Below are positions 1 to 64,000 of a stretch of DNA of 64,000 nt, in pieces. Position 1 is the first letter of the stretch. Each line of letters starts with the position of its first letter. The stretch lies in assembly GCF_016887565.1 (NCBI RefSeq), contig NZ_CP069396.1, forward strand, positions 12,940,001 through 13,004,000, given 5' to 3'. The position numbers and the translations under genes were made by a program. The notes below the pieces were generated by a model. That model saw nothing but the letters and a program-made list of their open reading frames with translations, was not told where the DNA came from and did not search any database. Source of the DNA: Archangium violaceum (GTDB lineage: Bacteria > Myxococcota > Myxococcia > Myxococcales > Myxococcaceae).

Positions 1-2637
1 CTCGACACTCTCGCCGCCCTCTACTTCATGCAGGGGTTGTATGACCGAGCCGAGCCTCTCATCCAGCGCGCTCTCGTCATTCATGAAGCCTCCCTCGGCG
101 AGCACCATCCAAACGTCGCCTTCGCGCTCAACATGCTCGCCGCCCTCTACACTTCGCAGGGATTATCCGACCGGGCCGAGCCCCTCTTTCAGCGCTCTCT
201 CGCCAGCCTGGAAGCCTCCCTCGGCGAGCACCATCCAAACATCACCCTCGTGCTCAACAATCTCGCCACCCTCTACATCGCGCAGGGATTGTACGCTCGG
301 GCCGAGCCCTTCTATCAGCGCACTCTCTCCATTCAGGAAGCCTCCCTCGGCAAGCACCATCCAGACGTCGCCATCTCGCTCAACAACCTCGCCGGTCTCT
401 ACTTCAATCAAGGGTTGTATGACCGGGCCGAGCCCTTCTATCAGCGCGCTCTCTCCATTCGGGAAGCCTCCCTCGGCGAGCACCATCCAGACGTCGCCAC
501 TGCCATCAACAACCTCGCCAACGTCTACATCGCGCAGGGATTGTACAACCGGGTCGACGAGCCCCGCGTCCAGCGCGCACTCGCCAGGCTGGAAGCAGCC
601 CTCGGCCTGCAACATCCCGACGTCGCCCACACGCTCAACACCCTCGCCACCCTCTACAAGGAGCAGGGATTGTACGCTCGGGCCGAGCCCTTCTATCAGC
701 GCTCTCTCTCCATTCGGGAAGCCGCCCTCGGCCTGCGACATCCCGACGTCGCCGAGTCCCTCAACGACCTGGCTCAACTGCGCCTTGCCCAGCACCGCCT
801 CGCCGACGCACTGCCGCTGCTGACGCGTGCTTTCTCCCTCTCCGAGCAACGCCTGCGCCAGGAGGCCCTCGGCTTCTCCGAGTCCCGCCTGGCGGACTTC
901 CTCCAACATCTCCGCACCAAGGAGGAGGTCCTCTACGCCCTGCTGCACGCTCACCCGGGTAACACACACGTTCAGCGTCTGGCCCTCTCCGCCGTGCTTC
1001 TTCGCAAGGGCCGCTCCATCGAGGAGACCTCCAGCACCTCCCGCGCCATCCTGCGCGGCCTCGGCCCCCAGGACCGCGAGACCTTCGAGCGCCTGCGCGC
1101 CCTGCGCACCCAGCTCGCCTCCCTCTCGCTCCAAGGCCCTGGCTCGCGCGCTCCTGCTGACTACCAGAGGAACCTGAAGGACCTGGCCGACCAGGGCGAT
1201 GCGCTCGAAACCAACCTGGCCAGGCACTCGACGCCCCTGCGCGCCCTGTCCGCTCTTCCCGCGCCCGACGACATCGTCGACCGGGTCGCCGCTGCCCTCC
1301 CCAAGGACAGCGCTCTCGTCGAGTTCGTTGCCTACACGAACCGGCCTCTCGTTCCCAAGCCCGGCACTCCCCCATCAAAGCGGCCCTCCCAGCCGCGCTA
1401 CCTGGCCTTGGTTCTTTTTCCGGATGCTCGCATCCGTGCCATCGATCTCGGCCCCGCTGCTTCCATCGACAGTGCTGCCGCCCATCTGAGCAATGCCTTC
1501 GCCGAACGCGACGGCGCCTACCTCTCTGCTTCCCAGGCGCTCTACGCGCTCGCCTTCAAGCCCCTGCTGCCGCTCCTGGGCTCCACGCGCCGCCTCTTCC
1601 TCGCCCCGGACGGGCAGCTGGCCCTGGTGCCCTTCGCCGCGCTCCACGACGGCACTTCCTTCCTCCTCGACTCCTTCGACTTCTCCTACCTCACCTCGGG
1701 CAAGGACCTGTTGCCTCGCCCCCAGGACAACACCGCCTCTGATTCCGTCGTTGTCCTCGCCGACCCATCCTTCGGCTCACCACCGGCCACCTCGACCGCC
1801 TCTCCCGTGGAAGCGTCTGCGATTGCCCAGCGCTCCGCTTCTCTGGAGGGCTTCTTCTCCACTCTCCGGGCAGACCTGGCCAACCAACCCTGGCCTCCTC
1901 TTCCCGGCACTCGCCAGGAGGCCCAGGCCATCCAGCACCTGCTTCCCCAGGCCCAGCTCTTCCTCGGCACGGCGGCCACCAAGCAGCGTCTGCTCCAACT
2001 GCCCGCCCCCGCCGTCCTCCACATCGCCACTCACGGCTTCTTCCTCGAGGACTCCTCCTCTCCCTCCGGCTCACGCGCCCTCGTCGCTTCCAGCAGTGGC
2101 GGCTCCCCCGCGCCTCCTCCGCCCGACCCCCTGCTGCGCTCCGGCCTCGTCCTCACCGGCGCGCAATCCCTTGCGCCCTCCTCTCCTGAATCCTCCCAGC
2201 CCCGCTCTGGCAACTCCCTCGTCACCGCTCTGGAATTGGCCAGCCTCGACCTGTGGGGCACCCAGCTCGTCGTCCTCTCCGCCTGCGATACCGGCCGCGG
2301 TGACGTCAAGCTCGGCCAGGGGGTCTATGGCCTGCGCCGCTCCCTCGTCATCGCTGGCGCGGAGACCGTCGTCATGAGCCTGTGGAAGGTCAACGATGAC
2401 TCCACCCGCCTCCTCATGGAGTCCTACTACCGCCACCTCCTGGCCGGCTCGGGTCGCGCGGAGGCACTGCGACAGGCCATGCGCTCCCTACGCCAGTCCC
2501 ATCCCCATCCTCACTACTGGGCTCCCTTCATCGCCCTGGGCAGCGACTCCCCTCTGCGCCTCCCCGCCCCTCTTCCTCTTCACCTGCCCCCTGTCTCCAC
2601 GGAGCTCGCGGGGCTCTCCGCGCCGGGTGGAACATGA
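1..2637 (+). CDS. TPR-CHAT protein, 5' end outside window
   Basis: The frame is open from base 1, so the gene begins upstream and the ATG at 28 is probably internal. The N-terminal part is a run of kinesin-light-chain-type TPRs of 42 residues each (about residues 1-260), recognisable by the recurring LATLY, QGLY.RAEP and LGEHHPDVA blocks. A helical linker follows. The C-terminal half is a CHAT domain, the caspase-like peptidase fold. The expected His lies in HIATHGFF and the Cys in VVLSACDTGRG, followed by GLRRSLVIAGA and SLWKVND. CHAT proteins fused to TPRs include proteases switched on by partner binding; the substrate here is unknown. One TPR carries two extra residues (NRVDEPRVQ). The next gene is convergent, with its stop 7 nt away. 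Confidence 0.9.
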   Translation, partial: LDTLAALYFMQGLYDRAEPLIQRALVIHEASLGEHHPNVAFALNMLAALYTSQGLSDRAEPLFQRSLASLEASLGEHHPNITLVLNNLATLYIAQGLYARAEPFYQRTLSIQEASLGKHHPDVAISLNNLAGLYFNQGLYDRAEPFYQRALSIREASLGEHHPDVATAINNLANVYIAQGLYNRVDEPRVQRALARLEAALGLQHPDVAHTLNTLATLYKEQGLYARAEPFYQRSLSIREAALGLRHPDVAESLNDLAQLRLAQHRLADALPLLTRAFSLSEQRLRQEALGFSESRLADFLQHLRTKEEVLYALLHAHPGNTHVQRLALSAVLLRKGRSIEETSSTSRAILRGLGPQDRETFERLRALRTQLASLSLQGPGSRAPADYQRNLKDLADQGDALETNLARHSTPLRALSALPAPDDIVDRVAAALPKDSALVEFVAYTNRPLVPKPGTPPSKRPSQPRYLALVLFPDARIRAIDLGPAASIDSAAAHLSNAFAERDGAYLSASQALYALAFKPLLPLLGSTRRLFLAPDGQLALVPFAALHDGTSFLLDSFDFSYLTSGKDLLPRPQDNTASDSVVVLADPSFGSPPATSTASPVEASAIAQRSASLEGFFSTLRADLANQPWPPLPGTRQEAQAIQHLLPQAQLFLGTAATKQRLLQLPAPAVLHIATHGFFLEDSSSPSGSRALVASSSGGSPAPPPPDPLLRSGLVLTGAQSLAPSSPESSQPRSGNSLVTALELASLDLWGTQLVVLSACDTGRGDVKLGQGVYGLRRSLVIAGAETVVMSLWKVNDDSTRLLMESYYRHLLAGSGRAEALRQAMRSLRQSHPHPHYWAPFIALGSDSPLRLPAPLPLHLPPVSTELAGLSAPGGT

Positions 2638-2644
2638 GCTCACT

Positions 2645-3574
2645 TCACCGTTCGCCGCCCCGCTTCAACTGCCGGAGGAGCTCCCGCGCGTTCTTGATGG
2701 CGTAGCACTCCCGATCGTTGTTGAAGTACGCCCAGACGCGCTTCGCCCCGCTCTCGCGGATGCGCCGGACCCATACCGCCAGCTCCTCCTTCGAGTAGTC
2801 GTGGCGGTACCACCGCTTCGTCCCGTGGAAGCGCACGTACACGTCGTCCGCCGTGCGCACCAGCTCATCCGGCAACCGCGGGCCGCTGCACGAGCAGAAG
2901 ACCGCCTTCGCCTCCCGGAAGGCGTCGAACACCCGCTCGTTCCACCAGCTCTTGTGACGAAACTCCACCACGTTGCGCCGCGAGGGATCCAGCTGGGCGA
3001 GGATCGTCTTCAACCGTGCCGGCGTGTAGTGGTAGCTGGGCGGCAACTGGAAGAGGAAGCACCCCATGCGCGGGCCGAGGAGGTCCGCGATGTGCCCGAA
3101 GTCCCGCACGAGCGTCTTCGTTCCGGAGAACCGCTTCACGTGCGTGATGAGCTCCGACACCTTCACGGTGTAGAGGAACTTCCGCCGCCCCGCCTGCCGC
3201 AGCCACGTGTTCACCGTCGCCACCGTGGGCCAGGAGTAGAACGGGGCGTTGAGCTCCACCGTCTTGAATTGGTCGGCGTAGTGCTCGAACCACCGGCTGC
3301 TCGGCATCCCCGGCGGGTAGAAGCCATCCCGCCAGTGCCAGTAGAACCACCCCGAGCAGCCGACGTGAATCTCCGTCCGCTCGCCTCGTGGCCCCGGCCT
3401 GGCCACCTTCCCGGAGGAAACGCCCTCCTCGGCCAGCTCCCGCTCGTAGGCCAGACGGGCCTCGTGCATCCGCTTCGCGCGGCCGACGTTCTGCGCCCGT
3501 TGCTGCTCCCGCCGGGCCTGCCGCCGCGCCCGTCGTTCGAGGATCCGCTGACGCTCCGCCTCCGCCTCTGTCAC
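2645..3574 (-). CDS. DUF72 (YecE-like) protein
   Basis: A 309-residue DUF72 protein with a TIM-barrel-like fold and no established biochemical role. The family core starts near residue 68 (IHVGCSGWFYWHW) and includes FYPPG, ELNAPFYSWPT, FLFQLPPS, VVEFRHKSWW and the C-terminal YFNND. The first 65 residues are an Arg/Glu-rich, probably coiled-coil extension that is not part of the usual domain. The start codon is GTG; no strong ribosome site is visible, so a later start within the extension is possible. It converges on the TPR-CHAT gene and has the same orientation as the peptidase gene upstream of it. Confidence 0.85.
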   Translation of the reverse strand: MTEAEAERQRILERRARRQARREQQRAQNVGRAKRMHEARLAYERELAEEGVSSGKVARPGPRGERTEIHVGCSGWFYWHWRDGFYPPGMPSSRWFEHYADQFKTVELNAPFYSWPTVATVNTWLRQAGRRKFLYTVKVSELITHVKRFSGTKTLVRDFGHIADLLGPRMGCFLFQLPPSYHYTPARLKTILAQLDPSRRNVVEFRHKSWWNERVFDAFREAKAVFCSCSGPRLPDELVRTADDVYVRFHGTKRWYRHDYSKEELAVWVRRIRESGAKRVWAYFNNDRECYAIKNARELLRQLKRGGER

Positions 3575-3600
3575 GTGTGGCCTCTAGAGCGGTGGCCGGC

Positions 3601-4473
3601 TCAACGTCCCTTCTTGCCGGACGCCGCGCCGAAGGTGTCGCACGCCTCGAGGGTGCCCTGCTCGAGCCCGCGGCGGAACCACCTGACGCGCTGCTCGGAG
3701 GAGCCATGGGTGAAGGACTCGGGCATGACCCGGCCGCTCGCGCGTCGCTGCAGCGTGTCGTCACCGATGGCCGAGGCCGCGTTCAGGCCCTCCTCGACGT
3801 CCCCAGCCTCGAGCACCTGGCGCTGTCGCTGCGCATGGTGGGCCCAGATGCCGGCGAAGCAATCCGCTTGCAGCTCCTGCAGCACGGACAGGGCGTTGGC
3901 GTCCGCCTGTCCCATCCGGCCGCGCATCGAATGAACCTTGTCGGAGATGCCGAGCAGGTTCTGCACATGGTGACCCACCTCGTGCGCCACCACGTAGGCA
4001 CGAGCGAAGTCACCGGGAGCGTCGAAGCGGCGGTCGAGCTCGTTGAAGAAGGTGAGGTCCAGGTACACGCGCTGGTCCAACGGACAGTAGAAGGGACCCA
4101 CCGCGCTCTCCTGGAAGCCGCAGGAGGACTCCACCGCGTCCGAGAAGAGGACCAGGCGCGGCTCGGCATAGCGCACGCCCTGGGACGCGAGCAGGTCGGG
4201 CCAGGTGTCCTCGGTGTCCGCGAGGATGACGGAGACGAAGTCCTCGAGCTCCGCCTGCGCGGGATCCACCTGCGCTCCCGAGCCGCCGATGCCCACCTGC
4301 CCCGAGGGGCCGCTCGAGCCGGACGGGAGCTGCTCGGGGTCACCACCGAACAGCATGAACAAGAGCGCCAACACCAGCGCCCCGGCGCCGCCCCCGACCG
4401 CCAGCGGACGCCCCGCGCGCATGCCGCGCCGGTCCTCGATGTTCGAGCTGCGACGACCCCCTTGCCACTTCAT
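3601..4473 (-). CDS. ypfJ: Neutral zinc metallopeptidase, YpfJ/KPN_02809 family
   Basis: A 290-residue protein of the putative neutral zinc metallopeptidase family. It opens with the family signature MKWQGGRRS.NIEDRRG, then one membrane segment (about residues 24-44) and a Gly/Ser-rich linker. The zinc site is VVAHEVGHHVQ, an HExxH motif. The Cys-containing SSCGFQESAVGPFYCP block and QELQADCFAG, which carries the probable third ligand, are also conserved. The N-terminus should be a cytoplasmic stub with the catalytic domain outside the inner membrane. The start at 4473 is favoured because AGGAGG lies 8 nt upstream and the family begins there; the open frame runs further upstream without homology. 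Confidence 0.92.
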   Translation of the reverse strand: MKWQGGRRSSNIEDRRGMRAGRPLAVGGGAGALVLALLFMLFGGDPEQLPSGSSGPSGQVGIGGSGAQVDPAQAELEDFVSVILADTEDTWPDLLASQGVRYAEPRLVLFSDAVESSCGFQESAVGPFYCPLDQRVYLDLTFFNELDRRFDAPGDFARAYVVAHEVGHHVQNLLGISDKVHSMRGRMGQADANALSVLQELQADCFAGIWAHHAQRQRQVLEAGDVEEGLNAASAIGDDTLQRRASGRVMPESFTHGSSEQRVRWFRRGLEQGTLEACDTFGAASGKKGR

Positions 4474-4610
4474 CCGGCCCCCTCCTGACGAATACCTCGC
4501 TCGCACCAAGGTAGGCAGCGAGGCACACGGCATCGACCACCCACCGCCCGCCCGGGCGGATGGAGGGCGAGCGAGGGGGCACTCCGCTTCGACAGGAGGG
4601 AGGAGAGGGT

Positions 4611-5393
4611 TCAGTGACCGTGCTTGCACCGGCCGAGGAAGCGGACCAGTTCTCCGTGGAACCACTGTGGCGAGTCCAGCATCAGCCAGTGACTGGCGTG
4701 CGGCGCAACGGAGCGAGACAGGGTGGGCCGCTGGGCCACCAGCGTCTCCGGGCCGGTGGCCGCCACCAGCGCGTGAGTGGGCCCCGTGAAGCGCTCGAAG
4801 GCCTCGTTCGGGTCGTGGCCGAAGAGCGACTCCTGGTTTCCGGCGATGGCTTCCCGCCGCGAGGTGCGCAGCGTCTTCATCACCAGCACGCGCGTCGTCT
4901 CCTTCGCCTCGAGGAGCAGCGGCGCCAGCCAGTGTTCGTGGAAGGCCCCATACTTCGCTTCGCTGAAGTTCTCGAGCCAGGCGTCCGCCTCGGCCTTGGG
5001 CTTCTGGCGCAGGTCGCCCGCCGCCTCGACGTAGAGGAGCCCGCAGAGCCGCTCGGGGTAGTACGCGGCGAAGGCACCGGCCACCGCGGCCCCGAAGCCG
5101 TGGCCCACCAGGAGGAACTTCTCGGGGACCAGCGCGTCGGCGACGGCGGCGACATCCTCCACCGCCGCCTCCACGCCGAAGGGGCCATGGGCACCACCGC
5201 TCTCGCCCATCCCGCGCAGGTCGAACGCGACGCTGAGGGTCGCCAGGCCGTGCTGCGTCTCGGCCCAGTGCGACCGATCGCCGGCGAGGTCGTGCACGAA
5301 GAGGACGGGAATGCCGCCGTCGCCCTCCACTGTCGCCATCAGCCGTCCCGCGGGTCCAGGGACGGCCGTCATCTTCGGGCCCTTGCTCTTCAT
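4611..5393 (-). CDS. Alpha/beta-hydrolase-fold protein lacking the nucleophile serine
   Basis: A 260-residue protein with an alpha/beta-hydrolase fold: LFVHDLAGD (oxyanion region), FDLRGMGESGG, the nucleophile-elbow segment LLVGHGFGAA, and a C-terminal HASHWLMLDSPQWF with the likely catalytic His. Where active relatives read GHSxG, this protein reads GHGFG (codon GGC), so the usual nucleophile is a glycine. It may be a non-catalytic binding protein or use other chemistry. GTG at 5399 and ATG at 5393 are both possible; GGGAG is better spaced for the ATG. It stands alone on the minus strand, divergent from the helicase gene. Confidence 0.8.
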   Translation of the reverse strand: MKSKGPKMTAVPGPAGRLMATVEGDGGIPVLFVHDLAGDRSHWAETQHGLATLSVAFDLRGMGESGGAHGPFGVEAAVEDVAAVADALVPEKFLLVGHGFGAAVAGAFAAYYPERLCGLLYVEAAGDLRQKPKAEADAWLENFSEAKYGAFHEHWLAPLLLEAKETTRVLVMKTLRTSRREAIAGNQESLFGHDPNEAFERFTGPTHALVAATGPETLVAQRPTLSRSVAPHASHWLMLDSPQWFHGELVRFLGRCKHGH

Positions 5394-5656
5394 CGTCACG
5401 GCTCCCGGCCCCCGGTATGGAAAGGGCCTTCGTGCGAGCCTGAACTACTCCCTCAAGGCCGTACAGCGGTCCGGGTCCTCGGGTGCCACCGGACGTTCGG
5501 TAACGACCACCCGCGCCACACAGGCCTCGGCGCGAGGGTGACCCGTGCCCTGGAGCGCGGCGCGTTCTGGAGGGCCCAGGGGCAGCCGAGCAGGCGAAGA
5601 GCCCCCATGCGAGAAGTGTCGGCCTGGCGAGGCTTCGCGGTTAGAGTCCGCCGCCC

Positions 5657-8600
5657 GTGTCTCTGCCCGCGCTGCTCACCGCCGAGAACCTCCGTGCCAC
5701 CGCTGGAAACGCGTTCGCCCGCGGCGAAGCCTACTGGCGCGAGGGCCGTGTCCTCTCGTGCGTCCTCGAGAACGATGCCCTCGAGGGACTCGTCTCGGGA
5801 ACACAGCAATACCGCGTCCGGGTGTCCGCTCCGCGCGGGTCCATCGTGGCCCACTGCACGTGTCCGGCGTGGGATGGCGTCTGCAAGCACGCCGTCGCGC
5901 TCGGCCTCTCGTTCCTCGCCCAGCGCGGCCAGGTTCCCGAGACGCCCGACCCGCTCGACGAGATGCCCTCGGGGGAAGGTCCCTTCTCCACGCGCAAGGA
6001 CCTCGAGCACTGGGCGGAGGCACACCACGTCCAGTACGCGCTCTCCGTCTCCGCCGAGGTCCTCCTCCCGGATCTCCCCATCAACGAGCCCCAGCGAAAC
6101 GGGCTCCGGTACGCCCTGAACGGCCTTGCCCTCCGCGACGTCGGCTCGCGCGAAGGTGCGCTGCGCCACGGCGGCGCTCGCGGAAGAGGGCTCGAGACGG
6201 CCATCCCCGAAGCGGCCTGGGACTACCTGAATGCCGAAGCCACCTCGGTCCAGCAGGCCTTCACGGAGGAGGCCGCGCGCCGCGAACTCCACCCGGACGC
6301 CGCGCTCGCTCCGCTCTGGTCGCGTCTGCTCGAGCTGCGGCGCCCCCTCCGCGCCCAGGCCTCCCCGCGCTCCCGCGAGCGCCGCGCACTGGGCACCTGG
6401 AGCTTCGACGCCCAGGCCTGCGCGCTGACGTGGAAGGAGCGCGACCGCGTGGTCCGCTCCGGCCCCGACTACTCCACCGTGAGCGTCTCCGCGCGGCTGA
6501 CCTTCCCCGGTGGTGGCGCGGGACAGGCGGAGTGCAACTGCGCCGCCCGGCAACGCGGCTGCACGCACGTCCTCGCGTTGATCGACACGACCCTGGACCT
6601 GCTCGACAGTCCCCCGCGTGCCGCCGAGGCCCGTGCGCTCGCCGATGAGCTCCTCCGCCCGAGCTGGGCCCGTGCGCTCAAGGAGCTCGAGCTCTTCGAG
6701 GCCGCGGCCGCGAAGCCTCGCGCCTCCATCGAGGTGTGGTGGTGCATCGAGCACGAGCTCGGAACGCTCACCGTCTCTCCGCTCGTGAAGAAGCAGACGC
6801 GTCGCGGAACGCTCAGCACGGGCGCGCGGATGACGGCGGCCCGGCTGCTCGAGGAGCACCGGGAGCTGCTGTCCGAAGCGGATCTTCGAATCGCCGAGCA
6901 CCTCGCCTCATGGGCTCCCGCCTCGCGGGCCGCGGGAACGTACCCCTCGCGGGCCTTCCTCGCGCTCGCCGGTCATCCCCGGGTCGTGGTGGAGCTCCGT
7001 CCGGACGAGCCGCTCGAGGTGAAGCGCGTCCGGCTCGGCTTCACCGCCCTCGCCGCCGAGGACCACATCCGTCTGGAGCCCTCGGTGGAGGGAGAGCGCT
7101 TCAATCCGAAGCTGCTGGGCACCCTGCTCCGGACGTTCGCTCCAGGAGAGCCGCTGTTCACCGTCGAGGAGCAACGCGCGCGGTGCCTCCTCATCGACGT
7201 GAACGAGGAGGCGCGGCAGATGTGGAACGTGCTCGAGAAGCACGGCGACCGGTTCCCCCCCGAGAGCCACGAGCAGCTGCTCGAACGGCTGTCGCGGCTC
7301 GAGGCACGCCTTCCGCTCGTGGTGCCGCACACGCTCAAGGGCCGCGAGCTGACGACGGAGACGCGCACCGTCGTCCGGCTGCGGCTCCTGCCGGACGTGT
7401 CGCTGGAGCTCGAGCTGCTCGTGCGTCCGGGAGAGGGCGCGCCGCTGTTCCATCCCGGAGTGGGACCGAGGGACGTGCTCCTGTCTCACGGGGGGGAGCG
7501 CGTCTACGTGCGCCGGCAGCTCCTGAGCGAGGACGAGCGGGCACGCGCCGCGCTCGCCTCGCTTCCGCTCGAGGACGCGGAGGAAGGCCCTCCGTACTGC
7601 TTCCGCATCGGTGACACGGACGCCGCGCTGCGGCTCGTGGCCGCGCTGCGCGAGCCCCCCAACGGGCTCGAGGTCGAGTGGCTCGACGAGAAGCCGCACA
7701 TCACCTCCTCCGTCGGCCCCGAGGCGTTGCGGGTGCAGATCGAGCGCAAGCGGGACTGGTTCGGCGTTTCGGGCGAGCTGAAGATCGAAGCGGGCCGGTT
7801 GGAGCTCGCCGTGCTGCTCGATGCCGCGCGCAGGCAGAAGCGCTTCGTCCGGGTCGATGCCCATCGCTGGGTGGAGCTCGGTGACAAGTTGCGCCAGCGG
7901 CTGCTCGCGGTGTCGGACCACACGTTCATCGGCAAGAACCGCGTCGAGCTCTCCCCTGGAGCCGTGCCGGCGATCAACGCGCTCGTCGACGCGGGAGCGG
8001 AGGTCAAGACGGCTCCCGCGTGGCGGTTGCTGACGGAGCGGCTTGCCACCTCGCTCTCGTTGAAGCCCAAGCCGCCCAAGGCGCTCGCGACGACGCTCCG
8101 GGACTATCAGGTGGAGGGGCACGCGTGGCTCAGCCGCGTTGCCGCCTGGGGCGCGGGGGCGTGCCTCGCCGACGACATGGGGTTGGGGAAGACGGTGCAG
8201 GCCATCGCCATCCTGCTCGACCGGGCGCGGCTCGGCCCCGCGCTCGTGCTCGCGCCGACGTCGGTCGCCTACAACTGGGTGCAGGAGCTCGAACGCTTCG
8301 CGCCGGGGCTCCGGCCGGTGCTCTACGCGGACCAGGCCGACCGGGCGAAGTGCCTCACGGGGCTCGAGAAGAACGACGTGCTGATCGTGAGCTACGGACT
8401 GCTCGTGCGCGATGCGGCGAGTCTCGGCGCGGTCTCGTTCTCCACGCTCGTGGTCGACGAGGCCCAGGCGCTCAAGAATCCGAACACGCGGCGCGCACGC
8501 GCGGCGCGGCAGCTGCAGGCGGGGTTCCGGATCGCCCTGTCGGGCACGCCGCTGGAGAACCACCTCGGCGAGCTGTGGAGTCTGTACACCATCGTCTTTC

Positions 8601-9532
8601 CGGGCCTGCTCGGGAGCTGGGAGCAGTTCCGCGAGCGCTTCGCCGCGCCCATCGAACGCGGGAAGGATCCCGATGCGCGAGCCGCGCTCTCTCGTGTGCT
8701 GCGGCCCTTCCTGCTGCGACGCACGAAGCAGGAGGTGGCGCGCGAGCTGCCCTCGCGCACGGAGATACAGGTCCCGGTCGCGCTCTCCGAGGAGGAGTGG
8801 ACGCTGTACGAGGACGCGCGCCTGGCGGCGGTCGCCGAGGTGAGCACCGAGGGCAAGGGGCTGCGCAACGAGCAGCAGCGCTTCCAGGTGCTCGCGGCAC
8901 TGACCCGGCTGCGCCTGCTGGCGTCGCATCCGCGGCTCTACGACTCACAGTCCAGCGTGACCTCGTCGAAGATGCGGCGACTGATGGAGCTGCTCGAGGA
9001 ACTGCGCAGCGAGGGGCACCGGGCGCTCGTCTTCAGCCAGTTCACCTCGCATCTGGAGCTCGTCCGCGAGGAGCTGGGGCGCGCCGGCTTCAAGTACCTG
9101 TACCTCGATGGCTCGACGCCGGCGGGCGCGCGGGCCAAGAGGATCCAGGCGTTCCAGGATGGGGAGGGCGAGGTGTTCCTCATCTCGCTCAAGGCGGGCG
9201 GCACGGGCATCAATCTCACCGCGGCCGACTACGTCATTCATCTGGACCCGTGGTGGAACCCGGCGGTCGAGGACCAGGCCACGGATCGAGCGCACCGCAT
9301 CGGTCAGACGAAGCCGGTGACGGTGTACCGGCTCATCGCCCGGGGGACGATCGAGGAGCAGATCCTCTCGCTGCACTCGGACAAGCGCGCGCTGGTGGCG
9401 GGGGTGCTCGAGGGCACCGACGTGGCGGCCCGGCTCACGACGAAGGATCTGCTCTCACTGCTCGCGGGGGGCGACTCTCCGCGCGATGCGGGCGACGACG
9501 GGGAAGAGGCGCCGCCCCGGATGGTGCACTGA
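5657..9532 (+). CDS. SNF2-family DNA helicase/translocase with two SWIM zinc fingers
   Basis: A 1291-residue ATPase. Residues 67-78 hold a SWIM finger (CTCPAWDGVCKH, CxCx6CxH) and a second SWIM-like finger lies near residue 293 (CNCAARQRGCTH). After a long middle region come the SNF2 motor motifs: DDMGLGKTVQAI (Walker A), VVDEAQALKNP (Walker B), LSGTPLENHLGELWSL, LRPFLLRRTK, VFSQFTSHLELV, FLISLKAGGTGINLT and DRAHRIGQTKPVTVYRLI. It should translocate on double-stranded DNA and remodel protein-DNA complexes; the SWIM fingers probably bind DNA or partners. The start is GTG at 5657 with a weak ribosome site. The gene is monocistronic and is followed 23 nt later by a perfect hairpin. Confidence 0.92.
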   Translation: MSLPALLTAENLRATAGNAFARGEAYWREGRVLSCVLENDALEGLVSGTQQYRVRVSAPRGSIVAHCTCPAWDGVCKHAVALGLSFLAQRGQVPETPDPLDEMPSGEGPFSTRKDLEHWAEAHHVQYALSVSAEVLLPDLPINEPQRNGLRYALNGLALRDVGSREGALRHGGARGRGLETAIPEAAWDYLNAEATSVQQAFTEEAARRELHPDAALAPLWSRLLELRRPLRAQASPRSRERRALGTWSFDAQACALTWKERDRVVRSGPDYSTVSVSARLTFPGGGAGQAECNCAARQRGCTHVLALIDTTLDLLDSPPRAAEARALADELLRPSWARALKELELFEAAAAKPRASIEVWWCIEHELGTLTVSPLVKKQTRRGTLSTGARMTAARLLEEHRELLSEADLRIAEHLASWAPASRAAGTYPSRAFLALAGHPRVVVELRPDEPLEVKRVRLGFTALAAEDHIRLEPSVEGERFNPKLLGTLLRTFAPGEPLFTVEEQRARCLLIDVNEEARQMWNVLEKHGDRFPPESHEQLLERLSRLEARLPLVVPHTLKGRELTTETRTVVRLRLLPDVSLELELLVRPGEGAPLFHPGVGPRDVLLSHGGERVYVRRQLLSEDERARAALASLPLEDAEEGPPYCFRIGDTDAALRLVAALREPPNGLEVEWLDEKPHITSSVGPEALRVQIERKRDWFGVSGELKIEAGRLELAVLLDAARRQKRFVRVDAHRWVELGDKLRQRLLAVSDHTFIGKNRVELSPGAVPAINALVDAGAEVKTAPAWRLLTERLATSLSLKPKPPKALATTLRDYQVEGHAWLSRVAAWGAGACLADDMGLGKTVQAIAILLDRARLGPALVLAPTSVAYNWVQELERFAPGLRPVLYADQADRAKCLTGLEKNDVLIVSYGLLVRDAASLGAVSFSTLVVDEAQALKNPNTRRARAARQLQAGFRIALSGTPLENHLGELWSLYTIVFPGLLGSWEQFRERFAAPIERGKDPDARAALSRVLRPFLLRRTKQEVARELPSRTEIQVPVALSEEEWTLYEDARLAAVAEVSTEGKGLRNEQQRFQVLAALTRLRLLASHPRLYDSQSSVTSSKMRRLMELLEELRSEGHRALVFSQFTSHLELVREELGRAGFKYLYLDGSTPAGARAKRIQAFQDGEGEVFLISLKAGGTGINLTAADYVIHLDPWWNPAVEDQATDRAHRIGQTKPVTVYRLIARGTIEEQILSLHSDKRALVAGVLEGTDVAARLTTKDLLSLLAGGDSPRDAGDDGEEAPPRMVH

Positions 9533-9554
9533 CCGGCCTGATGCGAATCACACC

Positions 9555-9579
9555 AACTGGTCCGACTCTCGGACCAGTT
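9555..9579. repeat. 25-nt hairpin repeat, copy 1
   Basis: A perfect inverted repeat with 11-bp arms AACTGGTCCGA and TCGGACCAGTT around a 3-nt loop, 23 nt after the SNF2 stop codon. There is no T-tract, so it is not a standard intrinsic terminator. A near-identical copy lies at 16938-16962, and both are followed closely by CGCCCGGAAG, which points to a dispersed repeat family or a shared protein-binding site rather than chance. Confidence 0.75.
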
Positions 9580-9884
9580 GCTCGGCTTCACGCCCGGAAG
9601 CCTCTCCGCGTGTCGCCCACGTCGAGCGCCACGACACGCGCGAACGGCGGGGCACCTCCCCTTTTAGTGGCAAGAGACACCTTCCGCTCCGAGACATGCG
9701 CGGCGCGGAAAGCCACGCCGGTCTCGGCATGCGAACAATGACTCGTGGTGTCTCAGTGGCTCATCATGGATCAGGCAAACCGGTCCTCGCGACTTGACTG
9801 TGCCGTCGAGGACCGGCTCCCCAATCCCTATCCCCATACCCCTGAGCCGGCTTCACGAGTGGCCTTCGCCGCTCGTCACAGCCT

Positions 9885-10190
9885 TTACTGCCCCAACCCG
9901 CCCTACCCCTTACTGCTCTGTACTACCCGTACTGCCCCAACCCCGTACTGCCCCAACCCGCCCTACCCCAACCCCGTACTGCCCAACCCGCCCTACCCCA
10001 ACCCCGTACTGCCCAACCCGCCCTACCCCAACCCCGTACTGCCCCAACCCGCCCTACCCCTTACTGCCCGACCTGCCCCAACCCGCCCTACCCCTTACTG
10101 CCCCAACCCGCCCTACCCCTTACTGCCCCAACCCGCCCTGCCCCTTACTGCCCCGACCCGCCCTACCCCTTACTGCCCGACCTGCCCCGA
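9885..10190. repeat. C-rich minisatellite with G-quadruplex potential
   Basis: About 300 bp of imperfect tandem units of two sizes: roughly 30 bp (CCCGCCCTACCCCAACCCCG plus TACTGCCCAA) and roughly 25 bp (the same core with TTACTGCCCC replacing the middle). Plus-strand C-runs of 3-4 are separated by 1-2 nt, so the minus strand reads G4-T2-G4-TA-G3-C-G3, a classic G-quadruplex pattern, repeated many times. G is almost absent from the plus strand here. Units are nearly identical in places, which implies recent slippage or homogenisation. The function is unknown. Confidence 0.85.
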
Positions 10191-10551
10191 ACTTCCGTCG
10201 ACCCCTGTCGACCACGGGGAAGAGCTTTAGCATTCGCCGTGCCGACCTCCCGCGAGGCCTGAAGCTCCTGTGATTTCAAGCAGATAGGGGACGAGACCAG
10301 GGGCGACTCCAGGGCAATTGCACAGGCATCCTGTAAAAAAGCCACCCCCTCCCATTCCGGCCCTTCCGGCCCGGTCCTCGCCGCGGCCGTGCTCGAGGGA
10401 CGAGCCCCCGCGGGTGGCAGCGGGGGCGCTCCATTTCGCCGCATAAAACCCGAAAAAATGGGCCTCGGCTCCATAGGGGGCGTCGAGTCTCCGCTCGAAA
10501 GAGAGAGGCCCGACCCTCTCGAATTCTCTCAAACCCAGACTGGAGATTGGC

Positions 10552-10953
10552 ATGAACAAGACTCTCGTTCGTCGAGCCGCCATTGCCTTGACCACCATGG
10601 GCCTGCTTGGCCTGACGGGAACCCTGGTGGTGCCGTCCGCCAATGCCTCTCAGATGAGCGCCCTGGCCACCTGCAACGCGACCTGGTACGGAGCCGAGGG
10701 CGAAATCCCCGAGGGATGGCCGACCGCCAGCGGTGAGCCCTTCAGCCGGTGGGCGCTCAAGGCAGCACACAACTCGCTGCCGTTTGGCACCCGGGTCAAG
10801 GTGACCTACCAGGGACGCTCTGTCACCGTGACCATCAATGACCGTGGGGGCTTTGGCGGCTCGACCTGCCTGGACCTCACCTACGGCGCGTTCATCCAGA
10901 TCGCCAATCCCGACCTCGGTGTCATCCCCGTGCAGTACGAGATTCTCCGGTGA
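10552..10953 (+). CDS. Small secreted RlpA-like double-psi beta-barrel protein
   Basis: A 133-residue exported protein. Residues 1-32 form a Sec signal peptide (basic start, hydrophobic core, cleavage near NASQ). The rest is one RlpA-like double-psi beta-barrel: ATWYGAEGE, the LKAAHNSLPFGTRVKVTYQG strand region and VTVTINDRGGFGG, corresponding to the VxINDRGP motif of RlpA lytic transglycosylases and endoglucanase-like barrels. There is no SPOR domain and no lipobox, so it is a minimal secreted version rather than classical RlpA; a peptidoglycan role is only an inference. Start: ATG with GGAG 9 nt upstream. Confidence 0.85.
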   Translation: MNKTLVRRAAIALTTMGLLGLTGTLVVPSANASQMSALATCNATWYGAEGEIPEGWPTASGEPFSRWALKAAHNSLPFGTRVKVTYQGRSVTVTINDRGGFGGSTCLDLTYGAFIQIANPDLGVIPVQYEILR

Positions 10954-11068
10954 CCTGATGGACTCGCCTCAGACGACAGCGGCCCGCTCACGCCCCTGAC
11001 GCGCCAGTGCCGGTTGCTGATCGCCTCGCCGCTCGCCGCCGACGACTACGACGACGCGAACGGCTCGC

Positions 11069-12298
11069 TCAGCCCGGGGCGGGCGCTCCTGCTTCATCCG
11101 CCGCCGGGCGGCCGGGGGAAGGCTCCGGCCCGCTCTCGAACTCGACGCGGGCGTGCTCCATCACATGGTCCACGGCCAGCAGGTGCATGGCGGCATCCCG
11201 GATGGGCCCGGCTGTCTGGGGATCCGCCAGCGCCTGGCGCGCCTCCTCCGGGCTCAGCCCGAACGGCTCCACCGCGTCATCGACGAGCGCCTCCAGCTTC
11301 TCCGGCGTCAGTTGGAGCTTGTCCCGCTCCACGATGGCCCTCAGGGCGAGCGCGATCCGCAGGCTCCGCTCCGCCTCCCGCCGCGTGGAGGCGTCGCCCA
11401 GCCAGCCGTCGAGCGACTCCTTCAACTCGTCCGCGTCGAAGTCCTTCGCCCGCAGCAGGGGCAGCTCTCCCTCCTCCCACCGCCGACGGATCTCCTCGTC
11501 CACCAACTCGGGTGGCAGGGACACCTCCCCGGTCCTCCGCACCAGCTCGTCCATGACGAGCTCCCTCGCCTCCAGCCACAGCTCCTCGGCGAGCTCCTCC
11601 TCCAGGTCGTCCGCGATCGACTCCATCACCTTGTCCACCGTCTGGCCGCGCTCGAGCTCCTGGATGAACTCCTGGCTCTCCGGGTCTGGCAGCGTCACCT
11701 CCTGGGCCCCCAACACGTCCACCAGGAAGGTCGCCTTCACGCCCCGCAGGTCCTCCACCGGGTAGTCCTCCGGCAGGGTGAGCTCCACCTCCCGGTTCTC
11801 GCCGACCGGTGTGCCCACCAGCGCCTCGCTGAAGCCTGGGAGGAAAGCCTGAGCGTCCAGCTCCAGTTCCAGCTCGCTCCGCGCACTGAAGGGGATGAGC
11901 CGCCCCTCGGCGTAGCCCAGCGTCTCCAGGAGCACCAGGTCTCCCATTCGCACCGGCTCCCCTGGCGCCCGCTCCCTCTTCCGCGCGTACTCGAGCATCA
12001 GCTCGTGGAAGCGCTCCAGCACATCCTGCTCGGTGATGTCCTCGGGAGCCGGAACGGTGACGTGCAGGTCGTCGAGCGAGGGCGCCCGCACCACGGGCAG
12101 CACGAGCTGACGCCCTGACGCGCTCGCCGGGGGTGGCGCCTGCCGCTGCTCGACCGGCTCCTTCTTCTTCTGCGCCTGCTGGGGCGGCTTCGGCTCCGGC
12201 TTGATGGGCTGCTTCCGCGCCTGTTGGGTGGGGGCGGCCTTGCTGGAGCCCGGACTCTGGCCCTTCGTTCCCGCCTTACCGTCGGATGGATTGCTCAT
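11069..12298 (-). CDS. Trigger-factor-like peptidyl-prolyl isomerase/chaperone
   Basis: A 409-residue protein. The first ~65 residues are a disordered Lys/Pro/Gln-rich tail. Residues ~75-215 resemble a trigger-factor FKBP module (DLVLLETLGYAEG, FLPGFSEALVGTPVGENREV, LTLPEDYPVEDLRG). Residues ~220-390 resemble the helical chaperone arms. The ribosome-docking signature of true trigger factor (GFRxGKxP) is absent, so it probably does not sit at the ribosome exit in the usual way. The start has AGGA 7 nt upstream. The basic protein gene lies 35 nt upstream on the same strand, so the two are probably co-transcribed and may be a chaperone/client pair. Confidence 0.75.
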   Translation of the reverse strand: MSNPSDGKAGTKGQSPGSSKAAPTQQARKQPIKPEPKPPQQAQKKKEPVEQRQAPPPASASGRQLVLPVVRAPSLDDLHVTVPAPEDITEQDVLERFHELMLEYARKRERAPGEPVRMGDLVLLETLGYAEGRLIPFSARSELELELDAQAFLPGFSEALVGTPVGENREVELTLPEDYPVEDLRGVKATFLVDVLGAQEVTLPDPESQEFIQELERGQTVDKVMESIADDLEEELAEELWLEARELVMDELVRRTGEVSLPPELVDEEIRRRWEEGELPLLRAKDFDADELKESLDGWLGDASTRREAERSLRIALALRAIVERDKLQLTPEKLEALVDDAVEPFGLSPEEARQALADPQTAGPIRDAAMHLLAVDHVMEHARVEFESGPEPSPGRPAADEAGAPAPG

Positions 12299-12333
12299 GG
12301 CTTCATCCTCTCGCTCGCACGGGTTCCCCGCGC

Positions 12334-13746
12334 TCAGAAGGGCAGCTTCGGTAGATCGACCTTGGGCGGCTTGATGGCGCTGGCGAGGTCTGCCCCCGTG
12401 GAGATGGCGGCGCCCACCTGACTGACGACGGGGACGTTGGTGGCACCGACGATGGAGCCCGTGGCCCGAACGCCCGCGAGCACCTTCTTGCCGGTGCTCG
12501 CCTTCTCGTCGCGCAGGGTGTTGACGAAGGCCGCGGTATCCACGCCGGCAATGGCGACGTTGGCGCCCGGGACGAAGCGGCCCAGCGCCTTGCCTCCCAC
12601 GCGCGCCCCGGCCTTGACGGCCGCCGTCGAGCCCACCTGCCGCGCGGCACGGCTCACGGACCGGGCCCCACTGGAGCGGGCGAGCTGTTGGGCCTGCCGG
12701 TTCACCCGCTCGGACACCTTGGGTGCTTTCCGGCGGGCGACACGACCCAGCACGCGCGCGGACCTGCGCGCCAGGGGGGCATCCGTCACCAGGTCACGCG
12801 CCGAGACGAGCACATCCCGGGTGGAACCGAGGGCCTTGTCCACGGCCTTCTCGCCGCGTGTGCGCAAGGCGTGGCGGATGTCTTTAGACGCCGTGAGCGC
12901 CTGTCCAGGCAGGAAGGCGCCCCTCGTGCCGAAGCCGAGCAGCCTCCGGGAGTGGCCGCCGAGCCGGCGCCCCGTGCTCAATCCGCCGCGGAGCACGCGG
13001 GTGGTGGGGTGGCGCACCACGGCCCCCGCCTTCCGTCGCAGCGCGCCCGCGCCCCGGCGCAGGCCACTTCGGTTCAAGGCTCGCGAGGCCACCCCGGACA
13101 GCCGAGCCACCGTGGCCGGCATCTTCCGGCGGAGGGTCCGCTGTCCCGCCCTCACGGCGTCGCGGGCCGCGGGCGCCTGCGCCACCACGTTCCCCACCGA
13201 GCCAAGGGCACGCGCGGTGGAGCGGACGGCCCGGCCCGCGTCCGAGAGACTGCGCGTGCGCAGCGCGCGGCGGATGTCACGACCCGCCTTCAGACCATCA
13301 CCGCCCAGACGCTTCACGCTCTGGCCGAGGCCGTGTACCGCCCCGGCATGGCCGATCGCGCGGGTGGCGGGGTGTTTCACCACGCGCTCCGCCGCCCGCC
13401 GCGCGGTCGTGCCCACCTTCGTCCGCGCCTTGGAGGTCGTACGTGCCACACGCCCCGCCGCACCGCGAGTCTTGCGGACGACCTTGCGCACGCCCTGGCG
13501 GGTCTTGGTCCGCACGGTCTGGCGTACCTGGCGCACGGCCGCCCGGGTCCGAGAGACCGCCTGCCGAGCCCGGCGCACGGGCGCGCGCTTGATGATGCTA
13601 CGCGCCGGCCGCGACACGATCCTCCGAGTGCTTCGGGCCGCGGACACCACCTTCTTCCGGGTGCCCCGGACCGCGGACGACGCGGCCTTCTTCACGGAGC
13701 CCAGGACTCGCCGAGGAGACCAACGGCCCAGCTTGAAGGAAGGCAT
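12334..13746 (-). CDS. Very basic repetitive protein with hydrophobic C-terminus
   Basis: Not recognised as a named family. It has 470 residues. The N-terminal ~130 are extremely Arg/Lys/Ala-rich, resembling histone H1 tails. The middle carries an internal duplication: HPATRAIGHAG... with DIRRALRTRSLSDAG is echoed by HPTTRVLRGGL... with DIRHALRTRGEKAVD. The last ~80 residues are neutral and hydrophobic with glycine-spaced segments (GANVAIAGVDTAAFVNTL, GSIVGATNVPVVSQVGAA) of the kind seen next to toxin or effector domains. The start at 13746 opens the conserved-looking MPSFKLGRWSPR; the frame extends upstream without coding character. DNA binding, nucleoid packaging or an effector role are all possible. 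Confidence 0.65.
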   Translation of the reverse strand: MPSFKLGRWSPRRVLGSVKKAASSAVRGTRKKVVSAARSTRRIVSRPARSIIKRAPVRRARQAVSRTRAAVRQVRQTVRTKTRQGVRKVVRKTRGAAGRVARTTSKARTKVGTTARRAAERVVKHPATRAIGHAGAVHGLGQSVKRLGGDGLKAGRDIRRALRTRSLSDAGRAVRSTARALGSVGNVVAQAPAARDAVRAGQRTLRRKMPATVARLSGVASRALNRSGLRRGAGALRRKAGAVVRHPTTRVLRGGLSTGRRLGGHSRRLLGFGTRGAFLPGQALTASKDIRHALRTRGEKAVDKALGSTRDVLVSARDLVTDAPLARRSARVLGRVARRKAPKVSERVNRQAQQLARSSGARSVSRAARQVGSTAAVKAGARVGGKALGRFVPGANVAIAGVDTAAFVNTLRDEKASTGKKVLAGVRATGSIVGATNVPVVSQVGAAISTGADLASAIKPPKVDLPKLPF

Positions 13747-13878
13747 GAAGAGCGACCCCCTCTCCGGGAAAAGCGGCGGAAAATCACGTGCTCTTCTCGT
13801 CGGAGGACCGTCGCGGAGAATGTGATGTGCCCGAGGGCTCGAACCTTCCCAGGCACTCCTCACGAGTGCCAGGGCGCT

Positions 13879-14817
13879 TCATCCGGGTTCGCGGATGCTC
13901 CTCGGGAGCTCGGCCCTCCGAGCGAACTCGGCCTTGAGTCTCGGCATGGCGAAGTCCACGAAGGCGCGAACCTTGGGGACCGACAGGCGTCCCTCGGGGG
14001 TAATCAGATGGACGGGCATCGGCGGCGGCTCGGCATCCGGCAGCAGCACCACCAGGCGGCCACTCCGAACCTCATCCGCCACCTGATACGAGAACACCCG
14101 CGTCACGCCGTGACCTTCGACCGCGGAGGCGACGGCCGCCTCGACGCTGTTCACGATCAACCTGGGCTCGAGATGGACGTGTCGCTGGGCGCCAGTCCTC
14201 GCATCGGGCGAAAAGCTCCACGAGTCCTGACCGAAGTGGCTCATCGCGATACAGGCGTGCGCCATGAGATCTCCTGGCTCGACGATGGGCGGCCGACCGA
14301 CAAGATAGGACGGCGATGCACAGACGACCTTTCGGACCTCGCCGATGCGGATGGCGATCAGGCTCGAGTCCGGCAGATGCGAGATTCGAAGCGCCACGTC
14401 GATGCCCTCGTCCATCAGACTCACCGGGCGATCGAGCAGCGTCAGCCTGGCCCTGACGGTGGGGTGCAGGTCGAGAAAGGCGTCGAGGATCGGCCGCAAG
14501 ACACGCGCCCCGCTGACGAGCGGAGCGGTGAGCGTGAGCAGGCCCCGGGGGGCCGCGCGCTCACCGGCGACGAGCATGTCCGCCTCCTCCAGCTCCGTGA
14601 GCACTCGCCGACAAGCCGCGGCGTAGCGCTCGCCGGCCTCGCTGAGCCTCATGGAGCGCGTCGTGCGGTGCAGCAGCTGCGCCCCGACATGGGCCTCGAG
14701 AAAGGCGATGGCCCGCGTGACGGCGGCTGGAGAGCGTCCGAGCCGCCGGCCCGCGCCCGCCAGGCTGCCCTCGTCCAACGCCGTCACGAACACACGCATG
14801 GCCTCGATGCGGTCCAT
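13879..14817 (-). CDS. LysR-family transcriptional regulator
   Basis: A 312-residue LysR-type regulator. The N-terminal winged helix-turn-helix (MDRIEAMRVFVTALDEGSLA, AGRRLGRSPAAVTRAIAFLE, LLHRTTRSMRLSEAG) is typical of the AaeR/YafC-like branch; a two-lobed effector-binding domain follows from about residue 90. It is divergent from the hydrolase-SDR-tautomerase operon across 101 bp, the standard layout for a LysR regulator and its target, so it probably controls that operon in response to a small aromatic or carbonyl compound. The ATG at 14817 has GGAAGA upstream and opens the HTH directly. Confidence 0.9.
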   Translation of the reverse strand: MDRIEAMRVFVTALDEGSLAGAGRRLGRSPAAVTRAIAFLEAHVGAQLLHRTTRSMRLSEAGERYAAACRRVLTELEEADMLVAGERAAPRGLLTLTAPLVSGARVLRPILDAFLDLHPTVRARLTLLDRPVSLMDEGIDVALRISHLPDSSLIAIRIGEVRKVVCASPSYLVGRPPIVEPGDLMAHACIAMSHFGQDSWSFSPDARTGAQRHVHLEPRLIVNSVEAAVASAVEGHGVTRVFSYQVADEVRSGRLVVLLPDAEPPPMPVHLITPEGRLSVPKVRAFVDFAMPRLKAEFARRAELPRSIREPG

Positions 14818-14918
14818 GATTCTTCCTCTTAGCGGAAGAGTGGCTTTCACGCCGTAGGTATTCAGTCTCCCGGCGCAAGGCCGCATATCTCCTCGTGTCG
14901 CCGCACAGGAGACTGCCC
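14818..14918. promoter_or_regulatory. Divergent promoter region, LysR / hydrolase operon
   Basis: The 101-bp gap between the LysR start and the hydrolase start must hold both promoters and the probable LysR operator. Ribosome sites are clear on both sides (GGAAGA on minus, AGGAGA on plus). I cannot identify a unique LysR box or -35/-10 pair by eye, so the assignment rests on gene layout. Confidence 0.45.
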
Positions 14919-15815
14919 ATGAACGCCACTGCCTCTCGTTCCGCTCTCGCCGTGACCCATCATCGGACCACCCGGGTCGATGGCATCGACCTCTTCTACC
15001 GCGAGGCGGGTCCCGCCGATGCGCCGGTGGTCGTGCTGCTGCACGGCTTTCCGACGTCCTCTCACATGTATCGCAACCTGATTCCCGCGCTGGCGGATCG
15101 CTATCGCGTCATCGCGCCCGACTATCCCGGCTTCGGCCAGAGCGCCATGCCCGCCCGCGAGGACTTCCCGTACAGCTTCGCGAAGTTCGCGGACCTGATC
15201 GACGGCCTGCTAGATCGGCTCGGCGCCACCTCCTACGCACTCTACGTCATGGACTACGGCGCCCCCGTCGGCTTCCGGCTGGCCCTGAAGCATCCCGAGC
15301 GGGTGACGGCGCTCATCGTGCAGAACGGCAATGCCTATGAAGCGGGCCTGCAGGCGTTCTGGAATCCGCTCCGGGAGTACTGGGCGGACGGCTCGGCCGC
15401 GAAGCGCGAGGTGCTGCGCCCGATGATGTCGCTGGAGGTCACCCGGTTCCAGTACGTCGATGGCGTCAAGGACGTCTCCCGGATCTCTCCGGACAACTGG
15501 GTGCACGACCAGGCGCTGCTCGACCGGCCCGGCAACGCCGAGATCCAGCTCGACCTGTTCTACGACTACCGCACCAACGTCGCGCTCTACCCGAAGTTCC
15601 AGTCCTTCTTCCGCGAGCATCAGCCGCCGACGCTGATCGTCTGGGGTGCGAACGATCAGATCTTCCCCGCCGAGGGAGCGAAGGCATTCAAGCGCGATCT
15701 GCCGAACGCCGAGCTGCACCTGCTCGATAGCGGGCACTTCGCCCTCGAGGACAAGGCCGACGAGATCATCCCGCTGATGCGCGACTTCCTCGAGCGCCAG
15801 CTTCCCACCCGGTAG
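14919..15815 (+). CDS. Alpha/beta hydrolase, Asp-nucleophile (dehalogenase/epoxide hydrolase) type
   Basis: A 298-residue enzyme of the haloalkane/haloacetate dehalogenase and epoxide hydrolase group. Visible motifs: [19 protein letters not shown] (oxyanion HG), PDYPGFGQS, the elbow [11 protein letters not shown] with Asp as nucleophile, [15 protein letters not shown] and [11 protein letters not shown] with the general-base His. An Asp nucleophile means the reaction should go through a covalent ester intermediate on a halogenated or epoxide-like substrate; the natural substrate is unknown. ATG at 14919 has AGGAGA 6 nt upstream. First gene of a three-gene operon with an SDR (50-nt gap) and a tautomerase. 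Confidence 0.88.
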
Positions 15816-15865
15816 CAGCCACGCGAGCCCGTGGGCCCCAACGATTCCTCACAAGGAGAAACACC

Positions 15866-16588
15866 ATGAGCACGGAACAGAAGGTCGCCCTCATCACCGG
15901 CGCGTCGCAAGGCATTGGCGCGGGTCTGGTCAAGGGATTCCGAGACCGCGGTTATCGCATCGTCGCCAACTCGCGGTCCATCAAGCCGGGGGCCGCCGGG
16001 GGTGATCCGGACATCCTGATCATCGAGGGTGACATCGCGGAGCCGCGCACCGCCGACCGTGTGGTTGGCGCGGCGATCGACCGCTTCGGCCGCATCGACA
16101 CCCTGGTCAACAACGCGGGCATCTTCATCTCCAAGCCCTTCGTCGAATACTCGCAGGCCGACTTCATGGCCCTGGTGTCCGTGAACCTGATGGGGTTCTT
16201 CCACATCTCGCAGAGGGCGGCCGCGCGGATGTTGAAGCAGGGCGCCGGGCACATCGTGAACATCACGACGACGCTGGCCGAGCAGCCGCTGACGGACGTG
16301 CCGGCGGCGATTCCAGCCCTGACCAAGGGTGGGCTCAACGCCGTCACCCGCTCCCTGGCCATCGAATACGCCAGCAAGGGCATCCGGGTGAACGCGGTGT
16401 CTCCCGGCATCATCAAGACGCCGATGCACCCGGCCGACACGCACGACTTCCTCGCGGGCCTGCATCCCATGCGGCGCATGGGGGAGATCCAGGAGATCGT
16501 CGACGCGGTGCTCTACCTGGAGACGGCGGCCTTCGTGACCGGAGAGATCCTCCACGTCGATGGTGGAGCCCACGCCGGCCGCTGGTGA
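15866..16588 (+). CDS. Short-chain dehydrogenase/reductase, atypical active site
   Basis: A 240-residue Rossmann protein. The NAD(P) motif is ITGASQGIGAG, the NNAG structural motif is present, and the C-terminal half has RSLAIEYASKGIRVNAVSPG and the substrate-loop region. The usual catalytic Ser and the Tyr of YxxxK are not where expected: the segments read NITTTLAEQ and AIPALTKGG, keeping the Lys but with Pro in place of Tyr. A subset of SDRs shares this LTKGGLNA form, so it may be a subfamily trait rather than decay. Strong AGGAG upstream. Middle gene of the operon, so it probably processes the product of the hydrolase. Confidence 0.88.
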   Translation: MSTEQKVALITGASQGIGAGLVKGFRDRGYRIVANSRSIKPGAAGGDPDILIIEGDIAEPRTADRVVGAAIDRFGRIDTLVNNAGIFISKPFVEYSQADFMALVSVNLMGFFHISQRAAARMLKQGAGHIVNITTTLAEQPLTDVPAAIPALTKGGLNAVTRSLAIEYASKGIRVNAVSPGIIKTPMHPADTHDFLAGLHPMRRMGEIQEIVDAVLYLETAAFVTGEILHVDGGAHAGRW

Positions 16589-16615
16589 GCAGGCAACGCC
16601 GAAAGGGAGACTGCA

Positions 16616-16831
16616 ATGCCATACGTCAATATCCGAATCACTCGCGAAGGAACCACCCCCGACCAGAAAGCCGCCCTGATCAAGGGGGTGACCGACGTTC
16701 TCCAGCAGGTCCTGAAGAAGGATCCGGCGGTGACCTTCGTGGTCATCGACGAGGTGCAGATGGAGGACTGGGGTGTTGGCGGCCTGCCGGTCGAAGCCTA
16801 CCGGCGGCAGGTCGCGGCCAAGGGCTCCTGA
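16616..16831 (+). CDS. 4-oxalocrotonate tautomerase-family protein
   Basis: A 71-residue tautomerase of 4-OT size. After Met removal the N-terminus is Pro (MPYVNIRITREG), the catalytic base of the family; the KAALIKGVTDVLQQVL helix and VVIDEVQMEDWGVGG region fit the 4-OT hexamer fold. It has GGGAG 6 nt before the ATG. The gene lies 27 nt after the SDR stop and ends the operon. Such tautomerases interconvert keto and enol forms in aromatic or unsaturated acid breakdown, which agrees with a catabolic or detoxifying role for the three genes together. Confidence 0.92.
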   Translation: MPYVNIRITREGTTPDQKAALIKGVTDVLQQVLKKDPAVTFVVIDEVQMEDWGVGGLPVEAYRRQVAAKGS

Positions 16832-16937
16832 GTAACCGAGGGATGTTCAGGGCACTGGGGCGGTCGCGGCCTCCTCGTCCCTGGCCCGCGCCGCCTGCCC
16901 GCGCTTCAGCGTGGAGGTCCCGGTCGCGCTCGGGAGC

Positions 16938-16962
16938 AACTGGTCCGACTGTCAGACCAGTT
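16938..16962. repeat. 25-nt hairpin repeat, copy 2
   Basis: Second copy of the element at 9555, with arms AACTGGTCCGA and TCAGACCAGTT; one of the 11 pairs is mismatched. It is again followed within about 15 nt by CGCCCGGAAG. It lies between the tautomerase stop (16831) and the convergent stop at 17038, so both copies are in gene 3' regions. There is no T-tract. Confidence 0.7.
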
Positions 16963-17037
16963 CGTCCGAAGCGCGCCCGGAAGGTGCCCCCTCCTCTTCC
17001 CGCGAGAGCACCCCTGAAAGAACCTGCTCCAGCTGGC

Positions 17038-19293
17038 TCAGAAGGCGGTGCCGTTGGTGCGCTTGCCAGCGGAGGCCGTGAGCGAGGAGAGGGTGTTGTG
17101 CAGCACGAACCCGGCGCCCGCGGTGGCATCCGGGCCGCGGTTCATCGACACGCCATCCGCCGAGGCCAGCGAGCTGGAATAGGTGTGGCTGTCGATGGTG
17201 GCACTGGCCGCGTTCTTCAGGGTGACCGTGTCGGTGGTGTTGGCCAGGTTGAGCGTCCCGGTGGAGGCGCCCACGGCGTTGGACAGGCCCGAGGGGACGC
17301 CGGAGGTCGCGCCGAACACCACCAGCGCCTTGCCGGGAGCCAGCACGGTGCCGGAAGCGAAGGTGTGACGCACGGCCGTGGCGTCCGACAGTGTCCATCC
17401 GCTGATGTCGATGGAAGCGCCGCCCACGTTGACCAGCTCGACGAACTCGCCGGAGGTGGCGGAGCCGGGCTCGTTGGCGAGGATCTCATTGAGGATGACA
17501 CGCGCGGGAGCCGCCGCGCAGGTGAAGCCATCTCCGGTGTAGCCGGGCTTGCAGGCGCACGTGCGCGAGCCGGGGATGTTGGTGCAGGTGGCGTTCTCGC
17601 TGCACCCGCCATTGTTGTACCCGCACTCGTCGAGGTCGGCGATGACGTACTCCCTGCTGCCGGAGGTGGAGAACGTCTCGCTGGGAAGGGGCGTCTGCAC
17701 GTAGCCGGATCCCGAAGCGGGCGTGAGTTGCAGGGAGGAGTAGGAGCCCGGAATCATCCGCACCGTGAACCGCCCATCCGAGCCGGAGGTGGGCGACAGG
17801 TAGTTGCTGCCGTCCGTGCTGGACCCGTAGCCCGACAGCTGGGCACCGGCGACGGGCTGGCCCAGGGTGTTGAGGACACGGCCATCGAGCAGGATGTCGG
17901 AGAGCGTCAGGTGGAGCGTGGTGCTGGTGTTGACGGCGTAGGACTGCACCACGCGCTGCGAGCCATAGAAGCCCGGCGAGGTGAACTGGACGCTGAAGTT
18001 GTAGGTGCCAGGGCTCAGGTTCAGCGAGTACTGGCCCAGCGAATCCGCGGTGGTGTACTGCGAGGGCCCCCACGAGGAGGACATGGCGGACACCGTCACC
18101 CCGGACGCCACGCTGCCATCGGCGAACCGCACCTGCCCGCCGAGGCTGACCGCGCTGGTGAGGACGAAGTCCCGCGAGGTGGAGACGGAGAACGTCTCGC
18201 CGGGCAGCGAGGTGATGGCATAGGGGCTGCCCGTGGGAGGCGTGAGCTGCAGCGAGGAATAGGAGCCCGGCACCATCCGCACCGTGAACCGCCCGTCCGA
18301 GCCGGAGGTGGGCGACAGGTAGTTGCTGCCGTCCGTACTGGACCCGTAGCCCGACAGCTGGACACCGGCGACGGGCTGGCCACTGGCGTTGAGAACACGG
18401 CCGCTGAGCAGGATGTCGGAGAGCGTCAGGTTGAGCGTGGTGCTGGCGCTGACGGTGTAGGACTGCACCACGCGCTGCGAGCCATAGAAGCCCGGCGAGG
18501 TGAACTGGACACTGATGTTGTAGGTACCAGGGGCCAGGTTCAGCGAGTACGCGCCCAGGGCATCCGAGGTGGTGTACTGCGAGGAGCCGCTCGTGGTGGA
18601 GCTGGCGGACACCGTCGCTCCGGATACCACGCCGCCATCGGCGAACTTCACCTGCCCGCTGAGTCTGACCGCGTTGGTGAGGACGAAGTCCCGCGAGGTG
18701 GAGACGGAGAATGTCTCGCCCGGTAGGGAGGTCACGGCATAGGGGCTGCCCGTGGGAGGCGTGAGTTGCAGGGAGGAATAGGAGCCCGGCACCATCCGCA
18801 CCGTGAACCGCCCATCCGAGCCCGAGGTGGGCGACAGGTAGTTGCTGCCGTCCGTGCTGGACCCGTAGCCCGACAGCTGGACACCGGCAACGGGCTGGCC
18901 ACTGGCGTTGAGGACGCGGCCATTGAGCAGGATGTCGGAGAGCGTCAGGTTGAGCGTGGTGCTGGTGTTGAACGTGTGAGACTGCACCACCCGCTGCGAG
19001 CCATAGAAGCCGGGCGAGGTGAACTGGACGCTGATGTTGTAGGTGCCGGGGATCAGGTTCAGCACGTACAGGCCCGACGCATCCGAGGTGGTGTATTGCG
19101 AGGAGCCACTCGTGGTGGAGCTGGCGGACACCGTCGCTCCGGACACCACGCTGCCATCGGCGAACTTCACCTGCCCGCTGAGGGCAACCTGCGCCCAGGC
19201 GGAGCCGGGCAGGCACAACAGGACCAGGGCCACGAGGGCCATTGGGTAGACAGAAACAGTGCGCTGGGACTTCACGGTATGGGCAGCCTCCAT
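17038..19293 (-). CDS. Secreted protein with three long carboxypeptidase-regulatory-like repeats, EGF and lamin-tail domains
   Basis: A 751-residue exported protein. A signal peptide covers about residues 1-34 ([21 protein letters not shown]). Three copies of a 173-residue unit follow; each seems to hold two Ig/prealbumin-like carboxypeptidase regulatory folds ([40 protein letters not shown]). Next comes a calcium-binding-type EGF domain ([20 protein letters not shown]) and a C-terminal lamin-tail domain ([20 protein letters not shown]). It should be a surface or matrix adhesive protein. The start at 19293 is chosen; an in-frame ATG at 19320 is an alternative, and neither has a strong ribosome site. 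The repeats are nearly identical at DNA level. Confidence 0.85.
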
Positions 19294-19324
19294 GGCGCGT
19301 CGGCGCCAAGGCCATGACATTCCT

Positions 19325-19347
19325 GCAAAACCGTTTTTACGGTTTGC
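19325..19347. promoter_or_regulatory. 5'-leader hairpin of the repeat-protein gene
   Basis: An inverted repeat (plus strand GCAAAACCGT and ACGGTTTGC around three T) lies just upstream of the two candidate start codons of the minus-strand repeat-protein gene. In the mRNA it would place a stable stem at the ribosome entry zone. I compared the leader with the c-di-GMP riboswitch pattern and it does not fit well enough to name it. Confidence 0.4.
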
Positions 19348-19423
19348 ACGGAGACGCCAAGCACTGTCGGGAAGACGCCAGCCGTTGGCCTCGTCCCCTG
19401 CTGTCCGGACCGCCCCACGAGCG

Positions 19424-19738
19424 CTAGAGCTCCTCCTGCGCCTCGGCCTCTCCGGCCTCAGGCTCCTCGGAGGCGGCACCAGGTTCCTCGGCGGGCGTTT
19501 CCGGCTCGGCCCGCGCATCCGCGACCTCCTCCTGCGGGTCCTCCTCGACCGGCTCCTCGCCTTTGAAGGAGAGCACCACGCCCATGAGGATGAAGAGGAA
19601 GCCGGACACGTACGCCGCCACGCGCGAGGCCATCCCGACCTTGGGAATCTTGAGCTCCCTCACCTCGAGCCCGCCCCCCACGATGCCCGTCAGCACCAGG
19701 AGCGCGCCCAACCCGCACATCAACACTTCAACCGTCAT
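19424..19738 (-). CDS. Small two-helix membrane protein with acidic tail
   Basis: A 104-residue protein, not assigned to a family. Two hydrophobic segments ([19 protein letters not shown], residues ~5-23, and [19 protein letters not shown], ~40-58) are followed by a ~45-residue tail made almost wholly of Glu, Ala and Pro. It is probably an inner-membrane hairpin with an acidic cytoplasmic or periplasmic tail. The start at 19738 has GGGGAC upstream. It stands divergent from the antiporter gene and upstream of the repeat-protein gene on the same strand. Confidence 0.7.
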
Positions 19739-19943
19739 GGATGTCCCCGAGGCCAGTCACGCCTTCGTCCACCAGGACGATGGGGACGCGCGTCCGTGAC
19801 ACGCTCACAATCCCGCGCACCCGCCTCTCCCCTTGGGAGCAACAGAGGAGAAAGCCCCTGGGTTGACGCACTCCGTCATGGATTGGTAAGCGCCTACTCA
19901 ACAGACTGTCGAGCAAGAACCCGCCCACCCGCCGGGAGGCTCC

Positions 19944-21224
19944 ATGCATCACCCCCTCACCCTCAGCGCGGTCAGTCTGCTGCTCGTGCAATGCATCACC
20001 ATCATCGGGGTGTCCCGGCTGCTGGGCCGGGGCATGCGCAAGCTGGGGCAGCCGCTGGTCATCGCCGAGGTGCTCGCGGGCATCCTGCTGGGGCCCTCGC
20101 TGCTGGGGTGGGTGGCCCCCGGAGTCATGGAGGTGCTCTTTCCCGCCAGCTCCATGCCGGTGCTCAAGATGCTCAGCCAGGTGGGGCTCATCCTCTTCAT
20201 GTTCCTCATCGGACTGGAGTTGGATCCCAAGCTGCTCGAGGGCAAGGGACACGCATCGATCATCATCAGTCACACGAGCATCGTGGTGCCCTTCGCGCTG
20301 GGTTCCGGAGCGGCGCTATGGCTCTACCCGCGGCTGAGCGACCCGTCCGTCTCCTTCACCTCCTTCCTGCTCTTCATGGGCGTGGCCATGAGCATCACCG
20401 CCTTCCCGGTGCTCGCGCGCATCCTCACCGAGCGGCGGCTGCTCAACACCCGGGTGGGGGCGCTCGCCATCACCTGCGCGGCGGTGGACGACGTGACGGC
20501 GTGGTGCCTGCTGGCCTTCGTCGTCTCCATCGTGCGGGCCGCGGACGTGGCGCACGCGGCGTTGAGCACGCTCATCACCCTGCTCTACATCGCCTTCATG
20601 CTGTGCGTGGTGCGGCCCTTCCTGGCGAGGCTGGGCAGGCGCGTGGCCAGCCGCGAGGGCCTCAACCAGAACGTGATGGCCCTCACCCTCCTGCTGCTGC
20701 TGGCCTCGAGCCTCGTCACGGAGCTCATCGGCGTCCACGCGCTCTTCGGCGCCTTCCTCTTCGGGGCCATCATCCCCAAGGAGGGCGGACTGGCCAGGGC
20801 GCTGGCGGAGAGGCTCGAGGACGTGGCGGTGGTGCTGCTGCTGCCCCTCTTCTTCGCCTTCAGCGGCCTGCGCACCCAGGTGGGGCTGCTCAACACGGGA
20901 GGCCACTGGGCGCTGTGCGGCCTCATCATCCTCCTGGCGTGCGTGGGCAAGTTCGGCGGCGGCACGGTGGCCGCGCGCCTCACGGGGCTGCGCTGGCGCG
21001 AGGCCAGCGCGGTGGGCATCCTGATGAACACGCGCGGGCTGATGGAGCTCATCGTGCTCAACATCGGCCTGGACCTGGGCGTCATCTCCCCCACCCTCTT
21101 CACCATGATGGTGGTGATGGCGCTGGTGACGACGTTCCTCACCACGCCCATCCTGCGCCTGCTCCATCCTCTCGGGGGAGCAGAGGAGGCCGCGCCGGCT
21201 CCCGCACGAGGCACCCCCTCCTGA
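19944..21224 (+). CDS. CPA2-type monovalent cation/proton antiporter
   Basis: A 426-residue membrane protein of the Na+/H+ or K+/H+ exchanger family (Kef-type core). Around 12 hydrophobic segments are visible, with IAEVLAGILLGPSLLG, LFMFLIGLELDPKLL, SITAFPVLARIL, TCAAVDDVTAWCLLA (the paired acidic transport site), HALFGAFLFGAIIPK, LPLFFAFSGLRT and NTRGLMELIVLNIG all in family order. There is no C-terminal TrkA-N domain, unlike KefB/C. It should exchange Na+ or K+ for protons at the inner membrane. GGGAGG precedes the ATG by 4 nt. It converges on thiE with a 9-nt gap. Confidence 0.92.
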   Translation: MHHPLTLSAVSLLLVQCITIIGVSRLLGRGMRKLGQPLVIAEVLAGILLGPSLLGWVAPGVMEVLFPASSMPVLKMLSQVGLILFMFLIGLELDPKLLEGKGHASIIISHTSIVVPFALGSGAALWLYPRLSDPSVSFTSFLLFMGVAMSITAFPVLARILTERRLLNTRVGALAITCAAVDDVTAWCLLAFVVSIVRAADVAHAALSTLITLLYIAFMLCVVRPFLARLGRRVASREGLNQNVMALTLLLLLASSLVTELIGVHALFGAFLFGAIIPKEGGLARALAERLEDVAVVLLLPLFFAFSGLRTQVGLLNTGGHWALCGLIILLACVGKFGGGTVAARLTGLRWREASAVGILMNTRGLMELIVLNIGLDLGVISPTLFTMMVVMALVTTFLTTPILRLLHPLGGAEEAAPAPARGTPS

Positions 21225-21233
21225 AGGAGCCCC

Positions 21234-21896
21234 TCAGGGAGTGGGACGCCTCGAGCCGGGCCGTCCCTGCCGGACGGCCCTGGCGAGGGTGCTCGCGGCC
21301 ACCTCGCAGTCGTCCGCGGAGCAGATGGCGGACACCACCGAGACGCCGTCCGCCCCCGCGGCGATGACGGCCGCGGCGTTGGCGGGGGTGATGCCACCGA
21401 TGGCGACGACCGGGACGGACAGCTGGCGCCGCAAGCGGGCGAAGTCCTCCAACCCGAGCGCCGGGGTGGCGTCCGCCTTGGAGGTGGTGGGGAAGAGAGG
21501 TCCCACGCCGGCGTAGTCCACCACGGAGGGGTCCAACGTCGGCAGGTCTCCCGGCCCGGTGATGGAGAGCCCCACCAGCGCGTCGGGCCCCATCAGGCGT
21601 CTGGCCACCTCGGGCGGCAGGTCGCCCTGTCCCACGTGGACACCGTCCGCGCCCAGCGCCAGCGCCAGGTCCACCCGGTCATTGACGATGAGCGGCACTC
21701 CGAGCGGCCGGAGCCGTTGCAGCAACACCCGGCCCAGCTCCAGCGTCTCGCGCGCCGGGGCGTCCTTCTCGCGCAGCTGCACCACGGTGACACCGCCCCT
21801 CACGGCGGCGAGCACCACGTCCACCAGCTCGCGCCCGCGAGACAGGGTACGGTCGGTGACGAGGTAGACGGACAGGTCGGGCACGCGGCGGGGCAT
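21234..21896 (-). CDS. thiE: Thiamine-phosphate synthase
   Basis: A 220-residue TIM-barrel enzyme that joins HMP-PP and the thiazole phosphate to give thiamine monophosphate. Motifs: SVYLVTDRTL, VVQLREKDAPARE, LIVNDRVDLALALGADGVHV, GQGDLP, GLSITGP, YAGVGPLFPTTSK, PVVAIGGITPANA and AAGADGVSVVSAI. The start at 21896 is preceded by AGGAGA; the frame upstream overlaps thiM and is not coding. It sits 11 nt behind thiM, so the two form a thiamine salvage operon. No thiD is visible beside it, so HMP phosphorylation must be encoded elsewhere. Confidence 0.96.
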   Translation of the reverse strand: MPRRVPDLSVYLVTDRTLSRGRELVDVVLAAVRGGVTVVQLREKDAPARETLELGRVLLQRLRPLGVPLIVNDRVDLALALGADGVHVGQGDLPPEVARRLMGPDALVGLSITGPGDLPTLDPSVVDYAGVGPLFPTTSKADATPALGLEDFARLRRQLSVPVVAIGGITPANAAAVIAAGADGVSVVSAICSADDCEVAASTLARAVRQGRPGSRRPTP

Positions 21897-21907
21897 GGCG
21901 GGTCTCC

Positions 21908-22726
21908 TCAGCGCACGCGGGCACGGGCCCGCACGGTGGCCTCGTCCAGCGTGTAGAGCACGTCCAGCAGGTGCACCTGCAACGAACCGGGTCCCCTGGA
22001 CTGCTCGGCGGCGAGCTCGCCCGCGAGCCCCAGCACGGAGAGGGCGTGCGCGGCGGCCAGCACCGCGTCGGGCTCCACGGCCAGGAAGGCGCCCACGAGC
22101 GCGGACGCCGTGCACCCCATGCCCGTCACCCGGGGCATGAGCGGGTGACCATTGTCCACCGCCACCACACGGGAGCCGTCGGTGATGAAGTCCGTCTGGC
22201 CGGTGACGGCCACCACGGTGCCCAGGCTGGAGGCCAGCCGCCGTGCCGCCTCGAGCGAGTCCTCGGAGGACTGGGTGCTGTCCACACCGCGCGTGGCCCC
22301 CGCCTCACCGGCCACCGCGAGCACCTCCGAGGCATTGCCGCGGATGACGGCCGGAGCCTGGCGCGCCAGCTCGGCCGCGGTGGCGGTGCGGTAGCGCGTG
22401 GCCCCAGCGCCCACCGGATCCAACACCCAGGGCACCCGCGAGCGGCGCGCGGATTGGATGGCCAGATGCATGCCCTCCACCCACTGCGGCGAGAGGGTGC
22501 CGATGTTCACCACCAGCGCCTGCGAGATGGCCGCGAAGTCCGCCACCTCCTCCCGCGCGTGAACCATGGCGGGCGAGGCCCCCACGGCGAGCAGGGCGTT
22601 GGCCGTGTTGTTCATCACGACGTAGTTGGTGATGTTGTGCACGAGCGGAGACCGCTCCCGCACCCGCCTCAACGACTCCCACACGCCTGCGCTCAGATCC
22701 ACCGAGGGTTCCTCCTGGCGCGTCAT
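21908..22726 (-). CDS. thiM: Hydroxyethylthiazole kinase
   Basis: A 272-residue ribokinase-like enzyme that phosphorylates 4-methyl-5-(2-hydroxyethyl)thiazole for thiamine salvage. Motifs: PLVHNITNYVVMNNTANALL, GASPAM, LVVNIGTL, PWVLDPVGAGATRYR, VIRGNASEV, VVAVTGQTDFITDG and VTGMGCTASALVGAF with the catalytic Cys loop. It is the first gene of the thiM-thiE operon. I looked for a TPP riboswitch in the short leader and saw no matching CUGAGA/ACCCU core, so control may be by promoter only. Confidence 0.95.
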   Translation of the reverse strand: MTRQEEPSVDLSAGVWESLRRVRERSPLVHNITNYVVMNNTANALLAVGASPAMVHAREEVADFAAISQALVVNIGTLSPQWVEGMHLAIQSARRSRVPWVLDPVGAGATRYRTATAAELARQAPAVIRGNASEVLAVAGEAGATRGVDSTQSSEDSLEAARRLASSLGTVVAVTGQTDFITDGSRVVAVDNGHPLMPRVTGMGCTASALVGAFLAVEPDAVLAAAHALSVLGLAGELAAEQSRGPGSLQVHLLDVLYTLDEATVRARARVR

Positions 22727-22841
22727 CTAGCACCATCGCGCCAGGAGCAAGAGTGGGAACCTCCGCGAGGCCACACCGCGAGTCGCGGATACGGTAATGC
22801 TCCCGCACCCTTGTTCCGGGTCCCTGCCCGAGGAGGCTCCC

Positions 22842-23813
22842 GTGCCCCATCTCCGTCTCGTTGCCGTCACACTCGTCCTGCTGTTGGGCCAGACCGCGCG
22901 CGTGCTGGCCGCCGAGCCACCGAAGGCGGAGAAGCAGCGCATCACCGCGGCCTCGGGGGTGAAGCTGCGCGCCACGCCTGGCGCTGGCGGGCAGGAGGTC
23001 GCCCGGCTCTTCATCGGCACGGAGGTGCGCGAGCTCGAGCGCTCCGAGCGGCAGGAGACGGTGGGGGGAAAGACGGACCACTGGTACCGCGTCGCCACGC
23101 CCGAGGGTCAGGAGGGCTGGGTCTTCGGCGCCTTCGTCCCGCCCTTCGAGCCGGAGCAGAGGGTCAAGACCTATGTGGAGATCGCCAACCAGCGCATGGC
23201 GGACGAGAAGGCGCCCTTCGTGGACCGTGCGGACCTAGCCAACTTCCTGAAGCGCGTGGTGGAGAAGGAGTCCGACAAGGCGAGCGCGGCGCGATTGGAG
23301 CTGGTGCGGTGGCGCGCGGTGCGCTGGGCGCTGGAGGCCATCAGCTCGGAGGTGCCCAAGGCGACGTACGAGCCCTGGGCGAAGCGCCAGGGCGAGGCGC
23401 TGGTGTACAGCGAGCTGTCGGGGGAGTGGCTCGTGAAGACGAGTGTCCTGTGGAAGCTCGAGGAGAAGTACCGGGGCCTGCCCGAGGCCGAGGCCTTCGC
23501 CTGGGATGCGGCGACGGCGCCCACCCAGGGCGAGTGCGAGGGGTATGTGCCGTGCAGCCTGAACATGATCAACACAGCGGAGGGCGAGTACCTGCGGCGC
23601 TACCCCAGCGGGCCGCATGCGGAGGAGGCCCTGAAGAATATCTCGGAGGCGCTGACCATCGACGAATCCATCACCGAGCTCGACAAGGACGGACGCGCCG
23701 AGTTGCACAAGGAGCTGAAGGCGCTGGAGGGGGCGGTCGCCAAGGTGAAGCCCGAGCAGAAGAAGAAGATCCTGGAGCAGATGAAGGCCATGCGGAAGGC
23801 CACGGGCGGCTGA
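22842..23813 (+). CDS. Secreted SH3-domain (SH3b-type) protein
   Basis: A 323-residue exported protein. Starting at the GTG at 22842, which has AGGAGG 5 nt upstream, residues 1-24 form a signal peptide (LRLVAVTLVLLLGQTARVLA). Residues ~30-95 fit a bacterial SH3 domain (SGVKLRATPGAGGQEVARLF, HWYRVATPEGQEGWVFGAFV), usually a cell-wall or protein binding module. The remaining ~220 residues are helical and charged, with a small Cys pair (GECEGYVPCSLNM), and end in a Lys-rich helix. No enzyme motif is seen. Its stop lies 5 nt from that of the convergent immunity gene. Confidence 0.8.
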   Translation: MPHLRLVAVTLVLLLGQTARVLAAEPPKAEKQRITAASGVKLRATPGAGGQEVARLFIGTEVRELERSERQETVGGKTDHWYRVATPEGQEGWVFGAFVPPFEPEQRVKTYVEIANQRMADEKAPFVDRADLANFLKRVVEKESDKASAARLELVRWRAVRWALEAISSEVPKATYEPWAKRQGEALVYSELSGEWLVKTSVLWKLEEKYRGLPEAEAFAWDAATAPTQGECEGYVPCSLNMINTAEGEYLRRYPSGPHAEEALKNISEALTIDESITELDKDGRAELHKELKALEGAVAKVKPEQKKKILEQMKAMRKATGG

Positions 23814-23818
23814 CGGCG

Positions 23819-24082
23819 TCATCCGCTGATCTGACGACGTACCCAGGGGCTACCCACATCGTGGCGCTCCGCTTCCCAGCCTTGTTGCAGCACCAAGACT
23901 TCGACAAGGCTGGGATCCCGCTCGACCAGGTGGTTCAAGCCAACCACTCGCGGCCCATCACCGGGTTCATGCTCTTCCCCGCAGAGGAACTGCCAGTCGC
24001 CGTCCTCATGCGCGACCAACCGGATGGGCCGGCTACCGTCGAACACATGGCAGCACACGAATGCGGCACGTTCGCGATTCAA
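23819..24082 (-). CDS. Probable immunity protein for the HNH lipoprotein toxin
   Basis: An 87-residue cytoplasmic protein with FVCCHVFDGSRPIRLVAHED, GDWQFLCGEEHEPGD and VVGLNHLVERDPSL. I do not recognise a named family. It starts at a TTG with GGAG 7 nt upstream. It lies 27 nt downstream of the HNH-nuclease lipoprotein gene on the same strand, the place where SitI-type and other polymorphic-toxin immunity genes sit. The role is inferred from position, small size and lack of export signal. The alternative is an unrelated small protein. Confidence 0.7.
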   Translation of the reverse strand: MNRERAAFVCCHVFDGSRPIRLVAHEDGDWQFLCGEEHEPGDGPRVVGLNHLVERDPSLVEVLVLQQGWEAERHDVGSPWVRRQISG

Positions 24083-24109
24083 GATCAGCTCCAGGTCGTT
24101 GCTCTTGAA

Positions 24110-25375
24110 CTAACGTTCTTTTGGAGGAACCCAGTCAACATCCACCTCCCTGGCTCCTTTCTCGCGGTTACACGCTCGGCAGGAAGGAGCCAGATTCTCG
24201 GCTGAAGAGGAGCCACCTTTGATGTACGGCTTTCGATGATCCGCCTCATAGGATTTCGACTGCCCCGACTCTCTTACCAGTTCTTCGTCGCAGTACTCAC
24301 AGCGCGCTCGGCCCGTTGTATCCTGGCTCTTATCGTAAGCCGCGTCGCGGTCTGCCTTGCTGAATCGACGTGGTCCCCGCGCATCCGACGTCATGGCCAC
24401 TGCACCCGGAGCCAGGGTGAGGGTCAGGTTTTCGGCGGATACGGCAACCGTCTGCACCTCCCCCAGTGCCACGAGACGGATACCCACTTGCGTCTCCGCC
24501 TGCGCCGCCGCTTGTATCGAGCCAGGAAGCTTCGGCACCTTCGCCGCCAGACCTGGCGCAGTGTTACCAATGGCTGCCATGGTCAGCATGGCGAACGCTC
24601 GCGCCGCGTTCTGGCCCATGACCTTGCCGTAGCGCTCACCCGCCTTGCGTAATTCGTCGAACGTCGTGGCCCGGTCCGCATCCTCCATCAGCCGCTTGAA
24701 CCCCACGATGAGGCCCCAGAAGGTATCGACCCCCACATAGGAAATGAGCGTGGCGGTCATCACAGCAGCGAGGCCCTTGGAGACGGTCACGTCGGGAATC
24801 GAGAGGAGGACCATGTACGTGGTCCAGGTCCAGGGAACCGCCGCCACCATGGCATGAGGGTCGGCCATGTCCTTGAACGCCTCCAACATCTCGTCCAGCA
24901 CGACACCTTTGGCGAGGGCCATGGCCAGAGCGAATCGGCCGTCCCCATTGACGATGGAGCTTTCCATCAACAGGCGCAGACAGTCCCCGGGCCTGCCGGT
25001 GCGCTCGCACCAGCGCAGGTAGGCGCGCGTCAACTCCACTTCCGCTGCCGTCGACCCCCCCGCCAGGTGTTCGCCAGGCCCGAGTGGAGTGAGGTGGGAA
25101 CCGCGTATCTCGTACGTGTATGAACCGCTGCGCGCATCCACCTCGAACAGTTGCCGGGCGGCCTCTTGAGGCCGAGAGGGAAGTCGCGCGTCCTGGGCAA
25201 GCTTCGCCATGGATTCCTCGAACTCGACATCGTCCACTTCCACCGGCTCGGCGGTCGAACGCGGGGTGAAGACAAGGGTGTCGGTCCGGCCCGTCTCCAG
25301 GCGCACCACCCGAGAGCCAGTACCACACCCAAGAAGGAGCACCAGCAGCAACACGACCGTGCAGTACGGCTTCAT
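24110..25375 (-). CDS. SitA-like lipoprotein polymorphic toxin with HNH nuclease tip
   Basis: A 421-residue protein. A type II signal peptide ends at the lipobox LLLG|C17. Residues ~60-320 are a chassis shared with the toxins at 38166 and 49499: CERTGRPGDC, a charged helix block, two hydrophobic stretches around VSKGLAAVMTATLISYVGVD, then FDELRKAGERYGKVMGQNAA and KLPG. The last ~65 residues are an HNH nuclease with two CxxC zinc pairs (C359EYC and CRAC) and the core DHRKPYIKGG....N..P. Known SitA toxins of Myxococcus are lipoproteins passed between kin by TraA/TraB outer-membrane exchange and kill with C-terminal nucleases; this fits. AGGAGGAG precedes the ATG. The likely immunity gene follows at once. 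Confidence 0.85.
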   Translation of the reverse strand: MKPYCTVVLLLVLLLGCGTGSRVVRLETGRTDTLVFTPRSTAEPVEVDDVEFEESMAKLAQDARLPSRPQEAARQLFEVDARSGSYTYEIRGSHLTPLGPGEHLAGGSTAAEVELTRAYLRWCERTGRPGDCLRLLMESSIVNGDGRFALAMALAKGVVLDEMLEAFKDMADPHAMVAAVPWTWTTYMVLLSIPDVTVSKGLAAVMTATLISYVGVDTFWGLIVGFKRLMEDADRATTFDELRKAGERYGKVMGQNAARAFAMLTMAAIGNTAPGLAAKVPKLPGSIQAAAQAETQVGIRLVALGEVQTVAVSAENLTLTLAPGAVAMTSDARGPRRFSKADRDAAYDKSQDTTGRARCEYCDEELVRESGQSKSYEADHRKPYIKGGSSSAENLAPSCRACNREKGAREVDVDWVPPKER

Positions 25376-25483
25376 GGGAACTCCTCCTGGTTCTGGGCAC
25401 TCCTACCGTGGCCATCCTGGCGTTCTGACCTCTTGTATAAGGAACCTCGGGAACATCAAACCCACCCAGACGGGGCTACTCAC

Positions 25484-26137
25484 ATGAGAACGATTGGACT
25501 CATTGGCGCGGGACACATCGGAAGCGCCCTGGCGAAGCTCGCGATCGACGCGGGCTACGACGTGGTGCTGAGCAACTCACGCGGTCCGGAGACACTCTCC
25601 GGCCTCGTCGCCCAGCTCGGCCCGAAGGCCAGGGCCGGCACGACGCAGGAGGCCGCCAGGGCGGGCGACATCGTCGTGGTCACGATTCCGCTGAAGAACT
25701 ACAAGTCGGTTCCGGTCGAGCCCCTCAAGGGTAAGATCGTGATCGACACCAACAACTACTACCCTCAGCGCGACGGGCAGATCCCCGAGCTCGACTCCGA
25801 GAAGACCACCACCAGCGAGCTGCTGCAGGCTCACCTGCCAGAGTCCAAGGTGGTCAAGGCCTTCAATCACATCTGGTTCGAGCACCTCAAGACGCAGGGG
25901 CAGCCCGCGGGCTCCAAGAATCGCCGGGCGCTGGCGATCTCCGGCAACGACGCCGAGGCCAAGAAGGTCGTCGCCGGGTTGATCGACACGTTCGGTTTCG
26001 ACGTGGTGGATGCCGGCCCGCTGTCGGAGGGCTGGCGCTTCCAGCGCGACCTGCCGGCCTACAACCGCCCCTTCAACGCGCAGGAGATGAAGGTGGCCCT
26101 CGGCGAGGCCAAACGCTACGCCGAGCTCGGGCGTTAG
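25484..26137 (+). CDS. F420-type NADP oxidoreductase / NADPH-dependent reductase
   Basis: A 217-residue Rossmann protein of the NADPH:F420 oxidoreductase (NPDH) group. It opens with the nucleotide-binding motif MRTIGLIGAGHIGSALAKLA, then VVLSNSRGPETL (2'-phosphate-binding Arg region), IVVVTIPLKNY, IVIDTNNYYPQRDG, VVKAFNHIWFEHL, and ends with DAGPLSEGWRFQRDLPAY. Whether it uses F420 or another flavin-type acceptor cannot be told from the sequence. The open frame extends far upstream, but the fold starts exactly at the ATG at 25484. It is divergent from the HNH toxin gene. Confidence 0.85.
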   Translation: MRTIGLIGAGHIGSALAKLAIDAGYDVVLSNSRGPETLSGLVAQLGPKARAGTTQEAARAGDIVVVTIPLKNYKSVPVEPLKGKIVIDTNNYYPQRDGQIPELDSEKTTTSELLQAHLPESKVVKAFNHIWFEHLKTQGQPAGSKNRRALAISGNDAEAKKVVAGLIDTFGFDVVDAGPLSEGWRFQRDLPAYNRPFNAQEMKVALGEAKRYAELGR

Positions 26138-26290
26138 CTGGTGGACGATTGGACGGGGGAGAAGCGGAGGAACGTCGGACATACCTCCTTGGTGGTACGG
26201 AGGAAGCCTCCCTGGGGCTCTTGTGGGGACGTACCTTCTTGACGTTAGGCTCGGGGTGTCTCCGAGCCCCGGTCATGGAGGACACGCGCC

Positions 26291-27361
26291 ATGGACATGT
26301 CGGATCTGAGCTCCCATGAGCGGAAGCTCGCGTTCATGCTCCAGGACATCTTCCTCAGCTCGCTGGACCTGGCGGAGGTGTTCTCCGCCGCCAGGGAGCC
26401 CTTTGCCCGGCTGCTTCCGTCGGATTACGCCGCCCTGGGCGTGTCCAGACCCGGGCAGCCCACCGCCTATGACTGGCTGGTGGCGGAGATGCCGGCGCCG
26501 TACTTCGACGACTACCCCGAGCTGGCCTCCGACGACTTCGTGCGCAGTTCCGTGGTGCGTCAACCCGGCAGGGTGCTGCGGGATACGGAAATGGTCGCGC
26601 GTGAGGTGCTGGAGCGCAGCGCTCTCTACCGGCATGGCCGAGAGCTGGGCATGCCGATGGAGCACGTCATGGCGGTGATGTTGAACGTGAGCCAGGACAG
26701 TCACGCGGGGTTCATGCTGTACCGGGCACGGCGTCGGCCCTTTTCCGATCGCACCCGGGACATCCTCGAGTGGCTGACGCCCCGGCTGGTGGCCACGGTC
26801 CGCAATTGTCAGAGGTTCTCCGAGGAGGTGAAGCACAGGCAGCTCCTGGATGCGCTCGGCCGCTACCAGCGGGAGTCGCTCCTCGTACTGGCGCCTCCCG
26901 CCATCGAAGTGAAACGCACGGGGCGTACCACCGAGCTGTTGGAGAAGTGGTTCACCGCCTCCGAGCGCGGTCCCTCGGGTATTCCCAAGGTGCTGCTGGA
27001 GCGGTTGTCCATGCTGGTCCGCGTGGAAGGAAGCATGGGCCTCGCGCCAGACACCTGGGAGTGGGAGCGCCCGGAAAGCACGCTGAAGGTGACGTGCAAC
27101 CGGCTGCCCGTGGAAGGCCGTCTGCTGTGGGTTCTGACACTGGAGGAGGTTCCGATGAATCTGCTTTCGACATGGCGCAAGAAGCTCACACCGCGCGAGT
27201 TGGAGATCGCGGACAGCGTGCTCGAGGGATGCCAGAATGAAGACATCGCCGAGGAGCGCCGCTGCGCGGTGGGCACGGTGAAGAAACACCTGTCTCGCAT
27301 CTACAAGAAGCTGGGCGTGGACGGCCGGGCGGACTTCATCTCGAGAGCGCTCCGCCCATGA
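26291..27361 (+). CDS. LuxR-type (GerE) transcriptional regulator
   Basis: A 356-residue regulator. The C-terminal ~65 residues are a LuxR/GerE helix-turn-helix (KLTPRELEIADSVLEGCQNE, DIAEERRCAVGTVKKHLSRI, YKKLGVDGRADF). The long N-terminal part (1-285) has no receiver aspartate and looks like a PAS/GAF-type sensor, so the input is probably a ligand or partner rather than phosphorylation. ATG at 26291 with GGAGGA in the preceding 15 nt. It converges on the haem-oxygenase-like gene, and a LuxI/FeeM-like synthase gene lies just beyond, so the three may form a signalling group. Confidence 0.85.
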   Translation: MDMSDLSSHERKLAFMLQDIFLSSLDLAEVFSAAREPFARLLPSDYAALGVSRPGQPTAYDWLVAEMPAPYFDDYPELASDDFVRSSVVRQPGRVLRDTEMVAREVLERSALYRHGRELGMPMEHVMAVMLNVSQDSHAGFMLYRARRRPFSDRTRDILEWLTPRLVATVRNCQRFSEEVKHRQLLDALGRYQRESLLVLAPPAIEVKRTGRTTELLEKWFTASERGPSGIPKVLLERLSMLVRVEGSMGLAPDTWEWERPESTLKVTCNRLPVEGRLLWVLTLEEVPMNLLSTWRKKLTPRELEIADSVLEGCQNEDIAEERRCAVGTVKKHLSRIYKKLGVDGRADFISRALRP

Positions 27362-27365
27362 CCCC

Positions 27366-27396
27366 CCTCCCCATGCAGGGCATCCGCATGGGGAGG
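27366..27396. terminator. Bidirectional terminator hairpin
   Basis: An 11-bp perfect stem (arms CCTCCCCATGC and GCATGGGGAGG) with a 9-nt loop, 5 nt past the luxR-type stop and 29 nt before the convergent stop at 27425. Position and symmetry suit a terminator for both genes; there is no long T-tract. Confidence 0.6.
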
Positions 27397-27424
27397 CGGA
27401 GTGGATGAACCAGCGGTCTTCCTC

Positions 27425-28135
27425 CTAGGAAGTATGGGCCGGGTGCTTCGCCGTCTCCCTGGCGAAGAGGCCGGTGTAGAGGGCGCGCGTGGTGCGGGCC
27501 GACAGCAGCAGCGCGGACTGTTCCGCCGGGTCCGTCAGCGAGCGCAGCACCGAGACCAGCTCGGCCACGTGCGCTCCATCCGCGTTTCCGTGCCCGCGCA
27601 GGAAGGTGACGGCCTTGTGGATGTTCGGAATGGTGTTGGCCGCGAGCAGGCGCTCCACGGTCGCGCTGGCGCGGTGCACGGACAGGTACTCCAGCACGTA
27701 GGCCGTGCCGAGGAACGCGGCGGGCATCCCAGACATCGTCGTATAGCGATTCCACGCGATGTAGGCGGTGACGGCGGGGGAGCGTCCCGCGCCCTCCACG
27801 CGCTCGGCCGGCCACCCCAGGTTCCGCAGATCCGCCAGCAACCACCGCTCGTGCCCCCGCTCCTCCGCTGCCTTCTGGATGAGCAGCTCCCCCAACTCGG
27901 GGTGCAGACCCAGATGCTTCATCCTCTGGCCCGCCTCCGCCAACAATGGCGTGCTCCACCGCACGTAGTGGTACGTCTGCACCAGGTAGCGGGCGTAGCC
28001 GCCCGCGTCGAGGGTCCCATCGAAGAGCCGCCGGGCGGCGGGATGCGCATCCAGTTCCTCCAACAAGGTGCGCGCCTCGTGCTCCAGGGCCTCCGTCCAA
28101 TCCGTCCGAGTCTGCGTTCCGGTCTGCGTGTGCAT
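27425..28135 (-). CDS. Haem-oxygenase-like iron-containing redox enzyme
   Basis: A 236-residue all-helical protein of the haem-oxygenase-like superfamily (TenA/PqqC/HDO branch, often annotated as iron-containing redox enzyme). Motifs are YLVQTYHYVRWSTPLLA, a metal-ligand-like KAAEERGHERWLLADL, AYIAWNRYTTM and AFLGTAYVLEYLSVHRA. Members oxidise or cleave small molecules or amino acids using a di-iron centre; the substrate is unknown. The ATG has AGGAGA 5 nt upstream. It lies 67 nt downstream of the acyl-synthase gene on the same strand, so both are probably one transcription unit. Confidence 0.8.
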   Translation of the reverse strand: MHTQTGTQTRTDWTEALEHEARTLLEELDAHPAARRLFDGTLDAGGYARYLVQTYHYVRWSTPLLAEAGQRMKHLGLHPELGELLIQKAAEERGHERWLLADLRNLGWPAERVEGAGRSPAVTAYIAWNRYTTMSGMPAAFLGTAYVLEYLSVHRASATVERLLAANTIPNIHKAVTFLRGHGNADGAHVAELVSVLRSLTDPAEQSALLLSARTTRALYTGLFARETAKHPAHTS

Positions 28136-28202
28136 GTACGTCTCCTGTCCGGGGCCGTCGCCGGTCCCGAGGGTGAGGGGAAAAGAAACCGTGTGGAGGG
28201 AA

Positions 28203-29015
28203 TCAGGCTCGGGCGCGGAGCGAGCTGCCGCGGCGCAGGGCCTCGAAGCGGTTCAACGTGCTGGCGGGAATCTCATCGAGCGCAGCGACGAGCGGCAGGG
28301 AGAAGCGGTGGAAGCCCGCGTCGTAGAGCGGCTCGGCGATGAAGCGCGCACCCATCTTGTGAGCGAAGAACGACAACACCCGGGGCATCCGCAGACCCTC
28401 GAGCTGTCCCTGCCTGGCGCGTGCCCGCTGCGCGGGAGTGAAGTGGGGCGCGCTCGAAATGTCGGGAGGTCTCGGGGGCTCGAGGGCCCGGGCACGCCAG
28501 CGCTGGCTCAGCAGTCCCTGGTGCGCCGCCACCTGGAAGATGAGCTGGGCGTCCTCGGCGGAGTCCGTCTCCATATTGGCCGAGGCAATCCAATGCGTCA
28601 CACCCCGGCGCCGGCTCTCCTCATGGAGCCCGACCTGTAGCCACACGAGCGCCTCGGAGTGGCGCCACGCCTCGAGGACGCAGAAGCGCGTGCTCTCCGC
28701 GAACACGAGACCCGGTCCCCCCACGTCCGACAGGTCCAGCTTCCGCTCCAGGTCGATTCCCCACCGTCTCCCCGTGGCGAGCGCCACCTCGGGGTTGGGC
28801 AGCAACAACCGGCAGGTGGCCACCGGCTCGTCATCCGCGTAGACGACGAGGTGCACGGTGGTCTCCAGCGTGTCGAAACAGTTCACCTCCCGCGGCGCGG
28901 GTGGAACGGATTCCCCGAACAATCCCAGCTCCGCACCGAAGACGGCCCAGCGGACGCGCAGCGCATCATCGAGCTGCCGCTGGGTGGTGGCGACCCGGCA
29001 ACACAGTGTCGTCAT
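28203..29015 (-). CDS. LuxI/FeeM-like GNAT N-acyl synthase
   Basis: A 270-residue GNAT-fold protein similar in layout to LuxI autoinducer synthases and FeeM N-acyl amino acid synthases. The N-terminal RVRWAVFGAELGLFGE, the acidic EVNCFD (matching the ExDxxD region), ATCRLLLPN and LVFAESTRFCV keep the Arg and Glu/Arg positions typical of the family. The C-terminal ~100 residues are longer than in LuxI. It probably joins an acyl chain from ACP or CoA to an amino acid or similar amine. The start at 29015 follows a close AGGGGAG; the upstream frame is not coding. It neighbours a redox enzyme and a LuxR regulator. Confidence 0.75.
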   Translation of the reverse strand: MTTLCCRVATTQRQLDDALRVRWAVFGAELGLFGESVPPAPREVNCFDTLETTVHLVVYADDEPVATCRLLLPNPEVALATGRRWGIDLERKLDLSDVGGPGLVFAESTRFCVLEAWRHSEALVWLQVGLHEESRRRGVTHWIASANMETDSAEDAQLIFQVAAHQGLLSQRWRARALEPPRPPDISSAPHFTPAQRARARQGQLEGLRMPRVLSFFAHKMGARFIAEPLYDAGFHRFSLPLVAALDEIPASTLNRFEALRRGSSLRARA

Positions 29016-29317
29016 GGCTCCCCTCGCTTGAAAACGAGACACGAGGTCACGGGCTCTCACCGTGTCCTCGTCATGAACTTCGGAGCCGAAAGGCAGAAGT
29101 GCGCCGTGACATGTCTTTTTTCTCGCCGCGCCGTCCAGCCACCAGGAGGGCTTCCGGCGCAATACCCCCAAAGTGGTACAGACGCCGCGACCCGGCGTCA
29201 TCCAACCTCTCCCGCCATGCGGAATGGGTTCCCGTCGAACTTCCCCGGCGCGGAACCGAATGAAGGGGGTGAGACGCGATGAACGCGTGGGCGAAACAGT
29301 CCCGGCGAGGAGAGGGG
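29016..29317. other. Divergent intergenic region before the sigma/HerA operon
   Basis: About 300 bp separate the acyl-synthase start from the sigma-factor start and must hold promoters in both directions. An in-frame ATG at 29279 offers a longer sigma-factor start. I see no repeat, hairpin or RNA gene here and cannot place promoter boxes by eye. Confidence 0.4.
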
Positions 29318-29920
29318 ATGCGCAATCCACCACCAGAGGATGAACGGGCTCTGCACGAGCGTGTGCTCCAGCACGATCCAGTAGCCCCCACGGACGTCTT
29401 CAAGACGTACATGGAGCTGATCGAGAAGGTCCTGAGGAAGATGGGCGTTGACGAGGACGCGGCCCATGACTCCGCTGTCGAGGTCATCTGGTCCTACCTC
29501 GACACGCCTGGTCGGTATGACCCCGGCAAGAAGGTGAGCCTGTTCACCTACCTCAAGCGGGCAGCCATTCACCGGGTGGTGGACAAACGTCGCTCAGCGG
29601 ACGCGCGAGCCCGCCGCACGCACGAATTCGTCCGTTCTGTCGAACAAGGCGCGAGGACTCCGAATGAGGTGATGGAGGCGTCCGTGAGGTCGAGAGAAGC
29701 CGTGGATCAGCTGGAGAAGGGGAACTACCTGACCGAGCGGGATCGCGCCGCCCTCCGGCTCATCCTCGCCGGAGAGGTATCGACCGAGGAGATCGCCAAG
29801 GCCCTGGGGCTCCCCCCCAAGCCCCTGGCCGAGCTGCGGCGAGAGGTGAAGCGGCACAAGGACCGCCTCATGAAGTTGCTGGAGCGTTTTGGAAAGGAGG
29901 ATTCCGATGACGAATCCTAA
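29318..29920 (+). CDS. ECF-like sigma-70 family factor of the HerA island
   Basis: A 200-residue sigma-like factor. Region 2 is visible in VFKTYMELIEKVLRKMG and KVSLFTYLKRAAIHRVVDKR; region 4 in YLTERDRAALRLILAGEVST, EEIAKALGLPPKPLAELRRE. The start at 29318 has GAGGAG 5 nt upstream; an ATG at 29279 would add 13 residues. It is the first gene of a five-gene operon whose members overlap or nearly touch. A dedicated sigma factor suggests the operon, or a small regulon, is switched on by its own signal. No anti-sigma gene is next to it; the following small protein may take that part. Confidence 0.8.
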   Translation: MRNPPPEDERALHERVLQHDPVAPTDVFKTYMELIEKVLRKMGVDEDAAHDSAVEVIWSYLDTPGRYDPGKKVSLFTYLKRAAIHRVVDKRRSADARARRTHEFVRSVEQGARTPNEVMEASVRSREAVDQLEKGNYLTERDRAALRLILAGEVSTEEIAKALGLPPKPLAELRREVKRHKDRLMKLLERFGKEDSDDES

Positions 29921-30281
29921 GTGGCTCAAGGTCGCGGCCCAGCGCAGCGGGCAGCGCACCTGGACGCTCGGCTACGTCTTCGAGCAATACCGGAAGTACG
30001 AGGACAAGTCCGTCGAGGAGCTCGCGGCGGAGCTGGACTGCTCGCTGGAAGTGCTCGACTGGTTGTCGCTGTGCCGGCGCCCCGACAAGGAGCGGTTCAC
30101 CGAGCACCTCGATGTGATCGCCAAACGTTTCGCAGTGAATCCTTACCGGCTCGCGGCCGTGATTCGGCATGTCGAGGTGTTGGATGTTTTCCCCGCGAGC
30201 AAGGAGGACGGGGAGGTGGGGGAGGATGCCTTCCTGCTCGCGGCGAGAGATCACACCACCGACGACGAGACGAGCTCATGA
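29907..30281 (+). CDS. Small regulator (HTH-like) of the HerA island
   Basis: A 124-residue protein, not clearly assigned. Residues ~32-85 (SVEELAAELDCSLEVLDWLS, LCRRPDKERFTEHLDVIAKR, FAVNPYRLAAVIRHVE) look like a Cro/C1-type helix-turn-helix. The acidic C-terminal tail (GEVGEDAFLL, TTDDETSS) is flexible. It starts inside the sigma gene (14-nt overlap; AGGAGG 6 nt upstream) and its stop overlaps the peptidase start by ATGA. HTH proteins encoded directly before ImmA/IrrE peptidases are commonly the repressors they cleave, so this is the likely protease target. That role is inferred. Confidence 0.7.
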   Translation: MTNPKWLKVAAQRSGQRTWTLGYVFEQYRKYEDKSVEELAAELDCSLEVLDWLSLCRRPDKERFTEHLDVIAKRFAVNPYRLAAVIRHVEVLDVFPASKEDGEVGEDAFLLAARDHTTDDETSS

Positions 30282-31015
30282 TTGAAGGTTGGCTGCGAGA
30301 AGCCGTGAAGGCATGCGGTCTGCCGTCCTCCCCAACGCTCGGCGACCTGCGCGATCAGGTGCGCATGTCGCTGCCACTCACCCTGGTGAAAAGGCCACGC
30401 CTCACGTGTGGCCTGGCCCGGGACTGGCTGGATTCAATGGGGCGCGCGCACGGCGGGCTGCCTCGCACGGACCGTCGTCTGCATGGGTGCATGGTGGCAC
30501 ATGGGGGCGGCGGCATCCTCTTCTATGACAGCCAGGACGATGAGCTCCAGCAACGCTTCACCCTGGCGCATGAAGTGGCGCACTTCGTGCTCGACCACCA
30601 CCTGCCCCGGGCCCGGGCGCTGCGCTCCTTCGGGGAGACCATTCTCCCGGTCCTCGACGGCAAGCGCCCCCCCGCCCCCCACGAGTCCCTGTTCTTGATG
30701 CTCGAACGCATCCCCACGGGCGTCCAGGTCAGGCGCATGGAGCGCAACGACTCCGGCGAACCCTGTACGGGAAGGGAGATGGAGGCGGAGCTGCACGCGG
30801 ATCGGCTCGCCTTCGAGCTCCTGGCCCCGGCCAGGGAAGCACTTCCCCTTCTGAGACGCGCCTCCAGACAGGAGGCGGCCGCCGAGCTGGCCTCCCGATT
30901 CGGGCTCCCGGAGAGAGAGGCACGCGCCTACGCCCGGTTGCTGATGGCCCGGGAGCCCGCCCGGCGCTCCTTCTTCGTGAACCTCGTGCCCGTGGAGGAG
31001 TGCTCGCATGAGTGA
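30278..31015 (+). CDS. ImmA/IrrE-family metallopeptidase of the HerA island
   Basis: A 245-residue zinc peptidase. The catalytic HExxH is in FTLAHEVAHFVLDHH near residue 101, and the third-ligand helix is EAELHADRLAFELLAPA, as in ImmA and IrrE/PprI. These peptidases cut HTH repressors on sensing DNA damage or mobile-element signals. The C-terminal helices (ASRFGLPEREARAYARLLMA) follow the family layout. It overlaps the preceding regulator by 4 nt and the next gene by 8 nt, so translation is coupled. Its likely role is to relieve repression in the operon when triggered. Confidence 0.88.
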   Translation: MIEGWLREAVKACGLPSSPTLGDLRDQVRMSLPLTLVKRPRLTCGLARDWLDSMGRAHGGLPRTDRRLHGCMVAHGGGGILFYDSQDDELQQRFTLAHEVAHFVLDHHLPRARALRSFGETILPVLDGKRPPAPHESLFLMLERIPTGVQVRRMERNDSGEPCTGREMEAELHADRLAFELLAPAREALPLLRRASRQEAAAELASRFGLPEREARAYARLLMAREPARRSFFVNLVPVEECSHE

Positions 31016-32162
31016 CGAAATCCCGCCGGGTCTGGGAGGTCGCTTGATTGGAGACGCGGATTACCAGGCGGGGTTGAGCGAGGATCTCTCCACTACGCTG
31101 GACCTCTCCACCTGGGAGAAGGGGTGGGACATCGAGCGGTTGATCGCCCGCATCAGGTCCCAGGTCACCAGTGCCGAGAACGCGGAAGAACGCATCCGGG
31201 CCGCCATCCGCAACGAGATCCTCCCCGACCTCCGGAACCAATCCATGATCCCCGAGGCGGGAGTCTATGAGGCCAGTCCCAAGCGATTGAAGACCGTCTT
31301 CGAAAGCCTGCTCTTTCCGGGACGGGTCGAGGCGGTGAGCAGCATCGTCGCCGCGCATGACAGCCTGTCCCTGGGAATCACCCAGATTGGTGTTTCCGCC
31401 GTCGGCTATGGGGGCAGGTCTGGCACCTTCTCGCAGCGTGTCTTCCGCAAGGACATGACCGCCCGGAACCAGGATGCCTTGAGGGTGGCACAGGCTTGCA
31501 TCGACAGGCGTCATGAGCGCGGCCAGAGGGACCTGTTGTCCGAGCTGGCACGCCGTGGCATCCGAGCCTACGCCGAGCGGGCCATTCTCGTGGACAGGTC
31601 GAAGGCCGAGTGGCGCATGGGCCAGGGCAATCCCTGCTCGCGGGAGATGCTCTCCGGCTCCAATTACATGCCGCTGTTGAGGGCCTCGCTCGGAGTGCTG
31701 GAGCGGCTCATCCTGGAGCACAAGAAGTTCGTGTTCGTCCCCAGGGTGCTCAACGAGCAGGGATATCTGACGATCGGAGATGCGCTGAAGGCGGGCGAGT
31801 ACGCCATCCTCCATACGATCGAAGCGGACAGCACCCTCTTCGTCGAGCGGTGGCACTACGATGTCGGGATCGGGGAGGCGCTCGAATTCGTGAGGAAGTG
31901 CTGCCCGAACGTCTTCGTCGGGCTCTTCCGGGCCTCGGAGCAGGCTCCGCCGCGTCTCTTCTACGCGCACCGGGAGCACGTCCACATGGCGGCCCACATC
32001 GCCCTGGCCGACAGCATCCTTCGACCCGAGCGGGGCTTCCCCATGCTCCTCGACGTCGCGGACGCATCATGCCGTGGCGTCTTCGGCCCGGAATCCTTCC
32101 TGGGTCTGGTGAACGACGCCTACACGCGGGCGGGAGCAACCTTCCACTACACCGGACGCTGA
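31008..32162 (+). CDS. Unknown 384-residue protein encoded before HerA, possibly NurA-like
   Basis: I do not recognise a confident family. The length, the position just before a HerA-type ATPase gene, the segment AERAILVDRSKAEWRMGQGN, and the C-terminal LADSILRPERGFPMLLDVAD followed by FLGLVNDAYTRAGA recall the general plan of NurA nucleases, which pair with HerA. The canonical NurA DGS motif is not evident; VDRS may stand in for it. It overlaps the peptidase gene (ATGAGTGA) with GAGGAG 8 nt upstream. HerA ATPases need a partner, and this gene is the obvious candidate. A nuclease role is inference. Confidence 0.55.
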   Translation: MSDEIPPGLGGRLIGDADYQAGLSEDLSTTLDLSTWEKGWDIERLIARIRSQVTSAENAEERIRAAIRNEILPDLRNQSMIPEAGVYEASPKRLKTVFESLLFPGRVEAVSSIVAAHDSLSLGITQIGVSAVGYGGRSGTFSQRVFRKDMTARNQDALRVAQACIDRRHERGQRDLLSELARRGIRAYAERAILVDRSKAEWRMGQGNPCSREMLSGSNYMPLLRASLGVLERLILEHKKFVFVPRVLNEQGYLTIGDALKAGEYAILHTIEADSTLFVERWHYDVGIGEALEFVRKCCPNVFVGLFRASEQAPPRLFYAHREHVHMAAHIALADSILRPERGFPMLLDVADASCRGVFGPESFLGLVNDAYTRAGATFHYTGR

Positions 32163-32186
32163 ACGCGCCGCTGGGAGACATGACAC

Positions 32187-34487
32187 ATGGCTGATGACAA
32201 GACTCCGAAGTCTCCGGGTACGGGTGTGCCTCCAGGCGGAAACACCCGCTCGCCGGTCACGCAGGGAAACTCCAAGACGCCTCCGCATCCGGCCGCTGGT
32301 CCCCGCGGGGAGTCCGCTCGTCCGGCCCCTCCAGCGGGTCAGAACGCTCCGCGGCAGGCAACGATGGGTCCCCCTCGGGGAAGCATGACTCCGCCTCCGG
32401 GAAATGGCCGTCCGCGCGGCGAGCCCGCTCGTCCTCCACCGTCCGCCTCCAGCCGGGCCGGGCCGCCTCCGGGCGTGGGCCAGCCCCGGAGCGGGCCCAC
32501 CCGCCCCCCTCCGGCCGACGACAGGGCTCCACCCCGGCCAGAGACCGACGTGCCTCACAATGAGATCGTCCGCCCGATTCCGGACAAGGAGCTCGAAGAG
32601 CTCGACGCGCTCGAGGATCTGGCGGCCTCGGAGACCGCGGAGCTGGACCCCGAGCTCGAGAAGGCGGTGGGCTTCACCCACTTCGACACCCCCGCGAGCC
32701 ACGACAATCTCGTCACCATCCTGACCACCCGGGAGGATCTCCACCTGCTCGCGTCCCAGACCCTCGTCCGGGTGAAGTCCCACGAGGACAAGCGCTCCTA
32801 CCTGGGCCTGGTCGTCCGCGGTCCCTTCGCCGAGCCCGATGCCGTCTCCACCAACTCCACCATCGCCATCGGCGTGGTGGTCCAGGGCAAGAAGCTCACC
32901 TATACCTTCGACTACCACGGGCGCGCGGAGATCGAGATCCTCGGCGAGGAGAGCGACGGAAAGCTGATTCCTCCCGGCCGCCGGCCCCGGCCCAAGAGCC
33001 CCGTCTTCCTCCTCGATGACGCGGAGAGCGAGCACGTCCTCGGGATGGCTGGAGACATGTGTCTGGGAATGGTCGTGGGCTACGAGTACATGGAAGCCCG
33101 CTTCCATCCCATGGACAAGGCCATCCTGCCTCGCCACACGGGCATCATCGGAACGACGGGCGGCGGCAAGTCCACTACCGTCGCGACGCTCATCCACCGG
33201 GCCCAGGAGGCGGGAATCTCCACCATCGTCTTCGACGTGGAGGGTGAATACACGCATGTGGACAAGCCCACCGATGACCCCTCCATGCTCGAGGCGCTCA
33301 AGCGCAGGAAGCAGAAACCCCAGGGGGTGAAGGAGCTCCACATCCACCACCTGATCGGCCGGGACAGCCGGAATCCCCATCACGAGAACCTGCACCCGTT
33401 CGCGTTGAACTTCTCGAGCCTCTCCCCCTATGCCATCGCGGAGATCCTCGACCTGTCGGACGCGCAGCGGGAGCGCTTCCACAAGGCCTACGACGTCACG
33501 AAGCTGTTGCTGGAGGACTTCAACATCTTTCCAACGACCCCCGAGGAGCGTCGGCAGGTGCTGGAGCTCGACGAGCTGTCGACGGGCTTCCCCCGCATGA
33601 CCATCCAGCACCTCATCGACGTCGTGAGTGCCTATATCTACAGCCTCAGCGACGAGGGGAAGACCGAGACCAAGAGCAGGTCGAAGTCCACGTCCCGGAA
33701 GCAGGCTGACCTCCTGGAATCAGCCGAGGGCGCCGAGGGCGCCACCGAGGGCGCCAACCCGGAACCGCCTCTGGCGAGCACCCTCACCCTGTACAGCGAG
33801 TTCCGAAGCAATCCCGGCCGGGTGATCGGCCGGGTGATGGCGCATGGCAGCAGGAACGAGATCAGCTGGAAGACCCTGGCCGGCAAGCTCCACTACCTGC
33901 GGCGCCTCAAGCTCTTCGATGTCGGATCGACGAAGGGCGTGGATTACGGCTCGATGCTGAGCGCCGGGCGCGTGTCGGTGATCGACCTGTCGGACACGGA
34001 TTCGCCCCAGCTCAACAACTTCGTCATCGCCGACATCCTCCGTGGACTCCAGGAGCACCAGGAGGCGCTCTACCAAGAGGCCAACGAGCGCGGGCAATCC
34101 GTCAACCCCGTCCTCATCATCATCGAGGAGGCCCACGAGTTCCTGTCCGCCAGCCGCATCTCGCAGATGCCCGTGTTGTTCGAACAGGTGGCCCGCATCG
34201 CCAAGCGCGGCCGCAAGCGCTGGTTGGGACTCGTCTTCGTCACCCAGCTGCCCCAGCACCTCCCCAACGAGGTGCTGGGACTCCTCAACAACTTCATCAT
34301 CCACAAGATCACGGACAGCACCGTCATCTCCCGGATGCAGAAGACCGCCGGCTCCATCGACGAGAGCCTCTGGAACCGCGTGTCCAGGCTCGCCCCCGGT
34401 CAGGCCCTCGTCTCCTTCAGCAACTTCACCCGCCCGCTCATGGTCGCCGTGGACCCCGCTCCCGTGAAACGGTTGCTCGTGGAGTAA
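32187..34487 (+). CDS. HerA-type hexameric DNA-translocating ATPase
   Basis: A 766-residue FtsK/HerA-class ATPase. The first ~115 residues are disordered and rich in Pro, Gly and Arg, unusual for HerA. A HAS-barrel-like region follows (LVTILTTREDLHLLASQTLV). The ATPase core has Walker A IIGTTGGGKSTTVAT (~residue 322), IVFDVEGEYTHVD, Walker B PVLIIIEEAHEFL (~642), and sensor/arginine-finger segments VTQLPQHLPNEVLGLLNNFI and RMQKTAGSIDESLWNRV. An insert near residue 480-520 is acidic and Ser-rich. HerA hexamers pump DNA with NurA in repair, and with Sir2 or other effectors in antiphage systems. It is the last gene of the operon. Confidence 0.9.
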   Translation: MADDKTPKSPGTGVPPGGNTRSPVTQGNSKTPPHPAAGPRGESARPAPPAGQNAPRQATMGPPRGSMTPPPGNGRPRGEPARPPPSASSRAGPPPGVGQPRSGPTRPPPADDRAPPRPETDVPHNEIVRPIPDKELEELDALEDLAASETAELDPELEKAVGFTHFDTPASHDNLVTILTTREDLHLLASQTLVRVKSHEDKRSYLGLVVRGPFAEPDAVSTNSTIAIGVVVQGKKLTYTFDYHGRAEIEILGEESDGKLIPPGRRPRPKSPVFLLDDAESEHVLGMAGDMCLGMVVGYEYMEARFHPMDKAILPRHTGIIGTTGGGKSTTVATLIHRAQEAGISTIVFDVEGEYTHVDKPTDDPSMLEALKRRKQKPQGVKELHIHHLIGRDSRNPHHENLHPFALNFSSLSPYAIAEILDLSDAQRERFHKAYDVTKLLLEDFNIFPTTPEERRQVLELDELSTGFPRMTIQHLIDVVSAYIYSLSDEGKTETKSRSKSTSRKQADLLESAEGAEGATEGANPEPPLASTLTLYSEFRSNPGRVIGRVMAHGSRNEISWKTLAGKLHYLRRLKLFDVGSTKGVDYGSMLSAGRVSVIDLSDTDSPQLNNFVIADILRGLQEHQEALYQEANERGQSVNPVLIIIEEAHEFLSASRISQMPVLFEQVARIAKRGRKRWLGLVFVTQLPQHLPNEVLGLLNNFIIHKITDSTVISRMQKTAGSIDESLWNRVSRLAPGQALVSFSNFTRPLMVAVDPAPVKRLLVE

Positions 34488-34530
34488 CGGCTCGGAGCTC
34501 GCGGACTCGGGCTCAACCCGGGACCCGCGA

Positions 34531-34568
34531 TACCCTCACCCTCCGCCCTCTCCCGAAGGGAGAGGGGA
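34531..34568. repeat. BIME-like palindromic repeat (half unit)
   Basis: One half-unit of the dispersed palindrome seen at 60333 and 62511, here in inverse orientation: a CCCTCACCC block, then CCCTCTCCC-GAA-GGGAGAGGG. It sits between the herA-like stop and the convergent amidohydrolase stop, so it may also act as a two-way terminator. Confidence 0.7.
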
Positions 34569-34604
34569 CTTCCTCCTCGTCCCCTCTCCTTCTCGTGGTC
34601 TGGC

Positions 34605-37943
<3,339 letters not shown>

Positions 37944-38165
37944 CGCGAATCCTCGTCGGGGGTGCGTGAAAAAGCGGAGCGCAGACTACCCCGGCGCGGG
38001 CGCATGTGGAGTCCGTTACAGCAGGCAAGCGGGCACGTTCCACGCGGGGTGCGGGCCAGAGACGGACTCCCAAAAGGGGTGGAGTGATGTGACTATCGGT
38101 CTCTTTCGGAGATCCGCGGGCCGTGGTTTCCAACCCGTGCGATTCTCGTCTGGAGAAGTGCGACC

Positions 38166-39560
38166 ATGTCTCCGCATCCTGTCCACCCGAGCCTCCCGTC
38201 CGAACGGCCACACCGTTGCCTGAACGCACTGGCCTTGAGCACCTTGGTGCTACTTGCCGGATGTGTCACGGCAGCTCCCGCCGGTGGGGATCGCCCCTCC
38301 ACGGTCCGGGAGTCCCACGAAACGCGGGACCGGGTGGCGGCGGTGCGGGCGCCCAGGGTCGATGACGACGCGCTCGTGTTCGCCACGTTGCCTACCCGCT
38401 TCGAGCCGGTCCGGATAGGTGACACGGAACTCACCGCCGCGCTGACAACGATGGTGCTCGACATGCCGCTGCGGGTGGCTGTCAATCGTCCCCCTCTTTA
38501 CGTTGGCCGCAAGCTGGCCTTGGCGGCCTCGTCCACGGAGACAGAGAGCTGGCACTCGGAGCTGGCCCGGGCTTACGGGCGATTCTGCGAGCGACGAGGC
38601 GCTCCGGGAGATTGCCTGACGCTGTACGAGGATGGTCCCCCTCTGCACGACGATGACAGGCGTAGCATCGCCCTGGCCCTCGCCGTGGGCCCGGCCCTGG
38701 AGAGTTTGGACGCAGAGTTGCGGACCATGCTCTCACCCACGCGACTGCTGGCCACCGTCAGCATCAGCATCACGGCCCACATGGCGCTCCTGGTAGCCCC
38801 CGAACCGGTGTCCAAGGGAGTAGCCACCACCCTCACGGTGCTCTTGTGGGGATATCTCGGGTGGGAGTTTTTCGACCTGATACGGGGCTACGTGCAGCTC
38901 TCGGAAGCATCCGCCCGAGCCACCACTTTCGCGGAACTGCGCGAGGCGGGCGAACGGTTCGGCCGGGTCATTGGCCCCAACAGCGTGCGAATCCTCGTGC
39001 TGTTGGGCACGGCGGCGGTGGGCGAGACGGCTGCACTCATGTCCAGGGCGCCAAGGCTGCCGGGCTTCACGCAAGCCGCGCGCTCGGTCGAGTCGAGCAC
39101 TGGGTTGCGCCTGGTCGAGGCCGCGGCAGGAACCGAGCGGGTCATCGTCTCCGTGCCCGAAGGTACCCTCCGTGTTGTCCTGCCAGCCAACGCCCTTGCC
39201 GTAACTGGACAGGACTGGGGAAGAACACCCCCCGTCACACATGGAAATGGGCATCGAGCCTTCAAGACCTTCAAAGCCTTCAAGAAGTTCATGGGACCTG
39301 CTGGTGAAGGCAAGCAGTGGCATCACATCGTCGAGCAGCACGAGGGCAATGCACAGCGATTCGGACCCGAAGCCCTTCACAACACCGAGAATGTGATTCC
39401 CCTCGAGGAAAACATCCATCTGGAAATCAACCGCCTTTATTCCTCCAAGAGTGACGAATTGGGCGGCATGGTGGTTCGCGACTGGCTCCGCACTCAATCC
39501 TACGAGCAGCAGCGAGCCTATGGGTTGAGGATCTTGAGAGCATTCGGAATCACCCCATGA
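38166..39560 (+). CDS. SitA-like lipoprotein polymorphic toxin with WHH nuclease tip
   Basis: A 464-residue protein. A long type II signal ends at LLAG|C33. The chassis shared with the toxins at 24110 and 49499 is more divergent here but keeps CERRGAPGDC, PVSKGVATTLTVLLWGYLGW, FAELREAGERFGRVIGPNSV and RLPGFTQAARSVE. The last ~80 residues are an HNH/EndoVII-type nuclease: QWHHIVEQHEGNAQRFG, HNTENVIPLEENIHLEINRL, a WHH/LHH-like pattern. It is probably delivered by outer-membrane exchange as for SitA; that is inference from family logic. GGAG precedes the ATG by 12 nt. The stop overlaps the immunity start as ATGA. Confidence 0.83.
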   Translation: MSPHPVHPSLPSERPHRCLNALALSTLVLLAGCVTAAPAGGDRPSTVRESHETRDRVAAVRAPRVDDDALVFATLPTRFEPVRIGDTELTAALTTMVLDMPLRVAVNRPPLYVGRKLALAASSTETESWHSELARAYGRFCERRGAPGDCLTLYEDGPPLHDDDRRSIALALAVGPALESLDAELRTMLSPTRLLATVSISITAHMALLVAPEPVSKGVATTLTVLLWGYLGWEFFDLIRGYVQLSEASARATTFAELREAGERFGRVIGPNSVRILVLLGTAAVGETAALMSRAPRLPGFTQAARSVESSTGLRLVEAAAGTERVIVSVPEGTLRVVLPANALAVTGQDWGRTPPVTHGNGHRAFKTFKAFKKFMGPAGEGKQWHHIVEQHEGNAQRFGPEALHNTENVIPLEENIHLEINRLYSSKSDELGGMVVRDWLRTQSYEQQRAYGLRILRAFGITP

Positions 39561-39943
39561 AGAAAGCGCGACTGAAGACCCTCTCGACAGAGAACTTGAT
39601 CGAGGAGTTCAGGACTCTCTCCTCCGAGCACATACGTGCCATCAGGGAGGGCCCGCTGGGCCATGCCAATCGTAAGTACGAAACCCTCGTGGCAATCCGC
39701 GGGGAGTTACGAGAACGAGGCAGCGAGGCAAAGCACCAGCTGCTGGAGTTGCTTACCGCTCCAGATCTGGGGACCCGCTTCTGGGCTGCCTCCTCCATTT
39801 TGACGTTCGCCCCCCATGCCGGAGAGCGGGAACGTGCCGAGCAGGTGCTCACCGAGCTTGCACAGACCCAGAAGAACTCACTCGGGTTCAAGGCAAGCAT
39901 GGTGCTCGAGCAATGGAAGGCGGGCACTTTCAATCCCCCTTGA
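39557..39943 (+). CDS. DUF2019-type immunity protein
   Basis: A 128-residue soluble helical protein with HEAT-like character: NLIEEFRTLSSEHIRAIREG, KYETLVAIRGELRERG, LLELLTAPDLGTRFWAASSI, FKASMVLEQWKAGTF. This is the DUF2019 pattern, a small family repeatedly found next to polymorphic toxins. It overlaps the toxin stop by 4 nt, so the two are translationally coupled and the ratio of toxin to antidote is set at translation. It should bind and block the WHH nuclease in the cytoplasm. There is no export signal. Confidence 0.8.
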   Translation: MKKARLKTLSTENLIEEFRTLSSEHIRAIREGPLGHANRKYETLVAIRGELRERGSEAKHQLLELLTAPDLGTRFWAASSILTFAPHAGERERAEQVLTELAQTQKNSLGFKASMVLEQWKAGTFNPP

Positions 39944-39949
39944 TGCCTC

Positions 39950-41287
39950 TCAATCCTCCGCCGGCTCCATCCGCCTCGCGCCCTCGCGCATCCCCGTGGC
40001 CACCTCGGGAAGGATGCCCAACCGCTCGTAGATGGGCCGCACCCGCTCCCGCAGCGCCGGCAGCTTCACGTGGAACCACGCCGCCGCCAGCAGACACACC
40101 ACGCCCCCCACGACGATCGTCGCCGGCGCCCCGAAGCGATCCGCCAGCGTCCCCGCCAGCAGGCTCCCGAATGGCGCCGTCCCCATGAACGCCATCGCGT
40201 AGAAGCTCATCACCCGGCCCCTCATCCGCTCCTCGACGATGGTCTGCAACAGCGTGTTGCACGCCCCCGTCGTCACCATCATCCCCGCCCCCGTCACCAC
40301 CATCGTCACCAGCGACAGCACCACGCTCCTCGACACCCCGAAGGCGATCAGCCCCGCCCCGAACAGCGACGCCGTCAGCACGATGACCCTGCCGAATCCC
40401 CTCACCGACCGCCTCGACGCCAGGTAGCCCGCCCCCACCAGCGCGCCCATCCCCGACGCCGCCATCAGGAAGCCCAGCGTCGACGGGCCTCCCTTCAGCA
40501 CGTTCGACGCCATCACCGGCATCAGCACCGTGTACGGCATCCCCATCAGGCTCACCACCGCCAGCAGCGCCAACATCGCCCGGATGGGTGGGAAGTGGAA
40601 CGCATACACGAAGCCCTCCTTCAGCTCCTCCACGATGCGGCCGTTCGCCCCCTCCCGCTCCTTCCACGTGATTCGCATCGCCACCAGCGAGGCGATCACC
40701 GCCAGGTAGCTGAAGCCATCGATGAGGAAGCAGCCCCCCTCCCCCACCCACGCGATGAGCCCTCCGGCCACCGACGGGCCCAGCAGCCGCGCCGCGTTGA
40801 ACATCGATGAGTTGAGGGCGATCGCGTTCGGCAGATCCGCCCGGTCTTCAATCATCTCCACCACGAAGGCCTGCCGCCCTGGCACATCGAAGGAGTTGAT
40901 GAGCCCCTGCACCATGCTCAGCACCGCCACGTGCCACACGGCGATGACTCCCGTGAGCGCCAGCACCGCCAGCGCGAAGGACTGCAGCATCGACAGCACC
41001 TGCGTCACCACCAGCAGCCGGTGCCGGTTCCACCGGTCCACCAGCACCCCCGCCACCGGCGACAGCACGAACGCCGGTATCTGCCCGCAGAAGCCCACCA
41101 CCCCCAACAACAACGCCGAGCCACTCAGCCGGTACACCAGCCAGCTTGTCGCCACCCGCGTCAGCCACGTGCCCACCAGCGACACGCTCTGCCCCACGAA
41201 GAAGAGCCGGTAGTTGCGATGGCCCAGCGCCCTGAGCAGGAACCTCCACCCTTCCTCCCTCGCCTCTCCCGCCGCTCGCACCGCCAT
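39950..41287 (-). CDS. MFS exporter (EntS-like, MFS_3)
   Basis: A 445-residue major-facilitator protein with about 12 membrane helices. The EntS/MFS_3 type shows in ALGHRNYRLFFVGQSVSLVG, TWLTRVATSWLVYRLSGSAL, SPVAGVLVDRWNRHRLLVV (cytoplasmic loop motif A), LINSFDVPGRQAFVVEMIE, and LLAGTLADRFGAPATIVVGG. Members export siderophores, macrolides or other small molecules across the inner membrane. AGGAG lies 8 nt before the ATG. It converges on the immunity gene with a 6-nt gap and has no obvious biosynthetic partner, so the substrate cannot be named. Confidence 0.9.
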   Translation of the reverse strand: MAVRAAGEAREEGWRFLLRALGHRNYRLFFVGQSVSLVGTWLTRVATSWLVYRLSGSALLLGVVGFCGQIPAFVLSPVAGVLVDRWNRHRLLVVTQVLSMLQSFALAVLALTGVIAVWHVAVLSMVQGLINSFDVPGRQAFVVEMIEDRADLPNAIALNSSMFNAARLLGPSVAGGLIAWVGEGGCFLIDGFSYLAVIASLVAMRITWKEREGANGRIVEELKEGFVYAFHFPPIRAMLALLAVVSLMGMPYTVLMPVMASNVLKGGPSTLGFLMAASGMGALVGAGYLASRRSVRGFGRVIVLTASLFGAGLIAFGVSRSVVLSLVTMVVTGAGMMVTTGACNTLLQTIVEERMRGRVMSFYAMAFMGTAPFGSLLAGTLADRFGAPATIVVGGVVCLLAAAWFHVKLPALRERVRPIYERLGILPEVATGMREGARRMEPAED

Positions 41288-41578
41288 TCCGGGTTCTCCT
41301 CACGGGCGGTCACCGTCGTTCCTTCAGGCGCGCCCCTCCACCTCCCGTTAAAAGTAGGGCCATCCGCCGGCGCTGCCGTGCCCCTCACACGCCTCCTGCC
41401 TTCCCGGGGCCCGTCCGTCCGGCTGCCAGACACAGCTGTCTCCTTGGGTCATGATGCAGCGCGGTATGCAGCCGACCATCCCCTCAGAACCTGGAACAAC
41501 ATTCTTCCAGCTTTTTCGGGATTGTAATATTCTATTAATACCACTGGGTGAGGATCCGACGCAGTCAGGGGGTGGTAA

Positions 41579-44548
41579 GTGGAAAACCTGAAGCGGTCGA
41601 AACCGGAACAGCAGGTGGCCCTACCCGAGAGGGAAGGTGCCCCGCATCCGGACGACTGCCCGGGTTGCCCCCACTGCGTGGGCGACGCGCTGCTGGAGCA
41701 GGAGCTGCTGCGCGCCCAGGCCAAGATGAGCGAGAGCGGGCTGGAGCCCACCCGGGTCGTCGGCCCTCCCTCGCCGCTGCCCACCCCCGCCGAGGCGCCG
41801 CCCCCCGCTCCCGAGGCGCTGCCCCGGGGCACCTCCGTGGGACGCTACCTGGTGCTGGAGCGGCTGGGCGCCGGCGGCATGGGCGAGGTGTATGCGGCGT
41901 TCGATCCCCAGCTCAACCGCAAGGTGGCCATCAAGCTGCTGCTGCCCGGGGGCGAGGGGCTGGACCGGAGCGAGGCGCGCCTGCGGCTGATGCGCGAGGC
42001 CCAGTCCATGGCCCGCCTGTCGCACCCCAACGTGCTGCCCGTGTACGACATCGGCGAGCACGGGGACCAGGTGTTCATCGCCCTGGAGCTGGTGGAGGGC
42101 TGCACGCTGCGGCGCTGGCTGAAGGAGGAGAAATCGCGGCACTGGCGCGAGGTGGTGGAGGTGCTCACGCGGGCCGGGCGCGGACTGGCCGCCGCCCACG
42201 CGGTGGGGCTCGTCCACCGCGACTTCAAGCCGGACAACGTGCTGGTGGGCCGGGACGGGCGCGTGCTCGTCTTCGACTTCGGCCTGGCGTGCGACCAGGG
42301 CACGGCCAACCCCCAGGCGCCCGCCCCGGTGGACCTGGCCGAAATCCTCCGCGCCGAGCCGACCGCCTCGCGCGACTCGGGCTCCATCTCCGGCATCCGC
42401 ACCCGCGAGCCGCTGGAGACGCCGGTGACGCGCGCCGGCCTCATCATGGGTACTCCGGGCTACATGGCCCCCGAGCAGTACCGCCAGGAGCCCGTCACCG
42501 CCCAGGCCGACCAGTTCAGCTTCTGCGCCACCCTCTACTACGCCCTCTATGGTGAGCACGCCTTCGAGGGCAGTGGCGCCGCGTGGCTGGCCCGCGCCAC
42601 GCTCGAGGGCCGCCTGCGTCCGCCACCCCGGGACTCGCGCGTGCCGGGCTGGCTGCGGCGCGTCGTCCTCAAGGGACTCAGCCTCCACCCGCGCGAGCGC
42701 TACGTCTCCATGGGGGCGCTGCTGGATGCGCTCCAGGACGACCCGCGCACCCGCCTGCGGCGCGACGTGTTCGTCGCGGTGGCCGCGGCCTTCCTCCTGG
42801 CGGTGGTGGCCGGCGCCGTGGGCCAGTGGCACCAGCGCCAGGGCCTGTGCCAGGAATCCGCCGCGAAGCTGGACGGGGTGTGGGACGCCCCACGCCAGCA
42901 GGCCGTGGAGAAGGCCTTCCTCGCCACCGGCCAGCCCTATGCGGCCACCACCTGGGCCGGGGTGAAGCGCGAGCTGGATGCGTACGCCTCGGACTGGGTG
43001 GAGCGGCAGCGGGAGGCGTGCGTGGCGACGCGGCTGCGCGGCCAGGCCTCCGAGGAGCTGCTCACCGCGCGCACCGCCTGCCTGGAGCGTCGGCGCGCCG
43101 AGCTCAAGGCCCTCACGGACGTGCTCACCGAGGCCAACGTCACCGTGGTGGAGCGCGCCGTGGAGGCCGCGCGCGGGCTGTCGGAGCTCGGCCCCTGCGC
43201 CGAGGTGGAGCCGGCGGCCGCGCACGTGAAGCCGGACCCCCAGCTGGAGCCCCGGGTGGAGGGCCTGCGCGCCTCGCTCGCGCGAGCCCGGGCCCTGCGC
43301 ATCTCCGGCCAGTACCCGGCGGGGCTCTCCGTGGCCGCCCCCGTCGTCGCCGAGGCGCGCACCCTGGGCTACCCCCCGCTGCTGGCCGAGGCCCTGCTGG
43401 AGCTGGGACAGCAGCAGGCCGACTTCGGCAACCCCGACGCCGAGCACACGCTGAAGGAGGCGGTGTGGAGGGCCGACGCGGTGCGGCTGGACGAGGTGCG
43501 CACCGAGGCGCTGGTGGCCCTCACCCAGCTCGTCGCCTACGACGCGGCGCGCGTGCACGACGGCCATGACTGGTTCCACCAGGCGCGCGCGCTGCTGGTG
43601 CGCACCCGCCGGCAGGGCCGCATCCTCGCCGAGCTGGAGAGCTCCCACGGCCTGGTGTACGCCGCCCAGGGAGACGTGGCCGCCGCCGAGGCCTCGCACC
43701 GCAACGCGCTCGCCGTGCTGGAGCAGGTGTCCCCCGAGGAGAACCCCGAGAAGGCGGTGGTGCTGCGGCGGCTGGGCAACGCGCTCTCCGCCCAGGGCCG
43801 CTACGAGGAGGCGCTGCTCGTGTACCAGCGTGCCCACGCGGACTTCCGCAAGGCCCTGGGGGACGAGCACCCGCGCGTGGGCAGCTCGCTGGTGAACATC
43901 GGCACCACGCTCACCGCGCTGGGCCGCCACGGCGAGGCCCTGGAGCCACTGCGCCAGGGCGTGGCCATCGTGGCGCGCACGCTGCCGGTGAAGCACCCCT
44001 TCCGCTCCCAGGCGCTCAACGCGCTGGGCTTCGCGCTGTGGCGCGACGGGGACACGAAGCAGGCACTGGACGTGCTGCGCCGGGCGGTGGCGACGGCGGA
44101 GCACACCCGCGGCCCGGAGCACCCGGAGGTCGCGCAGCCGTGCAACACCCTGGGCCTGGTGCTGCTGGACGCCGGGGAACCCAAGCAGGCCCTGGAGGCC
44201 TTCGCCAGGGCGCTGCGCATCCGCGAGCACGCGCTGGGGGCCCATCACCCGGAGCTGGCCGGGCCCCTCACCGGCCAGGGCGAGGCGCTGATGAAGCTGG
44301 GCCGTACCGCCGAGGCGCTCGCGCCCCTGGAGCGCGCCCTGTCGCTGCGCACCACGCATGCCGTGCCCCCGGTGGAGCTGGCCGAGACGCGCTTCGCCCT
44401 CGCCCGCGCGCTGTGGGCATCCCACCGGGACACGGCGAGAGCCAGGCAGCTCGCCCTGGTGGCCCAGAGCGCGCTGGAGCAGCCGGGCGGCGAGCACCTG
44501 CGCGCGGAAATCCAGGACTGGCTCGCCTCCCACGCGCCCCGCGAGTAG
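41579..44548 (+). CDS. Membrane Ser/Thr protein kinase with TPR sensor domain
   Basis: A 989-residue eukaryote-like kinase. Residues ~88-385 are the kinase: RYLVLERLGAGGMGEVYAAF (glycine loop), VAIKLLLPG (Lys), LVHRDFKPDNVL (catalytic Asp), FDFGLACDQ and GTPGYMAPEQYR. A single membrane helix is at ~397-417 (VAVAAAFLLAVVAGAVGQW). The C-terminal ~550 residues, outside the membrane, end in KLC-like TPRs (ALNALGFALWRDGDTKQALD, NTLGLVLLDAGEPKQALEAF) that should sense peptides or proteins. The start is GTG at 41579. The 290-bp leader has a CTGGAA/TTCCAG inverted repeat (41491-41510) and an AT-rich stretch after it that may mark the promoter. Confidence 0.92.
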   Translation: MENLKRSKPEQQVALPEREGAPHPDDCPGCPHCVGDALLEQELLRAQAKMSESGLEPTRVVGPPSPLPTPAEAPPPAPEALPRGTSVGRYLVLERLGAGGMGEVYAAFDPQLNRKVAIKLLLPGGEGLDRSEARLRLMREAQSMARLSHPNVLPVYDIGEHGDQVFIALELVEGCTLRRWLKEEKSRHWREVVEVLTRAGRGLAAAHAVGLVHRDFKPDNVLVGRDGRVLVFDFGLACDQGTANPQAPAPVDLAEILRAEPTASRDSGSISGIRTREPLETPVTRAGLIMGTPGYMAPEQYRQEPVTAQADQFSFCATLYYALYGEHAFEGSGAAWLARATLEGRLRPPPRDSRVPGWLRRVVLKGLSLHPRERYVSMGALLDALQDDPRTRLRRDVFVAVAAAFLLAVVAGAVGQWHQRQGLCQESAAKLDGVWDAPRQQAVEKAFLATGQPYAATTWAGVKRELDAYASDWVERQREACVATRLRGQASEELLTARTACLERRRAELKALTDVLTEANVTVVERAVEAARGLSELGPCAEVEPAAAHVKPDPQLEPRVEGLRASLARARALRISGQYPAGLSVAAPVVAEARTLGYPPLLAEALLELGQQQADFGNPDAEHTLKEAVWRADAVRLDEVRTEALVALTQLVAYDAARVHDGHDWFHQARALLVRTRRQGRILAELESSHGLVYAAQGDVAAAEASHRNALAVLEQVSPEENPEKAVVLRRLGNALSAQGRYEEALLVYQRAHADFRKALGDEHPRVGSSLVNIGTTLTALGRHGEALEPLRQGVAIVARTLPVKHPFRSQALNALGFALWRDGDTKQALDVLRRAVATAEHTRGPEHPEVAQPCNTLGLVLLDAGEPKQALEAFARALRIREHALGAHHPELAGPLTGQGEALMKLGRTAEALAPLERALSLRTTHAVPPVELAETRFALARALWASHRDTARARQLALVAQSALEQPGGEHLRAEIQDWLASHAPRE

Positions 44549-44557
44549 CGGCGCGCC

Positions 44558-45907
44558 TCACTCCGCCCCTTCGTACACGGGGAACTCCAGCCGCAGGCGC
44601 GCCCCACCCTCCTCCCGGTTCTCTGCCACCAGCGAGCCGCCGAACTGCTCCACCAGCTCGCGCGAGAGGGCCAGCCCCAGCCCCGTCCCCTTCTCCGGCC
44701 CCTTGGTGGTGAAGAAGCTCTCGAAGAGCCGGGGCAGCACCTCCGGGGGAAAGCCCGGGCCGTTGTCCTCCACCCGCAGCAGCACCCGGGAGCCCTCCCG
44801 CCCACCGGTGACGCGGACCTCGGAGCCGACCCGGCCATCCAGCGCGTCCCCCGCGTTCACCAGCAGGTTGAGCAGCACCTGCGCCAGCCTCCGGTGCACC
44901 GCGAGCACCGGGGGCAGCTCCTTCGGCACCTCCACCTCCACCCGCGCCACGTGCTCGAGCCGCAGCCGGGCGATGCGCACCGCGTCTCCCACCACGTCCG
45001 CCAGCGAGCACGCCGTGGGCCCCTCCGCGTCCATGCGCGAGAAGCCCCTCAGGTCCGCGATGATCTGCCGCACGCGCTCGAGGCCCGCGCGCGTCTCGCC
45101 GAAGACCTCGGCGAGCTCCTCCCGGGACGGGTGGGGATGCGCCAGCACCTCGCGCTCGAGGAAGTCGAGGTTGGCGCGGATGTAGGCCACCGGGTTGTTG
45201 ATTTCGTGGATGACGCCCGCCGCGAGCCGCCCGATGGTGGCCAGCTTCTCGGACTGGGCCCGGCGGCGCTCACTGATGGCGAGCGACTCCATCGCCTCGC
45301 GGCGTCCGCGCTCCAGGCGGGCCTCGCTCTCCGCGCGCAGCGCCTGGCGGAACTGGCTGGAGCCGTACGCCCCGATGAGGGTGGTCGTCGCCGTGAGGCC
45401 GGCCCACAGCACCGCCTTGCTCCACGGGTGCCCATCGGCCAGTTGCAGACCCGCCGCCCCCAGGCCACACAGCAGGCCGCTGATGGTGATGGCGCTCGCG
45501 TCCCGGGGATAGCCCAGGGCCAGGATGAGCGGCAGGAAGGGGAAGAAGGCGTTGTAGGGACTGGAGGTGGCGCCCGTGACGCGCACCAGCCCGAAGAAGC
45601 TGAGGCTGGCGAGCACGCTCTGGAAGGCGATGTGCCAGCGCACCCCGGACACGGACCGCTCGTCCAGCAGCAGCGCGGAGGCCAGCAGGCCCAGGGCCCA
45701 CACGACGCGGATGGCCAGGATGCGCACGTCGTGCCCCACCGAGAGCATATCCAACAGGTACTGGGAGAGGACGGCCCCGGAGAACATCAGCAACATCTTG
45801 CGAGGCGGTGCCCCCGAGATGGGCGCCGGGGAGCTCCCGGCGACACGCGGGCCGGTGTGCACTGCCGGAGGGGCCGGATCAGCGCGGGGGACGGGGGGGA
45901 GGCTCAT
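44558..45907 (-). CDS. Membrane sensor histidine kinase
   Basis: A 449-residue sensor kinase. About six hydrophobic segments (residues ~40-190) form a membrane sensor without a large periplasmic loop. A coiled linker leads to the dimerisation box GRLAAGVIHEINNPVAYIRA, with the phospho-accepting His, and an HATPase domain with LLNLLVNAGDAL (N box), VEDNGPGFPPEVLPRLFESF (G1/F), TTKGPEKGTGLGLALSRELV (G2). The NtrB/ZraS-like HEINNP form is typical of myxobacterial orphan kinases. No response regulator is adjacent; the Hpt protein 0.9 kb away could be a partner. GTG at 45916 is an alternative start. It converges with the Ser/Thr kinase gene. Confidence 0.9.
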   Translation of the reverse strand: MSLPPVPRADPAPPAVHTGPRVAGSSPAPISGAPPRKMLLMFSGAVLSQYLLDMLSVGHDVRILAIRVVWALGLLASALLLDERSVSGVRWHIAFQSVLASLSFFGLVRVTGATSSPYNAFFPFLPLILALGYPRDASAITISGLLCGLGAAGLQLADGHPWSKAVLWAGLTATTTLIGAYGSSQFRQALRAESEARLERGRREAMESLAISERRRAQSEKLATIGRLAAGVIHEINNPVAYIRANLDFLEREVLAHPHPSREELAEVFGETRAGLERVRQIIADLRGFSRMDAEGPTACSLADVVGDAVRIARLRLEHVARVEVEVPKELPPVLAVHRRLAQVLLNLLVNAGDALDGRVGSEVRVTGGREGSRVLLRVEDNGPGFPPEVLPRLFESFFTTKGPEKGTGLGLALSRELVEQFGGSLVAENREEGGARLRLEFPVYEGAE

Positions 45908-46085
45908 GGATCGCACCCGGGGGCGGGAACGAGCCTGATCCTATCAGTTCAGAAGTTGAGACTGAGGCGAGGCCTGCCCATCGGCCCACTGCTCGATGGA
46001 ACTCTCGAATCCCCTCTCGAGCCATGAGAAACAGGGCGACGGTGTCGCTTCACGTAGGATGCGCACCCGTGAGGGAGTGGAGGCA

Positions 46086-46802
46086 ATGACGGAGCGCAAG
46101 GGGCGCGAGGCGTGGCCGCCGGAGCTCACCGAGCAGTTGCGCAAGGTGGACCGGCTGCGGCGCAGCGGGCGGTACGCGGAGGCGCTCTCCCGGATGGGGC
46201 GGCTGGCGGAGGAGCACCCGCGCCAGATGCGCGTCCTGTTGGAGATGGGGCTGACACTCGGCGTCTGGGGTGGCGCGCCCGCCGAGGCGCTGCCCTGGTT
46301 CGAGCGCGCCCTGGAGATGGCACCGGGCCACGTGTCCGCGCAGCTGCACCGGGCGCTCGCCCTGGCCCGGCTGGGCCGGCACGCGGAGGCCGTGGCCGAC
46401 TTCGACGCGCTCGAGGCGGTGGGCTACCGCAAGGCGCTCGTGCTGTACATGAAGCGCGCCGAGTCCCTGGAGGTGCTCGGCCGGCTGGACGACGCCGAGC
46501 GGGATTGGACCCAGGCGCTCGCCGAGGACCCCGGCAACCCGTGGCTGCTGCAGCAGCGTGCCTCGGCGCGGGCCCGGATCGGACGGTTGCGGGAGGCCAT
46601 CGAGGATCTCTCCGACGCACTGGTCGCGGGTGAGGGAGAGGTGGACGCGGAGCTGCTGCGTGACCGGGGCGTGCTGCGCGCGCGGCTGGGGGATACGACG
46701 GGAGCCCGCGCGGACTTCGAGGCGGGACTCGCCGCCCTGCGCGAGGGCGACCCACCCGGGCTCGCGGAGGAGCTGCGCCGGAGGCTCCAGGACAATTCCT
46801 GA
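46086..46802 (+). CDS. TPR-repeat protein
   Basis: A 238-residue cytoplasmic protein of about five TPRs: DRLRRSGRYAEALSRMGRLA, GAPAEALPWFERALEMAPGH, ALARLGRHAEAVADFDALEA, LGRLDDAERDWTQALAEDPG, RIGRLREAIEDLSDALVAGE. There is no signal peptide or enzyme domain, so it is probably a scaffold for protein complexes. ATG at 46086 has GGGAG and GGAGG upstream; the frame before it lacks coding character. It converges on the Hpt gene with a 4-nt gap. Confidence 0.85.
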   Translation: MTERKGREAWPPELTEQLRKVDRLRRSGRYAEALSRMGRLAEEHPRQMRVLLEMGLTLGVWGGAPAEALPWFERALEMAPGHVSAQLHRALALARLGRHAEAVADFDALEAVGYRKALVLYMKRAESLEVLGRLDDAERDWTQALAEDPGNPWLLQQRASARARIGRLREAIEDLSDALVAGEGEVDAELLRDRGVLRARLGDTTGARADFEAGLAALREGDPPGLAEELRRRLQDNS

Positions 46803-46806
46803 CGCT

Positions 46807-47184
46807 TCAGTCCTGGAGGCCCAGCTCGGCCACGAGCAGGGGACGCGCCCGCGTGAACTCCCGCTCCACCTCGTCCAGCAGCTCCCCCGCTCCGGCCAGG
46901 CCCTGCTCCCGCACGAGGTTCTCCAGCGCCTTGCAGAGCTGACGCACCCGCATCATCCCGAACATGCCGCTGCTCGAGGCCAGGCCATGCGACTCGTTGG
47001 CGAGCCTCGCGGCATCACCCGCGGCCAGCAGCTTGCGCATCTGGCCCATCCGCTCCGGAGAGCGCGACAGGAAGCCACGGGCGAGATCCACCACCACGTG
47101 CGGATCCTTCTCGTCCTCCAGCACACGCAGCTTCTCCAGCTGCTTCACGTCGAACACGGGGGCCGACTGCTCCATGGGAGTCAT
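46807..47184 (-). CDS. Hpt-domain phosphotransfer protein
   Basis: A 125-residue single-domain histidine phosphotransfer protein. The phospho-accepting His is in ARLANESHGLASSSGMFG, the HxLxxSS form of Hpt domains, with flanking helices RGFLSRSPERMGQMRKLLAA and RVRQLCKALENLVREQGLAG. It shuttles phosphate between receiver domains in a phosphorelay. It is encoded alone, but a histidine kinase gene lies close by on the same strand. An ATG three codons in is an alternative start. Confidence 0.88.
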   Translation of the reverse strand: MTPMEQSAPVFDVKQLEKLRVLEDEKDPHVVVDLARGFLSRSPERMGQMRKLLAAGDAARLANESHGLASSSGMFGMMRVRQLCKALENLVREQGLAGAGELLDEVEREFTRARPLLVAELGLQD

Positions 47185-47253
47185 TCTGCACGACTCGACG
47201 CCAGATGTTCAGCGGCCCCCCTGGGTCCTCCCGGTAGCCGCCCGGAGTGGGAT

Positions 47254-48696
47254 ATGAGGGCTCCCGCCCCGATGTCCCCCTCCGACTCCCCCCGCATGCC
47301 GAGCCCCATCGCCTGGGCCGCGCTCGTCTTCCTCGGCCTCACCACCGCCACCTGGTGGCCCCACACGGACCTCGGGGACTCGCAGCTCTACCAGGTCGTC
47401 GCCCGGCACATGGTCGAGGACAGGAGCTGGACCCGGCTGCGCTACCTCCCCACCGTCCACCCGCGCTTCTTCGAGCACCTGCCCTTCGGCTTCTGGCCCT
47501 TCGCCCTCGTCATCCGCCTGTTCGGCGAGCCCGCCCTGCGCCCCCTGTGCGCCGCCTTCTCCCTGGGCACCCTCCTGCTCACCGGCTCCGTCGCCCGCCG
47601 CTCCGCCGGCACCTGGGCCGGCGTCACCGCCATGCTGGTGCTCGCCTTCCCCGATGGCTTCTTCATCCGCGGCGGCCACCCCTTCCTCGAGCCCCTCCTC
47701 CTCCTGCTCGCCACCGGCTCCGCCGTGCCCCCGCTGCTCGGTGTGCCTCGCGCCCGCGACTGGCTCGTCTGCGGGTTGCTCGCCGCGGGCGCCTGCGCCG
47801 TGAAGGGGCCCTTCGGCCTGCTGCCCTTCGCCGGTGCCACCGTCGCCCGCGCCCTCGTCGAGCGCTCCTGGAAGGTGCTCGTCACCGGCACCCTCGTGGG
47901 CCTCGTCTCCACCGTGCCCACCGTGCTCTTCCTCGTCACCCACCCGGACTGGTGGGAGGGCTACGTGCGCCACCAGGTCCTCGCCTCCGCCACGGGCGAG
48001 CGGCTGGATGGACAGAACGCCTGGTACATCCCCTTCAGGACCCTCGGCAGCCGCTTCTGGCCCGGACTGCCCCTGCTCACCGCGGGCGCGGTGCTCGCCC
48101 TCGGCCGGCCCGCCCGCGCCTTCCGCGCCCTGCTCCCCGAGGGCACTCCGGAACCTGCCCGCGTCCTCCGCTCCGCCCGCGTGCTGCTGCTCGCGAGCCT
48201 GTTCGTCCTCCTCGCGCTCTGCGTTCCGGGCCGCAAGGTGTGGAACCACTCGCTCGTCGCCTTCCCGCTGCTGGCCATGCTCGTCGGCGTGGGGCTCGGC
48301 CCGTGGCTGGAGGCCCGGCTCGCGCCACCCGGGCGAGCCCGTCGTGCCCGGCTCGGACTGGCCGTGCTCGCGCTCACCGTGCTGGGCGCCTCGGCCGCCG
48401 GAGCGGGCCGGCTGCTCTTCCCCAAACGGTGCCCCGCCTCGGGAGTGCTCGCCCCGGCGCTCGCGGACGTGCCACCCGGTGCGCCCGTGCTGGTGGTGTC
48501 GACGCAGTACGAATGGACCACCCTGGCCGCGTTCGCCGTGGAGCGGCGCTGGTTGCCCAGGCGCCTCCCCGAGCTGGGAGCGGAGAACCCCGATGGGGCC
48601 CACGTGGCCTTCGTCGCGGACGGTGCGCCCGTGAGCGCCTCGGGTTGGCGCGAGGTGGGCCGCGACGGCCGCTGGCGACTGCTGCTCGGTCCGTGA
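47254..48696 (+). CDS. GT39/ArnT-like membrane glycosyltransferase
   Basis: A 480-residue membrane protein resembling the PMT/ArnT (GT39/GT83) glycosyltransferases that use polyprenyl-phosphate sugars. An acidic first loop follows TM1 (TWWPHTDLGDSQLYQVVARH), HPRFFEHLPFGFWPFALVIR comes next, and around ten more helices follow (GHPFLEPLLLLLATGSAVPP, GAGLLxx-type segments). A soluble C-terminal tail (STQYEWTTLAAFAVERRWLP) closes the protein. GGAG lies 6 nt before the ATG at 47254. Its last 201 bp, including the stop, are duplicated at 51104-51265 beyond the AHH toxin module, so this gene's 3' end is an insertion landmark. Confidence 0.85.
   Translation: MRAPAPMSPSDSPRMPSPIAWAALVFLGLTTATWWPHTDLGDSQLYQVVARHMVEDRSWTRLRYLPTVHPRFFEHLPFGFWPFALVIRLFGEPALRPLCAAFSLGTLLLTGSVARRSAGTWAGVTAMLVLAFPDGFFIRGGHPFLEPLLLLLATGSAVPPLLGVPRARDWLVCGLLAAGACAVKGPFGLLPFAGATVARALVERSWKVLVTGTLVGLVSTVPTVLFLVTHPDWWEGYVRHQVLASATGERLDGQNAWYIPFRTLGSRFWPGLPLLTAGAVLALGRPARAFRALLPEGTPEPARVLRSARVLLLASLFVLLALCVPGRKVWNHSLVAFPLLAMLVGVGLGPWLEARLAPPGRARRARLGLAVLALTVLGASAAGAGRLLFPKRCPASGVLAPALADVPPGAPVLVVSTQYEWTTLAAFAVERRWLPRRLPELGAENPDGAHVAFVADGAPVSASGWREVGRDGRWRLLLGP
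48496..48696. repeat. Direct repeat, left copy (3' end of glycosyltransferase gene)
   Basis: The left copy of a long direct repeat that ends exactly at the glycosyltransferase stop codon. The right copy is 51104-51265. Over the shared 162 bp I see only a couple of mismatches (for example A/C near the left edge and G/A in CCCAGGCGCC/CCCAGACGCC), and the right copy lacks 39 nt (13 codons, in frame). Sequence diverges at once after the stop in both copies. Confidence 0.9.
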
Positions 48697-48724
48697 AACG
48701 CACCCCTTTCAAGGTCGAAAAGCA

Positions 48725-48934
48725 GGCTCTGTCGTCCGCGGGTACTTCGCGTACCATGCGGTACCGACGAACAACCGGATCATCGGCCGTTTCCGAACGG
48801 AGGTCATCCGCGCGTGGGCGAAGAGCCTGCGACGGCGAAGCCAGCGTCACCGGCTGAACTGGAAGCGGATGACTCGGCTCGTGGACCGGTGGCTACCCCG
48901 CAGAAGAACACCGCGCCAAGCTACACCTCTTTGA
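48725..48934 (+). pseudogene. Remnant of a group II intron reverse transcriptase/maturase C-terminus
   Basis: An open segment with no start encodes the C-terminal maturase end of an LtrA-type protein: SVVRGYFAYHAVPTNNRIIG, RFRTEVIRAWAKSLRRRSQR, LNWKRMTRLVDRWLPRRRT, then a stop at 48932. Everything upstream (RT domains) is missing; homology begins about 30 nt after the glycosyltransferase stop. Its 3' end overlaps the end of the convergent Imm11 gene. No domain V of an intron RNA was recognised. It is a fossil at the left junction of the AHH toxin cassette. Confidence 0.8.
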
Positions 48935-49487
48935 ACTTCGTCCCTGTGGCCCCGATGCGCTCCAGGGCCTCCTTGATCTCCTCGGAGACGATGAGGGCCA
49001 CCGTCCATCCCCAGGGGCGAAACACCTTAGCGTCCCCCATCTTCGAGGGGTCCATGCGCATGCCGTACACGGCGCGGTATTGTCCTGTCTTCTCTGGCCT
49101 CCCATCTTCCGGCTTCCAGTACCGAACCTCCTCGGAGGCCTGATCGTCAATGCACTTCACCACGCGGGTGACATTGAGGATGAGGTACTGCTCGGGGTGC
49201 CCCTCAATGTCCACCGGAAAGAACTGCACATCCTCCGCAGCCAGTTCCTTGAAGACGGATGCGGCTCTGACGTGGACAACTGGAATGCCCATGGCTGCAT
49301 GGGAGAAGTCGAGTGGTTTACCAGCAATTTTCACAGGGGCCTTGATGCGCCCCTCGATGTGTGCAGGCTCTCCCCGCATAAGCAGCGCGGGCCATACCTC
49401 TTCTCCACGCTGATCGCTGAGCCTGCCCAGTTCCCATCGGCCAGGAAGGTAGACGTCATCGGACAGTCTGAAGTATCGCATCTCCAT
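48921..49487 (-). CDS. Imm11-family immunity protein (MXAN_0049 type)
   Basis: A 188-residue soluble protein matching the Imm11 layout: MRYFRLSDDVYLPGRWELG at the start, VQFFPVDIEGHPEQYLILNV in the centre, VKCIDDQASEEVRYW, and the C-terminal VFRPWGWTVALIVSEEIKEA, LERIGATGTKF. Imm11 proteins are predicted antidotes to nuclease toxins and are common in myxobacteria. The ATG at 49487 has AGGA 6 nt upstream; an overlapping GTG at 49502 is an alternative. It lies 11 nt downstream of the AHH toxin gene. It should hold the AHH nuclease inactive in the cytoplasm. Confidence 0.87.
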   Translation of the reverse strand: MEMRYFRLSDDVYLPGRWELGRLSDQRGEEVWPALLMRGEPAHIEGRIKAPVKIAGKPLDFSHAAMGIPVVHVRAASVFKELAAEDVQFFPVDIEGHPEQYLILNVTRVVKCIDDQASEEVRYWKPEDGRPEKTGQYRAVYGMRMDPSKMGDAKVFRPWGWTVALIVSEEIKEALERIGATGTKFKEV

Positions 49488-49498
49488 GAGGGGTCCTG

Positions 49499-50854
49499 TC
49501 ACTGCGCTCTCTTTGTAATGAGCCTGTTGAGTTTCGAGCCCTCCGTGGCGATCTCACTGGCCAACGCACGAAGTTCGGCCACCAATGCTTCCCGGCACTG
49601 CTGAATGCTCCGACATTCCAGCGTTGCTGCGTTCAACCGGTCGTACACCTCCTCGTGGTACTCTTGCGGGTGGGGCCCCTTGTGGCCCCTGATTCGGACA
49701 AAGTTCGCCGGATCGTTCAGCGACATGCCAGCCCGGTCGAAGAGCTCCTGGAAGCGGGGCGTCCATGGACCACCGCCGTGGGTGGCCTCGGTCCACTTGT
49801 CCGTGGCGATGTGGTGCTCGCGCCACTCCGCGTCCACCGGCCTGGAAGCCGTCCCATAGATGCTCTGGACCGTCGCGGCGACCGCATTGGGAGCCAGGGC
49901 GATGGTGACCGCATCGGCGGTCACGGCCACGGCCTCCACCTGCGCCACCTCGATCAGTTGGACTCCCACCCGCGCGCCCGCCACTGACGCTTGAGCCGAG
50001 CCGGGCAGCGTGAGCACCTTGGCCGAGAAGCTGGCAGCCGTCTGGCCGATGGCGGCGGTGAGCAGCAGGGCAAATGCTCGCGCTGCATTCTTCCCCATCA
50101 CCTTGCCGTACTTTTTCCCGGCCTCTCGGATCGCCGCGAACGAGGTGGAGTGATCCAGTTCCTCCGCCATCCGCCTGAAGCCCTGGATGAGCGTCCAAAA
50201 CGTGTCCACCCCGATGTAGCAGACGAAGCTGGCCGTGACGACCGTCGCCAGCCCCTTGGAGAACACCGGCTCGGGCGCCAGCCACATCGCCGCGTAGATC
50301 GCCATCGTCCAGTAAAGGGACGCCTTGATCGCCTCCGGATCGGCCATGTCCTTGAAGGACTGCATCATCTCCGGAACGATCTCCTCGATGGCGAAGGACA
50401 TGCCCAGGGCGTAGCGGCCATCCCCGGTAAGGACAGGGTCGTTCATCAGTGCCTTGCGGCAATCCCCAGGCGTCCCGAGGGCCTCGCAGAACTGCAAGTA
50501 TTCCCGCGTCACTCGCGCGGCCACCTCGGCCCACTGCGAAGCCGGGGGCGGCGCGTCCAGCGGAACGACACCTTCTCCCTGGGTGTACCGGTACCAGCCG
50601 CTGCGAGGAGGGACTTCGAACAGCTCCCTCGCGGCTTTCTCGGGATTGGCCGGGGGCCTCTTCTGCCGAACCTCTTTCGCGATGGTCTTGACGAGTTCCT
50701 CCTTCTCCAACTCCACCGGCTTGGACTCGCCCGTGCGGGGGATGTGAATGAGGGGCTGGCTCTGCCCCGCGTCGAGGCGTACCACGGGCGTCATGCTGCA
50801 CGTCGTGGACAGGGCCAAGAGCAAGACCGCAACGACCGGACGACGAAGAGCCAT
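49499..50854 (-). CDS. SitA-like lipoprotein polymorphic toxin with AHH nuclease tip
   Basis: A 451-residue protein. The signal peptide ends near C19, but the lipobox (ALSTT|C) is weak. The chassis closely follows the HNH toxin at 24110: CEALGTPGDC, FKDMADPEAI, SKGLATVVTASFVCYIGVDT, REAGKKYGKVMGKNAARAFA and TLPGSAQA. The last ~110 residues are an AHH-type nuclease: EHHIATDKWTEATHGGGPWT, RFQELFDRAGMSLNDPANFV, GHKGPHPQEYHEEVYDRL. Related AHH lipoproteins of Myxococcus belong to the SitA polymorphic toxin group. It sits inside the cassette bounded by the glycosyltransferase 3'-end repeats, with Imm11 directly downstream. Confidence 0.88.
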   Translation of the reverse strand: MALRRPVVAVLLLALSTTCSMTPVVRLDAGQSQPLIHIPRTGESKPVELEKEELVKTIAKEVRQKRPPANPEKAARELFEVPPRSGWYRYTQGEGVVPLDAPPPASQWAEVAARVTREYLQFCEALGTPGDCRKALMNDPVLTGDGRYALGMSFAIEEIVPEMMQSFKDMADPEAIKASLYWTMAIYAAMWLAPEPVFSKGLATVVTASFVCYIGVDTFWTLIQGFRRMAEELDHSTSFAAIREAGKKYGKVMGKNAARAFALLLTAAIGQTAASFSAKVLTLPGSAQASVAGARVGVQLIEVAQVEAVAVTADAVTIALAPNAVAATVQSIYGTASRPVDAEWREHHIATDKWTEATHGGGPWTPRFQELFDRAGMSLNDPANFVRIRGHKGPHPQEYHEEVYDRLNAATLECRSIQQCREALVAELRALASEIATEGSKLNRLITKRAQ

Positions 50855-50970
50855 CAGACGTCCTCCAGCTCGAGGAGGGCTCCAGCCTACGGGAAGGTCC
50901 TCCCAGAGGCGATCCGGGAGGGAGAAACGCGCCTGAGCGGTGAGTAGCCGCCCAGGATGTCGCTGTCAGG

Positions 50971-51103
50971 TTGGGAGTACGCCGAGACCTGATGGACTTC
51001 TTCTGGGGAGGCGCTTCCGCCTATGACCCACCCACGGATCGCGCGGAGTTCGATAGGACGTTCCAGGGGAAGATCTACAACCTGCTCTCGAGCAACTACC
51101 GCA
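50971..51103 (+). pseudogene. Truncated gene fragment at the right cassette junction
   Basis: An open stretch of about 44 codons with credible coding character (LMDFFWGGASAYDPPTDRAE, FDRTFQGKIYNLLSSNYRS) that stops making sense exactly where the right copy of the glycosyltransferase tail begins at 51104. An in-frame stop lies just upstream (50941). It looks like part of a gene cut off by the junction; I do not recognise the family. It may be debris of another toxin/immunity module. Confidence 0.45.
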
Positions 51104-51265
51104 GTGTCGCCGCAGTACGAATGGACCACCCTGGCCGCGTTCGCCGTGGAGCGGCGCTGGTTGCCCAGACGCCTCCCCGAGCTGGGAGCGGGTGCGCCCG
51201 TGAGCGCCTCGGGTTGGCGCGAGGTGGGCCGCGACGGCCGCTGGCGACTGCTGCTCGGTCCGTGA
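51104..51265 (+). pseudogene. Duplicated glycosyltransferase 3' end (right direct repeat)
   Basis: A start-less copy of the last part of the glycosyltransferase gene at 47254. It keeps the frame and stop (YEWTTLAAFAVERRWLPRRL, SASGWREVGRDGRWRLLLGP) but lacks 13 codons (ENPDGAHVAFVAD). It is the right-hand copy of the direct repeat that brackets the toxin/immunity segment 48697-51103. It cannot be expressed as a glycosyltransferase. Confidence 0.9.
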
Positions 51266-51312
51266 AGCCCCCTCGTGCCCAGGGGCGGTGAAGCTGCTAT
51301 CCACCGTCTGGC

Positions 51313-51765
51313 ATGGCGAGCGACGACGCGTTCCCCCCCGACAGGCAGCAGATGATCGAGAGCATCAACCGCTTCATGGACGACTCCGTCCCGCACAACC
51401 GCGAGCTGGGACTGAGCGTGGTGGAGCTGGGGGCGGAGGAGGCCACCATGCGGCTGCCCTACTCGGAGAAGCTGGTGGGCAACCCCGAGACGGGCGTGCT
51501 GCACGGCGGCGCGGTGACGACGCTCATCGACGCCACCTGCGGCATCGCCGTGTTCATGAAGATGGCGCGCCTGGCGCGCATCGCCACGTTGGACCTGCGC
51601 ATCGACTACCTGCACCCGGCCACTCCGGGGAAGGATCTGCTGGCGCGCGCCGAGTGCTACAAGCTCACGCGCGCGGTGGCCTTCGTGCGAGCGCTCGCGC
51701 ACCACGGGGACGTGGACAACCCGGTGGCCTCGGCGCAGGGCACCTTCATCATCGTGGAGGACTGA
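51313..51765 (+). CDS. PaaI-family hotdog thioesterase
   Basis: A 150-residue hotdog-fold protein of the PaaI/YiiD acyl-CoA thioesterase type. The conserved GVLHGGAVTTLIDATCGIAV carries the active-site region; RIATLDLRIDYLHPATPGKD and ASAQGTFIIVED complete the fold. It should hydrolyse acyl- or aryl-acyl-CoA thioesters in the cytoplasm. The ribosome site is weak. It is translationally close to a second thioesterase (3-nt gap), and the pair may work as a heteromer or on different chain types. Confidence 0.88.
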   Translation: MASDDAFPPDRQQMIESINRFMDDSVPHNRELGLSVVELGAEEATMRLPYSEKLVGNPETGVLHGGAVTTLIDATCGIAVFMKMARLARIATLDLRIDYLHPATPGKDLLARAECYKLTRAVAFVRALAHHGDVDNPVASAQGTFIIVED

Positions 51766-51768
51766 GGC

Positions 51769-52215
51769 ATGGAGAGCACGTCCACCCGCATCGCCGAGCT
51801 CCTCCGCCAGGTGCGCCAGACGGGCGACTACCGCCTGCTCACCGAGGCCATCCCCTACACGCGCTTTCTGGGCATCGGCGTGGAGAACACCACCGGCGAG
51901 GTGCTCTGCCGCATGCGCTACGCGCCCATGCTGATTGGCAACAGCTCGCTGCCCGCGCTGCACGGAGGGACGCTCGGCGCACTGATGGAGTCCGCCGCCA
52001 TCTTCGAGCTGCTCCTGCGCACCCAGGAAGAGCGCGTGCCGAAGATCATCACCATCACGGTGGACTTCCTGCGCTCGGGCCGGCCGCAGGACACGCTGGC
52101 CAAGGCCACCATCACCCGGCTCGGCCGGCGCGTGGCCAACCTCCAGGTGCAGGCCTGGCAGGAGGACCGCTCCCGCCCCATCGCCAGCGCCAACGCCCTC
52201 TTCCTGCTGTCGTGA
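51769..52215 (+). CDS. Second PaaI-family hotdog thioesterase
   Basis: A 148-residue hotdog thioesterase, paralogous in fold to the gene just before it but not a recent copy. The core is PALHGGTLGALMESAAIFEL with KIITITVDFLRSGRPQDTL and ARVANLQVQAWQED-like C-terminal strands. The HGG motif is kept, but the following acidic residue is Glu (LME) rather than Asp (LID). It ends just before a strong hairpin terminator. Confidence 0.87.
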   Translation: MESTSTRIAELLRQVRQTGDYRLLTEAIPYTRFLGIGVENTTGEVLCRMRYAPMLIGNSSLPALHGGTLGALMESAAIFELLLRTQEERVPKIITITVDFLRSGRPQDTLAKATITRLGRRVANLQVQAWQEDRSRPIASANALFLLS

Positions 52216-52218
52216 GGC

Positions 52219-52245
52219 GAGCGGCATGCCCTCCGCATGCCGCTC
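52219..52245. terminator. Terminator hairpin after the thioesterase pair
   Basis: A perfect 11-bp stem (GAGCGGCATGC / GCATGCCGCTC) with a 5-nt loop, 3 nt after the second thioesterase stop and before the convergent pretoxin gene end (52281). It probably serves both directions; there is no long T-tract. Confidence 0.7.
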
Positions 52246-52280
52246 TCGAGCAACGACCGCGCCGTCTTCGAGACCTCCAA

Positions 52281-53510
52281 TTACCCGCCCAGGCTCCGGC
52301 CCAGCTCGCCGGGAGAGGGCATCAGCCGCTCGACCTCGCGAATCAGCCCGTTGAACAGGTCGTCGAGCTGCTTGTTCGTCGCTTCGATCTTCCGCTGGAG
52401 CGCGGGATCCAGGCTCTTGGCCTTCTTCAGCGCGTCCACCGTCTCCGGGTCGAAGCACTCCTTGCGAAGCGCCTTCAGGGCTTCCACCGTGTCGGGAACG
52501 GCCTGGGCCCGCTGCTGCGCGGTGGACTTGGGGTTGCCCATGATGCCGTCGAGCTTGGACCACTGCTCGCGCAGGTTCTTGACGCTGTTGCCAAACGCCT
52601 CGGAGTTCGCGTCGCTGGCGTTGACGTCGAACTTCTTCTTGGTGCCCTTCAGCAGCACGCTCTTGTCGCCCACCAGGTCGAAGGAGCCGGTGCTCTCGAG
52701 TCGCTTCAGGCCCGCGTTGAACGTGCCCAGCGCGTCCGTGAGGAGCTGGCTGTTCTTCGGCGTCTCGAGGCCGAGCTTCGTCAGGCCGTGGTTGAAGACG
52801 TGGTCGCCTCGCTTGTAGCCGCCCTTGCGTCCCGTGTTGGGCGTGCCACCGCTCGTCTGCACCTCCGGCGTGTTCGGCCGCGGCGGTGGGGGCGTGCCTC
52901 CCGCCATGGCGAGCCGGGGATTGGGGACGCCCGCGATCTCCGCCAGCTTCTCGCCCACGTTGTCGAGCGCCTTGCGCAGCGGCTCGATGTACCCGGCCAC
53001 GTCCTTGTTCTGCGAGAGCTTCTTGAAGAAGCCATCCAGGTCCGCGCCCTTCAGCGCGTCCAGGGCCTTCTTCGCGGCCCCCGAGTCGGCGGCCTTGAGC
53101 GCGTACTTGGCGCCCTTGCCCACCGCGTCCCCGACGCCGGGGATCAGCGAGACGAGCGAGAGTCCTGCCTCCAGGTAGTTGCCGCGCGCCGCGGAGATGC
53201 CCGCGTTCACGAGGTCCGCGGCCTCACCAATGCCCGGAATGAACCCGACGACATCCAGCGCGGTCTGCAGCCCGTCCAGGAAGCCATTCCCCGAGTCCTT
53301 CTTCTCGCCGGGCGGAGGAGGCGTGGGCGAGGCCCCAGGCGACGGTGAGGGCGTGGGCGACGGCGTGAAGCTGTCTGTCGTTGGCAGTCCACTGGGACGA
53401 GCCGCCGGAGGCTTCGCGCCCGGAGACGCCTCGGGGGAAGGCTTGGGCGGAGGCGGGTTCGGCTTGGGAGTGGGGGTCGCTCGATGTTTGGGAGTCTTGT
53501 CGATGGCCAT
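52281..53510 (-). CDS. Orphan pretoxin-type polymorphic toxin candidate
   Basis: A 409-residue protein. Residues ~5-85 are a Pro/Ser/Thr-rich disordered stretch. Residues ~90-155 match the pretoxin linker found before toxin domains: TALDVVGFIPGIGEAADLVN, AGISAARGNYLEAGLSLVSL, IPGVGDAVGKGAKYALKAAD. The remaining ~250 residues are an unrecognised, charged, helical domain (HGLTKLGLETPKNSQLLTDA, GSFDLVGDKSVLLKGTKKKF) that may be the toxic part. There is no signal peptide or lipobox, so it would need a contact or specialised secretion route. No immunity gene is obvious downstream. ATG at 53510 is chosen over a TTG two codons earlier. Confidence 0.65.
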   Translation of the reverse strand: MAIDKTPKHRATPTPKPNPPPPKPSPEASPGAKPPAARPSGLPTTDSFTPSPTPSPSPGASPTPPPPGEKKDSGNGFLDGLQTALDVVGFIPGIGEAADLVNAGISAARGNYLEAGLSLVSLIPGVGDAVGKGAKYALKAADSGAAKKALDALKGADLDGFFKKLSQNKDVAGYIEPLRKALDNVGEKLAEIAGVPNPRLAMAGGTPPPPRPNTPEVQTSGGTPNTGRKGGYKRGDHVFNHGLTKLGLETPKNSQLLTDALGTFNAGLKRLESTGSFDLVGDKSVLLKGTKKKFDVNASDANSEAFGNSVKNLREQWSKLDGIMGNPKSTAQQRAQAVPDTVEALKALRKECFDPETVDALKKAKSLDPALQRKIEATNKQLDDLFNGLIREVERLMPSPGELGRSLGG

Positions 53511-53588
53511 GTCCAAGTCCGCGGAAACGATGCAACGTTCGATGAGGTTATCGCGCAGGGGACGCTGGGGTTGCGGCGACCTCGTGAA

Positions 53589-54578
53589 TCATTGCGAGTC
53601 GTGTGGCGCGAGCGCTGCCTGGATGAGCGGCAAGGCGCGTTCTCGGATTCTCGCAGAGAGGAAATCCTCCGCCATGGCGTCGAGCGAGCGATAGGCGAGG
53701 GGAAACGCCAGCTCCAGGTCCATGAGCACGTCGAGGACCACCTCATCGAGAAGGGGTTCGACCCGGTCCCGTCCGCACTTGGAGAGCGCACTGGCGATGC
53801 GGGCGGGGTTGACCAGCCGTGCGGACCAGCCCGCCAGGGCTTCCACGGAGAGCGGTTGGTGGGGGTTCCATGCCTCGCTCTCGTCGAAGCGGCCCTCGCT
53901 GAACTCCTCGATCTTCCGTTTGAAGGAGGCGCGTGCGCTGGGGGGGACGCGCTGATCGCTCTTGATGACGAGCCCCTCGGCCACGTTGTCGGCGATGGGC
54001 GGCAGGCCCAGCAAGCCTGGGACCCGTGTCGGGCCGCGCGTGGGGACGGTGTCCATGTCGGAGCGAGTCCCTCGCCGGAGGACGGGCGGCGTCAGGACTC
54101 CCGCGTCGCTGGCCACGGCCTCCAGCTCGTGGTGGGCCAGCAAGGTGCCCTCGTCCTCGTCATCGCGAGCGACCAGGACATCGAAAGGAGACCAATGCAG
54201 GTCCGGCGCGTACCAGATACCTGTCTGCACGGCGGACAGGCCCGGCACGGAGGGCACCGCTGGGTGGGGGTAGTGTCCGCCGAACAGCTCACCGTAGAAG
54301 TACACGGTGCTGGCCTCGGCCTCTAGCGCCTGGGTCATGCGTCGGGCCGCGGCCCCCAGTGGCGCGCGCAGGAGCTGCCAGCCAAAGAAAGACTCTTCCT
54401 CGGACAGCCACGCCTTGCGCTTGCCGAACCACACCTGCCCCGCGCGCACCGCGATGACGAGCTGCGCGCCGTGAATCTTCTCGAGCGCGATCCAGGCGCC
54501 GCCAGGGCTGGGTTGGGACCTGGGCTCCCCAGAGGCGGGCATCTTGGCGTAAGGCCGGAAGCGCGGAGGCTGTTCCAT
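53589..54578 (-). CDS. Rnl2-like RNA ligase
   Basis: A 329-residue nucleotidyltransferase-fold ligase. Motif I is ALEKIHGAQLVIAV, with the AMP-accepting Lys; motif III/IIIa is VYFYGELFGGHYPHPAV; motif IV is AEGLVIKSDQR; motif V is SFKRKIEEFSE. The order and spacing fit the RNA ligase 2 family, which seals 3'-OH/5'-phosphate nicks. The C-terminal ~100 residues are helical. The ATG at 54578 opens the domain; an upstream GTG has no ribosome site. It lies directly upstream of the orphan pretoxin gene on the same strand (78-nt gap). Confidence 0.82.
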   Translation of the reverse strand: MEQPPRFRPYAKMPASGEPRSQPSPGGAWIALEKIHGAQLVIAVRAGQVWFGKRKAWLSEEESFFGWQLLRAPLGAAARRMTQALEAEASTVYFYGELFGGHYPHPAVPSVPGLSAVQTGIWYAPDLHWSPFDVLVARDDEDEGTLLAHHELEAVASDAGVLTPPVLRRGTRSDMDTVPTRGPTRVPGLLGLPPIADNVAEGLVIKSDQRVPPSARASFKRKIEEFSEGRFDESEAWNPHQPLSVEALAGWSARLVNPARIASALSKCGRDRVEPLLDEVVLDVLMDLELAFPLAYRSLDAMAEDFLSARIRERALPLIQAALAPHDSQ

Positions 54579-54662
54579 GGACGGAAGAATGCCCGAGAAG
54601 GGGACTCGCCGCTGCCTGACAAGCGCCTGGACATCACGCGACTTCCCGTTGTCCACGAAGGC

Positions 54663-55199
54663 CTACAGCTGCTGGCCCTCGCTGCTCACGCGTTGGTGGC
54701 GCGGCTCCCGCTCCTCCTCCGCGAGCGCCCGGAGCGTCTTCTCCGCGAGCCTCAGGCCCCACTGCTCGCCCAGCCGCATCGCCTCCTGCATCACCACCGG
54801 CTGCGCCGCGAGGAAACGCTTGCCGGCCGGTGACTCGTGGAAGGCGATGGCCGCGTCCAGGTCCTCCTCGGAGAAGTGGTCCATGTAGACCGGCACCAGC
54901 AGGTCCACGATGGACTCCTGCCCGGCCACCTCGCGGAACTTCTCCAGGAAGCCCGGGGGGATGTTGGACATCTCCCCGAAGTGCTGGGTCATCGAGTCGA
55001 GCATCCGCTTGCCGGTGTCCTCCGCCCCCGTGAGCACCATCAGCTTGCGGACCTTCTCTTCCTTGCGGTGCTCGGACGTCCGCTCGGCCACGGGTGGGGA
55101 GGACTCCACCGGGACACTCGCGCCCGAGTGCGCGCAGCCCACCGCGAGAACCGCGAGAAGACACCACCGCCAGGACGCCAGGAGCCGGAAAGAGCGCAT
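54663..55199 (-). CDS. DUF2059 lipoprotein
   Basis: A 178-residue lipoprotein. The signal ends at VLAVG|C22. The rest fits DUF2059: VRKLMVLTGAEDTGKRMLDS, FREVAGQESIVDLLVPVYMD, HFSEEDLDAAIAFHESPAGK, RFLAAQPVVMQEAM. Members are secreted proteins of unknown function. The ATG at 55199 has GGAGG 8 nt upstream; the open frame extends upstream without coding character. Confidence 0.85.
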   Translation of the reverse strand: MRSFRLLASWRWCLLAVLAVGCAHSGASVPVESSPPVAERTSEHRKEEKVRKLMVLTGAEDTGKRMLDSMTQHFGEMSNIPPGFLEKFREVAGQESIVDLLVPVYMDHFSEEDLDAAIAFHESPAGKRFLAAQPVVMQEAMRLGEQWGLRLAEKTLRALAEEEREPRHQRVSSEGQQL

Positions 55200-55312
55200 G
55201 GAGCAGCCCTCCGCATCGAGAGGAGCTCCAGGATAGTCCCCGCTCCCACGCGCCGGTAAAGGGGGGCTCCCCCGCTCCAGGCCCGAGCCCCCTCCGCCGT
55301 CGACTGCCCGAC

Positions 55313-56737
55313 TCAGGGCGCTCGCACCGACACGCGCCAGTCCCGGCGCGTGCCGTCCCGCTTCCATACCAGCAAGTAGGTGGTTCCAGGCTTCAACGGC
55401 TCCAACCGCACCCGGTCATCGCCCAGGGGCCGTACCTCCACGAGATACGGGTCTCCCACCGCGACGCGCTTCATTCCGGGCACCTCGAGCTCGTGCCGCT
55501 CGCCCATCACCAGCGTGAGGGGCAGGGACTCCGGATGGGGCTCCGCCGTCTCCGTGACTTGTGACTCCCGCTTGCCCCACGTCACGAGGTCGGCTCCCGC
55601 GAACACCAGGCACACCGCGGCCACCAGCACCACCGGCCGCCAGCGCGGAGTGGGAGGCCGGGCCAGCGCCGCGAGCAGCTCGTCCATGGAGGGAAAGCGC
55701 GCCTCCGGCTCCAGGGACAGCCCGCGGTCGAGCGCCGCCCTCACGTGTCCCGGAAGACGGGGCCGCCGTGGCACCGGCACGCGCCGCCAGCGCGCCTCGT
55801 CCCGGGCACGGGCCTCGAAGGGACGCACGCCGTGGAGCGCCTCGTGGAGCGCCACGCAGAAGCTGAACTGGTCGCCCCGCGCGTCCACCTCGAGGCCGGC
55901 GAGCTGCTCGGGGGACATGTACGCGGGTGTGCCCGGCACCGCCCCCACCCGCGTGAGCGCCGACTCCTCCGGGTCTCCCAGCACCGCCCCCGGAGTCCCG
56001 CCCTCCTCGCGGGTGCCGTGGCGCACCAGCCCGAAGTCGGTGACGCGCGGCCGTCCGTCCGCGCCCACCAGCACGTTGGCCGGCTTGAAGTCCCGGTGCA
56101 CCAGCCCCGCCCGGTGCGCCGCCGCCAGCCCCTCGCCCGCCTGGAGGAAGAGGGCCAGCACCTCGCGCCAGGGCCGCTCGCGCTCCCGCAGCCAGCCCGC
56201 CAGCGTGGGTCCCTCCACCCGCTCCATCGCGAGGAAGACACGCCCCTCCTCCGTCCCCAGTTCGAAGAGGGGCAGCACGTTCGGGTGCGAGAGCCTCGCC
56301 ATGGCCTGGGCCTCGCGCACCAGCCGCGCCCGGCCCTCGTCCTCGCCCGTGCCCGCCCCGGGACGCAGCAGCTTCAACGCCACCGTGCGCCCCAGTGATG
56401 GATCCTTCGCCGCGTACACCACGCCCATTCCACCCGCGCCGAGCCGCGTCTCGATGACGTAGCGGCCGAGCCTGTCGCCCGGATTCAGCGCGGGCGACTC
56501 GGGATGCGCGGGCAGCGTGGGCGCGCCCGTGTCCAGGCGGGTGGGTGCGTTCGTGGACCCGGGCGAGGAGGACTCGGCCGCCACCGCCGCCACCAGGGCG
56601 CGGCACGCGGCGCAGTCGTCGAGATGGGGCTCCAGCTCCGGCACGTCTCCGAGGGACAGCGCGCCGGAGGCGAAACCCGCGAGCACGTTCTCGTCCGGGC
56701 ACCCGTCCGGCGCGCGGGGCTGCGATTGCGGAGACAT
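55313..56737 (-). CDS. Ser/Thr protein kinase with zinc-finger head and secretin-N-like tail
   Basis: A 474-residue kinase. Residues 38-45 form an anti-sigma-type zf-HC2 finger (HLDDCAAC). Residues ~91-370 are the kinase: RYVIETRLGAGGMGVVYAAK, Lys122, LVHRDFKPANVLVG (Asp216), TDFGLVRHG, GTPAYMSPEQLAG. A membrane helix is at ~395-415. The C-terminal ~55 residues (HELEVPGMKRVAVGDPYLVE, VRLEPLKPGTTYLLVWKRDG) match the pilus-assembly/secretin N-terminal domain that also forms the next gene upstream (56791-57123). That is an unusual fusion. The start at 56737 has GAGGA upstream. Confidence 0.88.
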   Translation of the reverse strand: MSPQSQPRAPDGCPDENVLAGFASGALSLGDVPELEPHLDDCAACRALVAAVAAESSSPGSTNAPTRLDTGAPTLPAHPESPALNPGDRLGRYVIETRLGAGGMGVVYAAKDPSLGRTVALKLLRPGAGTGEDEGRARLVREAQAMARLSHPNVLPLFELGTEEGRVFLAMERVEGPTLAGWLRERERPWREVLALFLQAGEGLAAAHRAGLVHRDFKPANVLVGADGRPRVTDFGLVRHGTREEGGTPGAVLGDPEESALTRVGAVPGTPAYMSPEQLAGLEVDARGDQFSFCVALHEALHGVRPFEARARDEARWRRVPVPRRPRLPGHVRAALDRGLSLEPEARFPSMDELLAALARPPTPRWRPVVLVAAVCLVFAGADLVTWGKRESQVTETAEPHPESLPLTLVMGERHELEVPGMKRVAVGDPYLVEVRPLGDDRVRLEPLKPGTTYLLVWKRDGTRRDWRVSVRAP

Positions 56738-56790
56738 CGCGGGCAATCCTCGCACGCTCGCACCGGGACGGGAAACCACCGGGGCCAGGC

Positions 56791-57123
56791 TCAGCCCTGG
56801 GTGACGATCCGGTACGCCTTGCGCGCACCGTCCTTCGTCCACACGAGCAGGGTCGTCTCCCCCTTCTTGCTCCCGGTGAGACGGATGATCCTGTCGTCGG
56901 GGCCCTCGAAGGTGACCTCGGCCACCTCCGGGTCTCCGATCGCCACACGGACGAGGTTCTTCACCTCCAGGGTCTGTCCCTCGCCCTTCATCAGGGTGAT
57001 CGTCTTCTCGACCTTGTCCTGGGCCGAGGCGGGCGCTGGTGGCTGCTCCGACGCGCCGACCCCCGAGCCGAACAGCGTCACCGTCAGGACCACGGCCACT
57101 CCGACCATCTTCTTCGCGTACAT
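56791..57123 (-). CDS. Secreted secretin-N-like (T2SS/T3SS pilus N-domain) protein
   Basis: A 110-residue exported protein: a signal peptide at residues 1-24 (VGVAVVLTVTLFGSGVGA) and one domain, TITLMKGEGQTLEVKNLVRV, AIGDPEVAEVTFEGPDDRII, TGSKKGETTLLVWTKDG, of the type found at the N-terminus of CpaC/RcpA secretins. It is encoded 53 nt upstream of the kinase whose tail carries the same domain, so the two are co-transcribed and may share a ligand. Confidence 0.82.
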   Translation of the reverse strand: MYAKKMVGVAVVLTVTLFGSGVGASEQPPAPASAQDKVEKTITLMKGEGQTLEVKNLVRVAIGDPEVAEVTFEGPDDRIIRLTGSKKGETTLLVWTKDGARKAYRIVTQG

Positions 57124-57220
57124 GGGTGTCTCCCTTTTTCGACCTCTGCCCGGGTGACACCGGTGGCCGCGCGGTGTTGCACGGCGGCGCGAAAAAAGTG
57201 CGGGCCCCTCTCGAAGAGTC

Positions 57221-58381
57221 CTATCGGAGGAGCCTCGGACTGCACCCCCACAGCGTCATGTCCTCGGAGACCGTGCTGCACTCCCAGTCCTCGCCGCAGG
57301 AGTCGAGGTCCCTGGGGTCACACCGGCGGTAACAGGTGCTGACGGTGGGACTTCCCACGCCACAGACCTGGCCCTCGGGGCAGCTGTCCGAGCGAAGCGG
57401 GTTGCAGAGAGGCGCGCACCAGAAGACTCCACGACCCCGAAGCAGGTTGACGTTGCAGCGCTCTCCCTGGGGACACGGTGTCTCGGGACAGACGCCCCAG
57501 ACCTCCGCGAGACATTGGTAGCGCGTCCCCCCGAGCTGCTTGCACCGCTGCCCCTGGGGACACCCGAGCGCGCGGCAGTCCGGGAGACAACCCGGTCCCT
57601 CCAGACTGTCGTCCTCGCAGCTGAACCCCTGGGGGCAGCTCTCGGGAGCATCGAGACGGCAGGGCGTGCCACACATTCCGCGGACACACACCAGTCCCTC
57701 CCGGCAGGAGCCCAGGGGAGAGATGGGCATGGAGTCACAAGGCTCGCCCTCGCGTCGGAGTCCTTCGGGCACGCAACGGCGGATGGGCGTGCCTCCCGTG
57801 GTTCCAGTGTCGACGCGGCGGCACACAGAGCCGGGGAAGCAGTGGGCATCCACCTCGCACTCGGAAGCCATGCATTCGAGGCGGCGTGTCTGACGGTTGG
57901 GCACGCACCCCCGGCCCGGCGGGCAGTCCCCATCCGTGCGGCAATCCCCGCAGGAATAGACCCCCCCGTCGCGTGTGCAGCGCAGCCCGGAAGCCGGAAG
58001 CCCGTCCGCCGAGAGCTCCGCGGAGGGCAGCGGCAGGCTCACGGAGATCGATGACTCCCGAGAACCGAGCTCCAGGCGGGTGGCGTCACGCAATCGCGAT
58101 GGGTCCGCCTGTGTCCACGTGCCCGTCGTGGATGGCGATGCGGAGGCGGATGAGAACCCCCCTACCGGCAACTCGCCGTCAGCCCGCGCACTCGCGACCG
58201 CTCCCGAGGGCTCCACACGTGTGGAGTCAGCTCCGAGGCCATCCCCTGGCTCGGGAAGGGCGACGGGCCCCATCGAACTGGAGAAGGACCAGGACATCAG
58301 TCCCATCATCCCCACGACGGCAACGGTCGCCAGGAGCACGAGCACCCGCTGTACGCCCTCATGACGAGGTGAGCGCCGCAC
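57221..58381 (-). CDS. Membrane-anchored cysteine-rich protein
   Basis: A 386-residue protein. Residues ~10-34 form a signal-anchor (VQRVLVLLATVAVVGMMGLM). A ~110-residue low-complexity Ser/Pro stretch follows. The last ~250 residues hold about 30 cysteines in repeated CxxDxDCPPGxxC-like units (CGDCRTDGDCPPGRGCVPNR, SESCPQGFSCEDD-type blocks, GCPQGQRC, SCPEGQVCG), a disulfide-rich layout common in large myxobacterial secreted proteins. It is probably a surface-exposed binding protein; no family name is assigned. The start is GTG at 58381, with a weak ribosome site. Confidence 0.75.
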   Translation of the reverse strand: MRRSPRHEGVQRVLVLLATVAVVGMMGLMSWSFSSSMGPVALPEPGDGLGADSTRVEPSGAVASARADGELPVGGFSSASASPSTTGTWTQADPSRLRDATRLELGSRESSISVSLPLPSAELSADGLPASGLRCTRDGGVYSCGDCRTDGDCPPGRGCVPNRQTRRLECMASECEVDAHCFPGSVCRRVDTGTTGGTPIRRCVPEGLRREGEPCDSMPISPLGSCREGLVCVRGMCGTPCRLDAPESCPQGFSCEDDSLEGPGCLPDCRALGCPQGQRCKQLGGTRYQCLAEVWGVCPETPCPQGERCNVNLLRGRGVFWCAPLCNPLRSDSCPEGQVCGVGSPTVSTCYRRCDPRDLDSCGEDWECSTVSEDMTLWGCSPRLLR

Positions 58382-58555
58382 GTTCGTCTCGCGATGAGCG
58401 CTGGCTGCTAACGGTCACAGGGAACGATGCTGCAGCACATCATGTTCCTGTTCTTCATGACCTGCACCCCCCGTCAGCGCTGCCCTTCATTGTGAAGAGG
58501 CGACTCCGACTCCGTCCATCGACCGCCCCTCGGACTGTCGGGTGAAGGGCACTCC

Positions 58556-59452
58556 TCACTTCGCGCTGGCGAGGAGCGCGGAAAGACTCTCATCGAGCTG
58601 AGCGGGCACATCGCGCAGGAGGCTGTTCAGCTCACCCGAGGAGAGCCGGAGGCGCTCGGCCAGGCGGGCGCGGGTGCCGACGAGCACCTCCTCGCGGGCG
58701 TGGGCCAACCAGCGCGAGACGGTGGACTTGTGCGCGCGGTACAGCGTGCCGATGCGCTCCAGCGCGAGCCCCTCCACCAGGTGGAGCCGGAGCACGGTGC
58801 GCTCGCGCGAGGGCAGGGCCGCGAGGGACTCGGCGAGCGCGGCCTGGAAGTCGGCCCGGTGGCGCTGGCGGAGGAGCTCCAGCTCGGGGTCGCTGTTGGG
58901 GAGGGTGGCCTCGGCGAGCGCCTCCTCCTCGGCGTGGGCCTGACGCCGGGCCGAGCGCCGCAGGTTGAGCGCCATGCGGACGGCGGCGGCGCGCAGCCAC
59001 GCCGCGAGCGGACCCTGGCCCTGGTAGTCGGCCATGCGGGGCGGGCGACCTCCCTCCGAGGTGAAGAGCTTCTCGCGCAGCAACTGGCACACCTCGGAGG
59101 CGGCATCCGCGCTCGCGTCCACGCGGGCCACGGCGGCGGCCACCTTCGGGAAGAAGTGCGCCTCCACGAGCCCATGCGCGACGGCGTCCCCCCGCACGCA
59201 GGCACAGGCGAGGAAGAGATCCGCCGCGTGGATGGCGCGCAGGGTGCGCTCGGGTTCGGCGCTCGGCGGAAGACGCTCGGCCAGGTGGCGGAGGAAGACG
59301 GCCTCGTCGAGCCGCACCTGGGGCCATGCCCCCCGGGCGGAGGCGAGCAGCTCCGCGAGCACCGTCTCCAGCGCGGGCAGCTCCGCGTACACCCGGGACT
59401 CTGATCGCAGATGAGGGGCGAGGAAGCGGGCGAGCGGTGGGTGAGGAAGCAT
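58556..59452 (-). CDS. Sigma-70-like transcription factor, myxobacterial type
   Basis: A 298-residue protein with a sigma-like C-terminal half: MADYQGQGPLAAWLRAAAVR, MALNLRRSARRQ (region 2-like) and ALPSRERTVLRLHLVEGLAL, ERIGTLYRAHKSTVSRWLAH, AREEVL (region 4 HTH). The N-terminal ~130 residues are helical, Ala-rich and not sigma-like. Such factors often pair with Ser/Thr kinases in myxobacteria, and a kinase lies 2 kb away. The ATG at 59452 opens MLPHPPLARFLAPHL; the longer open frame upstream is not coding. Confidence 0.8.
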   Translation of the reverse strand: MLPHPPLARFLAPHLRSESRVYAELPALETVLAELLASARGAWPQVRLDEAVFLRHLAERLPPSAEPERTLRAIHAADLFLACACVRGDAVAHGLVEAHFFPKVAAAVARVDASADAASEVCQLLREKLFTSEGGRPPRMADYQGQGPLAAWLRAAAVRMALNLRRSARRQAHAEEEALAEATLPNSDPELELLRQRHRADFQAALAESLAALPSRERTVLRLHLVEGLALERIGTLYRAHKSTVSRWLAHAREEVLVGTRARLAERLRLSSGELNSLLRDVPAQLDESLSALLASAK

Positions 59453-59671
59453 GGGCTCTGACTCGGGAGGGATTACAGCATGCGAGCGGGGCTCCCGGCC
59501 TTTCTTACAGGGACTGGGAGAACGTGGTGAGCGGGGAGCCAGCGAAATCCCTCTCGAAGCGCCGGGTTGGGGAGCGCGTTGCCCATTCCGATGCCCGGCA
59601 CAGCCCATGCTTGTACCCCGGGGGACAGGGTGGGCGGGGACGGAGCTCGTGCGCGGCTGTTGGGGGTGGAG

Positions 59672-60331
59672 ATGGGGGTGAGGGAGTTGAAGGAAGAGGC
59701 GCTGGACCTCTACACGCGGCGGAAGTTCGCCGAGTGCGCGCGCACGTACGGGAAGCTGCTCGAGCTGGAACCGAGGGACCCGCACTTGTACGTGCGCCAC
59801 GCGGAGGCCTGGCGGCGCGCGGGAGACAAGGGGAGGGCGATCGCCTCGTACCGGACGGCGGCGGAGCTGTTGTTGCAGCTGGGATGCGAGGCCCGGGCGA
59901 GGGCGGCGCTGAAGGTGGCGCTGGAGTTGGATCCGCGGGACACGGAGGTGGCGCGAGCGCTGGCGCAGCTGTCGCCCACCTACGCGCCGCGCCGCGAGGA
60001 GGTGCCGGGCGCGAGTGCGGAGCCGCGGAGCAGGCCGCCCTCGAGGATTCCTGAGCACCAGAGGGAGCAGGTGGAGCTGCACACGAGGCAGGCGAACGTC
60101 CCGGGGAGACTGGCACTGCCACCGGTGCCGGCCGCGCCCGCGGCGCCACTGCCCTCGCCGGCGGAGGTGCGCAGGCTGTCGGGGAACACGCTGGCGGTGA
60201 GGTCGGCACCTGGGACGAGGTGGCTGGTGGTGTCCTCGCGCACGCCGCTGACGGCCTACGAGGTGGACGAGCTGGAGCGGGTGAGGGCGAGAGAGTTCAC
60301 GCTGGAAATCACGGAGTCCCCCGAGGTCTGA
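59672..60331 (+). CDS. TPR-like small scaffold protein
   Basis: A 219-residue protein. Residues 1-95 form two to three TPR-like helix pairs (EALDLYTRRKFAECARTYGK, LLELEPRDPHLYVRHAEAWR, RAALKVALELDPRD). A Pro/Arg-rich linker follows, and then a ~60-residue C-terminal part (VRRLSGNTLAVRSAPGTRWL, TPLTAYEVDELERVRAREFT). No enzyme motif or export signal is seen. It is divergent from the sigma-like gene. The start at 59672 is chosen for the TPR onset; ribosome sites are weak. Confidence 0.7.
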   Translation: MGVRELKEEALDLYTRRKFAECARTYGKLLELEPRDPHLYVRHAEAWRRAGDKGRAIASYRTAAELLLQLGCEARARAALKVALELDPRDTEVARALAQLSPTYAPRREEVPGASAEPRSRPPSRIPEHQREQVELHTRQANVPGRLALPPVPAAPAAPLPSPAEVRRLSGNTLAVRSAPGTRWLVVSSRTPLTAYEVDELERVRAREFTLEITESPEV

Positions 60332-60332
60332 A

Positions 60333-60442
60333 CCTCCCCTCTCCCTTCGGGAGAGGGACGGGGTGAGGGTATCAAGACCTCCGGGTTTGACTCCGTGTAT
60401 GCCCCCTCTCCCCCTGGGAGAGGGCTGGGGTGAGGGTCTTCC
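60333..60442. repeat. BIME-like double palindrome, copy A
   Basis: Two related palindromic half-units (CCTCTCCC-TTC-GGGAGAGG then GACGGGGTGAGGGT; and CCCTCTCCCCC-TGGGAGAGGG then CTGGGGTGAGGGTCTTC) are joined by a conserved spacer containing GGGTTTGACTCCGTGTATG. Copy B at 62511-62622 is nearly identical in order and spacer. It starts 1 nt after the TPR-like gene stop and probably also ends transcription. It accounts for part of the 328-bp gap up to 60660. Confidence 0.85.
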
Positions 60443-60602
60443 GCCCGAGTCACCCGATCCGAAACGAACGCGCCAGCCCGTGGAAAAACGACCCGAGTCC
60501 CGAACTACGGCACCGGGCCAGAGCGGAGCGCTGGCGGCACCATCCACGACGAGTCCCAAGTCACGAGAGTCCCGGGGGGATCCTCTCCACTCACGCGAGG
60601 AG

Positions 60603-60641
60603 AAGACCCTCACCCCGACCCTCTCCCAGAGGGAGAGGGAG
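60603..60641. repeat. BIME-like half-unit, inverse orientation
   Basis: A single half-unit reading GACCCTCACCCC, then CCCTCTCCC-AGA-GGGAGAGGG, in the opposite orientation to copy A 160 bp away. With copy A it gives the outward-facing ends of a small composite element. The 160 bp between them (60443-60602) hold no gene I can support. Confidence 0.75.
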
Positions 60642-60659
60642 CCTACGACCGCCCAGGAC

Positions 60660-60956
60660 TCAGAGGGCGGCGGAGCACTGCTGAGCCTGCTCGGTGGAGG
60701 AGTCGGGCTCGAGGGAGAAGAGCTGCTGGGCGGTGGAGGCGTTCTGCTCGGAGGAGACAGGAGCCTGGGCCATGGCCTCGCAGTGTTCGCTCTTTCGCTT
60801 GGGGTGGCAGTGGCGGATGCCGTAGACGTGGTGGCAGCCGCAGGCATCCACGCGTTTCTTGGCACAGATGGCCGGGTTGAACACCGGAGCCGTCTTCACC
60901 TCGACGGGTCCCGCATTGACGGTTACAGCCACCAGCAGCGCTCCGAGAATCCCCAT
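60660..60956 (-). CDS. Small secreted Cys/His-rich protein
   Basis: A 98-residue protein: a short signal peptide (MGILGALLVAVTVNAG) and a mature part with four Cys and four His clustered in ICAKKRVDACGCHHVYGIRH and CHPKRKSEHC, then a Ser/Gln-rich tail. The cluster could bind a metal or form disulfides. There is no family match. The ATG at 60956 has AAGGGGG upstream; a GTG one codon earlier is possible. It is divergent from rtcB. Confidence 0.6.
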   Translation of the reverse strand: MGILGALLVAVTVNAGPVEVKTAPVFNPAICAKKRVDACGCHHVYGIRHCHPKRKSEHCEAMAQAPVSSEQNASTAQQLFSLEPDSSTEQAQQCSAAL

Positions 60957-61153
60957 CACCCAGCCCCCTTGAAGCTCCGCGAGTAGAAATGGGAATTCTT
61001 CAGTGAAGGGGCAACTGCGGGATCACGCCAGTGGACATCCGCGGCACATCAGCCGTTGACCGATCGCACGAAGGGACGCCCGCTCTGTTCGTCAGCATCC
61101 AGAGGACGCATCCGTCGCTGCCAGCGGTTGAACCGACCGAGGGGACAAACGCC

Positions 61154-62506
61154 ATGAGCTGGACGCAAAGGTTGGAGAAGGTCGCGGAGGGGCACTACGT
61201 CCTGCCGAAGACCAAGACGATGAGGGTGGATGCCCACCTGTTCCTGTCGGACAAGCTGCTATGGGGCGAGGGCCCCGAGCTGCCGGGTCTGGAGGAGGGC
61301 GTGTTCGACCAGGTGGTGAACGCGGCGTCCTTCCCGGGGGTGACGCGGGTGGCGGTGACGCCGGACTGCCACGTGGGCTACGGGGTGCCGATTGGAACGG
61401 TGGTGGAGACGGAGGGAATCCTGCTCCCCACGGCGGCGGGCTACGACATCGGCTGCGGCATGGTGCAGCTCAAGACGACGCTGACGGCCGAGGACGTGGC
61501 GGACAAGGCGAAGCGCCGGCGGTGGATAGAAGAGGTGACGAGCCGGATCGCGGTGGGGGTGGGGGCGTCGCGGGTGCAGAAGCAGCGGCGCATCGACGCG
61601 CGCACGTTCGCCGAGGTGGTGCGCCACGGGGCCAAGGCGTTGGGCCGCAACGCGTCGGTGACGGAGCGCAACTTCATCCCGGTGGAGGACGACCGGGTGG
61701 ACATCCCCGAGCGGGCGTACGAGAAGAGGGATCAGCTGGGCAGCCTCGGGGGAGGCAACCACTTCACCGAGATGCAGGTGGACGAGGAAGGGCGCGTGTG
61801 GGTGATGTTGCACACGGGGAGCCGGGGCTTCGGGTGGAACATCGCGAAGCACTACTTCGTGGAGGGGGCGGCGGAGCTGGGGCTGAGCAAGCGCAGCGAG
61901 GACTTCATCTGGCTGGACGCGGGGAGCCGGCTGGGGAAGGAGTACTGGAACCTGCACAACATGGCGGCCAACTTCGCGGTGGCCAACCGGCTCATCATCG
62001 GAGAGGCGGTGTGCGCGGCGCTCGAGGACGTGTTCGGCGGGACGGCGGACATCTACTACGAGATTTCGCACAACCTCATCCAGAAGGAGTCGGGGAAGTT
62101 CGTGGCGCGCAAGGGGGCGACGCGGGCGTTTCCGGGAGGGCACCCGGGGCTCAAGGGCACGCCGTGGGAGAAGTCGGGCCACCCCATCCTGATTCCAGGC
62201 TCGATGGAGACGGGAAGCGCCATCCTGTTCGCGGAGAAGGGAGCCGAGCAGTCCATCTACTCGGTGAACCACGGGGCGGGACGACGACTGTCGCGAGGCG
62301 AAGCGCGACGTGTGCTGAACCAATCCGAGACGGACAAGCGGATGGCGAAGGCGGACATCCTGCTCAACACGAGGACGACGCCGCTGGACGAGTCGGGGCC
62401 CTGCTACAAGAACCTGGACGACGTGCTGGACACGGTGGAGATGGCGGGGCTGGCGAAGGTGGTGCACCGCCTCAAACCAATCGCCTGCATCAAGGGAGCG
62501 GACTGA
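61154..62506 (+). CDS. rtcB: RNA-splicing ligase RtcB
   Basis: A 450-residue RtcB ligase that joins 2',3'-cyclic-phosphate or 3'-phosphate RNA ends to 5'-OH ends using GTP and Mn2+. Core motifs: VAVTPDCHVGYGVPIGTVV, TAAGYDIGCGMVQLKTTL, QLGSLGGGNHFTEMQVDE, VMLHTGSRGFGWNIAKHYF, and the guanylated His in SVNHGAGRRLSRGEARR. Length and order fit the family. The ATG at 61154 opens MSWTQRLEKVAEGHYVLPK; the ribosome site is weak. No rtcA or RtcR activator is beside it, unlike the enterobacterial operon. The stop is followed within 5 nt by BIME-like copy B. Confidence 0.95.
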   Translation: MSWTQRLEKVAEGHYVLPKTKTMRVDAHLFLSDKLLWGEGPELPGLEEGVFDQVVNAASFPGVTRVAVTPDCHVGYGVPIGTVVETEGILLPTAAGYDIGCGMVQLKTTLTAEDVADKAKRRRWIEEVTSRIAVGVGASRVQKQRRIDARTFAEVVRHGAKALGRNASVTERNFIPVEDDRVDIPERAYEKRDQLGSLGGGNHFTEMQVDEEGRVWVMLHTGSRGFGWNIAKHYFVEGAAELGLSKRSEDFIWLDAGSRLGKEYWNLHNMAANFAVANRLIIGEAVCAALEDVFGGTADIYYEISHNLIQKESGKFVARKGATRAFPGGHPGLKGTPWEKSGHPILIPGSMETGSAILFAEKGAEQSIYSVNHGAGRRLSRGEARRVLNQSETDKRMAKADILLNTRTTPLDESGPCYKNLDDVLDTVEMAGLAKVVHRLKPIACIKGAD

Positions 62507-62510
62507 GCCC

Positions 62511-62622
62511 CCTCCCCTCTCCCTCCGGGAGAGGGACGGGGTGAGGGTACCCGGCGCCCTCGGGTTTGACTCCGTGTATGCCCCCTCTCCCCCTGGGAGA
62601 GGGCTGGGGTGAGGGTCTTCCC
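62511..62622. repeat. BIME-like double palindrome, copy B
   Basis: Same structure as 60333-60442: two palindromic half-units with a conserved GGGTTTGACTCCGTGTATG spacer, directly after the rtcB stop. A few substitutions separate the copies, mostly in the loop of the first palindrome and the 15 nt after it. Confidence 0.85.
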
Positions 62623-62664
62623 CACTCGTCACCCCAGTGGGCGCACGCTAAAGTATCCCCCGAA

Positions 62665-63600
62665 ATGACCGCGCCGTCGCCCGCCGCCCCGTCCCAATCG
62701 CCATCCCGCGAGGCCGACCTCGCACGAGCCGAGGCCGAGCAGGCCAGCCAGGAAGCCCGGCTGGCGGATCAGCTCAACCGAGCGGCGGCGGAATCGGAGA
62801 CCCTGTCCCACCGGCTCGCCGAGCTCCGGCAGCAGGTGTCGCAAGTACCCGCGGAGCGCCAGGGAGACGAGCACGTGCGGGGAGCGAGCGCGCGGCTGGA
62901 GTCGGCCTCGGTGCACACGGGGTCGACGGAGGACGCGCGAGAACGAGCACTCTCCGCGCGAAGCGAGGCGCTGGAGTCCCGGCGGCAGGCGGCGCAGGAG
63001 GTACAGGCGGCGCTGAAGACGCTGCAGCTGCTCAACACGCGGGCGCAGCAGGAGCTGGCGGAGGCGGAGGCGGGGCTGAAGCGCTCGGCGGAGGAAGCGG
63101 CGCGGGCGCAGCGCGAGCGGGAGGCGGCGGCCCGAGCGCAGCAACGCGAGCGCGAGCAGCGTGAGCGCGAGGCCACTCAGTCCCGGCAGGTGACGGTGCC
63201 GGCGCGGCAGGCGGCGGCGGTGGCGGCGGGGAACATCACGATTCCGGAGCCGAGGCCGCTGGGGGCGCGCACGTCGCGGGTGCGGATGCAGACGATGATC
63301 GATCTGCGAAGCGACTCGAACTTCTTCACGGGCTTCTCGACGAACATCAGCGAGGGGGGCGTCTTCGTGGCGACGGTGCAGACGGTGCCGCGAGGGACGA
63401 CGGTGGACGTGGACTTCACGCTGCCGGGGGGAAGACCCATCAAGGTGACGGGGGTGGTGCGCTGGACGCGGGAGGTGAACGACAAGACGCCCGAGCTGAT
63501 GCCGGGGCTGGGCGTACAGTTCTCGAACCTGCCGCCGGAGATCGCGGGCACCATCTCGGACTTCGTGGCCACGCGAGAGCCACTGTTCTTCCCGGACTGA
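62665..63600 (+). CDS. PilZ-domain protein (TIGR02266 type) with coiled coil
   Basis: A 311-residue protein. Residues ~15-190 are a long Ala/Glu/Arg-rich coiled coil (EADLARAEAEQASQEARLAD, REREQREREATQ). The C-terminal ~100 residues are a PilZ-like domain of the Myxococcus TIGR02266 type: RVRMQTMIDLRSDSNFFTGF, STNISEGGVFVATVQTVPRG, PIKVTGVVRWTREVND, MPGLGVQFSNLPPE. Classical PilZ c-di-GMP motifs are RxxxR and D/NxSxxG; NISEGG matches the second, while the first is only partly present, so nucleotide binding is uncertain. The role may be motility or surface control. Confidence 0.85.
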   Translation: MTAPSPAAPSQSPSREADLARAEAEQASQEARLADQLNRAAAESETLSHRLAELRQQVSQVPAERQGDEHVRGASARLESASVHTGSTEDARERALSARSEALESRRQAAQEVQAALKTLQLLNTRAQQELAEAEAGLKRSAEEAARAQREREAAARAQQREREQREREATQSRQVTVPARQAAAVAAGNITIPEPRPLGARTSRVRMQTMIDLRSDSNFFTGFSTNISEGGVFVATVQTVPRGTTVDVDFTLPGGRPIKVTGVVRWTREVNDKTPELMPGLGVQFSNLPPEIAGTISDFVATREPLFFPD

Positions 63601-63609
63601 GCCCCTGAC

Positions 63610-64000
63610 TCAGGCGAACAGCTCGGCGACGGGAAGCGCCAACCCGGGAAGCGACGAGGAGGAGAGCGTCTCACCCACTCCGAGCGTCCGCATGGTGCGA
63701 TAGCGGCCCGTGTCCGGGTCCGGCTCGGAGTACACCTCGACGGCCCGGCCCGCCACATCCACGACCCAGTACTCGCTCACCTGGGCCCGCGCGTAGATGC
63801 GGCCCTTGAGCAGCCGATCCCTCCGCAACGACTCGTCCGCGACCTCGACGACGAGCAGCGCGGAGCGGGGGTGCACCGGGGCGGACTCCTCTTCCTGACG
63901 GGTGACGATGGCGAGGTCCGGCTCCGGCTCACTGTCGCCCGCGAGCGAGAGCGGGAGCTGCGGGCGGACGCTGTAGGCGTCCCCGAGCACTCCGGTCAGG
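63610..64000 (-). CDS. Uma2-family (DUF820) endonuclease-like protein, 5' end outside window
   Basis: The C-terminal ~130 residues of a Uma2/DUF820 protein, a PD-(D/E)XK-like fold: EPEPDLAIVTRQ, SALLVVEVADESLRRDRLLK, GRIYARAQVSEYWVVDV, VEVYSEPDPDTGRYR. The Asp and Glu of the nuclease-like core (PDLAIV, VVEVA..S) and the following Lys are present. The frame continues to the right edge, so the N-terminus is missing. Uma2 genes are numerous in myxobacteria and cyanobacteria, and their function is unsettled. Confidence 0.85.
   Translation of the reverse strand, partial: LTGVLGDAYSVRPQLPLSLAGDSEPEPDLAIVTRQEEESAPVHPRSALLVVEVADESLRRDRLLKGRIYARAQVSEYWVVDVAGRAVEVYSEPDPDTGRYRTMRTLGVGETLSSSSLPGLALPVAELFA

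Follow-up and report, generated by a model that had tools for sequence, protein, structure and literature searches.

A C-rich repeat array of Archangium violaceum as the probable body of a sigma-54-dependent, G-rich non-coding RNA gene of a Myxococcaceae family

The 64,000-nt stretch of Archangium violaceum DNA analyzed here (the window) contains an array of C-rich repeats. With reasonable probability, we take this array to be the body of a non-coding RNA gene that is transcribed from a sigma-54-dependent promoter. The gene would belong to class A of a family found in Myxococcaceae, and its RNA would form a row of G-quadruplexes that serves as a platform for titrating a partner. Comparison of sequences makes it very probable that a non-coding RNA gene lies at the array; titration as the function of the RNA is a more tentative proposal. 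The predicted gene and its neighbors are made up as follows.

10270–10279, minus strand: upstream promoter element TTGAAATCAC, with its first nucleotide ~35 nt ahead of the −24 GG (pattern match; same offset in Pxr promoters)
10229–10243, minus strand: sigma-54-type core GGCACGGCGAATGCT, GG-N10-GC (pattern match; 97% identity with Archangium G005 in 10210–10239)
10197–10219, minus strand: leader CCCCGTGGTCGACAGGGGTCGAC, conserved among the class A members of Archangium and genus g11
9885–10195, minus strand: G-rich tandem body of 25/30-bp units, a string of G3-4 tracts in the predicted RNA (sequence, repeat and tract counts)
9771–9852, minus strand: conserved 3' domain (model R1), in which a stem CGGCTC/GAGCCG closes a G-run loop and is followed by a stem GTCCTCG/CGAGGAC
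9771–10218, minus strand: predicted class A non-coding RNA gene in full, ~440 nt (same order of promoter, body and 3' domain, on the same strand, in relatives)
10552–10953, plus strand: RlpA-like DPBB protein, divergent neighbor outside the unit (Pfam DPBB_1, E 2.6e-22)
5657–9532, plus strand: SNF2-type helicase with SWIM finger, convergent neighbor outside the unit (Pfam)

Results

The Array Is Part of a Larger Conserved Unit

Positions 9886–10190 are a succession of C-tracts with short spacers between them. Tandem Repeats Finder reported overlapping rows with periods of 15, 16, and 25 at 9926–10159 and a clean 25-bp array at 10073–10178 (4.2 copies, 96% matches), and the GC skew of the stretch (−0.67) is the most extreme among 300-nt windows in the 64 kb (mean −0.04, SD 0.13). 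The C-rich array of ~300 bp described in an earlier note on this DNA is therefore real, and the recent expansion proposed there agrees with the computed match rate; the units are near-identical to one another but unlike those of the Archangium G005 orthologue. Two further claims of the earlier note did not hold. Dense arrays were thought unusual in bacteria, which fails inside this family, as 13 of the 59 genomes searched have DNA similar to the array (counting the window's own genome, a single 13.2-Mb contig). The array was also called a minisatellite; it does not stand free but sits within a conserved unit that runs from a promoter to a 3' domain. In several genomes, the repeats terminate draft contigs.

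A protein-coding repeat gene was considered and rejected, given the 25-bp units, the stops on the RNA strand (3, 8, and 5 in the three frames over the array), and the lack of a Pfam match for a 161-aa plus-strand frame over the array. None of the three plus-strand frames is interrupted there, as is expected of C-rich DNA. Elsewhere in the window, six 126-bp tandem repeats at 10–770 appear by eye to be TPR-like coding sequence, and positions 11069–12298 (minus strand) encode a protein that resembles trigger factor and matches the FKBP_C and Trigger_C domains.

Identity between the genome of the window (G000) and G005, taken in 30-nt windows, is 97% at 10210–10239 and 93–100% at 9760–9879, the two ends of the predicted gene. 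It is 87–90% at 9670–9759, 70–93% at 10240–10539, and 43–80% below 9670. Across the sequences compared, the promoter, the 3' domain, and (in classes A and B) the G-tract pattern are kept, and the array units, their overall length, and the neighboring genes change.

A Sigma-54-Type Promoter Reads into the Array

The core GGCACGGCGAATGCT has the GG-N10-GC arrangement of sigma-54 promoters, with GGCAC and TGC boxes, and the upstream element TTGAAATCAC is probably an activator site. Being oriented toward the array, this conserved promoter would yield an RNA of the G-rich strand, with transcription presumably dependent on sigma-54 and starting near 10218. A sigma-70 promoter reading of the array region was tried and rejected.

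The same order recurs on the G-rich strand in relatives: TTGAAATNAC, a sigma-54-type core GGCACGNNNNATGCT, a short leader, a G-rich body, and a hairpin domain. In the 13.2-Mb genome of the window, the pattern TTGAAATCAC-N18-45-GGCACGNNNNATGCT has two matches, in the window and at 1322216, each preceding a G-rich array. With a slightly looser pattern, the 96 family genomes yielded 31 matches and the reversed control 0. Downstream of the 31 lay a G-rich body (25 cases), a protein frame recognized by eye (5 cases), or, in G085, directly the 3' domain. Thirty of the 31 matches became loci, and 25 were used to train a promoter model, R2; L037, L040, and L043–L045 were left out owing to protein frames downstream or a longer spacer.

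Two wider surveys relate the promoter to G-rich downstream sequence. Nearly the same pattern was found in 25 stretches of a named genome collection, 9 myxobacterial and 16 from other bacteria, and a G fraction of at least 0.50 in the next 200–250 nt was seen in 5 of the 9 vs 0 of the 16 (highest 0.32). Among the R2 matches listed with E ≤ 8.7e-6, all 76 sites were read over the next up to 250 nt, and 67 (32 genomes) had G of at least 0.42 and more than 1.4 times C, up to 25 of the 76 being the model's own training sites. A Myxococcus-type version of the promoter, which reads like CAAGTGCTTGGAAATGCTGG..CGGCACGCGCCCTGCTA and is followed by a G-rich body and a class A 3' domain, was matched 21 times across 96 genomes and never in the control; 19 of the 21 precede G-rich bodies, and two (G002 and G004) precede other frames. 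In genus g26, four of seven promoter matches have a contig end at most 50 nt from the core and a fifth within 151 nt, as if assembly had halted inside an array.

Related promoters also occur before other genes. Four g23 genomes carry TTGAAATCAC and a sigma-54 promoter with 9–10 bp of extra spacing (L040, L043, L044, and L045), upstream of a similar protein frame (ATGAAGCTCCGC or alike); the extra spacing corresponds to one helical turn, which suggests that the element is a true activator site. At L037, L277, and L278, the same promoter type reads into frames that are FHA-like by eye.

The RNA Family Comprises Several Classes

In 11 sequences of the class A 3' domain, 97.9% of cells pair, compared to 26–54% when the sequences are slid. 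The first helix is invariant and both-sided changes occur in just two pairs of the second helix, so the support from covariation amounts to those two pairs. Model R1 of this domain matched 42 of 96 family genomes at E ≤ 0.01, from Archangium to Myxococcus, with a single match in 32 of the 42. In a wider class search of 147 genomes (E ≤ 0.001), R1 was found in 40, all of them Myxococcaceae. Three genomes of the window's own genus (G001, G002, and G004) had no strong R1 match. The sequence after the class A stem is UUUGCC, not a U-tract, and a terminator scan gave no site there, so termination at this stem is presumed. By eye, the class A 3' domain of genus g15 loci L146 and L147 is followed in sense orientation by a protein frame whose start resembles a signal peptide.

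Class B, which is multi-copy, ends in a 12-bp hairpin with a T-tract; both partners of one pair have changed in 4 of 12 sequences. Its model, R3, matched 25 of 96 genomes at E ≤ 0.001; an upstream check of 30 R3 loci gave no value for 14. In some g23 genomes, the same promoter is followed by a class C RNA, rich in G and in hairpins, and three of these RNAs were folded; predicted hairpins of loci L041, L042, L096, and L187 expose loops such as GTGGGGG. Membership in an existing Rfam family was rejected, since the window and 11 related loci gave 0 matches at the gathering threshold. In a permissive Rfam scan, the best hit (E 0.049) lay outside the RNA, and a miRNA family reached E 1.7 over the 3' domain.

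The RNA Strand Is Patterned in Short G-Tracts

The earlier note had also placed quadruplex motifs on the strand opposite the C-runs, and G4 prediction bears this out computationally. The predicted transcript body (382 nt, minus strand) contains 46 runs of at least three G vs 29.4 in dinucleotide shuffles, and 11 non-overlapping G3+N1-7 motifs vs 3.7, so that four G-tracts with short loops recur beyond what composition gives; its mean G4Hunter score is +1.48. Dinucleotide shuffles are a generous null for such comparisons, since they break tandem repeats.

The pattern was then compared across 67 RNAs (61 distinct), consisting of 53 of 75 R2 loci (length at least 150, G above 0.42; the 76th site, in G098, was read separately), 8 class A RNAs found via the 3' domain, 4 of class C, and 2 from genus g26; the last six duplicate loci already in an unclassified group of 16. 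RNAs with no recognized 3' end were trimmed at 400 nt and may contain flanking DNA. Runs of 3–4 G exceed the shuffled number in class A (20 RNAs; 735 observed, 379 shuffled), class B (25 RNAs; 463 and 246), and the unclassified group (470 and 286), as do quadruplex motifs (148 and 60, 95 and 52, and 83 and 47, respectively). Runs of at least six G are depleted in class A (15 and 104) and class B (21 and 84). The four class C RNAs have no excess (tracts 108 and 107, motifs 8 and 11). GGGGCAG, CGGTACGGG, and CGGGTCGG are words that recur across loci, the GGGGCAG type being observed 144 times in class A (24 expected) and 74 times in class B (11 expected). Of 38 distinct loops captured from the 3' domain, 16 contain four G3 runs (2.8 expected); ~6 of the 38 are chance or reverse-strand captures. 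From these patterns, it is likely that the tracts of the array fold into a row of RNA G-quadruplexes.

The Promoter Resembles That of the Small RNA Pxr

Although trained without Pxr, R2 also matched loci that fit this Myxococcus small RNA. They were assigned to Pxr from the upstream activator gene, the loop, and tandem copies: a sigma-54 activator gene (Sigma54_activat and HTH_8) lies upstream, and the first hairpin loop is C-rich. Pxr copies are tandem in Archangium, and the genome of the window has four Pxr-like copies in tandem at 10863439–10864484 (L227), with a −24 box GGCATG, not GGCACG. TTCCCCCCCACC is present in 80 of 80 Pxr loops, partly owing to the search pattern, and a seven-C run presumably marks the site of a known mutation. 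Published accounts, with which these loci agree, place Pxr behind nla19/pxrR with a sigma-54 promoter and describe paralogues in Cystobacter (PMC5568312, PMC10217877).

The likeness extends to the upstream element. Of 79 distinct Pxr promoters (the full set, GGCATG cores included), 53 carry TG[AG][GA]?AA 33–35 nt ahead of the GG and 26 lack it at that offset. The Myxococcus-type class A promoters, themselves found via the 3' domain, have this element there in 8 of 8 cases. It is also found in 47 of 59 G-rich R2 matches, a figure that is circular because R2 was trained on the element. The window unit likewise combines a sigma-54 core with a TGRAA-type element ~34 nt before the GG, and its promoter GCTTGAAATCACAGG resembles one Pxr promoter of the same genome, CAAGTGCCTGAAATTACTGG. 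On promoter sequence, then, the window unit and Pxr are of a common promoter class. Both are also intergenic, occur in Myxococcaceae, and have several copies in Archangium. Membership of the window RNA in Pxr was nevertheless rejected: Pxr is ~108 nt, with three stem-loops, a C-rich SL1 loop, and no repeats, whereas the window RNA is ~440 nt, G-rich, and repeat-built.

These shared features bring up an alternative that we regard as unlikely but as the strongest of those considered, namely, that the G-rich RNAs act as sponges for Pxr or partner it directly, pairing with its C-rich SL1 loop (GGUUCCCCCCCACCCCUUC) and relieving the developmental block. Published work reports that Pxr function requires the SL1 loop (PMC5684412) and, in 2025, still called the targets of Pxr unknown, with pxrA proposed (PMC11928866). 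Pairing was assessed using RNAduplex, with 100 dinucleotide shuffles per RNA and a reversed-loop control. Class A was rejected as a specific Pxr sponge, as its duplexes are weaker than those of shuffles (mean z +1.5; control +2.1), and it avoids GGGGTGG (1 vs 19.5 expected) and GTGGGGG (1 vs 18.9). Outside class A, the outcome was mixed. Class B pairs no more strongly than its shuffles (mean z +1.0; control +1.3); the unclassified group has a mean z of +1.3. On the favorable side, GGGGTGG is in excess in class B (40 vs 20) and GTGGGGG in class C (11 vs 5), but GTGGGGG is not in excess in class B (19 vs 20). A 12-nt exact complement of the loop, GGTGGGGGGGAA, occurs in RNAs of G065, G071, and G076, yet in G071 and G076 the duplex is about as strong as in shuffles (z −0.2 each). 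The longest exact complements are 5–7 nt in class A of Archangium and g11 and up to 12 nt in other classes. GGGGAA and GGGGGAA, complementary to the exposed loop, were observed 25 and 7 times in class B (13.5 and 7.8 expected) and 11 and 4 times in class A (6.7 and 3.8 expected).

The distributions also differ, with Pxr matches in 92 of 96 genomes, weak ones included, vs 42 for R1. Class B copies (R3, E < 1e-7) number 2–8 per genome in genera g1 and g11, where Pxr is tandem; in g15, where Pxr is single, there are 2–3 copies in four of seven genomes and none in three. Only weak class B matches were found in g23 (three genomes) and g26 (four, ~1e-6). A copy-number link between Pxr and the G-rich RNAs was rejected as proof, being a clade effect. 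With class A pairing below shuffle expectation, what holds is the promoter element in common with Pxr, and the sponge is only a rival to the reading of the array as the body of a quadruplex-forming RNA.

Discussion

Under the proposed mechanism, an activator common to Pxr, or similar to that of Pxr, would drive transcription from the minus-strand sigma-54 promoter, and the G-rich strand would be transcribed as a leader, a tandem body, and the 3' domain. The G-tracts would fold into a row of RNA G-quadruplexes, forming a multivalent platform that may titrate or store a putative quadruplex- or G-tract-binding partner, with a capacity set by the number of units. Action in trans as such a sink would fit the changing surroundings of the unit. 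It is flanked by RlpA-like and SNF2 genes in the window, kinase and heme oxygenase-like genes in G032, OmpA in G015, MFS and DUF4215 in G003, DUF488 in G027, and AcrB and histidine kinase in G101 (Pfam), and since the flanking genes vary among genomes, the product probably acts in trans.

A different view, which we hold to be improbable, takes the leader and 3' domain as the working RNA and the body as slippage-prone filler that expanded neutrally. The distance from core to 3' domain does range from 190 to 914 nt across seven g23 loci. Furthermore, L156 (G109) keeps the 3' domain with neither a promoter match nor a G-rich body, and at L050 (G085) the promoter directly abuts a weak 3' domain match, the body being apparently absent; the body is therefore not indispensable everywhere. 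Against mere filler, the G3-4 tract pattern and shared words are kept across genera and long G-runs are avoided.

Slightly less probable still is an element that works as DNA, in which transcription of the G-rich strand would form an R-loop and the displaced strand quadruplexes, leading to recombination or fork pausing. The pilE locus of Neisseria and the immunoglobulin switch regions are precedents, the promoter does read the G-rich strand, array length is variable, and several assemblies end inside the array. The conserved 3' domain and the hairpin with T-tract of class B instead point to an RNA product. Replication stalling or recombination, which the earlier note had suggested, is possible but leaves the conserved promoter, its direction, and the 3' domain unexplained.

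The remaining suggestion of that note, regulation of the rlpA-like gene, is not supported and, together with a role as leader of a downstream gene, is very improbable: the rlpA-like gene does start ~310 bp behind the promoter core and is kept in G005, and g15 has its sense frame after the 3' domain, but the array has a promoter of its own, divergent from that gene, the unit stands beside different genes elsewhere, and the window's next gene in the RNA direction (SNF2) is convergent.

Some known systems share individual features with the predicted RNA. Sponge RNAs of the CsrB/RsmZ type carry many copies of GGA in hairpin loops and bind CsrA. By analogy of working, the predicted RNA would also repeat a short module many times in one non-coding RNA, using serial G-tracts in place of the GGA hairpin loops for CsrA. 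The pilE G-quadruplex of Neisseria, which has a cis-encoded sRNA and functions in antigenic variation, similarly has a promoter adjoining a quadruplex motif; it is a single quadruplex, whereas the window has long arrays and a conserved 3' domain. The telomeric repeat RNA TERRA is a tandem G-rich RNA with serial quadruplexes, as predicted for the window RNA, but is eukaryotic and telomeric and bears no relation to it. A literature search, mostly outside subscription journals, found no description of such serial-quadruplex bacterial RNAs, and we know of no other conserved bacterial non-coding RNA family built from strings of predicted quadruplexes.

If expressed, these loci would constitute a conserved family of bacterial non-coding RNAs made of strings of predicted RNA quadruplexes. 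Pxr holds back, or gates, multicellular development in myxobacteria, and the promoter element in common with Pxr places the RNA family close to the point at which growth gives way to fruiting-body formation. It is conceivable, though doubtful, that the serial-quadruplex repeat RNAs are a counterpart of Pxr under the same activator, soaking up Pxr or a protein partner, and that the number of units would set the nutrient threshold for multicellular development.
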